Shown in pieces: positions 1 through 64,000 of a DNA stretch of 64,000 nt. The position numbers and the translations under genes were made by a program. How positions within the stretch are numbered: position 1 is the first letter of the stretch; each line of letters opens with the position of its first letter. Under the pieces are notes generated by a model that saw only the letters and a list, made by a program, of their open reading frames with translations, was not told the origin of the DNA and searched no databases. The stretch comes from Gryllotalpicola ginsengisoli DSM 22003 (GTDB taxonomy: Bacteria > Actinomycetota > Actinomycetes > Actinomycetales > Microbacteriaceae), in NCBI RefSeq assembly GCF_000419445.1, contig NZ_AULK01000001.1, positions 496,001 to 560,000 on the forward strand. The letters are read 5' to 3'.

Positions 1-435
1 ATGCTGGCCAAGACGGATGCGCCGCTCGACGTCACCCGCGTCGAGCGGCACATCGTCGAGCGCGACCGGGAGCTGGCGAATCCGTACAGCAAAGATCCGC
101 AGCTGGCGGCGATCCGCGACGCGCGCCGGTACCCGGGCGACCGGCTCGGGCGGGTGGCCGCGCCGCACCGCATCCTCGACCCCAAGGCCGGCCCGCTCAT
201 CGCGGTCAAGCTGCACCTCCTCACCCGCAAGAGCCTCGGCGGGCTCGAGACCGACCTCGACGCCCGGGTGCTGACGCCCGCGGGCGAGGTGCTCGACGGG
301 CTCTACGCCGCGGGCGAGGTGGCCGGCTTCGGCGGCGGCGGCATGCACGGCTACCGGTCGCTGGAGGGCACCTTCCTCGGCGGCTGCCTGTTCAGCGGGC
401 GCACCGCCGGGCGCGCCGCCGCGGCCGCGGTGTGA
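1..435 (+). CDS. FAD-binding dehydrogenase, C-terminal part (5' truncated by window edge)
   Basis: This is the last 144 residues of a flavoprotein whose start lies outside the window; the ATG at base 1 is internal by chance. The C-terminal stretch AAGEVAGFGGGGMHGYRSLE, followed by a GTFLGGCLFSGRTAGR-like tail, is typical of the FAD-binding dehydrogenase family related to 3-ketosteroid dehydrogenase and fumarate reductase flavoproteins, where it closes over the FAD. The substrate cannot be told from this fragment. The next gene starts 36 bp downstream on the same strand with its own Shine-Dalgarno sequence, so co-transcription is possible. Confidence 0.8.
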   Translation: MLAKTDAPLDVTRVERHIVERDRELANPYSKDPQLAAIRDARRYPGDRLGRVAAPHRILDPKAGPLIAVKLHLLTRKSLGGLETDLDARVLTPAGEVLDGLYAAGEVAGFGGGGMHGYRSLEGTFLGGCLFSGRTAGRAAAAAV

Positions 436-471
436 CGGCCGTGTGATGAGGGACGGACGGGAGGCGCATCC

Positions 472-1113
472 GTGACGCTCACGACCCGGAGCGCGCTGTG
501 GGCGGCGATCCACGCCGAGCGCACCGCACTCGCCGACGACGTCGCCGGGCTCGACGGCGATCAGTGGCAGGCGCGGTCGCTGTGCTCAGACTGGAGCGTC
601 GAGCAGGTCGTCGCCCACCTCACCGCGTCCGCGACCCTCGGTCCCGCGCGCTGGTTCGCGAGCGTCGTCGGCGCGCGCTTCGACTTCGATCTGCACAATC
701 AGCGGCGGATGCTCGAGCACCTCGGCTCCTCCCCGGCTGAGACGCTCGCGCGGTTCCGCGCCGTCGTCACGAGCACGACCGCGGCGCCCGGGCCCGTGAC
801 GGCATGGCTCGGCGAGATCGTCGTGCACTCCGAGGACATCCGGCGGCCGCTCGGCCTGACGCGCGCGTTCCCCGCCGAGGTCACCGAGACCGTCGCCCGG
901 TTCTACGCGACCACGAACTTCGCCGTGCCGAGCCGCAAAGTGGTGTCCGGCTTCCGCGTGGAGGCGAGCGACGGCGACTTCGCCGCCGGGGACGGCCCGC
1001 TGGTGCGCGGGTCGACGCTCGCGCTGGTGATGGTCATGGCCGGGCGCAGCGCCTACCTCGCCGAGCTCGACGGCCCCGGCGTCGCCGGTCTCGAGGGGCG
1101 CCTGCACCGCTGA
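472..1113 (+). CDS. Maleylpyruvate isomerase-family (DinB-like) protein
   Basis: This 213-residue protein resembles the mycothiol-dependent maleylpyruvate isomerase/DinB-like four-helix family (TIGR03083 type). The N-terminal part has the expected WSVEQVVAHLTASA segment, whose histidine usually helps bind a metal, and a second histidine lies in EIVVHSEDIRRPLG near residue 120. The GTG start at 472 follows GGGAGGC at a good distance. Many actinobacteria carry several paralogs (another lies at 29322-29909), and most have no assigned substrate. The fold call is good; the reaction is unknown. Confidence 0.75.
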   Translation: MTLTTRSALWAAIHAERTALADDVAGLDGDQWQARSLCSDWSVEQVVAHLTASATLGPARWFASVVGARFDFDLHNQRRMLEHLGSSPAETLARFRAVVTSTTAAPGPVTAWLGEIVVHSEDIRRPLGLTRAFPAEVTETVARFYATTNFAVPSRKVVSGFRVEASDGDFAAGDGPLVRGSTLALVMVMAGRSAYLAELDGPGVAGLEGRLHR

Positions 1114-1123
1114 GCCGCCGACC

Positions 1124-1164
1124 GGCGCGCGGGGCAGGGCGCGCGGGGCGGGGCGCGCGGCACG
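1124..1164. repeat. 14-bp tandem repeat, 3 copies, between convergent genes
   Basis: Units GGCGCGCGGGGCAG, GGCGCGCGGGGCGG and the shortened GGCGCGCGGCACG follow each other directly and fill the 55 bp between the two convergent stop codons. No function is evident. Confidence 0.7.
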
Positions 1165-1168
1165 CCCG

Positions 1169-1828
1169 TCAGCCGCGCAGCGACCAGGCGGCGCGCTTGA
1201 CGAGCACGTGCCCGCGGCGCAGGGAGAGGCGCGTCCAGGTGCCGGTCTCGAAGATGGGCACCGGCTCGAATTCCGGGCCGAGGAAGCCGAGCGAGTCGGC
1301 GGCGAACGCGACCCCGGCCGGCACGTCCCCGACCTCCTCGATCGGGGCGCCCCACACCGAGCCGCGCACCCGCCACACCAGCTGCTCGCCCGTGCCCTCC
1401 GGCACCGCGCGGGCGACCTCGGCGACCCCTTCGGAGGCGACCCGGCGCAGCACGGCCGAGGTGGTGCCGCCGACCTGTGACCACCCGCCGCGCGGCGGCG
1501 AGATGCCCGCCCAGGTCACCGTCGACACCTCCAGCGGCAGCCGGATGGCGGCCGGGTCGCCGGCGCGCGCCAGCCGGTCCAGCAGCGAGCGGGTCGGCAC
1601 GACCGCGTCGAACTCCGCGTCGGGGGCGGTCTCGAAGGTGCGCAGGCCGAGCACCGTGGGGGTGCGGTCGAGCAGGCCGTGCGGGTAGAGCACCGCGGTG
1701 TAGGCGGCGAGCACTCCCCCGCGCGCGACGAGGCGCACCGAGCCGTCTTCGACCCGGCCCGCACGTGAGAGGTACACCTGGAGGTCGGAGACGGCGAGGC
1801 CGTCGACCAGCGAGAACGTCTGATCCAT
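1169..1828 (-). CDS. Conserved hypothetical protein, 219 aa
   Basis: I do not recognise this protein. It begins MDQTFSLVDGLAVSDLQVYL, has no signal peptide or membrane segment, and mixes hydrophobic beta-rich stretches with a GGWSQVGGTTSAVLRR segment near residue 120. The start at 1828 is chosen because a -10 element (TAGTCT) lies just upstream and the divergent thioesterase gene begins at 1851; an ATG 24 bp further upstream would run into that gene's start. It shares a promoter region with the thioesterase, which is the only functional hint. Confidence 0.7.
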   Translation of the reverse strand: MDQTFSLVDGLAVSDLQVYLSRAGRVEDGSVRLVARGGVLAAYTAVLYPHGLLDRTPTVLGLRTFETAPDAEFDAVVPTRSLLDRLARAGDPAAIRLPLEVSTVTWAGISPPRGGWSQVGGTTSAVLRRVASEGVAEVARAVPEGTGEQLVWRVRGSVWGAPIEEVGDVPAGVAFAADSLGFLGPEFEPVPIFETGTWTRLSLRRGHVLVKRAAWSLRG

Positions 1829-1837
1829 GGGCCCCTT

Positions 1838-1844
1838 TAGACTA
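1838..1844. promoter_or_regulatory. Symmetric bidirectional -10 element TAGACTA
   Basis: On the plus strand TAGACT (1838-1843) is followed by 7 nt and the ATG at 1851. On the minus strand TAGTCT (1844-1839) is followed by 10 nt and the ATG at 1828. Both genes would be transcribed from one symmetric TANNNTA, the plus-strand one as a leaderless mRNA. Confidence 0.6.
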
Positions 1845-1850
1845 CTTTCC

Positions 1851-2738
1851 ATGGCCGACCCGGTGACCGCGATGCTGCAGACCCTGGATCTCACCGACAC
1901 CGGAGCGCGCACCAGCGAGGACATCTTCACCGGGCCCAGCCAGTGGATGCCGCACGGCCGGGTCTTCGGCGGCCAGGTGCTCGCGCAGTCGATCGTCGCC
2001 GCCTCGCGCACGCTGCCCGACGACCGTCTCATCCACTCGCTGCACGGCTACTTCCTGCGGCCCGGCGACGTGGCGCTCGGGGTGACGCTCGGCGTGGACC
2101 GCATCCACGACGGCCGCTCGTTCTCCACCCGCCGCGTGCAGACCTATCAGGACGGCGTGCCGATCATGTCGCTGATCGCCTCGTTCCAGGTCGAGCAGGA
2201 CGGCGTCGACCACGCCGTCCCCATGCCGGAGGGCGTGCCCGAACCCGAGTCGCTGCCGACGGTCAGCGACCATCTCGCCGGCATCCAGCACCCGGCCGCG
2301 CAGTTCTGGACCGAGGCGCGCCCCTTCGACATCCGCTATGTGGAGAAGCCGGTCTACCTGCCCACCGGCGACACGGGTGAGCGGATCGCCCACCAGTCGG
2401 TGTGGCTCAAGTCGAAAGCGCCCCTCCCCGACGACCCGGTGATCCACCGCGCCGCCATGGCGTACGCCAGCGACTACACGATCCTCGAGCCGGTGCTGCG
2501 CCGGCACGGCGTCGCCTGGTCCACGCCCGGGCTCAAGATGGCGAGCCTCGACCACGCGATGTGGTGGCACCGGCCGGCGCGCGCCGACGAATGGCTGCTG
2601 TACGTGGGCGAGTCGCCGAGCGCGGAGGGCGGGCGCGGACTCGCGCACGCCCGCATCTTCCGGCAGGACGGCACGCTCGTCGCATCCGTCTCGCAGCAGG
2701 GGATGCTGCGCGTGCCCGGCGACGCCGGCCGCGGGTAG
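1851..2738 (+). CDS. tesB: Acyl-CoA thioesterase II (TesB-type)
   Basis: This 295-residue double-hotdog thioesterase hydrolyses acyl-CoA to free fatty acid and CoA in the cytoplasm. The N-terminal half carries RVFGGQVLAQSIVAA (about residues 38-52) and HSLHGYFLRPGD, both standard in TesB. The C-terminal half has AYASDYTILEPVL with the aspartate of the usual catalytic Asp/Thr/Gln set, and SLDHAMWWHRP near residue 230. Length matches the family (about 285-300). No Shine-Dalgarno sequence precedes the ATG; a TAGACT -10 lies 7 nt upstream instead, so the mRNA is probably leaderless. Confidence 0.92.
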   Translation: MADPVTAMLQTLDLTDTGARTSEDIFTGPSQWMPHGRVFGGQVLAQSIVAASRTLPDDRLIHSLHGYFLRPGDVALGVTLGVDRIHDGRSFSTRRVQTYQDGVPIMSLIASFQVEQDGVDHAVPMPEGVPEPESLPTVSDHLAGIQHPAAQFWTEARPFDIRYVEKPVYLPTGDTGERIAHQSVWLKSKAPLPDDPVIHRAAMAYASDYTILEPVLRRHGVAWSTPGLKMASLDHAMWWHRPARADEWLLYVGESPSAEGGRGLAHARIFRQDGTLVASVSQQGMLRVPGDAGRG

Positions 2739-2743
2739 CCCTG

Positions 2744-2803
2744 CTCAGCTGCCCGATCCTCAGCTGCCCGATCCTCAGCTGCCCGATCCTCAGCTGCCGG
2801 ATC
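2744..2803. repeat. 15-bp tandem repeat, 4 copies
   Basis: Four direct copies of CTCAGCTGCCCGATC start at 2744, 2759, 2774 and 2789; the last differs by one base (GCCGGATC). Each unit contains the palindrome CAGCTG. The last copy includes the TGA stop codon of the minus-strand thioesterase, so the array looks like repeated duplication of that gene's 3' end into the convergent spacer. Confidence 0.85.
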
Positions 2804-3289
2804 CGCGGCGGAACCGGACCGGCTCGCCGACGTACGGCTCCCACGCCGCTCGCTCCGAGTCCGTGATGCGCCGGGGCCGGCCGGTGGCCGCGTCGACGAG
2901 CACGAGGGTCGTCGCCGCCCGGGCGTACAGGGTCTTCTCCTTCGCCGTCACCGGCGAGTACACCTCGTAGAACACCTCGATGCTGGCGCCGCCGATGCGG
3001 CCCACCCAGAGCTGGATGTCGAGCGGCGCGCGCATGAACGGCACCTGCGCCAGGTACTCGATCTCCTGGTGCGCCATCACGGTCAAGGTGCCGGCGCCCG
3101 GCTTCGAGTCGAGCACGGCCGTGTCGGCGAAGCGGCCCACGTCGTCGCCGTCGTGGTCGGGGTCGCCGGCCCAGAACGCCTGCACGCGCGCGTCCTCGAA
3201 GAAGCGCAGCATGGCGACGTTGTTGACGTGCCCGTACGCGTCGAGGTCGGAGAAGCGCATGACCGTGGGGACGTGGATGCGCTCCCCCA

Positions 3290-3290
<1 letters not shown>
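2790..3290 (-). CDS. Acyl-CoA thioesterase, 4HBT/YbgC type
   Basis: This 166-residue single-hotdog thioesterase has the 4HBT signature: MRFSDLDAYGHVNNVAML near residues 11-28, with the aspartate that acts in catalysis, then HQEIEYLAQVPF in the core sheet. Members hydrolyse acyl-CoAs of varied chain length; the substrate here is unknown. Its ATG overlaps the stop codon of ettA (TGATG), so the two are translationally coupled and co-transcribed. The last codons lie in the 15-bp repeat array. Confidence 0.88.
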
Positions 3291-4972
<1,682 letters not shown>

Positions 4973-4978
4973 GCGCCC

Positions 4979-4984
4979 AGTCTA
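4979..4984 (-). promoter_or_regulatory. -10 element of ettA (TAGACT, leaderless)
   Basis: TAGACT on the minus strand is followed by GGGCGC and the ATG of ettA at 4972, a 6-nt gap with no Shine-Dalgarno sequence. Confidence 0.6.
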
Positions 4985-5031
4985 TTTGGCCGCCACGACG
5001 GCCAGGACCCGACCCGGCCCCCGGCTCGGGC

Positions 5032-5511
5032 TCACCCGACCAGGCACTTGCCCGTCGCGAGCGGCTTCGCGACCGTGGAGTGGTAGCCGTCGACGGCGGA
5101 GCCCCACTGCCCGATCAGGCACTGCCCGTGCAGCTTCACGGCGACGAGGATCGACCCCGGCTCGAGGTTCGCCGAGGTCTTGCTGGCGCTCACCTCGAGA
5201 GCCGACGACGGGAACCCGGCCGCCACGAGCGCGCGGGTCACAGACTTGCCCGACGCGGTCGGGTGACCGGAGAGCGTCTTGCGGTTCACGCTGTCGAAGA
5301 AGGCGCGGTTCGCCGCAGCCGACGCCTTCGGGTCGAACGTCGCAGGCGCCGGCGTTGCGGATGCGGACGCGGTCGAGGTGCTCGAGCCGTAGCTCCACTC
5401 CGACGGCGTCGGCTGGGTCGAAGCCCGGTCGTCCGCGGACGTGCAGGCTGCGAGCGAGGCTGCGACCCCCAGTGCGACGAGCGCCGCAGCGCCTGCGCGA
5501 ACCGAACGCAC
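5032..5511 (-). CDS. Putative lipoprotein, DUF6993-like
   Basis: This 159-residue secreted protein starts with a lipoprotein signal peptide: basic VRSVR, a hydrophobic alanine/leucine core, then the lipobox SLAAC with the lipidated cysteine near residue 23. A Ser/Thr/Ala-rich linker follows, then a compact domain (about residues 65-159) with two cysteines, HGQCLIGQW and the C-terminal KCLVG, that could form a disulfide. I picked the GTG at 5511 because GAAGGGGG lies just upstream and the signal peptide then begins correctly; an upstream ATG at 5589 would bury it. The domain resembles DUF6993; its role is unknown. Confidence 0.72.
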   Translation of the reverse strand: MRSVRAGAAALVALGVAASLAACTSADDRASTQPTPSEWSYGSSTSTASASATPAPATFDPKASAAANRAFFDSVNRKTLSGHPTASGKSVTRALVAAGFPSSALEVSASKTSANLEPGSILVAVKLHGQCLIGQWGSAVDGYHSTVAKPLATGKCLVG

Positions 5512-5613
5512 GCAACCCCCTTCGCCGGTCCGCGCCGGGGGCGGACCTCGCCACGAGTCTACGGGTCGGGCCCATCGGGTCGGTTGCATCGTGCCGGGTG
5601 CATCGGCCCGGAG

Positions 5614-6258
5614 TCAGAACGGGGCGCGCACCTCCCCCGTCGACTCGTCCACCTCGGTCGCCTCGTCGTCCGCCTCGTCGCCGAGGTCGAGGTCGATCTC
5701 GGCGGGCCCGGCCGAATCCGCCGACTCCGGGAACGTCAGGGGCGAGCCGGCCTCCGCGCTCGTCGCCGAGAACCACCCCGGCGTCAGCGGCGCGGCCGCC
5801 GCGGAGAGGGCGTCGTCGGGCTCGCTCGGCTGGATCTCGCCGTGCTCGTCGTCGCCCGATCCCGCGGAGCCGGACTGCGGGTTGCGGTCGAAGCCGCGCT
5901 CCTTCCCGAAGGTCAGGTCGTGCCCCACGGCCTCGGCCTCGACCTCCACATCGAGCCCGCTCTTGTCGCCGGCGGACCACTCGCGCACCCGCAGCCGGCC
6001 GGTGATCACCACCGGTTCGCCCTTGTGGATCGAGGCGTACACGTTCAGCGCGAGCTTGCGGAAGCACGAGACGCTGTACCAGCTGACCGGCCCGCTCTCC
6101 CACTGACCGGTGACGCGGTTGAAGCGGCGATCGGATGCCCCGACCCGGAAGCTCGTGATCTCGAGCGTGCGCGCCGTGCCGTCCGGGGCCGGCTTGCTCG
6201 TGGCGGTGAACTTGGGCGGCGTGGCGACGAAGCCGCGCAGCGTGATGGTGGCGCTCAT
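5614..6258 (-). CDS. ssb: Single-stranded DNA-binding protein
   Basis: This 214-residue protein has an N-terminal OB fold (about residues 1-105): MSATITLRGFVATPPKF, then WYSVSCFRKLALNVYASIHKG and VVITGRLRVREW, as in bacterial SSB. The C-terminal half is long, low in structure and acidic, ending EVRAPF; canonical SSB tails end in DDDxPF, so only the final proline-phenylalanine is kept. It may be an accessory SSB paralog. AGGAGG lies 6 nt before the ATG at 6258, which sets that start against longer upstream readings. Confidence 0.85.
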   Translation of the reverse strand: MSATITLRGFVATPPKFTATSKPAPDGTARTLEITSFRVGASDRRFNRVTGQWESGPVSWYSVSCFRKLALNVYASIHKGEPVVITGRLRVREWSAGDKSGLDVEVEAEAVGHDLTFGKERGFDRNPQSGSAGSGDDEHGEIQPSEPDDALSAAAAPLTPGWFSATSAEAGSPLTFPESADSAGPAEIDLDLGDEADDEATEVDESTGEVRAPF

Positions 6259-6336
6259 CTGTTTCCTCCTCATCGGTGCGGCCGGGCGGCCGCGTGCGAC
6301 GAGTGTGACCGGCCGAGGCATCCGCTCGTACGACGA

Positions 6337-6375
6337 AGGCCGCCGATCGTGGAGAACGGACACGATCGGCGGCCT
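6337..6375 (-). terminator. Strong hairpin downstream of msrA
   Basis: A perfect 15-bp stem, AGGCCGCCGATCGTG paired with CACGATCGGCGGCCT, surrounds a 9-nt loop (6352-6360). It lies just past the msrA stop codon and upstream of ssb. No T-run follows, which is usual for GC-rich actinobacterial terminators. Confidence 0.75.
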
Positions 6376-6390
6376 GTGCGGGGGAAGTGG

Positions 6391-6918
6391 CTAGGCGGCC
6401 GCCACGTACTCGGCGAACGCCTTGCGCACCTTGTTCACCTTGGGCACGGCCACCGCGAGGCAGTAGCCCTGGCCCGGGTTCTTGGCGAAGAAGTCCTGGT
6501 GGTACTCCTCGGCCCGGTAGAACGGGCCGAGCGGCTCGAGCTGCGTGACGACGCCGCCGCCCCAGATGTCGTTCGCCCGCTCGATGGCGGCCTGGAACAG
6601 TTTCTTCTGCTCCTCGTCGGCATAGAACATCGCCGAGCGGTACTGGGTGCCGACGTCGGCGCCCTGCCGGTTCAGCTGGCGCGGGTCGTGCAGGGTGAAG
6701 AACGCGTCGAGGATGATGTCGGCCGGGATGACGGTCTCGTCGAAGGTGACGGCGACCGCCTCGGCGTGGTCGGTGGTGCCGGTGCACACGAGCTCGTAGC
6801 TCGGGTCGGCGACCGTGCCGCCGGTGTAGCCGCTGACGACATCGGTGACGCCGCGCAGCGTGCGGTAGACGGCATCGAGACACCAGAAGCACCCGCCGGC
6901 GAGGACGAAGGTCTGCAT
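6391..6918 (-). CDS. msrA: Peptide methionine sulfoxide reductase MsrA
   Basis: This 175-residue MsrA reduces methionine-S-sulfoxide in proteins. The catalytic motif GCFWC sits at residues 9-13, right after MQTFVLAG, with the attacking cysteine first. The family segments GYTGG, HAEAVAVTFD and the near-C-terminal GQGYCLAV, a possible resolving cysteine, are present. AAAGGGG precedes the ATG at 6918; an in-frame ATG 27 bp upstream is less likely. It appears monocistronic, ending in the hairpin at 6337-6375. Confidence 0.95.
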   Translation of the reverse strand: MQTFVLAGGCFWCLDAVYRTLRGVTDVVSGYTGGTVADPSYELVCTGTTDHAEAVAVTFDETVIPADIILDAFFTLHDPRQLNRQGADVGTQYRSAMFYADEEQKKLFQAAIERANDIWGGGVVTQLEPLGPFYRAEEYHQDFFAKNPGQGYCLAVAVPKVNKVRKAFAEYVAAA

Positions 6919-7001
6919 GTGGACCCCTTTCGTTATCGAATCCATACTTCCAAACCGCGGCGCGCCGCCGTTCGTTCCCCGGGCGGATCGGGAGACCGAC
7001 C

Positions 7002-7007
7002 TACTCT
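7002..7007 (+). promoter_or_regulatory. -10 element TACTCT, leaderless
   Basis: TACTCT lies 6 nt before the ATG at 7014, and no Shine-Dalgarno sequence is present. Confidence 0.55.
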
Positions 7008-7013
7008 CGCCGC

Positions 7014-7742
7014 ATGCAGCTATGGAACGACTTCGTGGACTGGTTCACGTCACAGGACGCCGAGCCCGTCGTCTTCGTCACGGTGGTGCTGTTCGTCGGC
7101 ATCGTCGTCTCCGGCCTGATCGCCGCCTGGATCGCGCGAGGCACCGTCCGCGGACTGCTGCAGCGCACCGACCGGCAGCAGAAGGCCGCGGCCATCGCGG
7201 CCCTGGTGGACGCCGCGACCGAGGCATCTGTCTGGAACTCGCTCACGCCGGCCGAGCAGGTGATGAGCGACCGGGCGGTCGGCCAGGCCGACATCCAGGT
7301 GCGTCTGCTGCCGGTGCGCGGGGCGGCGCTCGCCGCCACTTGGGCCTCCCACCAGCTGGCCGAGTTGAAGCGGGCCTCCGCCACCTTCGGCTACCAGCTC
7401 GACCCGGCGGTCGCCGAGTTCCGCGACCGGCTGATCGAGTGGCAGAACAAGCCCGGCCGGGCCAAGCGCATCTTCGCGGCCGATCTGGAGCGGTGGAGCT
7501 TCGCCCCGGACGCGCCCGAGGCGGCCGGCGACGCGGAGCAGCAGAGCTGGGCCGCCCGGCAGCAGAACGACACCCGCGCTCCGGCGCAGCAGACGGCCCG
7601 CGCGGCCGCCGCCGAGCTGCCCACCGCGGCGATGCCGGCGCCGGTGCCGCAGCCCGACACCGGCGACCTGCCCAAGGCCCCGGACTTCCTGCACGCCCGC
7701 GAGGAGCAGAACCAGCAGCACGCCCAGCGGTACAGCGCGTAG
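7014..7742 (+). CDS. Hypothetical membrane-anchored protein, 242 aa
   Basis: I do not recognise a family. One clear membrane helix lies near residues 18-42 (VVFVTVVLFVGIVVSGLIAA), followed by a soluble region rich in alanine, glutamine and charged residues. Several helices are predicted up to about residue 150, then a disordered Ala/Pro/Gln tail. It is probably an inner-membrane protein with a large cytoplasmic domain. It precedes nadE on the same strand with a 37-bp gap that holds a weak -10 element. Confidence 0.7.
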   Translation: MQLWNDFVDWFTSQDAEPVVFVTVVLFVGIVVSGLIAAWIARGTVRGLLQRTDRQQKAAAIAALVDAATEASVWNSLTPAEQVMSDRAVGQADIQVRLLPVRGAALAATWASHQLAELKRASATFGYQLDPAVAEFRDRLIEWQNKPGRAKRIFAADLERWSFAPDAPEAAGDAEQQSWAARQQNDTRAPAQQTARAAAAELPTAAMPAPVPQPDTGDLPKAPDFLHAREEQNQQHAQRYSA

Positions 7743-7779
7743 CCGCGGCCTGCGCCACCCGGTCTGACAGACTGGCTGC

Positions 7780-9843
7780 ATGACCGACGACTGGCTGGGC
7801 GCGCTCGGCGCGTACGCGCACGGATTCGCGCGGGTGGCTGCCGCGACGTTCCCGATCGCCATCGCGGATCCGGTCGCCAACGCCGACCGGCTGCTCGCCC
7901 AGGCGCGCGAACTGCACGACCGCGCAGTGGGCGTCGCCGTCTTCACGGAGCTGTGCCTCAGCGGCTACGCGATCGACGACCTCGTGCTGCAGGATCCCGT
8001 GCTCGACGCCGTCGACGAGCAGCTCGGCCGCATCGCCGACGCCAGCCGCGAGCTGCTTCCCGTGCTCGTGGTCGGCGCGCCGCTGCGGCACGGCACCCGG
8101 CTGTACAACTGCGCCGTCGTGATCCACCGCGGCGAGATCCTCGGCGTGGCGCCCAAGGCGTACCTGCCGACCTACCGGGAGTTCTACGAGCGCCGCTGGT
8201 ACGCCCCGGGCGACGATCAGCGCGGCGGCTCGATCGCCGTGGCGGGGCGCGCGGCCCCCTTCGGCACGGACCTGCTGTTCGAGGCATCCGATCTGCCCGG
8301 CCTCGTGCTGCACGTCGAGGTCTGCGAGGACATGTGGGTGCCGATCCCGCCGAGCGCCGAGGCCGCGCTCGCCGGCGCCACGGTGCTCGCGAACCTCTCC
8401 GGCTCCCCCATCACCATCGGCCGCGCCGACGAGCGCGAACTGCTCGCGGCATCCGCCTCGGCGCGGTGCCTGGCCGCGTACGTGTACGCGGCGGCGGGCA
8501 TGGGCGAGTCGAGCAACGACCTCTCCTGGGACGGCCAGACCCTCGTCTACGAGCGCGGCACGCGCCTGGCGGCCACCGACCGGTTCCCCGACGGGCCGCG
8601 CGCGGCGGTCGCCGACATCGACCTCGACGTGCTGCGGCAGGAGCGCATCCGCCAGGGCACCTTCGACGACAACCGGCGCACCCACGCGGATCGCATCGCC
8701 GGGTTCCGCACCGTGCGCTTCGAGCTCGCCCCGCCGCGCGGCGAGATCGGGCTGGAGCGGCAGGTCGACCGCTACCCGTTCGTGCCCGACGACCCGGCCC
8801 GGCTCGCCCAGGACTGCTACGAGGCGTACAACATCCAGGTCTCGGGCCTCGAGCAGCGGATGGCGGCGATCGGCGGCCCCAAGCTCGTGATCGGCGTCTC
8901 GGGCGGCCTCGACTCGACGCACGCGCTGCTCGTGTGCGCGCAGGCGATGGACCGGCTCGGCCGGCCGCGCAGCGACATCCTCGCGTTCACGATGCCGGGT
9001 TTCGCGACATCGGATGCGACCAAGGCCAATGCCACCGCGCTCGCGCACGCCCTCGGCGTGACCTTCGAGGAGCTCGACATCAAACCGGCCGCGACCGAGC
9101 TGCTCTCGCGCCTCGGGCACCCGTTCGCCGGCGGCGAGCCGGTGTACGACGTGACCTTCGAGAACGTGCAGGCCGGTCTGCGCACCGACTTCCTGTTCCG
9201 CATCGCCAACCAGCGCGGCGGCATCGTGGTGGGCACCGGCGATCTGTCCGAGTTCGCGCTCGGCTGGGCCACCTACGGAGTCGGCGACCAGATGTCGCAC
9301 TACGCCGTGAACACGGGCGTGCCGAAGACGCTGATGCAGCACCTGATCCGCTGGGTGAGCGGCTCTGGCCTGTTCTCGGGCGAGGTCTCCGAGATCCTCG
9401 ACCGGGTGCTCGGCACCGAGATCACGCCCGAGCTGGTGCCGGTCGGCGAGGACGGCGAGGCGCAGTCGACGGAGAAGACGATCGGGCCGTACGCGCTGCA
9501 CGACTTCGCCCTGTACTACGTGCTGCGCTACGGGCTGCGGCCGAGCAAGATCGCGTGGCTCGCCTCCTGGGCGTGGAACGACGCCGCCTCGGGAGAGTGG
9601 CCGCCCGGCTTCCCCGACGACGCCAAGGTCGCGTACACGACCGACGAGATCGTGCACTGGCTCGAGGTATTCCTGAAGCGGTTCTTCGGCTTCGCCCAGT
9701 TCAAGCGCTCCGCGATGCCGAACGGGCCGAAGGTCGCGGCGGGCGGTTCGCTGTCTCCGCGCGGGGACTGGCGGGCGCCATCCGATTCGTCGCCTCGTGC
9801 GTGGCTCGACGAGTTGCGCGCGGCGTACCCGCGGGGCGCCTGA
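7780..9843 (+). CDS. nadE: Glutamine-dependent NAD+ synthetase
   Basis: This 687-residue two-domain enzyme converts deamido-NAD to NAD with glutamine and ATP, the last step of NAD synthesis. The N-terminal nitrilase-type glutaminase has its Glu in FTELCLSGYA (near residue 50), Lys in PKAYLPTYREFYE and nucleophilic Cys in EVCEDMW (near residue 180). The C-terminal synthetase has the P-loop SGGLDSTHALL near residue 373. Length fits the glutamine-dependent actinobacterial form. CAGACT lies 6 nt before the ATG, a possible weak leaderless promoter. Confidence 0.97.
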   Translation: MTDDWLGALGAYAHGFARVAAATFPIAIADPVANADRLLAQARELHDRAVGVAVFTELCLSGYAIDDLVLQDPVLDAVDEQLGRIADASRELLPVLVVGAPLRHGTRLYNCAVVIHRGEILGVAPKAYLPTYREFYERRWYAPGDDQRGGSIAVAGRAAPFGTDLLFEASDLPGLVLHVEVCEDMWVPIPPSAEAALAGATVLANLSGSPITIGRADERELLAASASARCLAAYVYAAAGMGESSNDLSWDGQTLVYERGTRLAATDRFPDGPRAAVADIDLDVLRQERIRQGTFDDNRRTHADRIAGFRTVRFELAPPRGEIGLERQVDRYPFVPDDPARLAQDCYEAYNIQVSGLEQRMAAIGGPKLVIGVSGGLDSTHALLVCAQAMDRLGRPRSDILAFTMPGFATSDATKANATALAHALGVTFEELDIKPAATELLSRLGHPFAGGEPVYDVTFENVQAGLRTDFLFRIANQRGGIVVGTGDLSEFALGWATYGVGDQMSHYAVNTGVPKTLMQHLIRWVSGSGLFSGEVSEILDRVLGTEITPELVPVGEDGEAQSTEKTIGPYALHDFALYYVLRYGLRPSKIAWLASWAWNDAASGEWPPGFPDDAKVAYTTDEIVHWLEVFLKRFFGFAQFKRSAMPNGPKVAAGGSLSPRGDWRAPSDSSPRAWLDELRAAYPRGA

Positions 9844-9943
9844 GGTTCTGCGCGCGGAGGCAGCCGACGTGCACCGAGGACCAACCGCTGCGGCATCCGT
9901 TCGCCCAGACTGTGCACCAGAGCTTTCGCCACGAGGAGAACCG

Positions 9944-10645
9944 ATGAGCACCCCCACGACCACGTCAACCAGCCTTCTCGACCGCGTCAGCGTCGCCGAC
10001 GGCCGGGAGATCCCGGACGCCGCGACCGGCGAGATCATCGGCCGCACCGTCGAGCAGAGCGTCGACGACCTCGACGAGATGGTCGAACGCGCCGCCGCCG
10101 CGCAGCCCGCCTGGGCCGCGCGCAGCATGGCCGAGCGCGGCGAACTGCTGCACGCCGCCGCGGAACGGATCGAGGCGCATGCGGATGAGCTCGCCGCCCT
10201 CGTCTCCCGCGAGCAGGGCAAACCGCTGAACGACGCGCGGGCGCGCGGCGCCCGCATCGTCACCGGCGGCGAACCGGCGACCGAGCTCGGCCCGCTCTTC
10301 TTCCAGGCGACGATCATCGCGGATGTCAAGGACGGCGACCCCATCGTCGACGAGGAGCAGTTCGGCCCCGCGCTGCCGATCATCAAGTACACCGACCTCG
10401 ACGACGCCATCCGCTCCGCGAACCGCCTCGAGGCCGCCCTCGGCGCGAGCGTTTGGTCGGACGACGCGACAGCGGCGCGCGAGGTGGCGCTGCGGCTCGA
10501 AGCGGGCACGGTCTGGATCAACAAGCACGGCGGCATCCACCCGCTCGTGCCGTTCGGCGGCATCAAGGGCTCGGGGTACGGGCTCGAGTTCGGCATCGAG
10601 GGCTTGAAGTCGGTCTCGGTGCCGGTCGTCATCACGAGCCGGTAG
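9944..10645 (+). pseudogene. Aldehyde dehydrogenase with in-frame internal deletion
   Basis: The 233-residue reading frame joins the first 97 or so residues of an NAD(P)-dependent aldehyde dehydrogenase (up to EQGKPLNDAR) directly to the C-terminal third (RGARIVTGGEP through FGGIKGSGYG). A complete enzyme has about 470 residues. The missing middle holds most of the cofactor-binding fold, the catalytic glutamate and the catalytic cysteine, so the product cannot be an active dehydrogenase. The frame is intact and a good GAGGAG precedes the ATG, so loss may be recent. The junction lies near 10228-10250 in a GCG-rich stretch. The end matches succinate-semialdehyde dehydrogenase-like enzymes. Confidence 0.85.
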
Positions 10646-10652
10646 CCAGCAG

Positions 10653-10679
10653 GTGATCGGCGGCCCTCTCGCCGATCAC
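10653..10679. terminator. Hairpin after the aldehyde dehydrogenase remnant
   Basis: GTGATCGGCG and CGCCGATCAC form a perfect 10-bp stem around a 7-nt loop, 8 bp after the stop codon. It is likely the terminator of the nadE/dehydrogenase unit. Confidence 0.65.
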
Positions 10680-10843
10680 GGCACGTCGTCCGCCTCGGCT
10701 GTCCCCATCGAAGCGTTCAGAAACGGCCTTATCGTGGGGGGCAGAACGTCATCTCGAGTCGTCTCGGCGACTGGCCGCACCGGGCACGGTCCGTCAGGCG
10801 ACCCGCATCGGCTGATGTCGGTGGTGGCCGGCATCATGCGCGC

Positions 10844-11290
10844 ATGAAAACGTGCGCGCGGTGCAAAGAATGCAAGCCTCATTCCGAGTTCAATCGGTCT
10901 TCCAAGAACAAGGACGGTCTTCACAGCTACTGTCGCGACTGCCATAAGGCGCACTATCGAAGCAACTACGAGCGCCACTATCGCAACGTCAGGCGCACGG
11001 CAGTCCTCCGCTTGGCACATATCCGATCGGTCGTCTACGAGCACCTGAAACAGGGTTGCGTCGACTGCGGCTTTTCCGACATCCGCGCCCTGCAGTTCGA
11101 CCACGTGCGAGGAACGAAAGTGATGGCGATCAGCACCATGATCCGTCGCGGCGCGTCGCTCAGAACTATCGAGTCCGAAATCGCGAAGTGCGAAGTGCGG
11201 TGCGCGAACTGCCACATGATCGAGACGGTGAAGCGACGTGAGCACGACTGGCACAACGCGTACCTGAACGGCCCCCCCGGAGGGATTTGA
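10844..11290 (+). CDS. HNH-type endonuclease-like protein with zinc motifs
   Basis: This 148-residue protein has an N-terminal cysteine cluster (C4, C7, C10 and CRDC at 30-33) and a C-terminal HNH-like zinc module: CVDC at 72-75, FDHV at 85-88 and CANCH at 120-124. Such proteins occur in phages and mobile elements as nicking or homing endonucleases. Base use is clearly unlike its neighbours (lower GC; codons such as AAA, AAT, CAT, TCT), suggesting transfer. The last six codons (GPPGGI) and the stop lie inside the 3' end of the antisense tRNA-Arg gene. A CATCAT -10-like element lies 6 nt before the ATG. Activity is unproven. Confidence 0.75.
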   Translation: MKTCARCKECKPHSEFNRSSKNKDGLHSYCRDCHKAHYRSNYERHYRNVRRTAVLRLAHIRSVVYEHLKQGCVDCGFSDIRALQFDHVRGTKVMAISTMIRRGASLRTIESEIAKCEVRCANCHMIETVKRREHDWHNAYLNGPPGGI

Positions 11291-11344
11291 ACCCCCGACC
11301 AAGCGGGTAGAAACCGCCTGCTCTGTCCACTGAGCTACGGGGGG
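11272..11344 (-). tRNA. tRNA-Arg (anticodon UCU)
   Basis: On the minus strand the sequence folds as a complete cloverleaf. The acceptor CCCCCCG pairs with CGGGGGG; the D-arm is GCTC/GAGC; the anticodon stem GGCGG/CCGCT encloses loop TTTCTAC, giving anticodon TCT; the T-loop is TTCAAAT. The discriminator base is G and CCA is not encoded. It reads AGA codons, which are rare in this GC-rich genome. The HNH-type gene on the other strand overlaps its 3' end. Confidence 0.95.
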
Positions 11345-11386
11345 AAGGTCGCCAATAGCGTATCCGACCGCAGGTCCGAACCCCCG

Positions 11387-11647
11387 TCACACCGCCTTTG
11401 CGGCGGCGGCCAGCACCTGGTTCAGGGTGGGCACGCCCTCGGCGCGGAAGACCTCCGCGCCCGAGGCATCCGTCACCACGACCGTCGGGGTCGAGCGGAT
11501 GCCGGCTGCGGCGGCCTCCGCCTCGTCGCGCACCACGTCCTTCTCGACGACCTGCGCGCCCGGGATCAGCCGGCCGGCCTCGGCCACGACGGCGCGCGTC
11601 GCCATGCACGGCCCGCAGAATGCGGAGGTGTAGAGGGTCAGTCGCAC
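11387..11647 (-). CDS. Thioredoxin/glutaredoxin-like protein, 86 aa
   Basis: This small redox protein has the active site AFCGPCMAT at residues 9-17, a CGPC motif as in thioredoxin but in an 86-residue glutaredoxin-sized fold. The cis-proline segment is RSTPTVVV near residue 51. It probably reduces disulfides or serves as a thiol carrier in the cytoplasm. The GTG start at 11647 follows TAGCCT by 6 nt, so translation is likely leaderless. It is 4 bp downstream of the nucleotidyltransferase-like gene on the same strand. Confidence 0.85.
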   Translation of the reverse strand: MRLTLYTSAFCGPCMATRAVVAEAGRLIPGAQVVEKDVVRDEAEAAAAGIRSTPTVVVTDASGAEVFRAEGVPTLNQVLAAAAKAV

Positions 11648-11651
11648 CTTT

Positions 11652-12419
11652 TCAGGCTACGCCCGCGGTGACCTCCGCGATGCGCCGCTCGACGGCATCC
11701 GCGACCGCGGGCTCGCCGATCGACAGCGCCCGCAGCAGGGCCGTCACCGCGCGCGTGGCGCGCACGAGCTCGACCGGTTCCAGGGTCGACGGATGCGTCG
11801 CCGCGATGCCCTCCGGCTCCGCCGCGTCCGCGTTCTCGACCGTCACCGCGCCGAACTGCGGGTACACGAGCCCCTGCCGCGCCGCCCACAGCCGCCAGAC
11901 CCGCTCCCGCGCCTTCGTGAGCGCGTCGAGCGAGCGCCACCCTCGGCCGCGCACCGCGTGCCGCGCCGCGTCCTTGCACAGGGTCCACGCCTGATAGCCC
12001 CACAGGGCGGCGGTCTGCTCCGACGGCTGCCACCGCTCAGCCGGCAGCGTCTCGGCGAGCCTGCCGCACTTATCGACCAGCGCCCGCGTCTGTGGCGCCA
12101 GTCCCCGCCGCTCCCCCGCCTCCGTCACCACGAGGGACAGCTCGAGCCCCGCGCGGTACAGCACCGAGAGGTGCACGGCGCCGGCGCCGAACTCCTCGAT
12201 GGCGAAGCCGGCGACGGGGCCGAAGCGCGAGACATCCGCTCGCACCTCGTCGAGCCGGCCGGCGACCGTCTCGCCGGCGGCGAGACCGGCACCCGCGTCG
12301 ACGTCGGACCAGGCGTCGCCGGCGTCGCGGCCGAGGGAGCCGCCGAGCTCCAGCGTCTCCACCCACTCCGTGCGCTCCGCCCATGCGATGAGCTGAGCGA
12401 CGACGGCATGCGGCTCCAT
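11652..12419 (-). CDS. Nucleotidyltransferase-domain protein
   Basis: This 255-residue protein carries a DNA polymerase beta-like nucleotidyltransferase motif near its start: GGSLGRDAGDAWSDVDAG, with the glycine-serine pair and the two aspartates (DVD) that bind metal in this superfamily. The remainder is helical, as in aminoglycoside adenylyltransferases and similar substrate-modifying enzymes. No substrate can be assigned; resistance should not be assumed. I chose the ATG at 12419, since TAGCCT sits 8 nt upstream; a TTG at 12428 is the alternative. Confidence 0.7.
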   Translation of the reverse strand: MEPHAVVAQLIAWAERTEWVETLELGGSLGRDAGDAWSDVDAGAGLAAGETVAGRLDEVRADVSRFGPVAGFAIEEFGAGAVHLSVLYRAGLELSLVVTEAGERRGLAPQTRALVDKCGRLAETLPAERWQPSEQTAALWGYQAWTLCKDAARHAVRGRGWRSLDALTKARERVWRLWAARQGLVYPQFGAVTVENADAAEPEGIAATHPSTLEPVELVRATRAVTALLRALSIGEPAVADAVERRIAEVTAGVA

Positions 12420-12482
12420 GGTCGACAAGGCTATCGGTCGCCTGCGCTGGACAGGCCGCCTGCGCCGAAGAGGCTGGACAGA

Positions 12483-12527
12483 CCGAGCAGGCCGATCAAC
12501 CCGAGCAGGCCGAGCAGGCCGAATAGG
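12483..12527. repeat. 9-bp tandem repeat (CCGAGCAGG), 5 units, upstream of orn
   Basis: Units CCGAGCAGG, CCGATCAAC, CCGAGCAGG, CCGAGCAGG and CCGAATAGG follow one another. The last unit supplies most of the TAGGAT -10 element of orn, so the promoter may have arisen by mutation within the array. Confidence 0.7.
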
Positions 12528-12529
12528 AT
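12524..12529 (+). promoter_or_regulatory. -10 element of orn (TAGGAT, leaderless)
   Basis: TAGGAT is followed by 7 nt and the ATG of orn at 12537; no Shine-Dalgarno sequence is present. Confidence 0.6.
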
Positions 12530-12536
12530 CGACAGC

Positions 12537-13157
12537 ATGTCAACTGCCACCGATCGACTCGTCTGGATCGACTGCGAGATGACGGGGCTCGACCCCGAGA
12601 AGGACGAACTGGTCGAGATCGCGGTGGTGATCACCGACTTCGATCTGAAGCCGGTCGACGAGGGGATCGACATCGTCATCAAGGCGAGCGACGAGGCGAT
12701 CGCCGGGATGGGCGAGTTCGTCGTGGGCATGCACACGACGAGCGGCCTCATCGACGAGATCCCGCACGGCAAGAGCCTCGCGGAAGCCGAGTACGAGGTG
12801 ATGGAGTACGTGCTCGCCCGGGTGCCGGAAGAGGGCCGCGCGCCGCTGGCCGGGAACACGATCGGCACCGACCGCATGTTCATCGCCAAGTACATGCCCC
12901 GCCTCGACCAGCACCTGCACTACCGGTCGATCGACGTGAGCTCGATCAAGGAGCTCGCCCGGCGCTGGTTCCCCCGCGTCTACTTCCAGGCGCCGGAGAA
13001 GGCGGGCGGCCACCGGGCGCTCGCCGACATCCTCGAGTCGGTGCGCGAGCTCGACTACTACCGCAAGGCGGTGTTCGTGGCCGAGCCCGGCCCGACCTCC
13101 GACGAGGCCCACGAGGTGGCCGCCCGCGTCGTGGACGAGTGGTCTTCACGCATGTAA
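12537..13157 (+). CDS. orn: Oligoribonuclease
   Basis: This 206-residue DEDDh 3'-5' exoribonuclease degrades 2-5 nt RNA fragments, including pGpG, to mononucleotides. The DEDD motifs are visible: WIDCEMTGLD near residue 10 (Asp, Glu), GTDRMFIAKY near residue 102 (Asp), and GGHRALADILES near residue 155 (His and Asp). Length matches actinobacterial Orn. The start is fixed by the TAGGAT -10 element 7 nt upstream. Its stop codon overlaps the promoter of tRNA-His. Confidence 0.96.
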   Translation: MSTATDRLVWIDCEMTGLDPEKDELVEIAVVITDFDLKPVDEGIDIVIKASDEAIAGMGEFVVGMHTTSGLIDEIPHGKSLAEAEYEVMEYVLARVPEEGRAPLAGNTIGTDRMFIAKYMPRLDQHLHYRSIDVSSIKELARRWFPRVYFQAPEKAGGHRALADILESVRELDYYRKAVFVAEPGPTSDEAHEVAARVVDEWSSRM

Positions 13158-13163
13158 TACACT
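13158..13163 (+). promoter_or_regulatory. -10 element of tRNA-His (TACACT)
   Basis: TACACT begins immediately after the orn stop codon (TAA at 13155-13157), about 40 bp before the tRNA. No convincing -35 is visible. Confidence 0.5.
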
Positions 13164-13203
13164 TGTCTGGTTGCCCGCTCGATGACGTCAGCGGAAGCCC
13201 ATG

Positions 13204-13276
13204 GTGGATGTAGCTCAGTTGGTAGAGCACCTGGTTGTGGTCCAGGGGGTCGCGGGTTCAAGCCCCGTCATTCACC
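13204..13276 (+). tRNA. tRNA-His (anticodon GUG)
   Basis: The acceptor GTGGATG pairs with CATTCAC; the D-arm is GCTC/GAGC; the anticodon stem CCTGG/CCAGG encloses TTGTGGT with GTG at 13237-13239; the T-arm GCGGG/CCCGT encloses TTCAAGC. Discriminator C73 and an encoded G at -1 (13203) are as expected for tRNA-His. CCA is not encoded. Confidence 0.96.
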
Positions 13277-13292
13277 CCATTTGCGAGTCGCG

Positions 13293-13910
13293 ATGTACTC
13301 CGACCGAGTAGACGCCGGCCGGGTGCTGGCCGAAGCGGTGCGCGAGCGCCTGGGCGGCACGGATGCCTCGGTGCTCGGCCTGCCGCGCGGCGGCGTCCCG
13401 GTCGCCGCCGAGGTCGCGCGGGCCCTCGCCGCGCCGCTCGACGTCGTCGTCGTGCGCAAGCTCGGCATGCCGCTCTCCCCCGAGGTCGCCATGGGCGCGA
13501 TCGCCTCGGTGGGCGGAGAGCTCGCCGTCGTCTCCAACGACGACGTGCCGCACGACGGCTGGCAGGACGTGCTCGAACACGAGACCGCCGAACTGCGGCG
13601 CCGGGTGCGCGAGTACCGCGGCGACCGGCCGCCGCTCGATGTCGAGGGCCGCACCGTCGTGCTGGTCGACGACGGCATCGCCACCGGGGCGACCATGCGC
13701 GCCGCCGCCGACGCGGTGCGCACGCTCGAGCCCGCGCGCGTCGTCGCGGCGGTGCCGGTGGCGCTCACGGGCGCGCGGCAACTGCTCGGCGCATCCGTCG
13801 ACGAACTGATCTGCCGGTGGTTCCCGCCCACGTTCCTCGGCGTCGGGCAGGCCTACGCAGATTTCACGCAGACGACGGATGCCGAGGTGCGGCGGCTGCT
13901 GGCCGGCTGA
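13293..13910 (+). CDS. Phosphoribosyltransferase-family protein
   Basis: This 205-residue protein has the type I phosphoribosyltransferase fold. The PRPP-binding loop is VVLVDDGIATGATM near residue 126, with an acidic pair followed by GxATGAT. An upstream GLPRGGVPVAAEVA motif at about residues 26-40 and the RKLGMP segment are typical of the small PRTase family often fused or linked to dienelactone hydrolases in actinobacteria. The acceptor is unknown. It starts 17 bp after tRNA-His and may be read through from that promoter. Confidence 0.85.
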   Translation: MYSDRVDAGRVLAEAVRERLGGTDASVLGLPRGGVPVAAEVARALAAPLDVVVVRKLGMPLSPEVAMGAIASVGGELAVVSNDDVPHDGWQDVLEHETAELRRRVREYRGDRPPLDVEGRTVVLVDDGIATGATMRAAADAVRTLEPARVVAAVPVALTGARQLLGASVDELICRWFPPTFLGVGQAYADFTQTTDAEVRRLLAG

Positions 13911-13916
13911 TCCGGC

Positions 13917-14189
13917 TCAATCCGGCCGCTCCTGCCGCTGCCGCGCCCGCAGCCGGGCGCGTCGCGTGAACCCGAGCGCGATCAGCAGCACGCCCACGGC
14001 GCCGGCGATGTTGGCGCCCCACCAGGTGATCAGCTCCCAGGCGGCGCGCCCCGCGGCGCTGTCGGGACGGTCGACCCAGAACAGCACGGTGAACACCAGC
14101 CAGATCAGCAGCAGGACGCCGCCGATCACGAACATGGCGACACCGTTGCTCGGGCGCGGCGCGCCCTGCTGCCTGGGGTCACCCGTCAT
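13917..14189 (-). CDS. Small membrane protein, two helices, 90 aa
   Basis: A 90-residue protein with two predicted membrane helices (about residues 18-40 and 55-77), a short polar N-terminus and a strongly basic tail (RRARLRARQRQERPD). No family is recognised. Its ATG lies 11 bp inside the end of the upstream acidic ORF in another frame, which suggests translational coupling. Confidence 0.65.
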   Translation of the reverse strand: MTGDPRQQGAPRPSNGVAMFVIGGVLLLIWLVFTVLFWVDRPDSAAGRAAWELITWWGANIAGAVGVLLIALGFTRRARLRARQRQERPD

Positions 14190-14298
14190 CGCTGTCGCCC
14201 TCGTCGCCCTCGGCCTGCGACGGCTTCTGCTCGGTCGGCGCCTCGCCGATGTCCTCCTCGTGCTCCTGCTCCTGGTTCTGCGCACGCTCGTCGCTCAT
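14179..14298 (-). CDS. Small acidic protein, 39 aa
   Basis: This 39-residue ORF begins MSDERAQNQEQEHEEDIGEA and is almost entirely polar and acidic, so it is probably disordered. A clear Shine-Dalgarno sequence (AAAGGGGAGG) precedes the ATG at 14298, and its 3' end overlaps the next membrane protein gene, as expected for a coupled pair. No function is known. Confidence 0.55.
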   Translation of the reverse strand: MSDERAQNQEQEHEEDIGEAPTEQKPSQAEGDEGDSDDG

Positions 14299-14419
14299 CG
14301 GGCCTCCCCTTTCGCCTCGCGGGTTATCGCGTCTCGCCCGGGGCGTACCCGCGATCGCGGCCGCCCATGAGGGCCCGGGCTGCTCATGCCGCTCCCGCGG
14401 TCCGGGTACCGGCACCGCC

Positions 14420-14677
14420 ATGAGTATCGGAGGCGGAATCTTCCTGATCGTCGTCGGCGCGATCCTCACGTTCGCGTTGAACGTGCAGGTGGCGTGGCTG
14501 AACCTCGACCTGGTCGGCTACATCTTCATGTTCGCCGGCCTGGTCATCCTCATCATCGGCATCGCCCTGCTGTTCCGGCGCCGCCGGTCCACCGTGGTGA
14601 CCCGTGACGGCTACACCGCCGACGGGCAGCGCGTTTCGCGCGCCGACCGCAGCGACGACATCGACCCGATGGTGTAG
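14420..14677 (+). CDS. DUF6458-family small membrane protein
   Basis: This 85-residue protein matches the DUF6458 pattern: MSIGGGIFLIVVGAILTFAL, a short loop with LNLDLVGYIFM, a second helix, then RRRR and a polar cytoplasmic tail. Two membrane helices are predicted. The family is confined to actinobacteria and has no known function. The upstream TACCGG is a poor -10 but has the 7-nt spacing seen at leaderless genes here. Confidence 0.8.
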   Translation: MSIGGGIFLIVVGAILTFALNVQVAWLNLDLVGYIFMFAGLVILIIGIALLFRRRRSTVVTRDGYTADGQRVSRADRSDDIDPMV

Positions 14678-14733
14678 CGCTTCGGCCGCGCATTCGTCCC
14701 GCGCCGGCGCACGCCGGCCGGGCAGGGCCTTCT

Positions 14734-17263
<2,530 letters not shown>

Positions 17264-17279
17264 CCTCGCCGGCGCCCGG

Positions 17280-18647
17280 CTAGTGGCCGGATACCAGGTC
17301 GGCGAGCCGCGCGAGCGGCGAGGTGGTCTGGCGGCGGTCGAGCTCCGCGCGGTCGGCGGCGTAGTACATCGCGTACAGCGCCTGCACCGCCACCCAGCGC
17401 AGCGGCTCCGGCTCCCACCGCCGCACCCGGTGGTCGACCCAGGGCAGGGTGACGAGCTCGGTGTCGCGCTCGAGGATCAGGTCCGTGAGGGTGCGACCGG
17501 CGAGGTTGGTCGAGGCGACGCCGGTGCCGACGTAACCGCCGGCCCACCCGATGCCCGTCGCGCGGTCGAGGCCCACGGTGGCCGACCAGTCCCGCGGCAC
17601 GCCCAGCACGCCCGACCAGGCGTGGTCCAGCCGCACCCCGCGCAGCACGGGCCAGAACCTCTCGATCAGCTCGCGCAAGCGGCGCACCGTGGAGCCGGGC
17701 GTGGCGCCATCCGTGTCGATCTTGGAGCCGTACCGGTAGGGGCGGCCGCGACCGCCGAAGGCGATGCGGTCGTCGGCGGTGCGCTGCGCGTACATGTACG
17801 CGTGCGCCATGTCGCCGAGGGTCTCGCGGCCCGCCCAGCCGATGTCCTCCCAGACCTGCGGGGGCAGCGGCTCGGTGACCACGAGCGAGGAGTTCAGCGG
17901 AAGCCAGTCGCGGTGCGCCCCGGCGAGCCCGGCCGTGAAGCCCTCGGTGGCCCGCACGATCGCCGCCGCCTGCACGACCCCCCTGTCGGTGATGGCGGCG
18001 AAAGGGCGCAGCTCGGTCACGCACGTGCCCTCGTACAGCTCGACGCCGAGCTCGAGCACGGTCCGGCGCAGGCCGGCGGCGAGCTTCGCCGGGTGCAGCC
18101 GCGCAGTGTGCGGATGCCACGCGGCGCCCATGGTGCCGGCCACGTCGATGCGCCGCCGCGCCTCCTCGGCCGAGTACAGCTCGAGGTCCGTCTCGGCCCA
18201 CTGCTGCTCGGAGCGCGCGAAGGCGATCAGCCGCTCGAGCTGCGGCGCGTCGTACGCGACGAGGAACTCGCCGCCCTTATGTATGTCGGCGTCGATGCCC
18301 TCCGCCGCGGCGACCCGGATCACCTCGTCGACGGCGTCGTTCGCCGCCGCCTGGAACCGCGCCACCGCCTCCCGCCCGTGCGAGGCGAGGTACCGCTCGC
18401 GGCCCCCCGTGATCGAGTTGGCGAGCCAGCCGCCGTTGCGGCCCGAGGCGCCGTAGCCGGCGAAGCGCTGCTCGAGCACCACCACGCGCAGGCCCGGCTG
18501 CGCGCGCTTCAGGTAGTACGCGGTCCACAGGCCCGTGTAGCCGCCGCCGACGATGCACACATCGGCCCGGATGGAGCCGTCGAGCGGCTCGGTCGGGGCG
18601 GGCAGGCCGAGCTGCGACCACCAGAACGAGACCTCGCCGTTCCTCAT
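17280..18647 (-). CDS. FAD-dependent amine oxidase (DadA/PuuB-like)
   Basis: This 455-residue flavoprotein has an N-terminal dinucleotide-binding motif VCIVGGGYTGLWTAYYL (about residues 30-46) and the segment GYGASGRNGGW that positions FAD in the DAO/glycine-oxidase superfamily. It resembles gamma-glutamylputrescine oxidoreductase and related amine oxidases. The substrate is unassigned. TACCGT is 6 nt before the ATG. It is divergent from the metallopeptidase gene, with overlapping promoters. Confidence 0.85.
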   Translation of the reverse strand: MRNGEVSFWWSQLGLPAPTEPLDGSIRADVCIVGGGYTGLWTAYYLKRAQPGLRVVVLEQRFAGYGASGRNGGWLANSITGGRERYLASHGREAVARFQAAANDAVDEVIRVAAAEGIDADIHKGGEFLVAYDAPQLERLIAFARSEQQWAETDLELYSAEEARRRIDVAGTMGAAWHPHTARLHPAKLAAGLRRTVLELGVELYEGTCVTELRPFAAITDRGVVQAAAIVRATEGFTAGLAGAHRDWLPLNSSLVVTEPLPPQVWEDIGWAGRETLGDMAHAYMYAQRTADDRIAFGGRGRPYRYGSKIDTDGATPGSTVRRLRELIERFWPVLRGVRLDHAWSGVLGVPRDWSATVGLDRATGIGWAGGYVGTGVASTNLAGRTLTDLILERDTELVTLPWVDHRVRRWEPEPLRWVAVQALYAMYYAADRAELDRRQTTSPLARLADLVSGH

Positions 18648-18653
18648 CGGCCA

Positions 18654-18663
18654 ACGGTATCGT
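18654..18663. promoter_or_regulatory. Overlapping divergent -10 elements
   Basis: TACCGT on the minus strand (18659-18654) is 6 nt from the ATG of the oxidase at 18647. TATCGT on the plus strand (18658-18663) is 6 nt from the GTG at 18670. The two -10 boxes share two base pairs, so the promoters should exclude each other. Confidence 0.6.
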
Positions 18664-18669
18664 GAGCGC

Positions 18670-19020
18670 GTGCTCGAGTTGACCCGCGACGCGTTCGAGG
18701 CGCTCGTGGTGGAGGAGCTGGATCAGCTGCCGGACGACATGGTCGACGGACTCGAGAACGTCGTGTTCCTCGTCGAGGACCGTCCGCCCGACGGATCCCT
18801 CGACCTGCTCGCCGAGTACGACGGCGTGGACGTGACCGAGCGCGACCGGTACGGCTTCGGCGAGCTGCCCGACCGCATCGTGCTCTACCGCGAGCCGCAC
18901 CTGGCCGCGTGCGAGAGCATGGAGGAGCTGCGCGACGAGATCCACGTGACCCTCGTGCACGAGATCGCGCACTACTACGGCATCGACGACGCCGAGCTGC
19001 ACCGCCTCGGCTGGGCGTGA
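18670..19020 (+). CDS. Minimal metallopeptidase (zincin_1 family)
   Basis: This 116-residue protein belongs to the small zincin family PF06262. The zinc motif HEIAHYYGID (HExxH) lies near residue 98 and an additional acidic residue follows. The family is widespread in actinobacteria; substrates are unknown and some members may act on short peptides. The GTG start at 18670 is fixed by the -10 element 6 nt upstream. Confidence 0.85.
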   Translation: MLELTRDAFEALVVEELDQLPDDMVDGLENVVFLVEDRPPDGSLDLLAEYDGVDVTERDRYGFGELPDRIVLYREPHLAACESMEELRDEIHVTLVHEIAHYYGIDDAELHRLGWA

Positions 19021-19056
19021 GCCGCGGGCCCGGGCCGCGGGGTCGAGACCGCGGCG

Positions 19057-19314
19057 CTACATGGCGTTGCTGTCCTGGTCGTCGGTCTCGATCGGGTCGC
19101 TGTCGGCCCGGTCGAAGCGGTAGCGCACGAACAGCGTGTCGCCCACCTGCCGGGTGTCTGAGGCGACGTAGTGCATCTGCGACGGCAGACCCTCGACCGC
19201 GACGTAGACGTCGAGCTCCTTCTCGTACTCCCCGTCGATGTAGTCGCGGCCCTCCGTCGTCCCCGCGAGCGGGCCGTCCACGAACTCGGTGATGTACTGC
19301 TTCTCGGTGCTCAT
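19057..19314 (-). CDS. Hypothetical protein, 85 aa
   Basis: No family is recognised. This 85-residue soluble protein is acidic and rich in Tyr, Asp and Glu, with a beta-strand-like pattern (QYITEFVDGPLAG, then LDVYVAVEG and FVRYRFDRAD). TACCGT lies 7 nt before the ATG, indicating a leaderless transcript. It stands alone between a convergent gene and the thi operon end. Confidence 0.65.
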   Translation of the reverse strand: MSTEKQYITEFVDGPLAGTTEGRDYIDGEYEKELDVYVAVEGLPSQMHYVASDTRQVGDTLFVRYRFDRADSDPIETDDQDSNAM

Positions 19315-19321
19315 GCCTGAG

Positions 19322-19327
19322 ACGGTA
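19322..19327 (-). promoter_or_regulatory. -10 element TACCGT, leaderless
   Basis: TACCGT on the minus strand is 7 nt before the ATG at 19314. Confidence 0.55.
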
Positions 19328-19346
19328 CCCGGATCGTCCGTGCCGG

Positions 19347-19895
19347 TCAGGGCGCGGCCTGGTCGATCACGAGGTCGGCGAGGGCGATCGGATGCTGCGC
19401 GCGCACGAACTCATCGAACTGCCGGTCCCACATCTCCCAGTGCGCGTCGAACGCCCCCCGGTCGCGTGCCAGCGCGCGGGCCTTGCGCACCTCGTCGTCG
19501 GCGGTGAGCCACACCCGCAGCTCGGCGCAGGCGGCGGCCGCCCGGCTCAGCGCGCCGCAGCCCTCCACCACGAGCGGCGCGGCCGCGGTGACCTCGTGCC
19601 ACTCCGCGGGCCGCCCCGCCGCCCAGTCCCAGCGCCGCCACCGGCCGGTCCCGTGCTCACGCAAGGGCCGCAGCAGCTCGTCGACGACCTGCCGGCTGCC
19701 GGCCTCGAGCCCGGACCAGCCGGGGTACAGGTCGTCGAGGCGCACGAGCTGCGGCATCCGATCGCCCGGCCAGTGCGCGACCAGCGCGTCGGCGAGCGTC
19801 GATTTGCCGGCCCCGCTCGGCCCGTCGATCAGCACCACCGGCGCGGGTGCGTCGAGCGCGGCCACGGCGGCGAGCACCCGCTGCTCAGGAGACAA
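19347..19895 (-). CDS. P-loop kinase, uridine kinase-like, last gene of the thi operon
   Basis: A nucleoside/uridine kinase-like P-loop protein of about 182 residues. The Walker A VLIDGPSGAGKSTLAD lies near residue 20, LVRLDDLYPGW resembles the substrate-binding DD(F/Y)Y loop of uridine kinases, and RKARALARDRG gives the lid arginines. The substrate is unknown; its place after ykoE-ykoD-ykoC suggests a thiamin precursor or a salvaged nucleoside. The start is uncertain: TTG at 19895 overlaps the ykoC-like gene by 11 bp, and GTG at 19877 is the alternative. Confidence 0.7.
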   Translation of the reverse strand: MSPEQRVLAAVAALDAPAPVVLIDGPSGAGKSTLADALVAHWPGDRMPQLVRLDDLYPGWSGLEAGSRQVVDELLRPLREHGTGRWRRWDWAAGRPAEWHEVTAAAPLVVEGCGALSRAAAACAELRVWLTADDEVRKARALARDRGAFDAHWEMWDRQFDEFVRAQHPIALADLVIDQAAP

Positions 19896-20664
19896 CCCAG
19901 TGCCAGCTTCCCGTGGCGACGGAGACGATGACCGCCAGCGCCGCGATCGCGATGCCGATCGCGGCGGCCGCTGCATCGGGGCGGCCCAGCGTGGACGGGC
20001 GCGCCCAGCTGCGCGGGCCGGGGGCGCCGAAGCCGCGGGCCTCCATCGCGGTGGCGAGCTTGCTGCCGCGGCGGATCGCGAGCACCAGCAGCGCGAACAC
20101 GAGGCCCGCCCAGCGGCGCACCCGGCCGCGGTCGGCGACCCCGCGGGCCCGGCGCGCCAGCTCGAGCGCGCGCCAGTCGTCGAAGAACAGTCCGACCAGC
20201 CGCAGGGCGGCCAGCGCCCCGATCACGAAGCGGGCCGGCAGCCGCACGAGCTGGGCCAGCCCGTCGGCGAGCTCGGTGGGGTCGATGGTGAGGAACAGCA
20301 CCACGGAGGGCACCCCGATCGCGGCGATGCGCAGGGCGGTGGCCACGGCGAACGCGATCGAGCCGTCGGTGATCTCGACGACGCCCCAGTGCCACCAGAC
20401 CCGTCCCGCGGGGACGCCGTACAGGGTGGTCGTGATGCCGGCGAGCAGCGCGGCGACGCCGAGCGGCGCGAGCCGCGGCAGCACCGTGCGCCAGGGCAGC
20501 CGGGTCGCGGCGAGTACGGCCGTCTCGAGCACGGCGGCCACGGCGGCCGAGACCCAGTCGACGGTGGCGAGCAGGGTGAAGGCGACGAGCAGGGCGCAGC
20601 CCAGCTTGGTGACGGGGTTGACGCGGGCGAGGGCGCCGGTGCGCAGCGCGGGCAGCAGGCTCAT
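19885..20664 (-). CDS. ykoC: ECF transporter transmembrane (T) component, YkoC/CbiQ type
   Basis: This 259-residue membrane protein has about six hydrophobic segments and the EcfT coupling motifs near its C-terminus: ARRARGV and AMEARGFG, each with the Ala-Arg-Gly signature that docks onto the ATPases. It starts ALARVNPVTKLG, as CbiQ proteins do. ATG overlaps the ATPase stop (ATGA). With the S component and the fused ATPase it should form a complete ECF importer for a thiamin precursor, probably hydroxymethylpyrimidine, as for YkoEDC. Confidence 0.9.
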   Translation of the reverse strand: MSLLPALRTGALARVNPVTKLGCALLVAFTLLATVDWVSAAVAAVLETAVLAATRLPWRTVLPRLAPLGVAALLAGITTTLYGVPAGRVWWHWGVVEITDGSIAFAVATALRIAAIGVPSVVLFLTIDPTELADGLAQLVRLPARFVIGALAALRLVGLFFDDWRALELARRARGVADRGRVRRWAGLVFALLVLAIRRGSKLATAMEARGFGAPGPRSWARPSTLGRPDAAAAAIGIAIAALAVIVSVATGSWHWVVS

Positions 20665-22121
20665 CGGGCCGCCGCCTCTCGCGCGGCCAGCGGCCATTCG
20701 CGCGCGCCCAGCGCCCGCGCGAGTTCGGGGTCGTGGCTGACCGCGAGGATCGCGTCGCCGGCGTCGGCGAGCTCGCGCAGCAGCAGCACGAGCTCGGCCC
20801 AGGTGACCGCGTCCTGCCCGAAGGTCGGCTCGTCGAGCAGCAGCAGCTGCGGGCGGGTCGCGAGCGCGGTGCCGACCGTGAGCCGCCGCTTCTGCCCGCC
20901 CGAGAGGGTGTACGGGTTCGCGTCGGCGAGCGGGTCGAGCCGCAGGCGCGCGAGCAGCTCCTCCACGCGGGAAGCGACCTCCGCATCGGGCAGGCCGAGC
21001 GCACGCGGGCCGACCGCGAGTTCGCCGCGCACGGATGCCGCGAGCAGCTGGTGCTCCGGATTCTGGAACACGCTCCCGATCCGCGTCAGCAGCTGCCGCG
21101 ACGACCAGGCGATCGGCGCGGGTCCGGCGTCTCCGGCGAGTGCGGGCGCAGCAGCCACCTCGCCCCCGAGCGGGCGCAGCAGCCCCCCGAGGGTGAGGGC
21201 CGTGGTGCTCTTGCCCGACCCGTTCGGTCCGGTGACGACCACCGCCTCGCCCGCGCCGAGCGTGAGCGACAGCCCGGACGCCACCGGCGTGCGCCCGTGG
21301 CCCACGGCGAGCGCGTGCGCGGTCAGCAGCGGCGCGCCGACGGGGCGCTGCGACGGCTCGTCCAGCACGCGCCGCCCGGGCAGCCAGACGCCCGCGGCGG
21401 CCAGTTCGTCGGCGCGCTCCACCAGCACACGGGCCGGGTCGCCGTCGGCCTGCAGCTCACCGTCGCCGCCGAGCACGATGACGCGGGTGGCGAAGTCCTG
21501 CCACACCTCCACCCGGTGCTCGACCACCAGGACCGTAGCCCCGGTGTCGTCGGCCACCCGCTCCACCGCCTCGCGCACCTCCGCGACGCCGTGCGGGTCG
21601 AGGTTCGCGGTCGGCTCGTCGAGCAGCAGCAGCCCCGGCCGCATCGCGATCACCCCGGCCAGCGCCAGCCGCTGCTTCTGCCCGCCGGAGAGCTCGGCGC
21701 TGGAGCGGCGCAGCGGCACCGCGAGGCCGACCGCGTCGAGCGCGTCCTGCACCCGCCGCCACAGCTCGTCACGCGGCACGCCGAGGTTCTCCAGCCCGAA
21801 CGCGACGTCGTCGCCGACGCGCGCCAGCACCTGCTGCGCGTCCGGGTCCTGCAGCACGAGTCCGATCCGCCCGCGCTGCTCCTCGGGCCGGCGGCCGTCG
21901 ACGAGCAGCGCGCCGCGCTCCTCGCCCTCGTCCGCCCCGCCGAGCACGCCGGCGAGAGCGGCCAGCAGCGTCGACTTGCCCGAGCCGGAGGCGCCGAGCA
22001 GCAGCACCCGCTCGCCCGGCGCGATGTCGAGGTCGAGCTCGCGCACCGCCCACGCCCGGCGGCCGGCGTGCCGCCACCCCCAGCCGGCCGCGCGCACCCC
22101 GGCGGCCCGTGCGGCCGTCAC
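20661..22121 (-). CDS. ykoD: ECF transporter ATPase, two fused cassettes (YkoD-like)
   Basis: This 486-residue protein contains two ABC ATPase domains in one chain. The first has GASGSGKSTLLAA near residue 43, signature SAELSGGQKQRL and LLLLDEPTANLD. The second has GPNGSGKSTTAL near residue 300, TLSGGQKRRL and LLLLDEPTFGQD. This is the YkoD arrangement, replacing separate EcfA and EcfA' proteins. The GTG start follows the ykoE-like stop by 6 bp. It powers import together with the neighbouring YkoC- and YkoE-like proteins. Confidence 0.92.
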   Translation of the reverse strand: MTAARAAGVRAAGWGWRHAGRRAWAVRELDLDIAPGERVLLLGASGSGKSTLLAALAGVLGGADEGEERGALLVDGRRPEEQRGRIGLVLQDPDAQQVLARVGDDVAFGLENLGVPRDELWRRVQDALDAVGLAVPLRRSSAELSGGQKQRLALAGVIAMRPGLLLLDEPTANLDPHGVAEVREAVERVADDTGATVLVVEHRVEVWQDFATRVIVLGGDGELQADGDPARVLVERADELAAAGVWLPGRRVLDEPSQRPVGAPLLTAHALAVGHGRTPVASGLSLTLGAGEAVVVTGPNGSGKSTTALTLGGLLRPLGGEVAAAPALAGDAGPAPIAWSSRQLLTRIGSVFQNPEHQLLAASVRGELAVGPRALGLPDAEVASRVEELLARLRLDPLADANPYTLSGGQKRRLTVGTALATRPQLLLLDEPTFGQDAVTWAELVLLLRELADAGDAILAVSHDPELARALGAREWPLAAREAAAR

Positions 22122-22127
22122 CGGCGG

Positions 22128-22757
22128 CTAGGCCCGCGCCCGGGCTTCGCGGCCGGAGGCGAAGCGGCTGAGCGCCCCGGTCCTCGCCAAGGCCCGCACC
22201 AGCAGCCACGACCCGAGCCCGGCGATCACGGTTCCCGACAGCATCGTGGTCGCGGCGTAGAGCACGTCGAACAGCGGCTTCGCGCCGGGGTACCACACGG
22301 TCAGGTCGAGGATCGACTCGCCGATGCCGGCGCCGAGCCCGCCGAGCAGGGCGGCGCCGAGCCCCCAGCGCCGGTACAGCAGCAGCGCGAACAGCGCCTC
22401 GGCTCCGGCGCCCTGCACCAGGCCCGAGACGAGGGTCAGCGGCCCCCACACCGTGCCGAGCAGCGCCGAGACGCTCGCGGCCACGAGTTCGCCGAACAGC
22501 GCGGCGCCTGGCTTGCGCACCACCAGCCCCACGAGCACGCCGGCGAACAGCCACGGCCCGTTGATGATGCCCTGCAGGCCGGGCAGCGCGGCCTCGATGG
22601 GGGCGCCGACGGGGTTGGATACGAGATCCCACACCCAGAACACGACACCCGCCGCGACCGCCAGCACGGCGGCCACGATGATGTCGACGGGGCGCCAGCG
22701 CGGGTCCGGGGTGCGCCGCGCCGCGGCATCCGTCGTCGAAGAGATCGTTGCGTGCAC
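22128..22757 (-). CDS. ykoE: ECF transporter substrate-binding (S) component, YkoE-like
   Basis: This 209-residue integral membrane protein has about five helices. A VDIIVAAVLAVAAGVVFWVWD segment near residue 24 and a later GAGAEALFALLLYRRW segment match YkoE, the S component of the hydroxymethylpyrimidine/thiamin importer. The GTG at 22757 has GGAAGGA 8 nt upstream. It is the first gene after a TPP riboswitch, which strongly supports a thiamin-related substrate. Confidence 0.9.
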   Translation of the reverse strand: MHATISSTTDAAARRTPDPRWRPVDIIVAAVLAVAAGVVFWVWDLVSNPVGAPIEAALPGLQGIINGPWLFAGVLVGLVVRKPGAALFGELVAASVSALLGTVWGPLTLVSGLVQGAGAEALFALLLYRRWGLGAALLGGLGAGIGESILDLTVWYPGAKPLFDVLYAATTMLSGTVIAGLGSWLLVRALARTGALSRFASGREARARA

Positions 22758-22804
22758 TCGTCTTATCCTTCCGTCGTGGAACGAGGCACGGGAAAAGAGA
22801 ATGT

Positions 22805-22893
22805 CAGCCTCCCTGCGCCGGCATGACCCGGATCAGGTTCGACGGTCGAAGGTTGAGAACCTTCCTCTCAGCCCGGCTCACCGGACTCCCGTG
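22805..22893 (-). promoter_or_regulatory. TPP riboswitch (THI element)
   Basis: On the minus strand the conserved TPP-sensing core is clear: GGGAGTCCGG, then CCGGGCTGAGAGG, a variable stem AAGGTTCTC/GACC, and GAACCTGATCCGGG, TCATGCCGGCGCAGGGAGG. It sits about 12 nt after a TATAAT -10 element and 48 nt before the ykoE-like GTG. When TPP is plentiful it should switch off the importer genes; the exact expression platform is not obvious. Confidence 0.95.
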
Positions 22894-22904
22894 TACTGAG
22901 CCCG

Positions 22905-22914
22905 ATTATAGGCT
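22905..22914. promoter_or_regulatory. Overlapping divergent -10 elements: thi operon and small ORF
   Basis: On the minus strand a perfect TATAAT (22910-22905) drives the riboswitch transcript. On the plus strand TAGGCT (22909-22914) ends 7 nt before the GTG at 22922. The elements share two base pairs. Confidence 0.65.
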
Positions 22915-22921
22915 GGGCGGC

Positions 22922-23020
22922 GTGGCTCCGTTCGCCCCGGTCATCGCGCTGGTGATCGCCCTGCTGGTGCTGCTGCGCGTGCTCATCTGGCAGCAGCGCC
23001 GTCGGCGACGGCGACGCTGA
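22922..23020 (+). CDS. Single-helix small membrane protein, 32 aa
   Basis: A 32-residue ORF starting at GTG encodes one hydrophobic helix (APVIALVIALLVLLRVLIW) followed by QQ and seven arginines, so it would sit with its basic tail in the cytoplasm. TAGGCT 7 nt upstream has the geometry of the leaderless promoters in this window, and the gene is divergent from the thi operon. It is easily missed by gene finders. Function is unknown. Confidence 0.5.
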   Translation: MAPFAPVIALVIALLVLLRVLIWQQRRRRRRR

Positions 23021-23039
23021 CGACGGATGCCGCGGGCCG

Positions 23040-23372
23040 CTACTTCTTCGCGATCTTCAGCAGCCGCGCCAGCACCCGGCCCGTCACCCACACGAACGGG
23101 ATGCCGACGGCCAGCAGGCTGACCAGGTTCGGCTCGAAGCGCAAGCCCCGGATGTCGCGCACGTACGCGCCGATCGGCACGCTCGCCACGAACCCCCCGC
23201 CGCCGTCGCCCTCGCCGGTGTCCTTCGGGCCCTTGCCCTCGCCGGCGCCGAAGCTGTGCACGCTCAGTGCGACCGGGACGATGTGGACCCCGTTGAGCTC
23301 GGTCGGCTCGCCGTAGACGTTCTTCACTCCGATGCCCATGACGGTATCGGCCAATCTCTCCACAAGGCTCAT
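23040..23372 (-). CDS. GerW/YtfJ-family protein
   Basis: This 110-residue protein matches the GerW (YtfJ) family: N-terminal ADTVMGIGVKNVYGEP, the VHIVPVALSVHSFGAGEG stretch, a Gly-rich loop, VPIGAYVRDIRGLRF and a C-terminal hydrophobic segment. In Bacillus the homolog is a spore protein needed for germination, but actinobacterial members occur in non-sporulating species and their role is unknown. TAGCGT is 6 nt before the ATG. Confidence 0.8.
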   Translation of the reverse strand: MSLVERLADTVMGIGVKNVYGEPTELNGVHIVPVALSVHSFGAGEGKGPKDTGEGDGGGGFVASVPIGAYVRDIRGLRFEPNLVSLLAVGIPFVWVTGRVLARLLKIAKK

Positions 23373-23378
23373 GCCGTC

Positions 23379-23384
23379 ACGCTA
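23379..23384 (-). promoter_or_regulatory. -10 element TAGCGT of the GerW-like gene
   Basis: TAGCGT on the minus strand is 6 nt before the ATG at 23372; leaderless geometry. Confidence 0.55.
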
Positions 23385-23440
23385 CGCGTCGCGCCCGGTG
23401 CACACCAGGCCCGCTCCCAGGCGGGGGTCCGACGGTTCGG

Positions 23441-23446
23441 GATAAT
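23441..23446 (+). promoter_or_regulatory. -10 element GATAAT, leaderless
   Basis: GATAAT is 6 nt from the second of two tandem ATG codons (23450 and 23453), favouring 23453 as the start. Confidence 0.5.
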
Positions 23447-23452
23447 CAGATG

Positions 23453-24370
23453 ATGCCTGCGAGACGACGCGCCGCTTTCTCGGCCAACGCCTGCCTCGGT
23501 CTGGTGGCCCTCGCCGTCGGCGCCCTGCTGCTGTGGCACCGGGCGATCCCCGACGTCGAGGGGGTGATGGGGCTGCTCGAGTCGGTGCTGCCCTGGTTCG
23601 CCCTGGTGATCCTGTTCTTCGGCGTGCTGGCCGCCGTGCGGCGCTCGGCGTTCATCGGGGTCGGCGCGCTCGTGTCGGCGATCGTGTGGGCGGCGGTGTT
23701 CGTGCCGCAGCTGATGCCCGAGGAGAACTCGGGGCGCGCATCGGTCACCGTGATCAGCGAGAACCTCGACGCCGGCAACGGCGACCCGGCCGCCACCGTG
23801 CGCGCCATCGCCGACCGGCACCCCGACGTCATCGCCCTGCAGGAGCTGACCTCGGCCACGAGCCCCGTCGTCGTGAAGGCGCTCGAGGGGCGCTACCCGC
23901 ATCACGTGCTCGTCGGCACGGTCGGCGTGTGGAGCACCCTGCCGCTGACCGGCGAGCAGTCCCTGACCCTCGGGCTCGGCTGGAAGCGGGCGCTGCGCGT
24001 CGACGTGGTCACCCGCGCCGGCGTGGTGCGCCTCTACTCGCTGCACGCCGCCTCGCTGCGCCCGGGCGAATTCCGCCAGCGCGACGAGATGCTCGACAAT
24101 CTCGGCCGCACCCTGCGCGCCGACGACGCCAAGCGGCTGATCGCCCTCGGCGACTTCAACGCGGCCAGCACGGATCGCGCGTTCACGGAGCTGCTCAGCA
24201 CGGTGCACGAGCCGCACACGTCGTCGTTCGGCTTCGGCTTCACCTGGCCGGCCGCCCTGCCCGTGGCGCGCGTCGACCACGTGCTGGAGCGGGGTCTGAC
24301 CGTCGTCTCGAGCCGGGTGCTGCCGGCCAACGGCAGCGACCACCGCGGCATCGAGGTCGGGCTGCGCTGA
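23453..24370 (+). CDS. Membrane-anchored endonuclease/exonuclease/phosphatase-family protein
   Basis: About 305 residues. Three membrane helices occupy residues 5-95, then an endonuclease/exonuclease/phosphatase domain follows. Visible motifs are SENLDAGNG (Asn), DVIALQELTS (metal-binding Glu), LHAASLRPG, LGDFNAAS (Asp and Asn) and the final GSDHRGIEV (catalytic Asp-His). The catalytic domain would face outside the cell. The substrate could be a nucleic acid, a phospholipid or a phosphoinositide; nothing here decides. ATG 23450 is an alternative start. Confidence 0.82.
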   Translation: MPARRRAAFSANACLGLVALAVGALLLWHRAIPDVEGVMGLLESVLPWFALVILFFGVLAAVRRSAFIGVGALVSAIVWAAVFVPQLMPEENSGRASVTVISENLDAGNGDPAATVRAIADRHPDVIALQELTSATSPVVVKALEGRYPHHVLVGTVGVWSTLPLTGEQSLTLGLGWKRALRVDVVTRAGVVRLYSLHAASLRPGEFRQRDEMLDNLGRTLRADDAKRLIALGDFNAASTDRAFTELLSTVHEPHTSSFGFGFTWPAALPVARVDHVLERGLTVVSSRVLPANGSDHRGIEVGLR

Positions 24371-24378
24371 GGCCCGCC

Positions 24379-24395
24379 GGCGGGGAGCGCCCGCC
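24379..24395. terminator. Possible bidirectional terminator
   Basis: GGCGGG and CCCGCC form a short 6-bp stem with a 5-nt loop in the 35-bp spacer between two convergent genes. It is weak but well placed. Confidence 0.4.
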
Positions 24396-24405
24396 GCCCG
24401 GCGCC

Positions 24406-25656
24406 CTATCCGCGGTCGCGGTAGTGGTCGCTCTCGCCGACCTGCCGGGGCCTCGTGCCCAGCAGGGAGGCGGGGGCGACCACGCCGGGGCCGAACTTGG
24501 CGCTCACGTCGTCCACGGCGCGCTCCGCATCGCGCCAGTCCTCGTCCGGGTCCCAGAGCAGCGGGCTGCGCGCGTCCGGCTCCAGCTGCTCGACACGCAC
24601 CCCGATCAGCCGCACCCGGTCGCCGGGCCGCCACGCCTCGCCGAGCAGGCCGGCGACCTCCTCGTAGATCCGCTTGCCGACCGCCGTCGGTTCCCCGATG
24701 GTGCGGGAGCGCGAGATGGTGCGGAAGTCCGAATAGCGCAGCTTGAGCGAGATGGTGCGCCCCACGGCGCCCGCCGAGCGCAGCCGGTGCGCCGCCTGCT
24801 GCGACATGCGCAGCAGCTCGCGCCGCAGCGTCGAGGCATCCGTCACGTCGTGCTCGAAGGTCTGCTCGTGCCCGATCGACTTCTCGACCCGCTGCGTCTC
24901 GACGGGGCGCACGTCGATGCCGTTCGCCAGCTCCCACAGGCGCCGGCCGCCCGCGCCGAGCCGCCGCTCGAGCACCTCGACCGGGGTGGCGGCGAGATCG
25001 GCGACCGTGCGCAGCCCGAGATTCGCGAGGGTGGACTGCGTCGAGGGGCCGACGCCCCACAGGGCGCCGACGGGCAACGGATGCAGGAACCCGAGCGTCT
25101 CGGAGACCGGAACCACGAGCAGGCCGTCCGGCTTCGCCCGCCCCGAGGCGAGCTTGGCGACGAACTTCGTGCCCGCCACCCCGACCGAGCAGGGCAGCCC
25201 GGTCTCCTCCCGCACCCACTGCCGCACCCGCGCGGCCACCTGCGCCGGGCTGCCGAGCAGCTTCCGCGCTCCGGCGACGTCGAGGAACGCCTCGTCGATC
25301 GACACGGGTTCCACGAGCGGCGTGGCGCGCTGGAAGATCTGCATGACCTGCCTCGACAGCTCGGCGTAGCGCTCCATGCGCGGGCCGACGGTGATCGCGT
25401 CCGGGCACAGCCGCAGCGCCTGGGCCACCGGCATCGCCGAGCGCACGCCGAAGCGGCGCGCTTCATAGGACGCGCTGGAGACGACGGACCGGCCGGTGGC
25501 GTGCCCGACGATCAGCGGCTTGCCGGCGTACTCGGGGTGGTCGAGCACCTCGACGGAGGCGTAGAAGGCGTCCATGTCGACGTGCAGGATGTGCGCCCCG
25601 GTGTCGTCCACGGGCCCGGTGGTCACCTGCCGGTCGCTGCCGTCCGCCTTTCCCAC
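24406..25656 (-). CDS. dinB: DNA polymerase IV
   Basis: This 416-residue Y-family polymerase copies past damaged bases. The palm carries HVDMDAFYASVE near residue 25 (first metal aspartate) and VSIDEAFLDVAG near residue 120 (catalytic Asp-Glu). The helix-hairpin-helix region (VGALWGVGPSTQSTLANLG) and little-finger domain follow. No beta-clamp motif is obvious at the C-terminus. GTG 25656 is chosen because GACAAT lies 6 nt upstream and the longer reading would run into the divergent gene. Confidence 0.93.
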   Translation of the reverse strand: MGKADGSDRQVTTGPVDDTGAHILHVDMDAFYASVEVLDHPEYAGKPLIVGHATGRSVVSSASYEARRFGVRSAMPVAQALRLCPDAITVGPRMERYAELSRQVMQIFQRATPLVEPVSIDEAFLDVAGARKLLGSPAQVAARVRQWVREETGLPCSVGVAGTKFVAKLASGRAKPDGLLVVPVSETLGFLHPLPVGALWGVGPSTQSTLANLGLRTVADLAATPVEVLERRLGAGGRRLWELANGIDVRPVETQRVEKSIGHEQTFEHDVTDASTLRRELLRMSQQAAHRLRSAGAVGRTISLKLRYSDFRTISRSRTIGEPTAVGKRIYEEVAGLLGEAWRPGDRVRLIGVRVEQLEPDARSPLLWDPDEDWRDAERAVDDVSAKFGPGVVAPASLLGTRPRQVGESDHYRDRG

Positions 25657-25693
25657 TCCCCCATTGTCGCGGTTGCGCCGTGCCGCCGGTGGG

Positions 25694-25699
25694 TAGGTT
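25694..25699 (+). promoter_or_regulatory. -10 element TAGGTT of the aldo/keto reductase
   Basis: TAGGTT is 6 nt before the ATG at 25706; leaderless geometry, no Shine-Dalgarno sequence. Confidence 0.6.
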
Positions 25700-25705
25700 T
25701 GCAGC

Positions 25706-26710
25706 ATGGAATTCAGATACCTCGGCAACTCCGGCTTCAAGATCTCCGAGATCATCTACGGCAACTGGCTGACGCACGCCTCTCAGGTGGACAACGACAC
25801 CGCGACGAAGTGCATCCACGCCGCCCTCGACGCGGGCATCAGCTCCTTCGACACGGCGGACGCCTACGCGAACACGGCCGCCGAGGTCGTGCTCGGCGAC
25901 GCCCTCAAGGGGCAGCGCCGGGAGAGCCTGGAGATCTTCACCAAGGTGTACTGGCCGACCGGCCCGAAGGGCAAGAACGACACCGGCCTGTCCCGCAAGC
26001 ACATCATGGAGTCGATCGACGGCTCGCTCTCCCGGCTCGGCACCGACTACGTCGACCTCTACCAGGCGCACCGCTTCGACTACGAGACGCCGATCGAGGA
26101 GACGATGCAGGCCTTCGCCGACATCGTGCGCGCCGGCAAGGCGCTGTACATCGGCGTCAGCGAGTGGAACGCCGACCAGCTGCGCGCCGGGCACAAGCTG
26201 GCCAAGGAGCTCGGGTTCCAGCTCATCTCGAACCAGCCGCAGTACAACATGCTCTGGCGGGTCATCGAGCAGGAGGTCGTGCCGACCTCGCAGGAGCTCG
26301 GCATCTCGCAGATCGTCTTCTCCCCGATCGCGCAGGGCGTGCTCACCGGCAAGTACGTGCCGGGCCAGCCGCTGCCCGAGGGCAGCCGCGCGACCGACGA
26401 CAAGGGCGGGAAGGACATGATCGCCCGGTGGATGCGCGACGACATCCTCACCGCCGTGCAGGGGCTGAAGCCGATCGCCGACGAGCTGGGCATCACCCAG
26501 GCGCAGCTGGCCGTGGCGTGGGTGCTGCAGAACCCGAACGTGGCCGGCGCGATCGTCGGCGCGAGCCGCCCGGAGCAGATCGCCTCCAACGCGGCAGCGT
26601 CGGGCATCAAGCTCGACGCATCCGTGCTCGGCCGTATCGACGAACTGCTCGGCGGCGTGGCGGAGACCGACCCGACCCTCACGCAGTCGCCGGCGACGCG
26701 CGTCGCCTGA
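25706..26710 (+). CDS. Aldo/keto reductase
   Basis: This 334-residue TIM-barrel NADPH oxidoreductase begins MEFRYLGNSGFKISEI. The catalytic Asp and Tyr lie in FDTADAYANT (near residue 50), the Lys in IFTKVYW and the His in LYQAHRFDY. The C-terminal GAIVGASRPEQI binds the cofactor phosphate. It resembles the voltage-gated potassium channel beta-subunit/YghZ branch. The substrate is unknown. The -10 element TAGGTT fixes the start. A 16-bp palindrome overlaps its last codons. Confidence 0.9.
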   Translation: MEFRYLGNSGFKISEIIYGNWLTHASQVDNDTATKCIHAALDAGISSFDTADAYANTAAEVVLGDALKGQRRESLEIFTKVYWPTGPKGKNDTGLSRKHIMESIDGSLSRLGTDYVDLYQAHRFDYETPIEETMQAFADIVRAGKALYIGVSEWNADQLRAGHKLAKELGFQLISNQPQYNMLWRVIEQEVVPTSQELGISQIVFSPIAQGVLTGKYVPGQPLPEGSRATDDKGGKDMIARWMRDDILTAVQGLKPIADELGITQAQLAVAWVLQNPNVAGAIVGASRPEQIASNAAASGIKLDASVLGRIDELLGGVAETDPTLTQSPATRVA

Positions 26711-26765
26711 CCGGGGCGCCGGCAGCGATAGTGAGGCCGACTTAGGGATATCCCGTCTGATCGGG

Positions 26766-26771
26766 TACGAT
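26766..26771 (+). promoter_or_regulatory. -10 element TACGAT upstream of the MinD-like gene
   Basis: TACGAT lies about 70 bp before the ATG at 26843, which unlike most genes here has a leader and a Shine-Dalgarno sequence (GGAGGG). No good -35 is visible. Confidence 0.4.
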
Positions 26772-26842
26772 CGACCCCCGTTAGGGGCACAGGGCCGCGA
26801 CCCCCGTTCCGCCTGTGCCCGAGCCGAAGCGGAGGGAACCCG

Positions 26843-28618
26843 ATGACGGACACCACGCCCACCACCCAGTCGCCTCACATCGAAGCCACCGTCGTGCGCA
26901 GCGCCGAGGGGCCGTACATCGGCCACATCTCGGTCGACGGCGCCGTCTCGACGGTCGAGGGACGCACGGAGGACGGCGTCCGCCGCGACATCATCCGAGC
27001 CGTGGCGGGCGTCGCCCAGCGCCTGTCCCACCCGGTGCGGCTCGTCGCCCGCGACAGCCTGGGGGTGCAGACCGTGTCGGTCAACCCCGACGGCTACACC
27101 GAGGCGCTCACCCCGGTCACCCCCGCCGCCCCCGCCACCTCCGCCCCCGACGGCGGGCTCGACTTCGACGCGATCGTCGACCCGGGCCGCAACACCGGCC
27201 AGGGGCCCGTCTCCGACGACGACACCCTGCCCCGGTCCTCGCGGCGCGGCTCCGCGATCCCCGACCTCGAGTACCTGTTCCACTCGCAGGACGACGACGA
27301 CGATGACGTCGACGAGGTCACGGATGCCTCCCCGGTCAGCGCCGCGACGAGCCTGGCGGCCGACCCGCAGCCCACCACCCGCATCCCGACGATGCCGAGC
27401 TACGCACCGCGCGTCACCCCGACGGCGGCCCCGGCGCACTCCGCCGCGACGACGCCGCCGCCCGCGGCATCCGCCCCGGCGCTGGCCGCCCCGGCCGCGG
27501 CAGCGGGTGCGACGGCCGCCTCCGCTTCGAGTGCCGCCCCCGCGACCCCGGCCGCGACCCCGACCCCCGCGGCGGCCGCGACCCCGACGACCCCCGCCGC
27601 CCCGACCACCGACCGCACGCCGTCCTTCGACCCCGTCGCCCGGCTGCGCGAGCCCGAGCCCGCCACGCCGACCCCGCCCGAGCACCTGCCCACGCTCTCC
27701 GACTTCATGGCCACCCGCCCCGAGTCGCCGATGAGCCCCGCCGAGCGCGGCTGGCAGGGTGCGCTGCGCCGCCTCAGCGGCGGCCTGATCAACCCGGCGC
27801 CCGGCGCCGCCGAGCTCGCGCACCGCAAGGCCGTCGAGGCGGTGCAGCGGTCCTTCTCCGGCCCGCGCACGGTCGTCGTGATCAACCCCAAGGGCGGCGC
27901 GCACAAGACCACCGCGACGATGCTGCTGGCCTCCACCTTCGGCCAGTACCGCGGCGGCTACACGCTCGCCTGGGACAACAACGAGACCCGCGGCACGCTC
28001 GGCTGGCGCGCGCTGCCGGCGGCGCACAGCAACACCGCCGTGTCGCTGCTGCACGATCTCGACCGCTTCGCCGATCCGACCCGCGCCCGCGTGGGCGACC
28101 TCGACGACTACGTGCGCTCCCAGGGCTCCGCGCAGTTCGACGTCCTCGCCTCCGACGAGGACCCGATGGCCACCGACCGCATCGACGCCGACGCGTTCCG
28201 GCGGCTGCACGAGACGCTGCAGCGCTTCTACCGGGTGATCCTGATCGACACCGGCAACAACATGCGCGCCGCCAACTGGCTGGCCGCGGTCGAGGCCGCC
28301 GACCAGCTCGTCATCGTCTCGACCGTGCGAGAGGACACCGCGGCAAGCGCCGCCTGGCTCGTCGACGGCCTGCGCGAGAAGGGCCTGGGCGACAAGGTGC
28401 GCGACGCGGTCACCGTGCTGTCGGCCACCTCGGCCCAGACCGACCCGCAGCTCTCCCGTCGCCTGCACGGCCACTTCGGCTCGCTGACCCGCGCGGTGCT
28501 CGACGTGCCCCACGACGTAGCGCTCGTCGACGGCGGCGCGATCAACTTCGACCTGCTGTCGAGGAACACCCGGGAGGCGTGGCTCGACGTGGCCGCGACG
28601 GTCGCCGAAGGGCTCTGA
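26843..28618 (+). CDS. MinD/ParA-like ATPase with long Ala/Pro linker and altered Walker A
   Basis: This 591-residue protein has an N-terminal globular segment (about residues 1-90), an acidic run DDDDDDVDE near residue 153, a long Ala/Pro/Thr linker to about 265, and a C-terminal SIMIBI-class ATPase (about 330-591). The deviant Walker A reads NPKGGAHKTTATM with K350, and the glycine that normally precedes the second lysine is replaced by His354. Later ATPase segments VILIDTGNNMRAANW and VIVSTVREDTAAS are present. Such ATPases polymerise or position cargo on membranes or nucleoids; some serve type VII secretion. No secretion or ParB gene is nearby. GGAGGG sets the ATG. Confidence 0.8.
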   Translation: MTDTTPTTQSPHIEATVVRSAEGPYIGHISVDGAVSTVEGRTEDGVRRDIIRAVAGVAQRLSHPVRLVARDSLGVQTVSVNPDGYTEALTPVTPAAPATSAPDGGLDFDAIVDPGRNTGQGPVSDDDTLPRSSRRGSAIPDLEYLFHSQDDDDDDVDEVTDASPVSAATSLAADPQPTTRIPTMPSYAPRVTPTAAPAHSAATTPPPAASAPALAAPAAAAGATAASASSAAPATPAATPTPAAAATPTTPAAPTTDRTPSFDPVARLREPEPATPTPPEHLPTLSDFMATRPESPMSPAERGWQGALRRLSGGLINPAPGAAELAHRKAVEAVQRSFSGPRTVVVINPKGGAHKTTATMLLASTFGQYRGGYTLAWDNNETRGTLGWRALPAAHSNTAVSLLHDLDRFADPTRARVGDLDDYVRSQGSAQFDVLASDEDPMATDRIDADAFRRLHETLQRFYRVILIDTGNNMRAANWLAAVEAADQLVIVSTVREDTAASAAWLVDGLREKGLGDKVRDAVTVLSATSAQTDPQLSRRLHGHFGSLTRAVLDVPHDVALVDGGAINFDLLSRNTREAWLDVAATVAEGL

Positions 28619-28656
28619 CCCGCCTGACCCGCACACGCCGGTGCCAGGATGGAGGC

Positions 28657-29325
28657 ATGGCGAGGATCGCGATCATCGGCGCACACGGCAAGGTCGGCCA
28701 GCAGCTCATGCGGCAGCTGTACGACGCGGGCGACGACTTCATCGGGATCGTGCGCGGCGAGGAACACGCCGAAGACATCTACCGGCTCGGCGGCGAGGGC
28801 GTGCGGCTCGACCTCGAGGCGACGGATGCCGCAGCCCTGGCCGACGCGATTCGCGGCGCCGACGCGCTGGTCTTCACCGCGGGCGCCGGCGCCGGGAGCG
28901 GGGTGCCGCGCAAGCGGACCGTGGACTACGGCGCCTCGGTGCTGTCGATCGAGGCGGCGAAGGCGGCGGGCATCCGTCGCTTCGTGCAGGTGTCGGCGGC
29001 CGGCGTCGACGACCCGGCCACCGCCCAGGCCTCGCCCGACCCGCAGTGGGCGGCGTACGTGGAGGCCAAGCGCGACGCGGACGCGGCGCTGCGCGACAGC
29101 GGGCTGGAGTGGACGATCCTGCGCCCGACGGCGCTGACCCTCGACGAGGGCACCGGGCTGATCGAGCTGGGCGAGCACGTGGACCGGGAGTCCGGGCGCA
29201 TCCCCCGCGCCGACGTCGCCGCCACGATCATCGCCGTGCTGGGCGAGGACGGCAGCATCGGCAAGCAGTGGGAGCTGACCGGCGGGAACACCCCGATCGC
29301 CGAAGCCGTTGCGAGGTCGGTATGA
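28657..29325 (+). CDS. NAD(P)-binding atypical SDR protein
   Basis: A 222-residue Rossmann-fold protein with the N-terminal motif IAIIGAHGKVGQQLM and a later FVQVSAAGVDD segment, as in the NmrA/atypical short-chain dehydrogenase group (YwnB/YhfK-like). The classical YxxxK catalytic pair is replaced by a YVEAKRDAD segment. Members act as redox sensors or isomerases; the role here is unknown. GGAGG precedes the ATG closely. Its stop overlaps the next start (ATGA), giving an operon. Confidence 0.82.
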   Translation: MARIAIIGAHGKVGQQLMRQLYDAGDDFIGIVRGEEHAEDIYRLGGEGVRLDLEATDAAALADAIRGADALVFTAGAGAGSGVPRKRTVDYGASVLSIEAAKAAGIRRFVQVSAAGVDDPATAQASPDPQWAAYVEAKRDADAALRDSGLEWTILRPTALTLDEGTGLIELGEHVDRESGRIPRADVAATIIAVLGEDGSIGKQWELTGGNTPIAEAVARSV

Positions 29326-29909
29326 GCGACACCCCCGACTGGCGGGCCCTGCAGACCCTCGCGCACCGCACCTTCGCCGACCGGCTCGCGCGCGTCACCG
29401 ACTGGACGGCGCCGACCCCCGACACGGAGTGGAACGTGCGCCAGCTGGTCAGCCACGTCATCGAGGAGCAGCAGTGGGTGCCGCCGCTGCTGGCCGGACG
29501 CACGATCGCCGAGGCACGCAGCCGCATCGAGCCGCTGCGCGCCGACCTGGTCGCCGAGTGGGCGCGGTACTCGGCCCGGGCCGCCGAGGCCTGGGCCGCC
29601 GCGGACCTCGACGCCGTGGTGCAGCTCAGCTACGACGCCGTGCCCGCCCGGCAGTACCTCGCCGAGCAGGTCTGCGACGTGACGGTGCACACCTGGGATC
29701 TGGCGCGGGCGATCGGCGCCGACGAACAGCTGCCGGGCGAGCTCGTCGAGGCGGCCTGGAGCGTGCTCGAACCGCAGCAGGACACGCTGCAGGCATCCGG
29801 TCTCTACGCGCCCGCCGTGCCGGTGCCCGAGGACGCGCCGCTGCAGACCCGCCTGCTCGCCCTCACCGGTCGCCGCATCGCGGTCGCCGCCGCAGAGCCG
29901 CCCCAATAG
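29322..29909 (+). CDS. TIGR03086-family metal-binding protein
   Basis: This 195-residue protein is a DinB-like/maleylpyruvate isomerase relative. WNVRQLVSHVIEEQQW (about residues 37-52) gives the first metal histidine and CDVTVHTWDLARAIG near residue 122 the second, both typical of TIGR03086. The family is abundant in actinobacteria and mostly uncharacterised. It is translationally coupled to the SDR gene. Its stop codon (TAG 29907-29909) is also the first half of the fadD -10 element. Confidence 0.82.
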   Translation: MSDTPDWRALQTLAHRTFADRLARVTDWTAPTPDTEWNVRQLVSHVIEEQQWVPPLLAGRTIAEARSRIEPLRADLVAEWARYSARAAEAWAAADLDAVVQLSYDAVPARQYLAEQVCDVTVHTWDLARAIGADEQLPGELVEAAWSVLEPQQDTLQASGLYAPAVPVPEDAPLQTRLLALTGRRIAVAAAEPPQ

Positions 29910-29912
29910 GCT
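29907..29912 (+). promoter_or_regulatory. -10 element of fadD overlapping the upstream stop codon
   Basis: TAGGCT begins with the TAG stop of the previous gene and ends 7 nt before the ATG of fadD at 29920. Confidence 0.6.
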
Positions 29913-29919
29913 GGGGGCC

Positions 29920-31617
29920 ATGACTTCGGCCCAGAAGCCGTGGATCGCGCACTACGCCCCCGGCGTGGTCACCGAGATCCCGCCCGTGACGGAATCCCTG
30001 CCCGACCTCATCGCCGACACCGTGGCCGAATGGCCGAGGAACGTCGCGCTCGACTTCTTCGGACGCGAGACGACGTACCGGCAGCTTGGCGAGCAGATCG
30101 ACCGCGCCGCCGAGGGGCTGCGCAGGCTCGGGGTGAAGAAGGGCGACCGGGTGGCCCTCGTGCTGCCCAACTGCCCCGAGCACATCGCCGCGTTCTACGC
30201 CGTGCTGCGCCTCGGCGCGGTCGTGGTGGAGCACAACCCGCTCTACACCGCCCGCGAGCTGCGGCACCAGTTCGAAGACCACGGCGCGAGGTTCGCGATC
30301 GTGTGGCAGAAGGTCGCCCAGAAGGTGCTCGATCTGCCGGCCGACCTCGAGGTGCGCGCCGTCGTCTCGATCGACATCACGCAGGGCATGCCCCGCTCGC
30401 AGCGCCTCGCCCTGAAGCTTCCCGTCGCGAAGGCCAGGGAGGCGAAGGACAAGCTGTGGGCGAAGAAGCCCAAGGCGGCGATCGCCTGGCCGGAGCTGCT
30501 GAAGCACCGGCGCATCTCGAAGAAGGTGCCGGGGCCCGGAGCATCCGATCTCGCCGTCATCCAGTACACCAGCGGCACGACCGGCACGCCCAAGGGCGCG
30601 ATGCTCACGCACGCCAACCTGATCTCGAACACGCTGCAGTGCCGCGCCTGGATCCCGGACGTGAAGAAGGGCGAGAGCGTCGTCTACGCGATGCTTCCCG
30701 TCTTCCACGCCTACGGGCTCACCCTCGGGCTCACCTTCGCGATGACGATGGGCGCCCGCCTCGTGCTGTTCCCCGCCTTCGACCCCGACCTCGTGCTGAA
30801 GGCGCACAAACGGCACCCCGCCACCTTCCTGCCCGCGGTGCCGCCGATCATCGCCCGGCTGCTGGCGCGCGCGGCGGAGAAGAAGGTGTCGCTCGCGGGC
30901 ATCCGCCTCGGCATCTCGGGCGGCATGTCGCTCGACCCGGCCATGGTCGCGAAGTGGGAGCAGGCCACGGGCGGCATGCTGATCGAGGGCTACGGGCTGT
31001 CCGAGACCTCGCCGATCCTGTGCATCAACCCGCTCACCGACGAGCGCCGGGGCGGCAGCATCGGCATCCCCGTCTCGAGCACCATGGCGAAGATCGTCGA
31101 CCGCGACGACCCGGAGCAGGAGCTGCCGTTCGGACAGGAGGGCGAGCTGGTCGTCTCCGGCCCGCAGGTCTTCGCCGGGTACTGGAAGCGCCCGGACGAG
31201 ACGGCGGCGGCGCTGCGCGACGGGTGGTTCCGCACCGGCGACCTCGCCGTGATGGACGAGTCGGGCTTCGTGCGCATCGTCGACCGCAAGAAGGAGCTCA
31301 TCATCACCGGGGGCTTCAACGTGTCGCCGTCGGAGGTCGAGGAGGCGGTCATCGCGCTCGAGGGCGTGACGGATGCCGCGGTCGTCGGCCTGCCCGACGA
31401 GCACAGCGGCGAACGGGTGGTCGCCGCCGTGGTCATGGCGCCGGGCGCCCCGTTCGACCCGGCGGCCCTGCGGGCGGCCCTGCGCGACTCGCTCACCCCG
31501 TACAAGGTGCCGCGGGAGATCGTGCAGCTCGACGAGCTGCCCCGCAACCTGATCGGGAAGGTGCTGCGCAAGAAGGTGCGCGAGCTGCTACTGCAGCGCG
31601 AAGACCGCCAGGCTTGA
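29920..31617 (+). CDS. fadD: Long-chain fatty acid--CoA ligase
   Basis: This 565-residue acyl-adenylate-forming enzyme activates fatty acids to acyl-CoA with ATP. The AMP-binding P-loop is YTSGTTGTPKGAMLTHANL near residue 217. Further motifs are EGYGLSETSP (A5), GWFRTGDLAVMDE (A7) and the C-terminal IVDRKKELIITGGFNVSP hinge, with the A10 lysine in LPRNLIGKVLRKK. Length is normal. The leaderless -10 TAGGCT lies 7 nt upstream. Its 3' end overlaps a convergent thioesterase gene by 30 bp. Confidence 0.93.
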   Translation: MTSAQKPWIAHYAPGVVTEIPPVTESLPDLIADTVAEWPRNVALDFFGRETTYRQLGEQIDRAAEGLRRLGVKKGDRVALVLPNCPEHIAAFYAVLRLGAVVVEHNPLYTARELRHQFEDHGARFAIVWQKVAQKVLDLPADLEVRAVVSIDITQGMPRSQRLALKLPVAKAREAKDKLWAKKPKAAIAWPELLKHRRISKKVPGPGASDLAVIQYTSGTTGTPKGAMLTHANLISNTLQCRAWIPDVKKGESVVYAMLPVFHAYGLTLGLTFAMTMGARLVLFPAFDPDLVLKAHKRHPATFLPAVPPIIARLLARAAEKKVSLAGIRLGISGGMSLDPAMVAKWEQATGGMLIEGYGLSETSPILCINPLTDERRGGSIGIPVSSTMAKIVDRDDPEQELPFGQEGELVVSGPQVFAGYWKRPDETAAALRDGWFRTGDLAVMDESGFVRIVDRKKELIITGGFNVSPSEVEEAVIALEGVTDAAVVGLPDEHSGERVVAAVVMAPGAPFDPAALRAALRDSLTPYKVPREIVQLDELPRNLIGKVLRKKVRELLLQREDRQA

Positions 31618-32091
31618 GGTCGCGGTCGCGACCAGACGGCCCTGCCCGTCGACGAGCGTCGCCTCGGCGAAGGCGACCCGGCTGCCGGGCTTGGTGACCG
31701 TGCCCTCGCAGCGCAGGCGGCCGCTGCCGGCGAGGATGGGGCGCAGGAACCGCACGTCGATGTCGATCGAGGTGTAGCCCTGGCCCTGCTGCAGCGTGGT
31801 CTGCACCGCGCAGCCGAGCGCCGAGTCGAGCAGGGTGCAGGCGAGGCCCCCGTGCACGGTGCCGATCAGGTTGTAGTGCTGCTCGCCCGCCTCGCACTCG
31901 AGCACGACCCGGCCCGGTTCGGCCTCGGTCAGCTCGAAGCCCAGCAGGCGCGCGATGGGCGGCATCGGGAAGCTGCCGTCGAGGAAGCCCCTGACGTAGT
32001 CGATGCCCGGCATGGTCGGGATGCGGGCCGCGGCGGGTGCCGGGTCCTCCCACTCGACGAGCAGCTTGCGATCGACCCCCGTGTCAGTCAT
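31588..32091 (-). CDS. PaaI-family hotdog thioesterase
   Basis: This 167-residue thioesterase has the PaaI/hotdog core: YNLIGTVHGGLACTLLDSALG near residues 72-92, containing the HGG motif and the following acidic residue, and YTSIDIDVRFLRPI in the next strand. It hydrolyses an aryl- or acyl-CoA of unknown type. The last 30 bp overlap the 3' end of fadD on the other strand. TAGGCT is 6 nt before the ATG. Confidence 0.9.
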   Translation of the reverse strand: MTDTGVDRKLLVEWEDPAPAAARIPTMPGIDYVRGFLDGSFPMPPIARLLGFELTEAEPGRVVLECEAGEQHYNLIGTVHGGLACTLLDSALGCAVQTTLQQGQGYTSIDIDVRFLRPILAGSGRLRCEGTVTKPGSRVAFAEATLVDGQGRLVATATSSLAVFALQ

Positions 32092-32097
32092 GAGCCG

Positions 32098-32103
32098 AGC
32101 CTA
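32098..32103 (-). promoter_or_regulatory. -10 element TAGGCT of the PaaI-like gene
   Basis: TAGGCT on the minus strand is 6 nt before the ATG at 32091; leaderless geometry. Confidence 0.6.
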
Positions 32104-32125
32104 GGGCAGGTGGGAGCATCGTGTC

Positions 32126-32785
32126 GTGACTTCGACGAGACACGACCGGCCCAGCAGCCTCGCCGCGCGACGCGTCGGGGTGATGCTCGCGGTCGGAGCG
32201 GTCGTTGGGGTCGGCACGGGGCTGCTCTCCTCGTGGTGGTACGCCGGGGTCGTCGGCTGGATCGCGGCCTGCACGGTGTACACCCTGTGGGTCTGGCTGC
32301 ACCTGTACCGGATGGACTCGGATGCGCTGCGCGACCACGCCACCCGGGAGGACCCGGGCATCGTCGTCGGCGACCTGCTGATCATCGGAGCGAGCATCGC
32401 GTCGCTCGGCGCGGTGGCGATCATCCTGCTGCGCGCCAGCCACGACCAGGGGGCCGTGCAGGCGGTGTCGGCGGCCGTCGCGCTGGTGAGCGTCGCGCTC
32501 TCGTGGTTCCTCGTGCACACGCTGTACGCGCAGCGGTACGCGCGCGAGTACTACGGGCACCCCGAGGGCGGCATCGACTTCCCGTCGGAGGAAGACGAGG
32601 ACCCGGTCTTCACCGACTTCGCATACCTGTCCTTCGACCTCGGCATGACGTACCAGATCTCGGACACGACGCTGCGCTCGCGCAAGCTGCGGGCGATCGT
32701 GCTGCGGCACACGCTGCTGTCCTACCTGTTCGGCACGGTGATCCTCGCCTCGACGATCAACCTCGTCGTCGGCCTCGGCAGCTGA
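32126..32785 (+). CDS. DUF1345-family membrane protein
   Basis: This 219-residue protein has about five membrane helices. The central part has VHTLYAQRYAREYYGHPEGG and DPVFTDFAYLSFDLGMTYQI, the hallmark of DUF1345, which is related to small potassium-channel-like membrane proteins but of unknown function. The GTG at 32126 has GGGAG about 11 nt upstream. The gene ends 22 bp before a 16-bp direct repeat that opens the repeat array. Confidence 0.85.
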   Translation: MTSTRHDRPSSLAARRVGVMLAVGAVVGVGTGLLSSWWYAGVVGWIAACTVYTLWVWLHLYRMDSDALRDHATREDPGIVVGDLLIIGASIASLGAVAIILLRASHDQGAVQAVSAAVALVSVALSWFLVHTLYAQRYAREYYGHPEGGIDFPSEEDEDPVFTDFAYLSFDLGMTYQISDTTLRSRKLRAIVLRHTLLSYLFGTVILASTINLVVGLGS

Positions 32786-32807
32786 CGGGCGGCGCGGCCC
32801 GGCGGCC

Positions 32808-32823
32808 CGGGGCGGAGGCGCTA
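32808..32823. repeat. 16-bp direct repeat, left copy
   Basis: CGGGGCGGAGGCGCTA is repeated exactly at 33138-33153, 330 bp away, on the other side of the array. The right copy carries the stop codon of the minus-strand DUF3054 gene, so the left copy looks like a duplicated gene end. Confidence 0.85.
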
Positions 32824-32842
32824 ACCGACGCGCCCGCCGCCG

Positions 32843-33107
32843 ATTCGTCACTTTCTGCGCGCGATCGGCGGTGCGGGAGCACAGTTCGACGAATCATCCG
32901 TGCTCGCGCGAGCCATTCGTCACTAATGGCGCAGCGTCGGCCCAGACAGAGCACGAATCGACGAACCGCCGGCCCTGCAGGTCATTCGTCACGAATGGTC
33001 CCCCGGTCGACCATGGCAAGCACAATTCGACGAATGGCCGGCGACCGGGGTGGCGAGTCGTCGATAGAGGCGCGAGACCGGGCCTGGCGCAGCACAAATC
33101 GACGAAT
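32843..33107. repeat. BIME-like array of ATTCG/CGAAT dyads, four 69-72 bp units
   Basis: This array fills the only gene-free gap above 300 bp. Core A (ATTCGTCAC, best form ATTCGTCACGAAT) starts at 32843, 32915, 32984 and, degenerate, 33056. Core B (TTCGACGAAT, often after AGCACAA) starts at 32885, 32957, 33026 and 33098. Core B is the reverse complement of ATTCGTCGA, so the cores alternate in orientation. A to B is always 42 bp; B to the next A is 30, 27 and 30 bp. Sequence between cores is not conserved. The layout resembles bacterial interspersed mosaic elements between convergent gene ends. No transposase is nearby. Confidence 0.85.
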
Positions 33108-33137
33108 GGGGAGCGGAGCAGGGGCTGGCAGACGTGC

Positions 33138-33153
33138 CGGGGCGGAGGCGCTA
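33138..33153. repeat. 16-bp direct repeat, right copy
   Basis: Exact second copy of CGGGGCGGAGGCGCTA. Its last three bases (CTA) are the stop codon of the minus-strand DUF3054 gene. Confidence 0.85.
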
Positions 33154-33600
33154 CTGCCGCGCGCGCTCGGAGGCCCGGGTCACGGCGGCCCGGCGGGCGC
33201 GGCGGCGGATCAGCGGCGCGACGAGCGCCCGCCACCCGAGCAGGAACACGCCGAGCACGATCGATGCGACGACGACGAAGCTCGTCTCGACGCCCTGCTC
33301 GCTCGCGACCCGCAGCAGCATGCCGATCGCGACGGCGGCGACCCACACCGGCACACCGGTGCGCAGCAGCGCCATCGGGCGCCGCCAGGCGAGCGACACG
33401 GCCCAGCCGAGCAGCGCGCCGACCAGGAACGGCCACGCCGTCTGCATCACCCCTGCGACGCCGAGGTCTTCGCCGTGGCTGACGCGGCCGATCACCACGA
33501 AGAGCAGCACCAGCACCACGTCGAGCACGATCGACAGGAACACCCAGCGCTGCGGGTCGTCGGTCAGGGGATCGGGGCGGGCGGCGGGCGAAGAACTCAT
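33151..33600 (-). CDS. DUF3054-family membrane protein
   Basis: This 149-residue protein has four predicted membrane helices and a basic C-terminus (RRRARRAAVTR). VLDVVLVLLFVVIGRVSHGED and the following GVMQTAWPFLVG segment match DUF3054, an actinobacterial and archaeal family of unknown function. A weak -10 (GAGGAT) and GGGAG lie just before the ATG at 33600. Its stop codon is in the 16-bp direct repeat flanking the dyad array. Confidence 0.82.
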   Translation of the reverse strand: MSSSPAARPDPLTDDPQRWVFLSIVLDVVLVLLFVVIGRVSHGEDLGVAGVMQTAWPFLVGALLGWAVSLAWRRPMALLRTGVPVWVAAVAIGMLLRVASEQGVETSFVVVASIVLGVFLLGWRALVAPLIRRRARRAAVTRASERARQ

Positions 33601-33634
33601 GCTCCCATCCTCACAGACCCAGGCTGGGCGTCGG

Positions 33635-35164
33635 TCATTCGGCGAAGCCCAGGAACCCCGTGAAGACGAGCTCGCGCACGGCCGGCAGCAGCTGCGCGCC
33701 GAGCTCCCCGGCGTCCACCTCGAAGATCGTCGCCAACGCGTCCACGATCTGCCCGGCCGCGAGCTCCCCGTCGCAGGCGCCGACGAACCCCGCCAGGGCC
33801 GGGTCGGCCTGCACGGCGCGGCCGAACCCGCCGCCCTGGTGCAGCACGATCACGGTCGGGTTCTCGTCTCCGGGCCAGGAGTGCCGCTCCTCGGTGACGT
33901 CGCGCGACACGACGAGACGGGCGGCGGAGAGCGCGGCATCCGTCATGCCGGCCAGGCGGTCGTGCGCGGCCAGTGCACCGTCCAGGTGCGCGCCCAGCCC
34001 GGCCTCGTTCGCGCCGCTCGTCTCGACCTGCTCGAAGCGGGCGAGCGTGGGCGCGCCGTCGGCGGGCCGGCGCAGGGTGAGATAGCCGAATCCGACGTAG
34101 TCGACGTCTCGGCGGGCGAAGTCGTCGAGCCAGGCGGCGTACCAGCGCTCGTAGGCGGCGTCGCCCGGGCGGGTGCCGCCGTCGCGGATCCAGGTCTCGG
34201 CGTACTGCGGCGCGTCCTGCAGCTCGCGCTCGACGACCCACGCGTCGAGCCCCTCGGTCCACCGCCGCACCCGGTCCAGGCCGTCGGCGCCGGCGCGGTA
34301 CTCCCAGTTGCCGAGCAGCTGGGCGATGCCGCCCGGCTCGAGGTGCGCGCCCGTCTCGCGCACGACCCGCTCGACGAGCTCGTCCCCGGCGAACCCGCCG
34401 TCGCGGTACTCGTACTCGGGCACCTCCTCCACGCGCGGAGTGATCACGAACGGCGGGTTGCTGACGATGTGGTCGAAGCGCTCCCCCGCCACCGGGTCGA
34501 ACAGCGACCCGAGCAGGAACTCGATGTTGCCGATGCCGTTCAGCGCCGCGTTGAACGCGGCGTACTCGAGGGCGCGCGGCGAGATGTCCGTGGCGACGAC
34601 GCTGCCCGCGTACCGGGCGACGTGCATCGCCTGGATGCCGCATCCGGTGCCGAGGTCGAGGGCACGGCGGGCCGGCCGTGGCACGATCAGCCCGGACAGG
34701 GTGCTCGAGGCTCCCCCGATGCCGAGCACGTGGTCGGCCTCGAGCGCGTGGCCGAGCGCGAGCTCGCCGAGGTCGCTGGAGACCCACCACTGCGCGGAGC
34801 CGACGCCGTCGGTGAAGGCGTACGGCCGCAGGTCCACGAGCGGGCGCAGGCGATCGGATGCCTCGGCCGCCACCAGCCCGAGCCCGAGAGCCCCTCGCAC
34901 CCCGGTGCGCGGCAGCGCCCCCTCCAGCTCCGCTTCCGAAACCTGCAGCCCGAGCACGAACAGCCACGCCAGGGTGCCGGCGGCCGAAAGCTCCCCCGCT
35001 TCCCGGCCCGCCGCGAGCTCCCGCTCGGCCGGCAGCCGGTGCGAGCGGGTGAGCGCGGCCCCGGCCGCGTCGCTCCACAGGGCGCGCACGCCGTCGACGG
35101 TGAAGCCGGCGGCCCCGAGGTCGTCGCGGAGCGGGGTGATCAGGGCGTCGTCGAGTCTCGGCAT
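33635..35164 (-). CDS. SAM-dependent methyltransferase (PrmC-like core), 509 aa
   Basis: The N-terminal third (about residues 1-150) resembles the DUF7059 region of actinobacterial methyltransferases. The central class I methyltransferase has ALDLGTGCGIQAMHVA (motif I), VVATDISPRAL and the catalytic VSNPPFVITP (NPPF), which is diagnostic for enzymes that methylate amide or amino nitrogens, as in PrmC, RsmC or N6-adenine methyltransferases. A further C-terminal domain of about 200 residues follows. The target is unknown. GATGAT lies 6 nt before the ATG. Confidence 0.83.
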   Translation of the reverse strand: MPRLDDALITPLRDDLGAAGFTVDGVRALWSDAAGAALTRSHRLPAERELAAGREAGELSAAGTLAWLFVLGLQVSEAELEGALPRTGVRGALGLGLVAAEASDRLRPLVDLRPYAFTDGVGSAQWWVSSDLGELALGHALEADHVLGIGGASSTLSGLIVPRPARRALDLGTGCGIQAMHVARYAGSVVATDISPRALEYAAFNAALNGIGNIEFLLGSLFDPVAGERFDHIVSNPPFVITPRVEEVPEYEYRDGGFAGDELVERVVRETGAHLEPGGIAQLLGNWEYRAGADGLDRVRRWTEGLDAWVVERELQDAPQYAETWIRDGGTRPGDAAYERWYAAWLDDFARRDVDYVGFGYLTLRRPADGAPTLARFEQVETSGANEAGLGAHLDGALAAHDRLAGMTDAALSAARLVVSRDVTEERHSWPGDENPTVIVLHQGGGFGRAVQADPALAGFVGACDGELAAGQIVDALATIFEVDAGELGAQLLPAVRELVFTGFLGFAE

Positions 35165-35210
35165 CCTTCGATCATCCCAGGCCGGGCTGGGCCGCGGGCC
35201 GGGCGGCCCC

Positions 35211-35216
35211 TAGGCT
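35211..35216 (+). promoter_or_regulatory. -10 element TAGGCT of the alpha/beta hydrolase
   Basis: TAGGCT is 7 nt before the GTG at 35224; leaderless geometry in a 59-bp divergent spacer. Confidence 0.6.
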
Positions 35217-35223
35217 GCCGGAC

Positions 35224-36096
35224 GTGGTGACCGAAGCCGACCTCACGCTGCCCGACGGCCGCATCCTGCGCGTCTACGACGCGCTGACCGGCACGGGCCG
35301 CGGCGACGGCGCGGCCGGATCGCCGTTCCCGGTGTTCTGGCTGCACGGCTCGCCCAACCTCGGGTCGCCGCCCGAGCCGCTGTTCGCCGCGGCCGAGGCG
35401 CTCGGCCTGCGCTGGGTCTCCTACGACCGCCCCGGCTACGGCGGGTCGAGCCCGCACGAGGGCCGCACCGTCGCCTCGGCCGCGGCGGATGTGGCCGCGA
35501 TCGCCGACGCGCTGGGCCTGGACAGCTTCGCCGTGCTCGGGCACTCCGGCGGCGGCCCGCACGCGCTCGCCTGCGCCGCGCTGCTGCCGGAGCGGGTCAC
35601 CGCGGCCGTGAGCGTCTCCGCGCCGGCGCCGATCGATGCGGACGGCCTGGACTGGTTCGCGGGCTGGTCGCCGGGCATCGCGGCGGAGAACCGAGCGGCG
35701 ATCCAGGGGCGCGCGGCGCTGGCGGCGCACTGGGCGGCGGCCGAACCCGAGGAGATGAGCGCCTTCTTCACCGACGCCGACGTGGCGGCCCTCGGCGGCG
35801 ACTGGGAGTGGCTGGCCGGCGTGGCCGGTCAGGCGATGGAGCAGGGCGACGAGGGCCAGCTGGAAGACACCCTGGCCGGCGTCCGGCCGTGGGGCTTCCG
35901 GCCCGAGGCGATCCGCGTGCCGGTCTTGATCGTGCACGGCGAGACGGACAGGATGGTCCCGCCCGCGCACGGCCGGTGGCTCGCCGCGCACTGTCCCACC
36001 GCCGAACTGCGTCTCGTCGCCGACGCGGGACACATCACGGCGCTCGACACCGCACCGGAGGCGCTCGCCTGGCTCGCCGCGCGAACCCGGGCGTGA
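35224..36096 (+). CDS. Alpha/beta hydrolase
   Basis: This 290-residue hydrolase carries FWLHGSPNLGS (oxyanion loop), the nucleophile elbow VLGHSGGGPHAL near residue 107 (Ser), an acidic residue in IVHGETDRMVPP and the catalytic His in ADAGHITAL. Members hydrolyse esters, epoxides or other bonds; the substrate cannot be predicted. The gene starts with GTG-GTG; 35224 is favoured by the -10 element 7 nt upstream. A hairpin terminator follows. Confidence 0.88.
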   Translation: MVTEADLTLPDGRILRVYDALTGTGRGDGAAGSPFPVFWLHGSPNLGSPPEPLFAAAEALGLRWVSYDRPGYGGSSPHEGRTVASAAADVAAIADALGLDSFAVLGHSGGGPHALACAALLPERVTAAVSVSAPAPIDADGLDWFAGWSPGIAAENRAAIQGRAALAAHWAAAEPEEMSAFFTDADVAALGGDWEWLAGVAGQAMEQGDEGQLEDTLAGVRPWGFRPEAIRVPVLIVHGETDRMVPPAHGRWLAAHCPTAELRLVADAGHITALDTAPEALAWLAARTRA

Positions 36097-36181
36097 CGTC
36101 GCATGCGCCGTTCCGCCCGTCGCTGCGTCAGCGGTCCGGGTCCAGCACGGTACCGATGCGCGGCCACCGCCGCCAGCTGCC

Positions 36182-36209
36182 GGGGTGGCCGGCTCGGGCC
36201 GGTCACCCC
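36182..36209. terminator. Bidirectional terminator hairpin
   Basis: GGGGTGGCCGG and CCGGTCACCCC form an 11-bp stem (one G-T pair) with a 6-nt loop, between convergent genes ending at 36096 and 36216. Confidence 0.7.
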
Positions 36210-36215
36210 GCCCGC

Positions 36216-36614
36216 TCAGACCGCGGCGCTTCCGCGCGCCCGCACGGTCGCGAGCAGCAGCTCGTTGGGCTGCAGGACGTGCCTGAGCGGCAGCACGTAG
36301 ACCCGGCCGAAGCGGGCGCACGGATGCCGCGAGCCGATCTCGCTCGCCGTCTCGAGGTCGGGGGCGGCGACGAGGTCGAAGCCGGCGAACCACTCCTTGA
36401 ACTCGGGGAACGGCCCGTCGACCTGGGTGACCTCGCCGGCCCGCTTCGTGATGCGGCGGGCCTCGGTGGCGCCGGTCAGCCGCTCGCCCGTGATCCGGAT
36501 GCCGTCTGCGACGGACTCGAGCCAGTCGGCGATGTCGTCGGACTCCTCGCTCCACGGTTCGCCGTCCGGCGCATCCGTGTAGAGCAGCAGGTAGTGCGTG
36601 GTGGCGTCGGTCAT
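36216..36614 (-). CDS. YCII/DGPF-domain protein, partner of ECF42
   Basis: This 132-residue protein has the YCII-related fold. The defining motif is seen in QVDGPFPEFKEW near residue 66. DGPF proteins are the standard genomic partners of ECF42 sigma factors and may help signal to them, although their biochemical role is unsettled. ATG at 36614 overlaps the sigma-factor stop (ATGA), so the two are coupled. Confidence 0.88.
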   Translation of the reverse strand: MTDATTHYLLLYTDAPDGEPWSEESDDIADWLESVADGIRITGERLTGATEARRITKRAGEVTQVDGPFPEFKEWFAGFDLVAAPDLETASEIGSRHPCARFGRVYVLPLRHVLQPNELLLATVRARGSAAV

Positions 36615-37870
36615 GATGCGCCCTCCTCTTCTTTCGGTCGATCCTTCTGGTGGTCCAGCCGGCGCGCCTGCGCCTCGAGCCAGCGCCGTTCCGCGGCGTT
36701 GGACGTCTTCATGCCCGCCTCGGAATACGCGGCCCCTGCGGCCTCGAGGGCGCCGGCCTGCTCGAGCAGCCCGGCCCGCACGGAGAGCAGCCGGTGGCTG
36801 CGGGCGAGGCGTTCGTCGGTTTCGAGTTCGGCGAGTTCCGCCAGCCCGGCCAGCGGCCCCCGCGCCATACCGACCGCCGCGGCGCGGGCGAGGCGGGCCG
36901 CCGGCCCGGGCTGCAGCCGCACCAGCACGTCGTACAGGCCGAGGATCTGCTCCCAGTCGGTCGCCGCCGCGTTCGGTGCCGCGGCGTGCACGGCGGCGAC
37001 GGCGGCCTGCACCGCGAGCGGCGACGCCGGTCCTCCGACCAGCGCCCGCGCAGCCAGGCGGCGGCCCTCGGCGAGCTTCGCCGCGTCCCACAGCGCGCGG
37101 TCCTGGTCGGGCAGCGCCACGGGGTCGCCGTGCGCGTCGACCCGGGCGGCCGTGCGCGCGTCGGTGAGCAGCATCAGCGCGAGCAACGCCGTCGTCTCCG
37201 GGTCGGCGGGCAGCGCGGCATGCAGCAGGCGGGTCAGGCGGATCGCCTCGGCGACGAGCTCGCCGTGCACCGGCAGCTCTCCCCCGGTGGGCGCGTAGCC
37301 CTCGTTGAACATCAGGTACAGGGCGGTGCGCACCGCAGCGGCGCGCTCGGCGACCTCGCCGGGCCCGGGCCAGACGAAGCGCCGGCCCGCTTCGTCGATG
37401 GTGCGCTTGGCGCGGGTGATGCGCTGCGCCATCGTCGTGGGCGTCGTGTAGAAGGCGGCCGCGATCTGCTCCGTGGTCAGCCCGCAGACCGCGCGCAGCG
37501 TGAGCGCGACCTGCGCGGCGGGCCGCAGCGCCGGGTGGCAGCAGAGCACCAGCAGCGCCAGGGAGTCGTCGCGCGCGGAGCCCTCGGCGCCGCCGACGTC
37601 GAGCACGGCATCGCGCTCCTCGCGAGCGCGGCGCGCGGCATCCGATCGCACCGCGTCGATGTAGCGGCGGCGCGCGACCGTGAGCAGCCAGGCGCGCACG
37701 TCGCGGGGCCGGCCGTCGACGGGCCAGCTGACGGATGCCTCGACCAGCGCCTCCTGCACGGCGTCCTCGCAGTCGGCGAGGTTGCCGTAGCGGCGCGCGA
37801 GGGCGCCGGTCACCAGCGGGATCACGGCGCGCACGTTGGCGTCGAAGATCGTGTCGGTTCCGGCGGCCAT
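36611..37870 (-). CDS. RNA polymerase sigma factor, ECF42 type
   Basis: This 419-residue ECF sigma factor has sigma-2 (about residues 10-75, DAVQEALVEA and VRAWLLTVARRRYID), sigma-4 (LTLRAVCGLTTEQIAAAF, then MAQRITRAKR) and a long C-terminal extension of about 220 residues, the DUF6596/TPR-like domain typical of ECF42. That extension is needed for activity in studied members, and there is no membrane anti-sigma factor. AAGGGAGG precedes the ATG. It is co-transcribed with the DGPF protein. Confidence 0.9.
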   Translation of the reverse strand: MAAGTDTIFDANVRAVIPLVTGALARRYGNLADCEDAVQEALVEASVSWPVDGRPRDVRAWLLTVARRRYIDAVRSDAARRAREERDAVLDVGGAEGSARDDSLALLVLCCHPALRPAAQVALTLRAVCGLTTEQIAAAFYTTPTTMAQRITRAKRTIDEAGRRFVWPGPGEVAERAAAVRTALYLMFNEGYAPTGGELPVHGELVAEAIRLTRLLHAALPADPETTALLALMLLTDARTAARVDAHGDPVALPDQDRALWDAAKLAEGRRLAARALVGGPASPLAVQAAVAAVHAAAPNAAATDWEQILGLYDVLVRLQPGPAARLARAAAVGMARGPLAGLAELAELETDERLARSHRLLSVRAGLLEQAGALEAAGAAYSEAGMKTSNAAERRWLEAQARRLDHQKDRPKEEEGAS

Positions 37871-37943
37871 CTGCGCCCTCCCTTGCGTGTCAGCGATTCA
37901 GGCTGTCACGTGAGGGTCGGAGCCGACAGCGGCGGATCGACAA

Positions 37944-38450
37944 TTACGACACTGTGCCGCCGATCATGCTGCGCCACCAGTCCTCGACGCGGCGCCACGA
38001 CTCCTCCGGAGAGACGGCCGGGTCGCGGGTCATGACGCTCCAGCGGCGGCCGAACGGGTCGACGAAGGCGGCGAAGCGGTCGCCGGAGACGAAGTCGGAG
38101 GGCTGCTCCTTGACCTCCGCGCCCCGCTCGAGCGCACGGGCGACCACCGCGTCGACGTCGTCGACGTACACGACGATCGACTGCGAGACGCCCTCGGCGG
38201 CCGGGTCGGGGGCGACGAGCCCGAACCCGGGTTGCGGGTCGGAGAGCTGCAGGCGGCCCGATCCTCCGAAGTCGAGCTCGGCCTGCCCGACATACGGGGT
38301 GCCGTCGGGCGTGACGCCGTCGAGCCGGTTCACGAGGGTCGCGCCGAACACCTGCTGATAGAAGGCGATCGCGGCGTCCGCGCCGTCGACGACGAGGTAG
38401 GGGGTGAGTGCGGTGTAGCCGGGCGGGCGGCCGGCGTTCGAGTTGCTCAT
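37944..38450 (-). CDS. VOC-family (glyoxalase-like) protein
   Basis: This 168-residue protein has the vicinal-oxygen-chelate fold: TPYLVVDGADAAIAFYQQVFG at about residues 16-36, SIVVYVDDVDAVVARALERG, and DPFGRRWSVMTR. The usual metal-binding His/Glu set is incomplete, as in many PhnB/YdfO-like members, so it may bind rather than transform its ligand. TAGCGT lies 6 nt before the ATG. It is divergent from an AraC-type regulator, its most likely controller. Confidence 0.85.
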   Translation of the reverse strand: MSNSNAGRPPGYTALTPYLVVDGADAAIAFYQQVFGATLVNRLDGVTPDGTPYVGQAELDFGGSGRLQLSDPQPGFGLVAPDPAAEGVSQSIVVYVDDVDAVVARALERGAEVKEQPSDFVSGDRFAAFVDPFGRRWSVMTRDPAVSPEESWRRVEDWWRSMIGGTVS

Positions 38451-38456
38451 GCGTGC

Positions 38457-38462
38457 ACGCTA
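38457..38462 (-). promoter_or_regulatory. -10 element TAGCGT of the VOC gene
   Basis: TAGCGT on the minus strand is 6 nt before the ATG at 38450; leaderless. Confidence 0.55.
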
Positions 38463-38502
38463 GGCAGGCGACGGATGCCTCGTCTTGAACTTTTCCGACA
38501 CC

Positions 38503-38508
38503 TAGTCT
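38503..38508 (+). promoter_or_regulatory. -10 element TAGTCT of the AraC-type regulator
   Basis: TAGTCT is 7 nt before the ATG at 38516; leaderless. Confidence 0.6.
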
Positions 38509-38515
38509 GGCTCCC

Positions 38516-39328
38516 ATGGCGCAGCACGAGGACGTGGTCAGCAAGGGCCCGCTCGCCCCGGTCGCCGGGCCGGTGCGGGTCGCCCGTTACCCGGCCGCCG
38601 GCGCGGCGGCGGCTCTCGTGCGGCACTACTGGATCCCCGAGTGGTCGCTGCCCGAGGGCGGGAGCGTCGAGATCCCGGTCCTCGTCTACCCCGCTTCCAA
38701 CCTCGTCGTCGAAGGCGGCGCCGTCACCCTCTACCCGCCGGTGGCCGAGCTGTCGGTCAAGCAGCTCCGCGGCGAAGGCCGCGCGTTCGGTGCGCTGCTG
38801 CAGCCGTCGGCCGGGCACCGCCTCGCGGGCCGCCTACTGTCCGAGCTCGCCGGCGCACCCCTGCCGCTCGACGACGGCCCGGCGGCCGAGGTGGGGGCGG
38901 CGCTGGCGGGTGCGGGCGACGCCGCGGCGCGGCATCCGCTCGCCATCGCCGCCTTCGAGCGGTGGCTGCTCGCCCGCTTGCCCGCCCCGCAGCCCGACGA
39001 CGAACTGATCGATGCGATCTGCGCGCGGGTCGAGGCCGACGCCGGCGTCACCCGCGTCGACCAGCTCGCGGCACGGTTCGGGCTGAGCGAGCGGCGCCTC
39101 GAACGGCTCGCCGCCCGCTACATCGGGCTGTCGCCCAAGTGGCTGATCCAGCGCCGCCGGCTGCAGGAGGCCGCGCACCGACTGCGCGCGCGGCCCGGCG
39201 CCGACCTCAGCGCCCTCGCCGCCGAGCTCGGCTACGCCGACTACCCGCACTTCAGCCGCGACTTCGCCGCCACGGTCGGGGCGACGCCGCGCGCGTTCGC
39301 CGCTACTGCCCGGCGCGCTCGAGGATGA
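38516..39328 (+). CDS. AraC-family transcriptional regulator
   Basis: A 270-residue regulator. The N-terminal half has the DUF6597-like sensing region ([15 protein letters not shown], then [14 protein letters not shown]). The C-terminal AraC domain has two helix-turn-helices: [20 protein letters not shown] and [18 protein letters not shown], followed by VGATPRAF. The start is set by the -10 element 7 nt upstream. It probably regulates itself and the divergent VOC gene. Its last 26 bp overlap the end of gatB on the other strand. Confidence 0.88.
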
Positions 39329-40802
39329 GCTCGCGCACCCGGGCGGCGTCGGCCTGGCCCTTCATCGCCTTCATCACCGCGCCGATGACGGCGCCGGCGG
39401 CCTGCACCTTGCCGTCCTGGATCTTCGCCAGCACGTCCGGCTGCGCGGCGAGCGCCTCGTCGATCGCGGCGATGAGCGCGCCGTCGTCGGAGACGACCTT
39501 CAGCCCGCGCTTCTCCACGACCTCGGCGGGCGAGCCCTCGCCGGCGATGACGCCCTCGAGCACCTGCCGCGCCAGCCGGTCGGTCAGCTCGCCGCTCGCG
39601 ATCAGGCCCGACAGCTCGGCGACCTGCTGCGGGGTCACCAGCGTGTCGGCGGCGACGCCGCGCGCGTTGGCGATGCGGGTGAGCTCGCCCGTCCACCACT
39701 TGCGCGCGTCGGCGGGACTCGCGCCGGCGGCGACGGTCGCCTCGACCGCGTCGAGCAGCTCGCCGTTCACCACGTCCTGGAACTCGAGCGCGGTGAAGCC
39801 CCACGCCTCGCGCAGCCGCTTGCGGCGCGCCATCGGCGGCTCCGGCAGCGTGGCGCGCAGCTCCTCCACCCACTCGCGGCTCGGCGCCACGGGCACCAGG
39901 TCGGGCTCGGGGAAGTAGCGGTAGTCGTCGGCGTCGGACTTCGGCCGGCCGGCGCTCGTGGTGCCGGTGTCCTCGTGCCAGTGCCGGGTCTCCTGCGTGA
40001 TCGTGCCGCCGGCCTCGAGGATCGCCGCCTGACGCTGGATCTCGTAGCGCACCGCGCGCTCCACCGAGCGCAGCGAGTTCACGTTCTTGGTCTCGGTGCG
40101 GGTGCCGAGCACGGTCGAGCCGCGGGGGCGCAGCGACACGTTCGCGTCGCAGCGGATGTTGCCCTCCTCCATGCGCGCGTTCGAGACGCCGAGGGCGCGC
40201 ACGATGTCGCGGATGGCGCCCACGTAGGCGCGGCCGACCTCCGGAGCATCCGCCTCGGCGCCCTCGATGATCTTCGTCACGATCTCGACCAGCGGCACGC
40301 CGCCGCGGTTGAAGTCGACCAGCGAGTACTCCGCGCCCTGGATGCGCCCGGTCGCGCCGCCCACGTGGGTGAGCTTGCCGGCGTCCTCCTCCATGTGCGC
40401 CCGCTCGATCTGCACCGTGATCTCGCGGCCGGAGGCGAGCTCGAGCGTGAGCTCCCCGTCGAACGCGATCGGCTCGTCGTACTGCGAGGTCTGGAAGTTC
40501 TTCGCGAGGTCCGGGTAGAAGTACTGCTTGCGCGCGAAGCGGCAGTTCTCCGCGATCTCGCAGCCGAGCGCGAGGCCGAGACGGATGCTCGACTCGATCG
40601 CCTTCTCGTTGACCTGCGGCAGCCCGCCCGGCAGCCCCAGGCAGGTCGGGCACGTGTTGGTGTTGGCACCCTGCCCGAACGCGTTCGCGCAGCCGCAGAA
40701 CATCTTCGTCTTCGTGTTCAGCTCGACGTGCACCTCGAAGCCGAGCACGGGCTCGTACAGCTCGATCGCCTTGTCGAAGTCGAGCAGCTTGTCCTTCGCC
40801 AT
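39303..40802 (-). CDS. gatB: Aspartyl/glutamyl-tRNA amidotransferase subunit B
   Basis: This 499-residue GatB binds misacylated Glu-tRNA(Gln)/Asp-tRNA(Asn) and, with GatA and GatC, amidates it. The N-terminal kinase-like cradle has [12 protein letters not shown] and the zinc/GatA interface [12 protein letters not shown] (near residue 48); the tail domain that contacts the tRNA ends in [10 protein letters not shown]. The ATG overlaps the gatA stop (TAATG). Confidence 0.96.
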
Positions 40803-42337
40803 TACTTCACGGCCTCCTTGAGAAGGGGCGCCTGGCTGAGCAGGTCGTGGCCCCAGGCATCCGTCAGCATCGTCTCGATCGCGGCGCCCACCTCGTACAG
40901 CCGGGCGTCGGCGTGCGCGGGGGCGAGCAGCTGCAGTCCGGTGGGCAGGCCGTCCTCGGGGGCGAGGCCCATGGGGATCGACATGCCGGGGATGCCGGCG
41001 AGGTTGGCGGGGATGGTGGTGACGTCGTTCAGGTACATCGCCAGCGGGTCGTCGACGAGCGACCCGAGCTCGAACGCGGTGGTCGGCGCGGCCGGGCTGA
41101 TCAGCACGTCGGCCTTGTCGAACGCCTGGGCGAAGTCCTGCTGGATCAGGGTGCGCACCTTCTGCGCGCTGCCGTAGTAGGCGTCGTAGTAGCCGGCCGA
41201 CAGGGCGTAGGTGCCGAGGATGATGCGGCGCTTCACCTCGGCGCCGAAGCCGGCGTCGCGGGTCGCGCTCATCACCCGCTCGACGGTCGCCGGGCCCGAG
41301 TCGGGGCGCACCCGCAGCCCGAAGCGCACGGAGTCCATGCGGGCGAGGTTGCTGGAGGCCTCGGCCGGGAGGATCAGATAGTACGCGGCGACCGCGTACT
41401 CGAAGCTGGGCGCCTCGACCTCGACGACCTCGGCGCCGGCGGCGGTGAGGGCGGCCACCGTCTCGTCGAAGCGCTGCTTGACGCCGGCCTGGAAGCCGCC
41501 GTTCTCGCCGGACAGCTCGCGCACGACGCCGACCCTGAGGCCCGTCAGCGCCTCCCCGGTGCCGCCGCGGCGGGCGGCGTCGGCCATCGACGGCCACTCG
41601 TCGGTGAGCGAGGTCGAGTCGAGCGGGTCGTGGCCTGAGATCACGTCGTGCAGCAGGCCCGCGTCGAGCACGGTGCGGCTGACCGGCCCGACCTGGTCGA
41701 GCGAGCTGGCCAGCGCGATGGCGCCGTAGCGGCTCACCCCGCCGTAGGTGGGCTTGACGCCGACCGATCCGGTCACGGCCGCCGGCTGACGGATGCTCCC
41801 GCCGGTGTCCGACCCGAGCGCGAGCGGCGCCTCGAAGGCGGACACGGCGGCGGCGGACCCGCCGCCCGAGCCGCCCGGGGTGCGCGTCAGATCCCACGGG
41901 TTGTGGCTCGGCCCGAACGCGGAGTGCTCCGTGGACGAGCCCATCGCGAACTCGTCCATGTTGGTCTTGCCGAGGGGAACCAGGTCGGCCGCGCGCAGCC
42001 GGGCGACGACGGTCGCGTCGTAGGGCGGCAGCCACCCCTCGAGGATCTTCGAGCCCGACGTGGAGGGCATGTCCTTGGTGGCCAGCACGTCCTTGATGGC
42101 CACCGGCACTCCGGCGAGCGGCCCCAGCTCCTCGCCGGCGGCGCGGCGGGCGTCGATCGCGGCGGCGGTGTCGAGCGCGGTGTCGCTGACGTGCAGGAAG
42201 GCGTGCACGTCGCCGTCGACGGCGGCGATGCGGTCGAGGTGCGCCTGGGTCGCCTCGACGCTGGTGACCTCGCCGGAGGCGAGCTTGGCGGCCAGTTCTG
42301 CGGCCGAGAGGTGGATCAGCTCAGGCATCCGTCTCAC
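40802..42337 (-). CDS. gatA: Aspartyl/glutamyl-tRNA amidotransferase subunit A
   Basis: This 511-residue amidase-signature enzyme releases ammonia from glutamine for tRNA amidation. The Ser-cisSer-Lys triad is visible: [11 protein letters not shown] (Lys), [14 protein letters not shown] (cis-Ser) and [13 protein letters not shown] (nucleophile Ser). The GTG at 42337 overlaps the gatC stop (GTGA), which favours this start; an ATG three codons later is possible. Confidence 0.96.
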
Positions 42338-42633
42338 TGCTCCTCGTCCAGGATGGCGCTCACCTTGAAGCGGTCGCCCTCGCGCTCGGGGGCACCCGAC
42401 AGCGCCTGCTCGACGGTGAGCGAGGGGCGCACCTCGTCGGGGCGGAACACGTTGCGCAGCGGGATCGGGTGGCTCGTGGCGGGGACGTCGGGGGTCGCGA
42501 CCTCGCTGACCTTCGCGATGCTGTCGACGATCTGGGCCAGTTCGCCGGTCAGGCTCTGCAGCTCGCCCTCCGAGAGGTCGATGCGCGCGAGCGAGGCGAG
42601 ATGGCGCACCAGATCGGTGCTGATTTCAGACAT
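42334..42633 (-). CDS. gatC: Aspartyl/glutamyl-tRNA amidotransferase subunit C
   Basis: This 99-residue GatC, beginning [20 protein letters not shown], wraps GatA and GatB together. The conserved [21 protein letters not shown] type segment lies near residue 50. GGAG is 5 nt before the ATG. It is the first gene of the gatCAB unit. Confidence 0.95.
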
Positions 42634-42671
42634 GGAGCTCCGTCGGATGTGCGGGCGGGTACCCCACCATC

Positions 42672-44975
<2,304 letters not shown>

Positions 44976-44997
44976 CCGAGCACCGCCGACGCCCGGG

Positions 44998-45750
44998 CTA
45001 GGTGGCGTCCCACAGCGCGCGGTAGTAGGCGATGCGTTCGGCGTCGGGTGCGACGCCGTAGGTCTCGAAGAACAGCCCGTCCCAGCCGACGCCGTAGTTC
45101 CACTCGAGGCTCGCCGACGCGACCGCCAGGTCCGCCCAGCGGTCCGCCGTGCCGAGGCGGCCCACGTCGACGATGCCCGCGAATTCACCGCTCCGCGCGA
45201 CGAGCGTGTTCGGCGAGCACGGGTCGCCGTGGCACACCACCAGACGGTCGATCCCGGGGGCGCGGCGCAGCTCGGCCGGCACCGGGTTCCCCCGGCGTGC
45301 GGCGGCGGCGACGCGCTGCTCGGCCGACCACGAGAAGGGGCACTCGGCAGGGTCGAGCGTGTCATGCAGCATCCGCAAGCCCTGTGCGATCGCGCGCACG
45401 GCGAGCTCGGGCCGCTGCGACCAGGGCGGGACGACCGCGGAGAGCGCGTCCAGGCCCTCCGTCGCCAGCCACTCCCCCGTCTCGTCCACGCCGGCGGCGA
45501 TCACGCGAGGCGCCGGGAACCGGCCGGCGAGCCACTCGAGACGCTCGCGCTCGTCTCTCAGCGACTCGCTCGAGCCGCGCGGATCCCACTTCACGAACCG
45601 CGCGCCCTCAGGAGCGTCGACGCGGTAGGTGAGCCCGCCGGCCTCGTTCTGCCACACGGCCCGCAGCGGCGCCCCCGCGGCGAAGGCGAGCACCGCCTGC
45701 GGCACAGCCGGCTCGGCGGGCGGCGGCCCGGCGAGGGCCTTCGAGGTCAC
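44998..45750 (-). CDS. APH-family phosphotransferase (aminoglycoside kinase-like)
   Basis: This 250-residue kinase has the APH(3') layout: a phosphate-positioning lysine in [10 protein letters not shown], the Brenner motif [13 protein letters not shown] near residue 177 (catalytic Asp, metal Asn), and [17 protein letters not shown] with the second metal aspartate. Chromosomal homologs may phosphorylate aminoglycosides or other small molecules, so resistance is possible but unproved. GTG at 45750 overlaps the mnmA stop (GTGA), placing it in an mnmA operon between mnmA and ligA. Confidence 0.85.
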
Positions 45751-46853
45751 GCGCCGAGGGGCACGGCGCTGACGGTGCGGTCGATCGTGGTCTGCCCGAG
45801 CACGCGCGTGCCGACGTAGACGACCGCCGTCTGACCGGGCGCGACCCCGTTGATCGGATGCTCCGGCGTGATCACCAGCTCGCCGCCGAGGACGGCGGCG
45901 CGGGCCGGCACCGGGTCGGCGTGCGCCCGGATCTGCACCTCGCAGGCGAACTCCCGCTCGGGGTGCTCGGGCGCCCGGCCCGCCCAGGTGTACCGCGAAC
46001 CGGCGAGCTGCGCGATGTCGAGGGCCTCCTTCGGTCCGACGACGACGGTGTTGGTCTGGGGCTTCACCTCGAGCACGAAGCGGGGCCGGCCGTCGGGCGC
46101 GGGAACGGTGAGGTTGAGCCCGCGGCGCTGGCCGACGGTGTAGGCGTGCGCGCCCTGGTGCTCCCCCACGACCGCGCCGGACCGGTCGACGATGGCGCCG
46201 TTCGAGATGCCGACGTGCTCGCCGAGCCAGCCTCGGGTGTCGCCGTCGGGGATGAAGCAGATGTCGTGGCTGTCGGGCTTCTTCGCCACCGCGAAGCCGC
46301 GGGCCTCGGCCTCGGCGCGCACCTCGGCCTTCGACGGCGTGGCGCCGAGCGGGAACATGGCGTGCTTCAGCTGCTCGGCGGTCAGCACGCCCAGCACATA
46401 GCTCTGGTCCTTGGCCCAGGCGGCGGCGCGGTGCAGTTCACGGTTGCCGTGCGCATCCGTCACGATCGACGCGTAGTGCCCGGTGACCACCGCGTCGAAG
46501 CCGAGCGCGAGCGCCTTCTCCAGCAACGCCGCGAACTTGATGCGCTCGTTGCAGCGCATGCACGGGTTCGGGGTGCGGCCGGCTTGGTACTCGGAGATGA
46601 AGTCGTCGACGACGTCCTCCTTGAACCGCTCCGAGAAATCCCACACGTAGAAGGGGATGCCGATCAGGTCGGCCACGCGCCGGGCGTCCATCGCGTCCTC
46701 GATGGTGCAGCAGCCGCGGCTGCCGGTGCGCAGGGTTCCCGGCATGCGCGAGAGGGCGAGGTGCACGCCGACGACGTCGTGTCCCGCGTCCTTCGCGCGG
46801 GCGGCCGCGACCGAGGAGTCGACTCCCCCGCTCATGGCTGCAAGAACACGCAT
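45747..46853 (-). CDS. mnmA: tRNA 2-thiouridylase MnmA
   Basis: This 368-residue ATP-dependent enzyme adds sulfur to U34 of tRNA-Lys, -Glu and -Gln. Motifs are the PP-loop [13 protein letters not shown] at the start, the first catalytic cysteine in [13 protein letters not shown] near residue 100 and the second in [12 protein letters not shown] near residue 195. TACACT lies 6 nt before the ATG. The cysteine desulfurase needed to supply sulfur is nearby (47624-48796). Confidence 0.96.
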
Positions 46854-46859
46854 GCCTCG

Positions 46860-46865
46860 AGTGTA
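46860..46865 (-). promoter_or_regulatory. -10 element TACACT of mnmA
   Basis: TACACT on the minus strand is 6 nt before the ATG at 46853; leaderless. Confidence 0.6.
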
Positions 46866-46899
46866 CGTTTCGCTGCCCGCACGCGGCCTGAGCCCGTAC

Positions 46900-46905
46900 T
46901 AGCGT
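46900..46905 (+). promoter_or_regulatory. -10 element TAGCGT of the EXPERA-like gene
   Basis: TAGCGT is 6 nt before the GTG at 46912; leaderless, divergent from mnmA. Confidence 0.6.
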
Positions 46906-46911
46906 CGCCTC

Positions 46912-47445
46912 GTGAGCACCGCCGTCGCCGCATCCGATCGCCCCGCGCGCCCCGCCAATCTGCCGCTGCGCGAGCGCCCCGTCGACATCCTGTTCCTGGT
47001 GATCTTCAGCGTCTTCATCGTGACGTGCATTATCAGCGACTCGGTCGAAGGGCTCGGCCTCGACCAGGTCGCGAATTCGCCGAACCTGCTCGTGCGCTGG
47101 AACTACTGGTACGCGAGCAACTTCGACCCGCTGTACCAGTCGCACCCGCTGTGGCTGAGGTTCATCTCGGGCACCTCGGCGTTCGTCTACGTGATCTTCT
47201 ACGTGCTGCTGGACTTCGCCATCGTGCGCGGCTGGAACTGGATCCAGCTGCCGAGCGTGATCTACGCGACGATGATCATCTCGCTCACCGGCATCCCGAT
47301 CTTCGGCGTCGAGTTCTTCGGCCCCGCCGGCCAGGCCACCCCGAACCCGGCCGTGTTCCTCGCCTTCAACGCGCCCTACATCCTGTTCCCGCTGCTGCTG
47401 CTCATCCGCATGCGCAAGCCGCTCCCCTTCACCCGGGGGTGGTGA
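46912..47445 (+). CDS. EXPERA/TMEM97-like four-helix membrane protein
   Basis: This 177-residue protein has four membrane helices and, by eye, the pattern of the EXPERA domain of TMEM97 (sigma-2 receptor)/emopamil-binding protein: DILFLVIFSVFIVTCI with acidic residues in helix 1, WYASNFDPLYQSHPLWLRF after it, RGWNWIQLPSVIYATM and a final NAPYILFPLLLLIRM, then a basic tail. Eukaryotic relatives bind sterols or isomerise them; bacterial ones are uncharacterised. It interrupts the mnmA-desulfurase neighbourhood in the opposite direction. The GTG start follows TAGCGT by 6 nt. Confidence 0.75.
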   Translation: MSTAVAASDRPARPANLPLRERPVDILFLVIFSVFIVTCIISDSVEGLGLDQVANSPNLLVRWNYWYASNFDPLYQSHPLWLRFISGTSAFVYVIFYVLLDFAIVRGWNWIQLPSVIYATMIISLTGIPIFGVEFFGPAGQATPNPAVFLAFNAPYILFPLLLLIRMRKPLPFTRGW

Positions 47446-47550
47446 CGGGTGCTCCTGTGAACCGATCTTGTTGATCGCACCGAGGGAAGAGAATCAGCGC
47501 GACGCGCCCATGCCTGCGTCCCGGGCGCCGCGTGTCGCACGGATTCCCTT

Positions 47551-47604
47551 CCCTCCGGCAGCACCCAGCCCTCCGGCAGCACCCAGCCCTCCGGCAGCAC
47601 CCGG
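47551..47604. repeat. 18-bp tandem repeat, 3 copies
   Basis: CCCTCCGGCAGCACCCAG occurs twice exactly and a third time ending CCCGG, between the convergent ends of the EXPERA-like gene and the desulfurase gene. Nothing else is visible in that 178-bp spacer. Confidence 0.85.
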
Positions 47605-47623
47605 CTGACCCGAGCCACCCCGG

Positions 47624-48796
47624 CTACCGCCCGAGCACCGTCTCGCGGTTCGAGAGCCCGGCCGCGGCCGCCCGCTCGTAGGCCGACGGCAGCGCCGCGA
47701 GGAACGCGTCGACATCGGCCTCCGTCGAGGTGTGCCCCAGAGTGATGCGCAGCGCCCCGCGCGCCTCCTCCTCCGAGCGGCCCATCGCGAGCACCACGTG
47801 GGACGGCTCGGGGATGCCCGCCTGGCAGGCCGACCCCGTCGACACGGCGACGCCTGCCGCATCGAGCAGGAACAGCAGCGAGTCGCCCTGCGCGCCGGGA
47901 AACGTGAAGTGCGCATTCATCGACAACCGGTCGTCGCCCTCCGGCCCCGACAGCCGCGCCGCCGGCACGGCCGCCCGCACCCCGGCGATGAGCCGGTCCC
48001 GCAGGGCGGCGAGGCGCGCGTTGCGCTCGGCGAGTTCGCGCACGGCGACGGATGCCGCGACCGCGAACGCGCTCGCCGCCGCGACGTCCTGCGTGCCGGA
48101 GCGCACGCCGCGCTGCTGGCCGCCGCCGTGCACGAGCGGCACGACCGGCGCGGTGCGGGAGAGCACCAGCGCGCCGATTCCGACCGGCCCGCCGATCTTG
48201 TGCGCCGAGACGCTCAGGGCGGCGACCCCGAGCGACCGGAAGTCGATGGGCAGGTGCCCGTACGCGGCCACGGCGTCCAGGTGCAGCGGCACCCCCGCCT
48301 CCCGGGCGGCCGCCGCCAACGCATCCACCGGCTCGATCGTGCCGACCTCGTTGTTCGCCCACAGGGCGGTGGCGACGGCGACGTCGCCCGTCGAGAGGGC
48401 CTCGGCCCAGGCATCCGTGCGCACGAACCCGTCGGCGTCGAGCGGCACCCGGGCCGCCTCGGCGCCCTCGTGCGCGACCAGCCACTCGATCGTGTCGAGG
48501 GTGGCGTGGTGCTCGCCCTCGGGCGCGACCACCCGGTGGCCGGGCCGCGCCCAGAACGTGCCCTTCAGGGCGAGGTTGATCGCCTCGGTGCCGCCGGAGG
48601 TGAAGACGACCTCGATGGGGTCGCAGCCGAGCGAGGCGGCGACCTGCTCGCGGGCCTCCTCGAGCACCCGGCGCGCGTGCTGCCCGGCCGAGTGGATCGA
48701 CGACGGGTTGCCCACTTCGGCGAGCGCTCGCGCGTACGCGTCGATCGCCTCGGGGAGCATCGGGGTGGTCGCCGCGTGGTCAAGATAGACCGGCAT
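47624..48796 (-). CDS. Cysteine desulfurase (NifS/IscS family)
   Basis: This 390-residue PLP enzyme removes sulfur from cysteine for iron-sulfur clusters and tRNA thiolation. It begins MPVYLDHAATTPM; the PLP lysine is in SAHKIGGPVGIG near residue 200, and the persulfide cysteine in STGSACQAGIPEPSH near residue 325. It probably supplies MnmA. ATG at 48796 follows TACAGT by 7 nt, and that element is shared with glgX. A longer upstream reading would cross the glgX promoter and is rejected. Confidence 0.94.
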   Translation of the reverse strand: MPVYLDHAATTPMLPEAIDAYARALAEVGNPSSIHSAGQHARRVLEEAREQVAASLGCDPIEVVFTSGGTEAINLALKGTFWARPGHRVVAPEGEHHATLDTIEWLVAHEGAEAARVPLDADGFVRTDAWAEALSTGDVAVATALWANNEVGTIEPVDALAAAAREAGVPLHLDAVAAYGHLPIDFRSLGVAALSVSAHKIGGPVGIGALVLSRTAPVVPLVHGGGQQRGVRSGTQDVAAASAFAVAASVAVRELAERNARLAALRDRLIAGVRAAVPAARLSGPEGDDRLSMNAHFTFPGAQGDSLLFLLDAAGVAVSTGSACQAGIPEPSHVVLAMGRSEEEARGALRITLGHTSTEADVDAFLAALPSAYERAAAAGLSNRETVLGR

Positions 48797-48802
48797 GCTC
48801 GT

Positions 48803-48809
48803 TACTGTA
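48803..48809. promoter_or_regulatory. Symmetric bidirectional -10 element TACTGTA
   Basis: TACTGT on the plus strand is 7 nt from the glgX ATG (48816). TACAGT on the minus strand is 7 nt from the desulfurase ATG (48796). One 7-bp dyad sits exactly between two start codons 19 bp apart. Confidence 0.7.
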
Positions 48810-48815
48810 GACGCC

Positions 48816-50861
48816 ATGGCTGAAGACGCACCCGTGGTGCCGCTGGGGGTCACGCGCACCGCGACGGGCGCGACGATCGGCGTCTGGAGCGCGAACGCGA
48901 CACGCATCGAGCTGTGCCTCTTCGACGACAAGGATCCGGACTGGCTGGTCGAGTCGGTGCCGCTGACCAAGGGGGCCGGGAACGTCTGGTCGGGGTCCTC
49001 GCCCAAGCTCACGCCGGGTCGGCGCTACGCGCTGCGCGTCGACGGCCCCGACGGCCCGCGCCACGCCTTCGACCCGAGCACCTTCCTGCTCGACCCGTAC
49101 GCGCGCGGGGTGCAGCGCCTGCGCGCCAAGGAGTGGCGGGCGGTCGTGGTCGACGACGCCTTCGACTGGGGCGGCGTCGCGAAGCCCGGCCACGACCTCG
49201 ACCGCACCGTCATCTACGAGGCGCACGTCAAGGGCCTCACCAAGCTCAACCCCGAGTTGCCCGAGGAGCTGCGCGGCAGCTACGCCGGCCTCGCCCACCC
49301 CGTCACGATCGAGTACCTGAAGAACCTCGGCATCACCGCCGTCGAACTGCTGCCCGTCCACAGCCTCTCCAGCGAGCAGCGCCTGGTGCGGCAGGGCCTG
49401 ACCAACTACTGGGGCTACAACACGGTCGGATTCTTCGCACCGCACGCCCTCTACGCGACCAAGGCCGCCCAGGCCGCCGGCGCCACCGCGGTGCTGCGCG
49501 AGTTCAAGGGCATGGTGAAGCTGCTGCACGAGGCGGGGCTCGAGGTGATCCTCGACGTGGTCTACAACCACACCTCGGAGGAGGGCATCGGCGGCCCGCG
49601 CACGAGCTTCCGCGGCATCGACAACTCGAGCTACTACCGCCAGCTCGACGACGGCACGTACTACGACGTCACCGGGTGCGGCAACACGGTCGACTTCGGG
49701 CAGGACGCCGCCCCGCAGCTGGTGCTCGACTCGGTGCGCTACTGGGCGAACGCCTGCCAGGTCGACGGGTTCCGCTTCGACCTCGCCGCGACGCTCGGCC
49801 GCGACGAGACGGGCGCCTACACCCGCGAGCACCCGCTGCTGAACGGCCTCGTGAACGACCCGCAGCTGCAGGGTGTCAAGCTCATCGCCGAGCCGTGGGA
49901 TGTCGGCCTCGGCGGCTGGCAGACCGGCAACTTCCCCGACGGCTGGAGCGAGTGGAACGACCGCTACCGCGACCGGGTGCGGCAGTTCTGGCTGCGCGAC
50001 ATCGCCGACGCCCGGCACAGCGGCCAGGCCACGACGGGCATCGGCGGCTTCGCGACCCGGCTCGCGGGCTCGGCCAACACCTTCAGCGCGGAGCGCGGCC
50101 CGCTCGCATCCGTCAACTTCGTCACCGCGCACGACGGGTTCACGCTCGCCGACCTCGTCTCCTACGACACCAAGCACAACCTCGGCAACGGCGAATTCAA
50201 CCGCGACGGCACCGACAACAACCGCTCGTTCAACCACGGGGCCGAGGGCCCCACGACCGACGAGAAGATCCGCGCCGACCGGCGCAAGGCGATGCGCAAC
50301 CTGCTCGGCACCCTGCTGCTGTCGGCCGGAGTGCCGATGATCTCGGCCGGCGACGAGTTCGGCCGCAGTCAGCAGGGCAACAACAACGCCTACTGCCACG
50401 ACGACGAGCTGACCTGGGTCAGCTGGGAGCGCGACACGGATGCCGAGCACCTCACCGCCGTGACCGCAGAGCTCACCCGGCTGCGGCGCGAGAACCCGGC
50501 CGTGCGGCCGAGGCGCTACGCCAAGCTGGGCGAGCACGTGCCGCAGGCGAGCCAGATGGACTGGTACGACGCCGGCGGCAACACCATGGAGCTCGACGAC
50601 TGGCAGGACCCGTCGGCGCGCACCCTGCAGTACCTCGCCTCCTCGACGCCGGAACGCGAGGCGCCCAACCGCATCCTGCTCGTCGTGCACGGCGTCGAGG
50701 ACCCGATCGAGGTGACCCTCCCGGTGCACCCCGGGGTGCGGTGCTACACGCTGCTGTGGGACAGCGCCGAGGAGACCCCGAAGACCGAGACGCGCGACTA
50801 CGCGCCGGGCGACCGGGTCGCGGTCTCGCCCGCGTCGATGCAGCTGTTCCGCTGCTCCTGA
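48816..50861 (+). CDS. glgX: Glycogen debranching enzyme GlgX
   Basis: This 681-residue GH13_11 isoamylase-type enzyme hydrolyses alpha-1,6 branches of glycogen trimmed by phosphorylase. A CBM48-like N-terminal domain (residues 1-100) precedes the barrel, with VILDVVYNHTSE, DGFRFDLAATLG (nucleophile Asp near residue 330), KLIAEPWDVG (acid/base Glu) and FVTAHDGFTLADL. It is slightly shorter than the usual 700-720 residues. The next gene, glgP, converges on it and is its natural partner. Confidence 0.95.
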   Translation: MAEDAPVVPLGVTRTATGATIGVWSANATRIELCLFDDKDPDWLVESVPLTKGAGNVWSGSSPKLTPGRRYALRVDGPDGPRHAFDPSTFLLDPYARGVQRLRAKEWRAVVVDDAFDWGGVAKPGHDLDRTVIYEAHVKGLTKLNPELPEELRGSYAGLAHPVTIEYLKNLGITAVELLPVHSLSSEQRLVRQGLTNYWGYNTVGFFAPHALYATKAAQAAGATAVLREFKGMVKLLHEAGLEVILDVVYNHTSEEGIGGPRTSFRGIDNSSYYRQLDDGTYYDVTGCGNTVDFGQDAAPQLVLDSVRYWANACQVDGFRFDLAATLGRDETGAYTREHPLLNGLVNDPQLQGVKLIAEPWDVGLGGWQTGNFPDGWSEWNDRYRDRVRQFWLRDIADARHSGQATTGIGGFATRLAGSANTFSAERGPLASVNFVTAHDGFTLADLVSYDTKHNLGNGEFNRDGTDNNRSFNHGAEGPTTDEKIRADRRKAMRNLLGTLLLSAGVPMISAGDEFGRSQQGNNNAYCHDDELTWVSWERDTDAEHLTAVTAELTRLRRENPAVRPRRYAKLGEHVPQASQMDWYDAGGNTMELDDWQDPSARTLQYLASSTPEREAPNRILLVVHGVEDPIEVTLPVHPGVRCYTLLWDSAEETPKTETRDYAPGDRVAVSPASMQLFRCS

Positions 50862-50929
50862 CGCGTCCCTGGCGTGCGGCTGCGCCCGACGCGCGGCTGC
50901 GTGTGACGGATGCCTGAAGGCCGCAGCCC

Positions 50930-53491
50930 TCAGGTCGCCGAGGCGACCAGGCCCAGCTCGGCGTCGGAGGCGAGCAGCTCGTTCTTCGGCAGCACCCGCA
51001 CCGTGTACCCGAAGGCGCCGGCCCGGTCGAGCACGACCGTGCCGCTGAACGGCGTGGTGCCGGCGCCGTCCTGCGCCGCGGCGGCGGTGTCGAGGTCGAG
51101 GTCCTGGTAGCGCAGCCCGGTGATCTCGTCGCTGGTCTCGCTGTGGCCGTAGACGACCTGCACGTGCACGTCGTCGGGCTGGAGCGAGCCGAGCGCCACG
51201 TGGGCGCGCACGTGCAGCTCGTCGCCGACCTGGGGAACCGCGTCGAGCCCGCCGGACTCGACGAGCGACACCGCGACCTGCGGCCACGCCGCCTGCACCC
51301 TCGCCTTCCAGGCCGCCAGCTCCCGGGCCGCCTGGTAGGAGGCATCCGTCAGCCTCACGGCGTAGCCGTGCGCCGGCGTGTAGAGCCGCGTCACGTACTG
51401 CTTGACCATGCGGTCGGCCGACAGCTCGGGCGACAGCGTCTTCAGCGAGTAGCGCACGTGCCCGAGCCACTGGGACGGCGTGCCGTCGGCGTCGCGGTCG
51501 TAGAACAGCGGGGCGATCTGGTTCTCGATCAGGTCGTACAGCGCGGCGGCCTCGAGGGCGTCGCGCTCGGCCGCGTCGCCGGCCGCGTCGGCGGAGGGGA
51601 TCGCCCAGCCGTTCTCGCCGTCGTAGTACTCGTCCCACCAGCCGTCGAGGATGGACAGGTTCAGCGACCCGTTCAGCGCCGCCTTCATGCCGCTCGTGCC
51701 GCACGCCTCGAGCGGGCGCAGCGGGTTGTTCAGCCAGATGTCGGTGCCCGGGTACAGCGTCTGCGCCATGGTGATGTCGTAGTTCGGCAGGAACACCATG
51801 TGGCTGCGCACCTCGGGGTCGGAGGCGAACTGGTACAGCTCCTGGATGAGCCGCTTGCCGCCGTCGTCGGCCGGGTGCGACTTGCCGGCGATGACCATCT
51901 GCACGGGCCGGTCGGGGTTGAGCAGGATGCGCTTGAGCCGCTCCTTGTCGTGCAGCATCAGGGTGAGCCGCTTGTAGGTGGGCACGCGGCGGGCGAAGCC
52001 GATGGTCAGCGTGTTCGGGTCGAGCACCTGCTGGGTCCAGGACGGGGCGAGGCCGCCGGTCACCTCGTGCGCCGCCGCGACGCGGCGCCGCGCGTCGGCG
52101 ACGAGGGCGGCGCGCATCTCGTTGCGGGCGGCCCACAGCTCGGCATCCGTCAAAGCGTCGCTCTGCCAGTCGGCGCGCGTGGTGTCGGCGGTGCCGAGCT
52201 TCACCTCGGCGAGCGTGACCAGGGTCGAGTCGACCCAGGTCGGCGCATGCACGCCGTTGGTGACGGAGGTGATCGGCACCTCTTCGACGTCGAAGCCCGG
52301 CCACAGGTTCGCGAACATGGCCCGCGACACCTGGCCGTGCAGCTTCGCCACCCCGTTGGCGTGCTGGCCGAGCCGCAGCCCCAGGATCGCCATGTTGAAC
52401 ACGTCGGGATTGCCGCCCTGCTGCGTCTCGGCGCCGAGCGCCAGGACCTGCTCCAGCGAGACGCCCGGCAGCAGCTCGGGTGTGGCGAAGTAGCGCTCGA
52501 TGAGCGGCTTCTCGAAGCGGTCGATGCCGGCCGGAACCGGCGTGTGCGTCGTGAACACCGTGCCGGCGCGCACCACCTGCAGCGCCTCGTCGAAGGTGAG
52601 CCCCTCCCCGATCAGGTCGGAGATGCGCTCGAGGCCCTGGAACCCGGCGTGCCCTTCGTTGGTGTGGAACACGGTGGGCGTGGGCACGCCGAGCAGCTCG
52701 GTGGCAAGGCCGAGCGCCCGCACGCCGCCGATGCCGAGCAGCAGCTCCTGCAGCAGCCGGTGCTCGCCGCCGCCGCCGTACAGCCGGTCGGTGACCGAGC
52801 GCAGCTCGTCGTCGTTCTCGCGGATGTTGGTGTCGAGCAGCAGCAGCTTCACCCGGCCGACGGCGGCGAGCCAGATGCGCGCCGACAGGTCGCGCCCGTC
52901 GGGCAGGGCGAGGCTCACGCGGGCGGCCATGCCGTCGGGCTGGCGCAGCACCGACAGCGGCAGGCCGTCGGGGTCGAGCACCGGGTAGGACTCCTGCTGC
53001 CAGCCGTCGCCGGAGATCGACTGGGCGAAGTAGCCCGAGCGGTAGAACAGCCCGACGCCGATCAGGGGGATGCCGAGGTCGCTGGCCGACTTCAGGTGGT
53101 CGCCGGCGAGGATGCCGAGGCCGCCCGAGTACTGGGGCAGCGCGGCGGCGACGCCGAACTCGGGTGAGAAGTACGCGATGGATTCCGGCGCCCCCTCCTG
53201 CTCCTGATACCAGCGCGGCTCGGAGAGGTAGCGCCGCAACTCGTCGCGCAGCGCGTTGGCCTCGTGCACGAAGGCGTCGTCGGCGGCGAGCTCCTCCAGC
53301 CGCTGCGGCTCCACGGCGCCCAGCACGGCGATCGGGTCGTGGGTCTGATGCCACGCCTCCGCCGAGATGGAGCGGAACAGACGCCGGGTGGGCTGATGCC
53401 ACGACCAGCGCAGGTTGAGGGCCAGTTCCTCCAGTGCCGAGAGCGGTTCGGGGATGACGGCGCGGACGGTGAATCTGCGGATGGCCTTCAC
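50930..53491 (-). CDS. glgP: Alpha-glucan (glycogen/maltodextrin) phosphorylase
   Basis: This 853-residue phosphorylase has the N-terminal DUF3417 domain of the GT35 GlgP/MalP-like branch (LSALEELALNLRWSWHQPTR near residue 20). YSGGLGILAGDHLKSASDLG near residue 125 forms part of the active site, and the PLP lysine is in CGTSGMKAALNGSLN near residue 605. It releases glucose-1-phosphate from alpha-1,4-glucans. GTG at 53491 follows TAGGGT by 8 nt. It is divergent from glgE. Confidence 0.95.
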   Translation of the reverse strand: MKAIRRFTVRAVIPEPLSALEELALNLRWSWHQPTRRLFRSISAEAWHQTHDPIAVLGAVEPQRLEELAADDAFVHEANALRDELRRYLSEPRWYQEQEGAPESIAYFSPEFGVAAALPQYSGGLGILAGDHLKSASDLGIPLIGVGLFYRSGYFAQSISGDGWQQESYPVLDPDGLPLSVLRQPDGMAARVSLALPDGRDLSARIWLAAVGRVKLLLLDTNIRENDDELRSVTDRLYGGGGEHRLLQELLLGIGGVRALGLATELLGVPTPTVFHTNEGHAGFQGLERISDLIGEGLTFDEALQVVRAGTVFTTHTPVPAGIDRFEKPLIERYFATPELLPGVSLEQVLALGAETQQGGNPDVFNMAILGLRLGQHANGVAKLHGQVSRAMFANLWPGFDVEEVPITSVTNGVHAPTWVDSTLVTLAEVKLGTADTTRADWQSDALTDAELWAARNEMRAALVADARRRVAAAHEVTGGLAPSWTQQVLDPNTLTIGFARRVPTYKRLTLMLHDKERLKRILLNPDRPVQMVIAGKSHPADDGGKRLIQELYQFASDPEVRSHMVFLPNYDITMAQTLYPGTDIWLNNPLRPLEACGTSGMKAALNGSLNLSILDGWWDEYYDGENGWAIPSADAAGDAAERDALEAAALYDLIENQIAPLFYDRDADGTPSQWLGHVRYSLKTLSPELSADRMVKQYVTRLYTPAHGYAVRLTDASYQAARELAAWKARVQAAWPQVAVSLVESGGLDAVPQVGDELHVRAHVALGSLQPDDVHVQVVYGHSETSDEITGLRYQDLDLDTAAAAQDGAGTTPFSGTVVLDRAGAFGYTVRVLPKNELLASDAELGLVASAT

Positions 53492-53499
53492 ACCGCCTC

Positions 53500-53505
53500 A
53501 CCCTA
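53500..53505 (-). promoter_or_regulatory. -10 element TAGGGT of glgP
   Basis: TAGGGT on the minus strand is 8 nt before the GTG at 53491, so any leader would be at most a base or two. Confidence 0.45.
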
Positions 53506-53546
53506 GCGACGGCACGTTTCCGTGGGGTAACCCGGAGCGGACGCGA

Positions 53547-53552
53547 TAGGTT
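53547..53552 (+). promoter_or_regulatory. -10 element TAGGTT of glgE
   Basis: TAGGTT is 6 nt before the GTG at 53559; leaderless. Confidence 0.6.
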
Positions 53553-53558
53553 CGCATC

Positions 53559-55577
53559 GTGGCTGATGACACGGATGCTTTCTCACCGGTGCTGGGCAGG
53601 ATCCCGATCCTCGAGCTCGCCCCCGAGGTCGACGGCGGCGTGTGGCCGGCGAAGGCGTTCGCCGGCGAAGTCGTCCCGTTCGAGGCCACCGCGTTCCGCG
53701 AAGGCCACGACCTCATCGGCGTCGACGTGCTGCTGCTCGACCCCACCGGGGCGCAGACCGCGCACCGCATGCACCCGCTCGGCCCCGAGCACCCCGACCG
53801 CTGGGGCGCCCTGGTGCGGCTCGACGCCGAAGGCGAGTGGCGGTTCCGCATGCAGGCGTGGGCCGACGAGTGGGCCACCTGGCGGGCCGTCGCCGGCAAG
53901 AAGATCCCCGCCGGCGTCGACATCGCGGTCACCTTCCAAGAGGGCGCGCTGCTGGCCGAGCGCGCCGCCCGCGACACCCGGCGGCCGAAGGCCGAGCGGC
54001 GCTACCTCTCCGAGGTGGCCGAGGCGCTGGCGAACGACGCCACGCCGGCGGAGGAGCGGCTGGCCCAGGCATCCGATGACCGCCTCACCCAGATCATGGT
54101 CGAGCGCCCCGTCGTGTCGCTGCAGACCCTGTCGGCCACCCGCCGCATCGTCGTCGAACGCACCCGAGCGGGCGTCGGCGCCTGGTACGAGTTCTTCCCC
54201 CGCTCCGTGGGCGCGAAGAAGCGAGCGGATGGCTCGTGGCAGTCGGGCACCTTCCGCACCGCCGCCCTGCGGCTGCCCGAGATCGCCGCGATGGGCTTCG
54301 ACGTCGTCTACCTGCCGCCCATCCACCCGATCGGCCGGTCGTTCCGCAAGGGGCCGAACAACGCGCTCACCGCCGGCCCGAACGACCCCGGCTCGCCGTG
54401 GGCGGTCGGCGCGGAGGAGGGCGGCCACGACGCCATCCACCCCGAGCTCGGCACCGTGGAGGACTTCCAGTACTTCCTCGGCAAGGCCGAGCTGTCGGGA
54501 TTGGAGGTGGCGTTGGACCTCGCCCTGAACGCCTCCCCCGACCACCCCTGGGTGAAGACCCACCCCGAGTGGTTCACTACCCTGCCCGACGGCACGATCG
54601 CGTACGCGGAGAACCCGCCGAAGAAGTACCAGGACATCTACCCGATCAACTTCGACAACGACTACGAGGGCCTGCGCGCCGAGATCCTGCGCATCGTCGA
54701 GTACTGGATCGGCGTGGGCGTGAAGATCTTCCGCGTCGACAACCCGCACACCAAGCCGCTGTACTTCTGGGAGTGGCTGATCCACGAGGTGAACGCCGCC
54801 CACCCCGAGGTCGTCTTCCTCGCCGAGGCGTTCAGCCGCCCCGCGGTGATGCAGACGCTCGCCAAGGCCGGGTTCCAGCAGTCGTATTCCTACTTCACCT
54901 GGCGCAACACCCGCGCCGAGCTGGAGGAGTTCCTCACCACGATCACGCGCGACTGGGCCGCTTACTACCGGCCCAATCTGTTCGTGAACACCCCCGACAT
55001 CCTCACCGAGTACCTGCAGTTCGGCGGCCGGCCCGCGTTCAAGATCCGCGCCGCGATCGCCGCCACGGCCGGCCCACTGTGGGGCGTCTACTCGGGCTTC
55101 GAGCTGTACGAGTCGGTCGCCCGGCCCGGCGCGGAGGAGTACCTCGACAACGAGAAGTACGAGTTCAAACCGCGCGACTACCAGCGCGCCCTCGTCTCCG
55201 GCGACTCGCTCGCCCCCTACCTGACCATGCTCAACCAGGCGCGCGGCGCACACCCCGCGCTGCGCCAGCTGCGCAACCTCACCCTGCACTCGAGCGAGGA
55301 CGACGCGGTGCTCGTGTACTCGAAGCACCTCGGCGGCGCGTACACCCGCTCCGGCAAGTCCGACACCATCATCGTCGTCGCCAACCTGGACCCGCACTCG
55401 GTGCGCGAGACGATGGTGCACCTCGACACGGCGTCATTCGGGGTACCGGACGGGCAGGGATTCGAGGTGCGCGACCTCGTCACCGGCCAGCGCTGGAACT
55501 GGGGCGCGCACAACTATGTGCGACTCGACGCGTTCTACGAGCCGGTGCACATCCTGCACGTGAAGGAGAACGGCTGA
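53559..55577 (+). CDS. glgE: Alpha-1,4-glucan:maltose-1-phosphate maltosyltransferase
   Basis: This 672-residue GH13_3 enzyme extends alpha-1,4-glucan with maltose from maltose-1-phosphate. A beta-sandwich N-terminal domain (with PILELAPEVDGGVWPAKAF at about residues 13-31) precedes the barrel: DVVYLPPIHPIGRSFRKG, ALNASPDHPWV, KIFRVDNPHTKP (nucleophile Asp near residue 390) and FLAEAFSRP (acid/base Glu). All match GlgE rather than amylases. Its stop overlaps the glgB start (TGATG), so the two are a coupled operon that builds branched glucan. Confidence 0.96.
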   Translation: MADDTDAFSPVLGRIPILELAPEVDGGVWPAKAFAGEVVPFEATAFREGHDLIGVDVLLLDPTGAQTAHRMHPLGPEHPDRWGALVRLDAEGEWRFRMQAWADEWATWRAVAGKKIPAGVDIAVTFQEGALLAERAARDTRRPKAERRYLSEVAEALANDATPAEERLAQASDDRLTQIMVERPVVSLQTLSATRRIVVERTRAGVGAWYEFFPRSVGAKKRADGSWQSGTFRTAALRLPEIAAMGFDVVYLPPIHPIGRSFRKGPNNALTAGPNDPGSPWAVGAEEGGHDAIHPELGTVEDFQYFLGKAELSGLEVALDLALNASPDHPWVKTHPEWFTTLPDGTIAYAENPPKKYQDIYPINFDNDYEGLRAEILRIVEYWIGVGVKIFRVDNPHTKPLYFWEWLIHEVNAAHPEVVFLAEAFSRPAVMQTLAKAGFQQSYSYFTWRNTRAELEEFLTTITRDWAAYYRPNLFVNTPDILTEYLQFGGRPAFKIRAAIAATAGPLWGVYSGFELYESVARPGAEEYLDNEKYEFKPRDYQRALVSGDSLAPYLTMLNQARGAHPALRQLRNLTLHSSEDDAVLVYSKHLGGAYTRSGKSDTIIVVANLDPHSVRETMVHLDTASFGVPDGQGFEVRDLVTGQRWNWGAHNYVRLDAFYEPVHILHVKENG

Positions 55578-57781
55578 TGACCGAGCTGACGCTGCCCCGC
55601 ATCGCCGAGGAGACCCTGGCGGCCGTCGCCGAGGGGCGGCATCACGAGCCGCACGCGATCCTCGGCCAGCATCCGCTCGCCTCGGGCGAGGTTGGCGACC
55701 CGGTCACCGTGATCCGCGCCCTGCGCCCGCTCGCCGAGTCGGTGAGCGCCGTGCTCGCCTCGGGCGCCCGGCTCGCGCTCGCACACGTCGGGCACGGCAT
55801 CTGGCAGGGCGTGTCGATCACGGGCATGACCGACTACGTGATCGAGGCCAGGTACGCGGATGGCTCGGTGTATACCGCCGACGACCCGTACCGCTTCTCC
55901 CCCACCCTCGGCGAGGCCGACACCTGGCTGATCCAGCAGGGCCGGCACGAGCAGCTGTGGAACGCGCTCGGCGCGCACGTGCGCGAGCACTGGGGCGTCT
56001 CCGCGCCCGTCTCCGGGGTGGCCTTCGCCGTGTGGGCGCCGAACGCCACGGCCGTGCGGGTGGTGGGCGACTTCAACGGCTGGGACGGCACCATGCACGC
56101 GATGCGCTCGATGGGGCCCTCGGGCGTGTGGGAGCTGTTCGTCCCGGGCCTCGGCGAGGGCGCGCTGTACAAGTACGACCTGCGCACCCCGGAGGGCGAC
56201 TGGGTGCGCAAGATCGACCCGCTTGCGCAGTACACCGAGGTTCCGCCGGCGACCGCCTCCGTGGTCGGGGTGAGCCGGCACGAGTGGGCCGACGACGAGT
56301 GGATGGCGTCGCGGCCGGACAGCCATCACGACCGGCCCGTGTCGATCTACGAGCTGCACTTCGGCTCCTGGCGGCCCGGCCTCGGCTACCGCGAGGCCGC
56401 CGACCAGCTGATCGAGTACGTCACCGGTCTCGGCTTCACCCACGTCGAGTTCCTGCCGCTCGCGGAGCATCCGTTCTCGGGTTCGTGGGGGTACCAGGTG
56501 ACCGGCTACTACGCCGCCTCCAGCCGCTTCGGCCACCCCGACGACCTGCGCTACCTGATCGACCGCCTGCACCAGGCCGGCATCGGCGTGATCATGGACT
56601 GGGTGCCCGGCCACTTCCCCAAGGACGACTGGGCGCTGGCCCGCTACGACGGCCGGCCGCTCTACGAGCACGCCGACCCGAGGCTCGGCGAGCAGAAGGA
56701 CTGGGGCACCTACGTCTTCGACTTCGGCCGCACCGAGGTGCGCAACTTCCTCTACGCCAACGCGCTGTACTGGCTCGAGGAGTTCCACGTCGACGGGCTG
56801 CGCGTCGACGCGGTCGCCTCGATGCTGTACCGCGACTACTCCCGCGCCGACGGCGAGTGGATCCCGAACATCCACGGCGGGCGCGAATACCTCGAGGCCA
56901 TCGCGTTCCTGCAGGAGACCACGGCCACGGCCTACAAGCGCAACCCGGGCATCATGATGATCGCCGAGGAGTCGACGAGCTGGAACGGGGTCACCGCCCC
57001 CACCAGCCGGGGCGGGCTGGGCTTCGGCTTCAAGTGGAACATGGGCTGGATGCACGACTCGCTGCAGTACATCGAGCGCGACCCCGCCTACCGCGCGTAC
57101 CACCACAACGAGATGACCTTCGCCATGGTGTACGCGTACAGCGAGAACTTCATCCTGCCGATCAGCCACGACGAGGTCGTGCACGGCAAGGGCTCGCTGA
57201 TCGGCAAGATGCCCGGCGACCACTGGCAGAAGCGGGCGAACGTGCGCGCGTTCCTCGCGTTCATGTGGGCGCACCCCGGCAAGCAACTGCTGTTCATGGG
57301 GCAGGAGTTCGGGCAGTACGCGGAGTGGAACGCCGACGCCTCACTCGACTGGCACCTGATGGACAGCCCCGAGCACGCGCAGCTCGCCGCCCTCGTCGGC
57401 GAGCTCAACCGCGTCTACCGGGACAACCCGGCCCTCTGGCGGCACGACACCGAGCCGCGCGGCTTCGAGTGGATCGCGGGCGGCGACGCGCAGCACAACG
57501 TGATCGCGTTCCTGCGCTGGGCCGAGGACGGGCCTGTCGCGGTGGTCGCGAACTTCGCCGGGCACCCGCACTACGACTACCGCATCGGGCTGCCGCAGGC
57601 CGGCGACTGGGACGAGATCGTGAACACGGATGCCGCCGACTTCGGCGGCTCCGGCGTGGGGAACCTCGGCCGGGTGCGCGCGGAGGACCGCCCCTGGGGC
57701 GGCCGCCCCGCCTCCGCGTCGCTCACCCTGCCGCCGCTGGGGGTCGTCTACCTGCGACCGGCGGCCGCCGAGCCGACCTGA
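55577..57781 (+). CDS. glgB: 1,4-alpha-glucan branching enzyme
   Basis: This 734-residue GH13_9 enzyme forms alpha-1,6 branches. An N-terminal carbohydrate-binding domain pair occupies about residues 1-220 (HHEPHAILGQHPL, then VWAPNATAVRVVGDFNGWDG), then the barrel: GSWGYQVTGYYA, GLRVDAVASMLYRDY (nucleophile Asp near residue 410), MMIAEESTSW (acid/base Glu) and LPISHDEVVHGKGSL. GAAGGAGA precedes the ATG. With GlgE it makes branched alpha-glucan. Confidence 0.97.
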   Translation: MTELTLPRIAEETLAAVAEGRHHEPHAILGQHPLASGEVGDPVTVIRALRPLAESVSAVLASGARLALAHVGHGIWQGVSITGMTDYVIEARYADGSVYTADDPYRFSPTLGEADTWLIQQGRHEQLWNALGAHVREHWGVSAPVSGVAFAVWAPNATAVRVVGDFNGWDGTMHAMRSMGPSGVWELFVPGLGEGALYKYDLRTPEGDWVRKIDPLAQYTEVPPATASVVGVSRHEWADDEWMASRPDSHHDRPVSIYELHFGSWRPGLGYREAADQLIEYVTGLGFTHVEFLPLAEHPFSGSWGYQVTGYYAASSRFGHPDDLRYLIDRLHQAGIGVIMDWVPGHFPKDDWALARYDGRPLYEHADPRLGEQKDWGTYVFDFGRTEVRNFLYANALYWLEEFHVDGLRVDAVASMLYRDYSRADGEWIPNIHGGREYLEAIAFLQETTATAYKRNPGIMMIAEESTSWNGVTAPTSRGGLGFGFKWNMGWMHDSLQYIERDPAYRAYHHNEMTFAMVYAYSENFILPISHDEVVHGKGSLIGKMPGDHWQKRANVRAFLAFMWAHPGKQLLFMGQEFGQYAEWNADASLDWHLMDSPEHAQLAALVGELNRVYRDNPALWRHDTEPRGFEWIAGGDAQHNVIAFLRWAEDGPVAVVANFAGHPHYDYRIGLPQAGDWDEIVNTDAADFGGSGVGNLGRVRAEDRPWGGRPASASLTLPPLGVVYLRPAAAEPT

Positions 57782-57799
57782 AGAGCCGCCGAGCAGCGC

Positions 57800-57943
57800 A
57801 TGGCGGCGATGGCGGAGCCGGAGCACACCCCCGCCGACGAGGTGGCCGGAGCCGACGAGCTGCCGCCGCTCACGCCGTTCGAGCAGGTGCGGCCGCGCGC
57901 CTGGGGGTGGTTCGGCCCGGCCGGCGAGATCGGCGGCAGCTGA
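57800..57943 (+). CDS. Possible small protein, 47 aa
   Basis: A short ORF directly after glgB starts MAAMAEPEHTPADEVAGADE and ends FEQVRPRAWGWFGPAGEIGG plus Ser. The acidic first half and the Trp/Phe-rich end look protein-like, but there is no good Shine-Dalgarno sequence and GC bias alone keeps frames open in this DNA. It is included as a weak candidate in the 186-bp spacer. Confidence 0.3.
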   Translation: MAAMAEPEHTPADEVAGADELPPLTPFEQVRPRAWGWFGPAGEIGGS

Positions 57944-57967
57944 GGCCCGCGCCCGCTCGGGCGGCGC

Positions 57968-58921
57968 TCAGTAGAGCAGGCTGGCCAGCCGCCCGCGCGC
58001 CTTGATGACGCGCGGGTCGGTGGTGCCGACGACCTCGAACAGCTCCACGAGGCGCTCGCGCACCCGGTCGCGGCCGGCCGCGTCGAGCTTCGGGAAGAGC
58101 GTCAACAGCCGGTCGAAGGCGTCCTCGACGTGACCGCCGGAGAGGTCGGCGTCGGCGACGTCGAGCTGCGCGTCGAGGTCGTCCGGCCGGTCCGCCGCGG
58201 CCTGCCGGATCCCCTCCAGGGTCTTGCCCTGGAGGCGCTGCAGCAGGCTCACCTGCGCGAGTCCCGCCTTGGCGTCCTCGTCGGCGGGGTTCTGCGCGAT
58301 CGCCTTCTTGTATGCCTCCACCGCCGCCGCGAGGTCGCCGCGCTCGATCGCGTCGTACGCCTCCTGGTGCAGCGGCGGCAGCGGCGCGGGCTCCGGCTCG
58401 CCTCCGGCCTCGGGGGCATCGGATGCCTCGCCCGGGTCGACCGTGCCGGTGACCCCGTTCTGCGCCGCGAAGGCCAGCACCTGCTCGATCGCGTCGCGCA
58501 CCTGCTCCTCGGGCAGTTCGCCGACGAACAGCCCCACCGGGCGGCCGCCGATCACAGCGGCCACGGTGGGCACCTGCTGCGCCTGGAACGCCTGCGCGAG
58601 CTGCGGGTTGCGCTCCGCCTCGATGCGGGCCAGCACGATGCGGCCGGCGTACTCGGTCACGATCTTCGTCAGCGTCGCCGACAAGCGGGTGCTCTGCTCG
58701 GCCCACGACGCCCACAGGTCGACGAGCACGGGCACCTGGCGCGACAGCTCCAGCAGCTGCGCGAAGTTCTGGTCCGTGCCCTCGACGACGAGCCGATTGC
58801 CGCCGGATGCCCCGGCTGAGGCATCCGTCGCCCCGGTCTGGTTCTGCGCGCGGTTGTTCACCAATGCGGACAGGTCGACGGCGCCGCGCAGGCTGGCGGC
58901 GCTCACCTTCTCATCACTCAC
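57968..58921 (-). CDS. CnoX/YbbN-like thioredoxin-fold TPR protein, redox-inactive
   Basis: This 317-residue protein has a thioredoxin fold (about residues 45-155) and a C-terminal TPR region (about 185-317), the layout of the co-chaperone CnoX (YbbN). Where CxxC is expected it reads LWASWAEQSTRLS, with no cysteine, so it cannot act as a disulfide reductase. It may be a holdase or scaffold. GTG 58921 overlaps the stop of the preceding membrane-protein gene (GTGA). Confidence 0.83.
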   Translation of the reverse strand: MSDEKVSAASLRGAVDLSALVNNRAQNQTGATDASAGASGGNRLVVEGTDQNFAQLLELSRQVPVLVDLWASWAEQSTRLSATLTKIVTEYAGRIVLARIEAERNPQLAQAFQAQQVPTVAAVIGGRPVGLFVGELPEEQVRDAIEQVLAFAAQNGVTGTVDPGEASDAPEAGGEPEPAPLPPLHQEAYDAIERGDLAAAVEAYKKAIAQNPADEDAKAGLAQVSLLQRLQGKTLEGIRQAAADRPDDLDAQLDVADADLSGGHVEDAFDRLLTLFPKLDAAGRDRVRERLVELFEVVGTTDPRVIKARGRLASLLY

Positions 58922-60708
58922 TTCGGAAGCTCCCTCGCACCGATCACGGCCTGGGTGAAGCCTAGTAGCTGCACCTTGTCACCGGATTCGGCGGGAGGCA
59001 CGTAGAAGAGCAGCTGGTAGCCGTAGGTGGTCTCCAAGCCGGTGCTGCTCTGGGTCTTCCCGATCAGGGCAGCGGTGGCGGTGTCGCTCTTCACGCTCAC
59101 GGTCGCCTGCGGGTCGGTGGGCCGGATGGACGAGGACTCCTGCACCGAGGTCGCCACCAGCGCACCCGCCTTGTTGGTCGCCAGGGCCACCGGGTCGCTG
59201 TCGCCCGGCCGGTCGGCGAACGCCAGGCTGCCGGCGCTCTTCGCCTTCAGCAGCGCGCGGATCTGCTGCGCCTTGTAGTCGGCGCCGCTCATCTTGGTCA
59301 GCGCGTCGTCGCTCTCATCGAACTCGGAGTACGACTTGCTCTGCTTCCCGCGCGCCAGCACGTCGGCGTAGTCCTGCGCGAGACGGCCGGGCGGAACCGT
59401 GACGAGCTTCGAGTCCGTGCTCACCAGGGGCGTGCCGATCGAGGCGGGCGGCAGCTCGGGAACCCGCGCCCCGCCGAGCACCACCACCGAGTAGGCGATC
59501 TTGTAGTTCTCGCGCGGGCTCTCCTGGGTGAGCACGAGGTAGAGCGGCGCCGCATTCTTCTTCGTCTTGTCGGTGTCGAGCACGGCGACCGAGCGGGGCC
59601 AGCTGCTCGTGGCCTGCGGCAGCACGGGGTACAACTCTCCGTCGGCGATCGCCTGCGGCTTCGCGTAGTCGGTCTTCTTGGCGCGGATCTTGTAGTTCGC
59701 GGTGCGCTCGGCCAGGGCCGCGCCCGTGAACCGGGTCGCGGCGAGCTTGGCGTCGCGGGTCTTGTCGGCCTCCGCGGCCGTCTTGGAGATGCGGGCGACG
59801 ATGTTCTTCAGCTGCGCCACGGTGACGGCGGGGGCCGGGTCGTCGCTGTCCTCGCCGGGCACGTCGGTGGCGATGGGCGTCGCCGTGGCCGTCGCCGACG
59901 GCGACGCCTCGCCGAACGACGGCCAGTAGTCGGAGGAGCACCCGGCGAGCGTGAGCGCGCCGGCCAGCACGATCGGCACCGCGACGAAGGCGCGCCCGAT
60001 GGCGCGGCGGCCACGGATGCCGCCCGCCTCGTCGAGCGCGGGCGTCGGCTTCGGCGCACGCAGCCGCCGGCCGCGGCGCTGGCCGCGGCGCGGGCCGTGC
60101 GAGCGGCGCACGTGGCGGATCGCCAGCACGTACAGCACAATGCCGACCACGAGCAGCACCCCGCCCAGCACGATCAGCGGGCCCGCCCACGGGGTGGCCG
60201 TGTCGGTCGGCCAGGTGAGCGAAACGTGGGAGGGGGCCGGGTTCTTGCCGTCGGTCGCGATGATCACGCTGACGCTGTCGGGCACGTTCATGCGGGTCTT
60301 CTCGGCCGCCTGGCCGCTGAACTCCTCGAGCCACAGATCCGAGCCGCGCGGGTCCGGCGTCGCCGCGTCCTGGTCGACGGGGCCGTTGACGAGGTGCGCC
60401 TTGAGGTCACCGTCGGTCTTGTCGTAGGTCAGTCGCTCGTAGGGCGAGTCGCCGAGCCAGCCGATGACGTCGGCCGTGCGGCCGTAGGCGACGAACGGGG
60501 TGCCGGCGCCGCCGGAGACCGACAGCGTCTGCTGCCCTTCGATCGAGTTCAGGGTCTTCCCCCCGACGATCACGTACTTGGCGCCGGAGTCGACGGACGC
60601 GGAGGCTGAGACGGTGGGCGGCGGCGCCCAGATCGTCCGCTGGGCGAAGCCCAGGCCGATCAGGGCCGCAGCGGCGACGAAGGCCGCGATGGCGAAGACG
60701 AAACGCAC
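58918..60708 (-). CDS. Large membrane protein with internal lipobox, 596 aa
   Basis: No family is recognised. An N-terminal membrane helix or signal (residues 4-22) leads to an extracytoplasmic domain of about 150 residues, a second helix (about 176-197), a very basic cytoplasmic stretch (RRSHGPRRGQRRGRRLRAP), then a third hydrophobic segment ending in LTLAGCSSD. This is a perfect lipobox with Cys257 in the middle of the chain. A further 340-residue external domain follows. It looks like a membrane protein fused to a lipoprotein. I see no good internal start codon for a separate lipoprotein. GTG 60708 has GGAAGGA upstream. Confidence 0.72.
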   Translation of the reverse strand: MRFVFAIAAFVAAAALIGLGFAQRTIWAPPPTVSASASVDSGAKYVIVGGKTLNSIEGQQTLSVSGGAGTPFVAYGRTADVIGWLGDSPYERLTYDKTDGDLKAHLVNGPVDQDAATPDPRGSDLWLEEFSGQAAEKTRMNVPDSVSVIIATDGKNPAPSHVSLTWPTDTATPWAGPLIVLGGVLLVVGIVLYVLAIRHVRRSHGPRRGQRRGRRLRAPKPTPALDEAGGIRGRRAIGRAFVAVPIVLAGALTLAGCSSDYWPSFGEASPSATATATPIATDVPGEDSDDPAPAVTVAQLKNIVARISKTAAEADKTRDAKLAATRFTGAALAERTANYKIRAKKTDYAKPQAIADGELYPVLPQATSSWPRSVAVLDTDKTKKNAAPLYLVLTQESPRENYKIAYSVVVLGGARVPELPPASIGTPLVSTDSKLVTVPPGRLAQDYADVLARGKQSKSYSEFDESDDALTKMSGADYKAQQIRALLKAKSAGSLAFADRPGDSDPVALATNKAGALVATSVQESSSIRPTDPQATVSVKSDTATAALIGKTQSSTGLETTYGYQLLFYVPPAESGDKVQLLGFTQAVIGARELPK

Positions 60709-60845
60709 GTGAATCCTTCCTGACCGCCGGCGAAGTGGCGTCGGTACGCCGGCCAGGTCAAAGACACTCCAGGCTAGTCGATGCCCCCTGGGCGAACCCA
60801 GGACGAAGCCTGAGCGCGCCGGACCGGGGCCGCCCGCGCGGCTTG

Positions 60846-60851
60846 TACGAT
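60846..60851 (+). promoter_or_regulatory. -10 element TACGAT of the DivIVA-like gene
   Basis: TACGAT is 6 nt before the GTG at 60858; leaderless. Confidence 0.6.
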
Positions 60852-60857
60852 TCCCTT

Positions 60858-62210
60858 GTGACCACCGAGGAGTCAGAGTTCACGCAGGTCTTCCGCGGCT
60901 ACGACAAGGCCGAGGTGGACAAGGCGATGCAAGAGCTGCGCCGCGAGCTCATCAAGGCGAACACGCAAGCCTCCGACGCCGCGAAGGAGATCAAGCGCCT
61001 CAACACCCGCATCGACGAGTTGAACGCCGAGATCGAAGAGGTCGGCAGCCCGACCTTCTCGGGCCTCGGCACGAAGCTCGAGAACACGCTGCGCGTGGCC
61101 GAGGAGCAGTCCACGCGCATGATCGCGCAGGCCGACATCGACGCCGAGAAGCTGCGCGCGTCGGTCGCCGCCGAGACCGAGAAGATCCGCGCCGCGGCCC
61201 AGGATCAGGCGGACCGGCTCATCGCCGACGCGAAGGCGCGCTCGGCCTCGCTCCTCCAGGACGCGCAGATCGAGGCGAACTCGATCATCGCCGACGCCCG
61301 CGGCGACGCCGAGCAGCTCGTGCAGGACGCGCAGCGCGAGGCCGCCGCGATCCGCGGGGCGGTCGCCACCGAGGCCGCCGAGGTGCGCGCGACGAGCAAG
61401 CGCGAGGCTGCCGCTGCGCGATCGGATGCCGAGCGCGAGGCCGCCGAGCTGCGGGCGGCCGCTCAGCGCGAAGCCGAGGCGGCTCGCGCCGCCGCCGCCG
61501 CTCTCGACGTGGAGACCGAGCGCCGCCGGGCCGAGCTCGAGCGGGAGCTCGCCGAGGCCCGCGCCGCCCAGGCGGCCGAGCTGGAGGCCGAGGCCATCGC
61601 CCAGCGCGAGCAGCTGGCCAAGCAGCACGCGGAGCAGACGACCCTCATCCAGACCGAACTGGCCGAGCATCGCGCCGCGAAGGAGCAGGACCGCCGCGCC
61701 CACGAGGAGGAGCTCGCCGAGGCGCGCAAGGCGGCGCTGGCCGAGATCGAGCAGCAGCGCCGCGAGGCCGAACAGGCCCGCATCGATCTCGAGGTGGAGC
61801 TCGCCGCCCGGCGTGACGAGGCCGAGAAGGAGCACCTCGCGCGCCACGAGGAGGCGGTGGCGCAGACCCAGCGCTTCGTCGACGACGCCAACCAGGAGCT
61901 CGCCGAGGCGCTGCAGCGCGCGGCCGAGGCGCGCGAGGAGGCCAAGGCCATCGAGCGCGACTCCCGCGCCGAGGTCGGGGCGAAGCGGCGGCAGGCCGAG
62001 GAGGACGCCTCCGCGCTCATCCGCGACGCCGAGGATCGCGCCAAGGCGCTGATCGAAGACGCCGAGTCGCGCAGCAAGAAGCTCATCGACGACGCGGAGG
62101 ACCGGCTGGCGCAGATCCGCGCCGAGCGCGAGTCCGTCGCCGCCTATTTCGAATCGCTGCGCAGCGCGCTGCAGCAGGCCGAGGCCGTCACGACCTCCCA
62201 CGGTGAGTAA
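60858..62210 (+). CDS. DivIVA-like long coiled-coil protein, 450 aa
   Basis: The N-terminus FTQVFRGYDKAEVDKAMQEL resembles the DivIVA lipid-binding region that senses curved membrane. Nearly all of residues 20-440 is Ala/Glu/Arg coiled coil with imprecise repeats of an ADA-x-RDAEQ-like pattern. Such proteins in actinobacteria mark poles or organise cell-wall growth (Wag31, Scy and FilP-like). The genuine essential DivIVA is usually beside the ftsZ cluster, so this is probably a second, related scaffold. The start is fixed by TACGAT 6 nt upstream. The next gene begins 9 bp later. Confidence 0.75.
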   Translation: MTTEESEFTQVFRGYDKAEVDKAMQELRRELIKANTQASDAAKEIKRLNTRIDELNAEIEEVGSPTFSGLGTKLENTLRVAEEQSTRMIAQADIDAEKLRASVAAETEKIRAAAQDQADRLIADAKARSASLLQDAQIEANSIIADARGDAEQLVQDAQREAAAIRGAVATEAAEVRATSKREAAAARSDAEREAAELRAAAQREAEAARAAAAALDVETERRRAELERELAEARAAQAAELEAEAIAQREQLAKQHAEQTTLIQTELAEHRAAKEQDRRAHEEELAEARKAALAEIEQQRREAEQARIDLEVELAARRDEAEKEHLARHEEAVAQTQRFVDDANQELAEALQRAAEAREEAKAIERDSRAEVGAKRRQAEEDASALIRDAEDRAKALIEDAESRSKKLIDDAEDRLAQIRAERESVAAYFESLRSALQQAEAVTTSHGE

Positions 62211-62219
62211 GCCGCCCAC

Positions 62220-63260
62220 GTGAAGATCCAGAACGCGTTCCGACTCGGCCTCGTCGGCACGCTCGGCGTCGGCCTCGGGATCCTCATCCTCACGTCGATC
62301 GTCGCCCTGTCGACGATCATCACCTACCTCGGGGCGGCGCTGTTCATCGCGCTCGGCATCGAGCCGTTGATCGGATTCCTGGAGCGCCGCGGCGTGCCCA
62401 GGTGGGCGGCGATCGTGATCGTCTTCGTCGTGATCCTCGGCGTCGCGGCCGGCGTGGTGCTCGCGATCGTGCCGGTCCTCGTGGAACAGGGCGCGGCTCT
62501 CGTCACCGCGGTGTCCGACTTCGTCAACAACGGCACCTACAACGACTGGTACTCCTGGCTGCAGAACCAGTTCGAACCGGGCGTCGTCGACAACGCCGTC
62601 GCGCAGCTGTGGTCGGAGCTGCAGAAGAACCTGGGCACGATCACCGGCGGCGTCCTGCAGGCCGGCATCGGGCTGGTCAGCGGCGTCTTCGGCGCGCTGA
62701 TCGTCCTCATCCTCACGATCTACTTCGCCGCCAGCATGCGCAGCATGAAGCGCGGCGCCTACGCGCTGGTGCCCGCCTCGAAACGGCGGCGCTTCATCGA
62801 CATCGCCGAGCAGGTCACCGACTCGGTCGGCAAGTACGTGATCGGGCAGGTCAGCCTCGCGCTCGTCAACGGCGTGCTGAGCGGCATCTTCCTCTCGATC
62901 ATCCGCGCGCCGTATCCGATGCTGCTCGCGGTCATCGCGATGCTCTTCTCGCTGGTGCCGCTCGTCGGCACGCTCACAGGCTCGTCCATCATCGTGCTGC
63001 TCACCCTGCTGCTCGGCTCTCCGCTCACCGCGCTCGTCGCCGCGATCTACTACCTCGTCTACATGCAGGTCGAGGCCTATGTGCTCAGCCCGCGCATCAT
63101 GAACCGCGCGGTCTCCGTGCCGGGCGCGCTCGTCGTCGTCGCCGCACTCGCCGGCGGATCTCTCCTCGGTGTGCTGGGGGCGGTCATCGCGATCCCGTTC
63201 GCCGCGTCGGTGCTGCTCATCGTGCGCCAGGTCGTGATCCCCCGCCAGAACGAGCTGTGA
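62220..63260 (+). CDS. AI-2E family transporter (PerM-like)
   Basis: This 346-residue permease has about eight helices. A central soluble segment with the QLWSELQKNLGTITGGVLQ pattern, KYVIGQVSLALVNGVLSGI and PYPMLLAVIAMLFSLVPLVGTL near residue 240 mark the AI-2E/PerM family. Members export autoinducer-2 or act as sodium/proton antiporters; which applies is not clear. It is close behind the DivIVA-like gene, so both are probably on one transcript. Confidence 0.9.
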   Translation: MKIQNAFRLGLVGTLGVGLGILILTSIVALSTIITYLGAALFIALGIEPLIGFLERRGVPRWAAIVIVFVVILGVAAGVVLAIVPVLVEQGAALVTAVSDFVNNGTYNDWYSWLQNQFEPGVVDNAVAQLWSELQKNLGTITGGVLQAGIGLVSGVFGALIVLILTIYFAASMRSMKRGAYALVPASKRRRFIDIAEQVTDSVGKYVIGQVSLALVNGVLSGIFLSIIRAPYPMLLAVIAMLFSLVPLVGTLTGSSIIVLLTLLLGSPLTALVAAIYYLVYMQVEAYVLSPRIMNRAVSVPGALVVVAALAGGSLLGVLGAVIAIPFAASVLLIVRQVVIPRQNEL

Positions 63261-63264
63261 CGAC

Positions 63265-63990
63265 TCAGGGCGCGTAGGTCTCCGGCAGCGGCAGCGCCGC
63301 GGGGTTCACGGCCCGCACGATCTCGGTCAGCACGCGCCTGGTCTGAGTCTCGCCCACCCACAGGTGTTTGCCGCCCTCGACGGCGATGAACTCGGCCTCG
63401 GGCACCGCGGAGAAGCGTTCGCGCGCCTCCTCGGGGCGCAGGAAGTCGTCGAACTCGGGCACGAGCACGACCATGCGCTTGCCGCTGCCCGCCCACCGGG
63501 CCAGCTCGTCCTGCGTCGCACGGTGCAGCGGCGGCGACAGCAGGATCGCCCCGACGACGTCATCGTGCGCTAGCCCGTACTTGATCGCGATCTCGGTGCC
63601 GAACGACCAGCCGACGAGCCACAGTTCCGGCAGGCCGCGGTCGCGTGCGAAGCGCACCGCCGCCTCGAGATCGAAGCGTTCGGTGACCCCGTCGCCGAAT
63701 TCGCCCTCGCTGGTGCCCCGCGGCGAGGAGGTGCCGCGGGTGTTGAAGCGCAGCACGGCCAGGTCGGCGAGTTCCGGCAGGCGCGCGGCCGCCTTGCGCA
63801 GAATGTGCGAGTCCATGAACCCGCCGTGGGTGGGCAGCGGATGCAGCGTGATGAGCGCCGCGACGGGTGGCCGCGCCTCGGGCAGCGCCAGCTCGCCGAC
63901 GAGCTTCACGCCGTCGAGGGTGACGAACTCGATGGGCTCGCGCACGGCGGGCAGCTCCACCGCTCCGCGGATCTCGATCGGCTCAGGCAT
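63265..63990 (-). CDS. Alpha/beta hydrolase (dienelactone hydrolase-like)
   Basis: This 241-residue hydrolase has LITLHPLPTHGGFMDSH, the nucleophile elbow WLVGWSFGTEIAI near residue 120 (Ser), LVPEFDDFLRPEEA (acid) and the His in EGGKHLWVGE. The layout resembles YpfH/dienelactone hydrolase-like or KTSC-type esterases acting on short acyl esters. The upstream strand carries ACGGATGCCTGA overlapping its ATG, which may be the 3' end of another minus-strand gene beyond the window. Confidence 0.87.
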   Translation of the reverse strand: MPEPIEIRGAVELPAVREPIEFVTLDGVKLVGELALPEARPPVAALITLHPLPTHGGFMDSHILRKAAARLPELADLAVLRFNTRGTSSPRGTSEGEFGDGVTERFDLEAAVRFARDRGLPELWLVGWSFGTEIAIKYGLAHDDVVGAILLSPPLHRATQDELARWAGSGKRMVVLVPEFDDFLRPEEARERFSAVPEAEFIAVEGGKHLWVGETQTRRVLTEIVRAVNPAALPLPETYAP

Positions 63991-64000
63991 CCGTGCTCAC

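What the first reader, a model, noticed from the sequence alone, without database searches (positions are those of the whole stretch)
32843..33107. BIME-like array of alternating ATTCG/CGAAT dyads between convergent genes
Two cores alternate: ATTCGTCAC(GAAT) at 32843, 32915, 32984 and degenerate at 33056; TTCGACGAAT at 32885, 32957, 33026 and 33098. A-to-B distance is exactly 42 bp in all four units (four helical turns). B-to-A is 30, 27 and 30 bp, so units are 72, 69 and 72 bp. Spacers are unrelated. Each core is a half-site dyad (ATTCG-N-CGAAT or ATTCGT-N-ACGAAT). It resembles REP/BIME arrays, but I know no such family in this group. Alternatives are an operator array or a decayed coding repeat, since all intervals are multiples of three. 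Within the cores, third codon positions are not the variable ones.
Basis: partly seen in the sequence, partly recalled or inferred. Interest (0 to 1): 0.72.

Follow-up and report, generated by a model that had tools for sequence, protein, structure and literature searches.

The report
Dispersed paired repeats with own nuclease
A short paired repeat scattered about 60 times through this bacterium's genome also flanks one gene for a DNA-cutting enzyme, and related enzymes in many other actinobacteria are each flanked by their own such repeat, which points to an undescribed repeat-and-nuclease partnership that works like, but is unrelated to, the known REP/RAYT systems.

Summary
Window 32843-33107 holds four tandem 52-bp dyads (ATTCGTC-N38-GACGAAT). 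The family is dispersed: about 60 units at 26-28 loci in this 2.94-Mb Microbacteriaceae genome, usually as tandem pairs. No RAYT/Y1 transposase exists in nine genomes tested. One gene lies between two arrays of the same dyad (G000:C2:127194-128105). It encodes an AbiEi-like N-terminus fused to a Vsr/DUF559/EDxHD-type nuclease domain. Of 27 homologues in eight Microbacteriaceae genomes, 22 carry a shared repeat on both sides (0 of 216 control intervals). It is usually a 50-65-bp dyad, different for each paralogue and similar between close relatives. Several of these dyads are dispersed through their own genomes. Sister species have an empty site at the window locus, so the array was gained. Arm variation is not compensated, half-sites have two boxes, and linkers between units fall in helical steps, so the dyads look like binding sites for a protein dimer rather than hairpins. 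Best reading: REP-like elements whose partner is an AbiEi-Vsr nuclease. The association is well supported; binding is inferred; spread driven by the nuclease is plausible but not shown. I found no earlier description in the open-access library.

The parts
32843..32894 (.). dyad unit 1 (ATTCGTC...GACGAAT, 52 bp)
32915..32966 (.). dyad unit 2 (right arm GACGAAC)
32984..33035 (.). dyad unit 3
33056..33107 (.). dyad unit 4 (left arm AGTCGTC)
32807..32823 (+). left copy of 17-bp direct repeat CCGGGGCGGAGGCGCTA bounding the gained segment
   Evidence: empty site
33137..33153 (+). right copy of the 17-bp direct repeat; includes the stop codon of the DUF3054 gene
32126..32785 (+). left neighbour, DUF1345 membrane protein (219 aa), convergent
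33151..33600 (-). right neighbour, DUF3054 membrane protein (149 aa), convergent; directly abuts the left neighbour in sister species

Best explanation
The array is one locus of a dispersed, REP-like family of 52-bp dyads whose partner is an AbiEi-Vsr nuclease encoded elsewhere in the genome (G000:C2:127194-128105), whose gene lies between two arrays of the same dyad. Proposed mechanism: the AbiEi-like N-terminal part recognises each two-box half-site (ATTCGTC-N7-GC). Two molecules sit on the inverted half-sites, and further dimers stack on neighbouring units in helical phase. The C-terminal Vsr/EDxHD-type nuclease acts at or near the variable centre. Breaks or nicks repaired with dyad DNA, or the nuclease gene itself moving as a dyad-flanked unit, then spread and maintain the dyads in tolerated sites, chiefly 3' gaps between convergent genes. 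Shown: dispersal, two-sided flanking, own dyad for each paralogue, association with protein phylogeny, recent gain at the window locus, absence of Y1. Inferred: binding by this protein. Hypothetical: nuclease-driven spread.
For: Dispersed family. Y1_Tnp absent in nine genomes. Nuclease gene flanked on both sides by the array family in G000 and by ATTCGT-type dyads in G226, G125, G263, G179 and G055; in G263 the only two exact pattern hits of the genome flank this gene. Two-sided shared flank match >=17: 22/27 homologues vs 0/216 controls; also 16/30 of the best loci of a phylum-wide sample and a homologue in a Coriobacteriales MAG (L187, 77-bp match). Flanking dyads dispersed in their own genomes, e.g. 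the L161 dyad at 20+ places in G179. Protein-dyad association: Mantel 5/2000. AbiEi models match the N-terminus and MTES_1575/DUF559 the C-terminus; AF2 pLDDT 92.7; I-Bth0305I catalytic domain hit by profile and by fold (weak). Arms not compensated. Linkers helically phased. AbiEi proteins bind 23-bp inverted repeats, and Rv2827c four in tandem (PMC7319586). I-Bth0305I dimerises on a target of nearly 60 bp (PMC3943268). Empty site.
Against: No cleavage, binding or mobility was observed. The window array's 17-bp direct repeat is not shared by other arrays, so there is no general target-site duplication. The array-flanked G000 protein has DYEG where relatives have EYEG, so its nuclease may be weakened. 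Five of 27 homologues score below the cut-off of 17, two of them (L147, L155) with visible but diverged dyads. ATTCGT-type dyads go with three separate protein clades, so specificity is not a simple function of phylogeny. The Foldseek hits have E > 0.01, and no AbiEi structure appeared among the 50 rows shown. The Pfam match to the G000 protein is below the curated cut-off.
Confidence: 0.6

Rival explanations
1. The dyads are dispersed operators or architectural sites of an AbiEi-like DNA-binding protein (autoregulation, chromosome organisation, insulation at 3' ends); the nuclease domain is used for something else, such as defence, and does not spread the dyads.
For: Helical phasing; AbiEi proteins autoregulate through tandem inverted repeats; uncompensated arms.
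Against: The dyad also lies downstream of the nuclease gene; different dyads at orthologous sites of related species; in-frame copies in menD and cydDC; most copies lie between convergent genes, away from promoters.
Confidence: 0.22
2. The dyads are MITEs moved by an unrelated transposase; the nuclease genes are passengers or have repeats as incidental neighbours.
For: Many copies and an empty site.
Against: 22/27 nucleases flanked on both sides by a shared repeat specific to the paralogue vs 0/216 controls; no target-site duplications; each nuclease has its own dyad.
Confidence: 0.06
3. The dyads are bidirectional intrinsic terminators between convergent genes.
For: 14/20 L161 dyads in G179 and 13/26 intergenic arrays in G000 lie between convergent genes; perfect inverted arms in some families.
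Against: Arms do not covary; copies in divergent gaps and inside genes; tandem dyads in helical phase; dyads on both sides of the nuclease gene.
Confidence: 0.08
4. REP/BIME elements mobilised by a RAYT transposase.
For: Similar layout: inverted units, tandem clusters, 3' gaps.
Against: No Y1_Tnp in nine genomes while five of 14 control genomes ring; no GTAG tag; no hairpin conservation.
Confidence: 0.02

Closest known systems
REP/BIME (REPIN) elements with RAYT (TnpA-REP, Y1 HUH) enzymes, PMC2817692
   Same: Dispersed short inverted units at 3' ends, clusters, enzyme gene flanked by its own repeats, repeats that differ between enzymes
   Different: Enzyme is an AbiEi-Vsr-like nuclease, not Y1; dyads of 50-65 bp with separate half-sites; no GTAG head; no stem conservation
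CGTC-tagged REPs, PMC3733652
   Same: Dispersed dyads without a RAYT; CGTC occurs in the core
   Different: CGTC REPs have 8-9-bp stems, 4-5-nt loops and a CCA tail, mostly in Alphaproteobacteria; here the arms are 38 bp apart
AbiEi / Rv2827c antitoxins of type IV AbiE systems, PMC7319586
   Same: N-terminal part matched by AbiEi models; binding to paired or tandem long inverted repeats
   Different: C-terminal nuclease instead of antitoxicity domain; no AbiEii toxin among the neighbours checked; sites dispersed genome-wide
EDxHD homing endonuclease I-Bth0305I, PMC3943268
   Same: Related Vsr-type catalytic domain; dimer on a target of nearly 60 bp; selfish spread by cleavage
   Different: Not intron-encoded; many non-coding dyads dispersed; AbiEi-like recognition part

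Membership tests
REP/RAYT | Y1 HUH (PF01797) enzyme in the genome | tested here: not met
   0 of 9 genomes; 5 of 14 control genomes ring
REP/RAYT | GTAG-type head and base-paired stem kept by compensatory change | tested here: not met
   no GTAG head; arms vary independently
REP/RAYT | enzyme gene flanked by two copies of the dispersed repeat | tested here: met
   (with a different enzyme)
CGTC-REP | CGTC tag, 8-9-bp stem, 4-5-nt loop, CCA tail | tested here: not met
Rfam RNA families | match to a curated RNA family | tested here: not met
   none at E <= 1 in six loci
AbiE type IV toxin-antitoxin | AbiEi-like DNA-binding part | tested here: met
   11 of 23 members match an AbiEi model, over residues 9-210; the G000 copy itself has no match
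AbiE type IV toxin-antitoxin | adjacent AbiEii toxin (DUF1814) | tested here: not met
   neighbours are nucleoside phosphorylase and adenosine deaminase (G000), MFS and aldo/keto reductase (G179)
Vsr / MTES_1575 / DUF559 nuclease superfamily | conserved catalytic-type D...EY.G..H motifs and family match | tested here: met
   activity not testable here; G000 copy has DYEG and is below the Pfam cut-off
homing endonuclease (EDxHD) | cleavage of empty sites and homing | not testable with these tools
   only profile and fold similarity and one empty site
MITE (DDE transposon derivative) | target-site duplications and a cognate transposase | tested here: not met
   no direct repeats above control except the window's 17 bp and one at L140; a cognate transposase was not searched for beyond Y1

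The most novel reading that the evidence does not exclude
A new class of bacterial repeat-nuclease system, widespread in Actinomycetota: each AbiEi-Vsr fusion nuclease has its own rapidly changing, dispersed 50-65-bp dyad family and spreads it by cutting and repair, a convergent counterpart of RAYT/REPIN without HUH or DDE chemistry.
Probability: 0.45. Interest if true: 0.93.

Novelty: new variant of a known kind. Interest (0 to 1): 0.85.

Why it matters
REP families without a RAYT have had no known enzyme, and the origin of many short intergenic palindromes is open. A second, unrelated nuclease class that is flanked by, and changes together with, its own dispersed dyads would make spread of short repeats by a nuclease testable. 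It would also give a likely role to large numbers of actinobacterial proteins now annotated only as DUF559 or AbiEi-like, and offer natural nuclease-site pairs with about 20-bp half-sites.

Tried and rejected
RAYT/Y1 transposase. RNA families. Hairpin or cruciform maintained by covariation. Coding repeat with period three. General target-site duplication. Phage origin: ten viral contigs match the dyad pattern, one place each and none as an array of exact units; not followed. Literature for the core sequence, MTES_1575, DUF559 with inverted repeats and Vsr-like with palindromic repeats: nothing relevant. The pan-genome pattern scan also returned single chance-like hits in unrelated phyla, which were ignored. 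The first start and strand assignment of the homologues was wrong for minus-strand loci and was redone.

Full report
OBSERVATION. The four tandem units are at 32843-33107 as described. Each A core plus the following B core forms a 52-bp dyad, ATTCGTC-N38-GACGAAT. The pattern is absent from shuffles and occurs 26 times exactly in the 2.94-Mb genome, with none for the reversed control. A sequence-only profile built from 39 units finds about 60 units at 26-28 loci, nearly all as tandem pairs or longer.

ANATOMY. Within a unit each arm has two conserved boxes, ATTCGTC and GC, separated by seven AT-rich, variable bases. The variable bases of the two arms are not correlated (observed identity 2.55 against 2.84 in shuffles, p = 0.88), so the unit is not kept as a hairpin. 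Linkers between consecutive units are 20 bp in most arrays and otherwise 17-18, 30-32, 38-41 or 51 bp. The non-20 linkers cluster at helical steps (p about 0.001; small sample). This fits independent half-sites bound by a protein on one face of the DNA.

PLACEMENT. By an ad hoc codon-usage gene caller, 13 of 28 loci lie between convergent genes, 7 between codirectional and 6 between divergent genes, and 2 inside genes in frame: menD, and the linker of a cydDC fusion (gene names by my reading of the sequences). The convergent share exceeds the window background of 26% (p = 0.007). At the window locus two sister species have the flanking DUF1345 and DUF3054 genes directly adjacent (G053 stops overlapping, G178 about 19 bp apart), so about 365 bp were gained in this genome. 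The gained segment is bounded by a 17-bp direct repeat, but other arrays lack one. The sister menD gene has a single diverged dyad-like sequence in the same linker (the reading is mine).

THE PARTNER GENE. RAYT-type Y1 transposases are absent from nine genomes. The only single gene found between two arrays in G000 is at C2:127194-128105. Of its homologues in seven other Microbacteriaceae genomes, one each in G226, G125, G263, G179 and G055 also lies between ATTCGT-type dyads; in G263 these are the only two exact pattern hits in the genome. The other paralogues are flanked by different dyads of about 40-75 bp. A shared flank match of 17 or more was seen in 22 of 27 homologues and in 0 of 216 random intervals of similar spacing. 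One search with 20 such dyads showed that several are dispersed through their own genomes. Twenty places with the L161 dyad in G179 show 23-bp conserved arms at constant spacing; 14 are convergent, 6 codirectional and none divergent, and the main variable arm position is not compensated.

RELATIONSHIPS. Close protein relatives tend to have similar dyads (Mantel 5 of 2000). At what look like orthologous chromosomal sites of different Leifsonia-group species the dyads can differ completely (L148/L149 vs L150; L154/L167 vs L158 vs L171), so the gene persists while its repeat turns over. A Coriobacteriales MAG has 12 homologues; one is flanked on both sides by a 77-bp dyad, and another lies directly upstream of a tandem pair of ATTCGTC dyads. 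In a phylum-wide sample 115 of 297 genomes have a homologue, and 16 of the 30 fetched loci pass the flank criterion.

THE PROTEIN. PADLOC AbiEi models match the N-terminal part of 11 of 23 members, and Pfam MTES_1575 or DUF559 the C-terminal part of most. Conserved D237, E/D248, Y249, G251, D264 and R267 fit a Vsr-like nuclease. The profile hits 3hrl and the homing endonuclease I-Bth0305I (3r3p) in the PDB, and the AlphaFold2 model (pLDDT 92.7) matches 3r3p with target TM 0.56-0.68 at weak E-values. MTES_1575 was described as a Vsr-family REase (PMC3710099). AbiEi binds two 23-bp inverted repeats, and Rv2827c binds four in tandem with 13-bp gaps inside each pair (PMC7319586). I-Bth0305I dimerises on a target of nearly 60 bp (PMC3943268). 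These two precedents together give the proposed geometry of a dimer on a 52-60-bp dyad.

INTERPRETATION. The layout is that of a RAYT flanked by REPs (PMC2817692) with a different enzyme. Filing it as REP/RAYT fails because Y1 is absent and the stem is not conserved; working like it remains the best reading. The repeat-nuclease association is strong evidence by itself; binding is inferred from precedent; spread by cutting and repair is a hypothesis with plausible rivals, chiefly a regulatory or architectural role. The literature library is open-access only, so an earlier description elsewhere cannot be excluded.

Noticed in passing
G000:C2:127047-128105 (L126:2448-3506): The open frame of the array-flanked nuclease runs on into the downstream array and stops inside its first dyad; its EYEG motif reads DYEG.
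   Followed up: partly
L134 (G000:C4:87654-87796) and L122 (G000:C1:215538-215679): Two-unit elements lie in frame inside menD and in the linker of a cydDC fusion, adding about 48 residues; both have 53-bp units and 30-31-bp linkers, unlike most intergenic copies.
   Followed up: partly
G267 (query 394-469): Many L167-type dyads in G267, although its nuclease at the apparently orthologous site (L158) carries a different dyad; possibly remnants of an earlier specificity.
   Followed up: no
L067, L073, L074, L085, L089, L096 (Leifsonia): Long arrays of the 13-bp palindrome ATTCGTSACGAAT at about 40-bp pitch, in some species alternating with ATTCGTGSCACGAAT.
   Followed up: partly
L093, L076, L095 (Coriobacteriales MAG S14M_St_47): Tandem pairs of 53-bp dyads ATTCGTCCG..ACTACC..GGTAGT..CGGACGAAT at 79-bp pitch, same two-dyad layout in a distant class.
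   Followed up: partly
G440:C1:2607895, G165:C3:799046, G592:C34:392092, G345:C1:5354577, G544:C1:58751: Homologues with one stop codon inside the match, suggesting frequent decay of these genes.
   Followed up: no
L053 (G053:C1:102494) and five other places in G053: A 56-bp ATTCGTCAC-based repeat family without an identified flanked nuclease in that genome.
   Followed up: no
window 2744-2804 and 47551-47602: Perfect or near-perfect tandem repeats (15 bp x 4.1; 18 bp x 2.9), unrelated to the finding.
   Followed up: no
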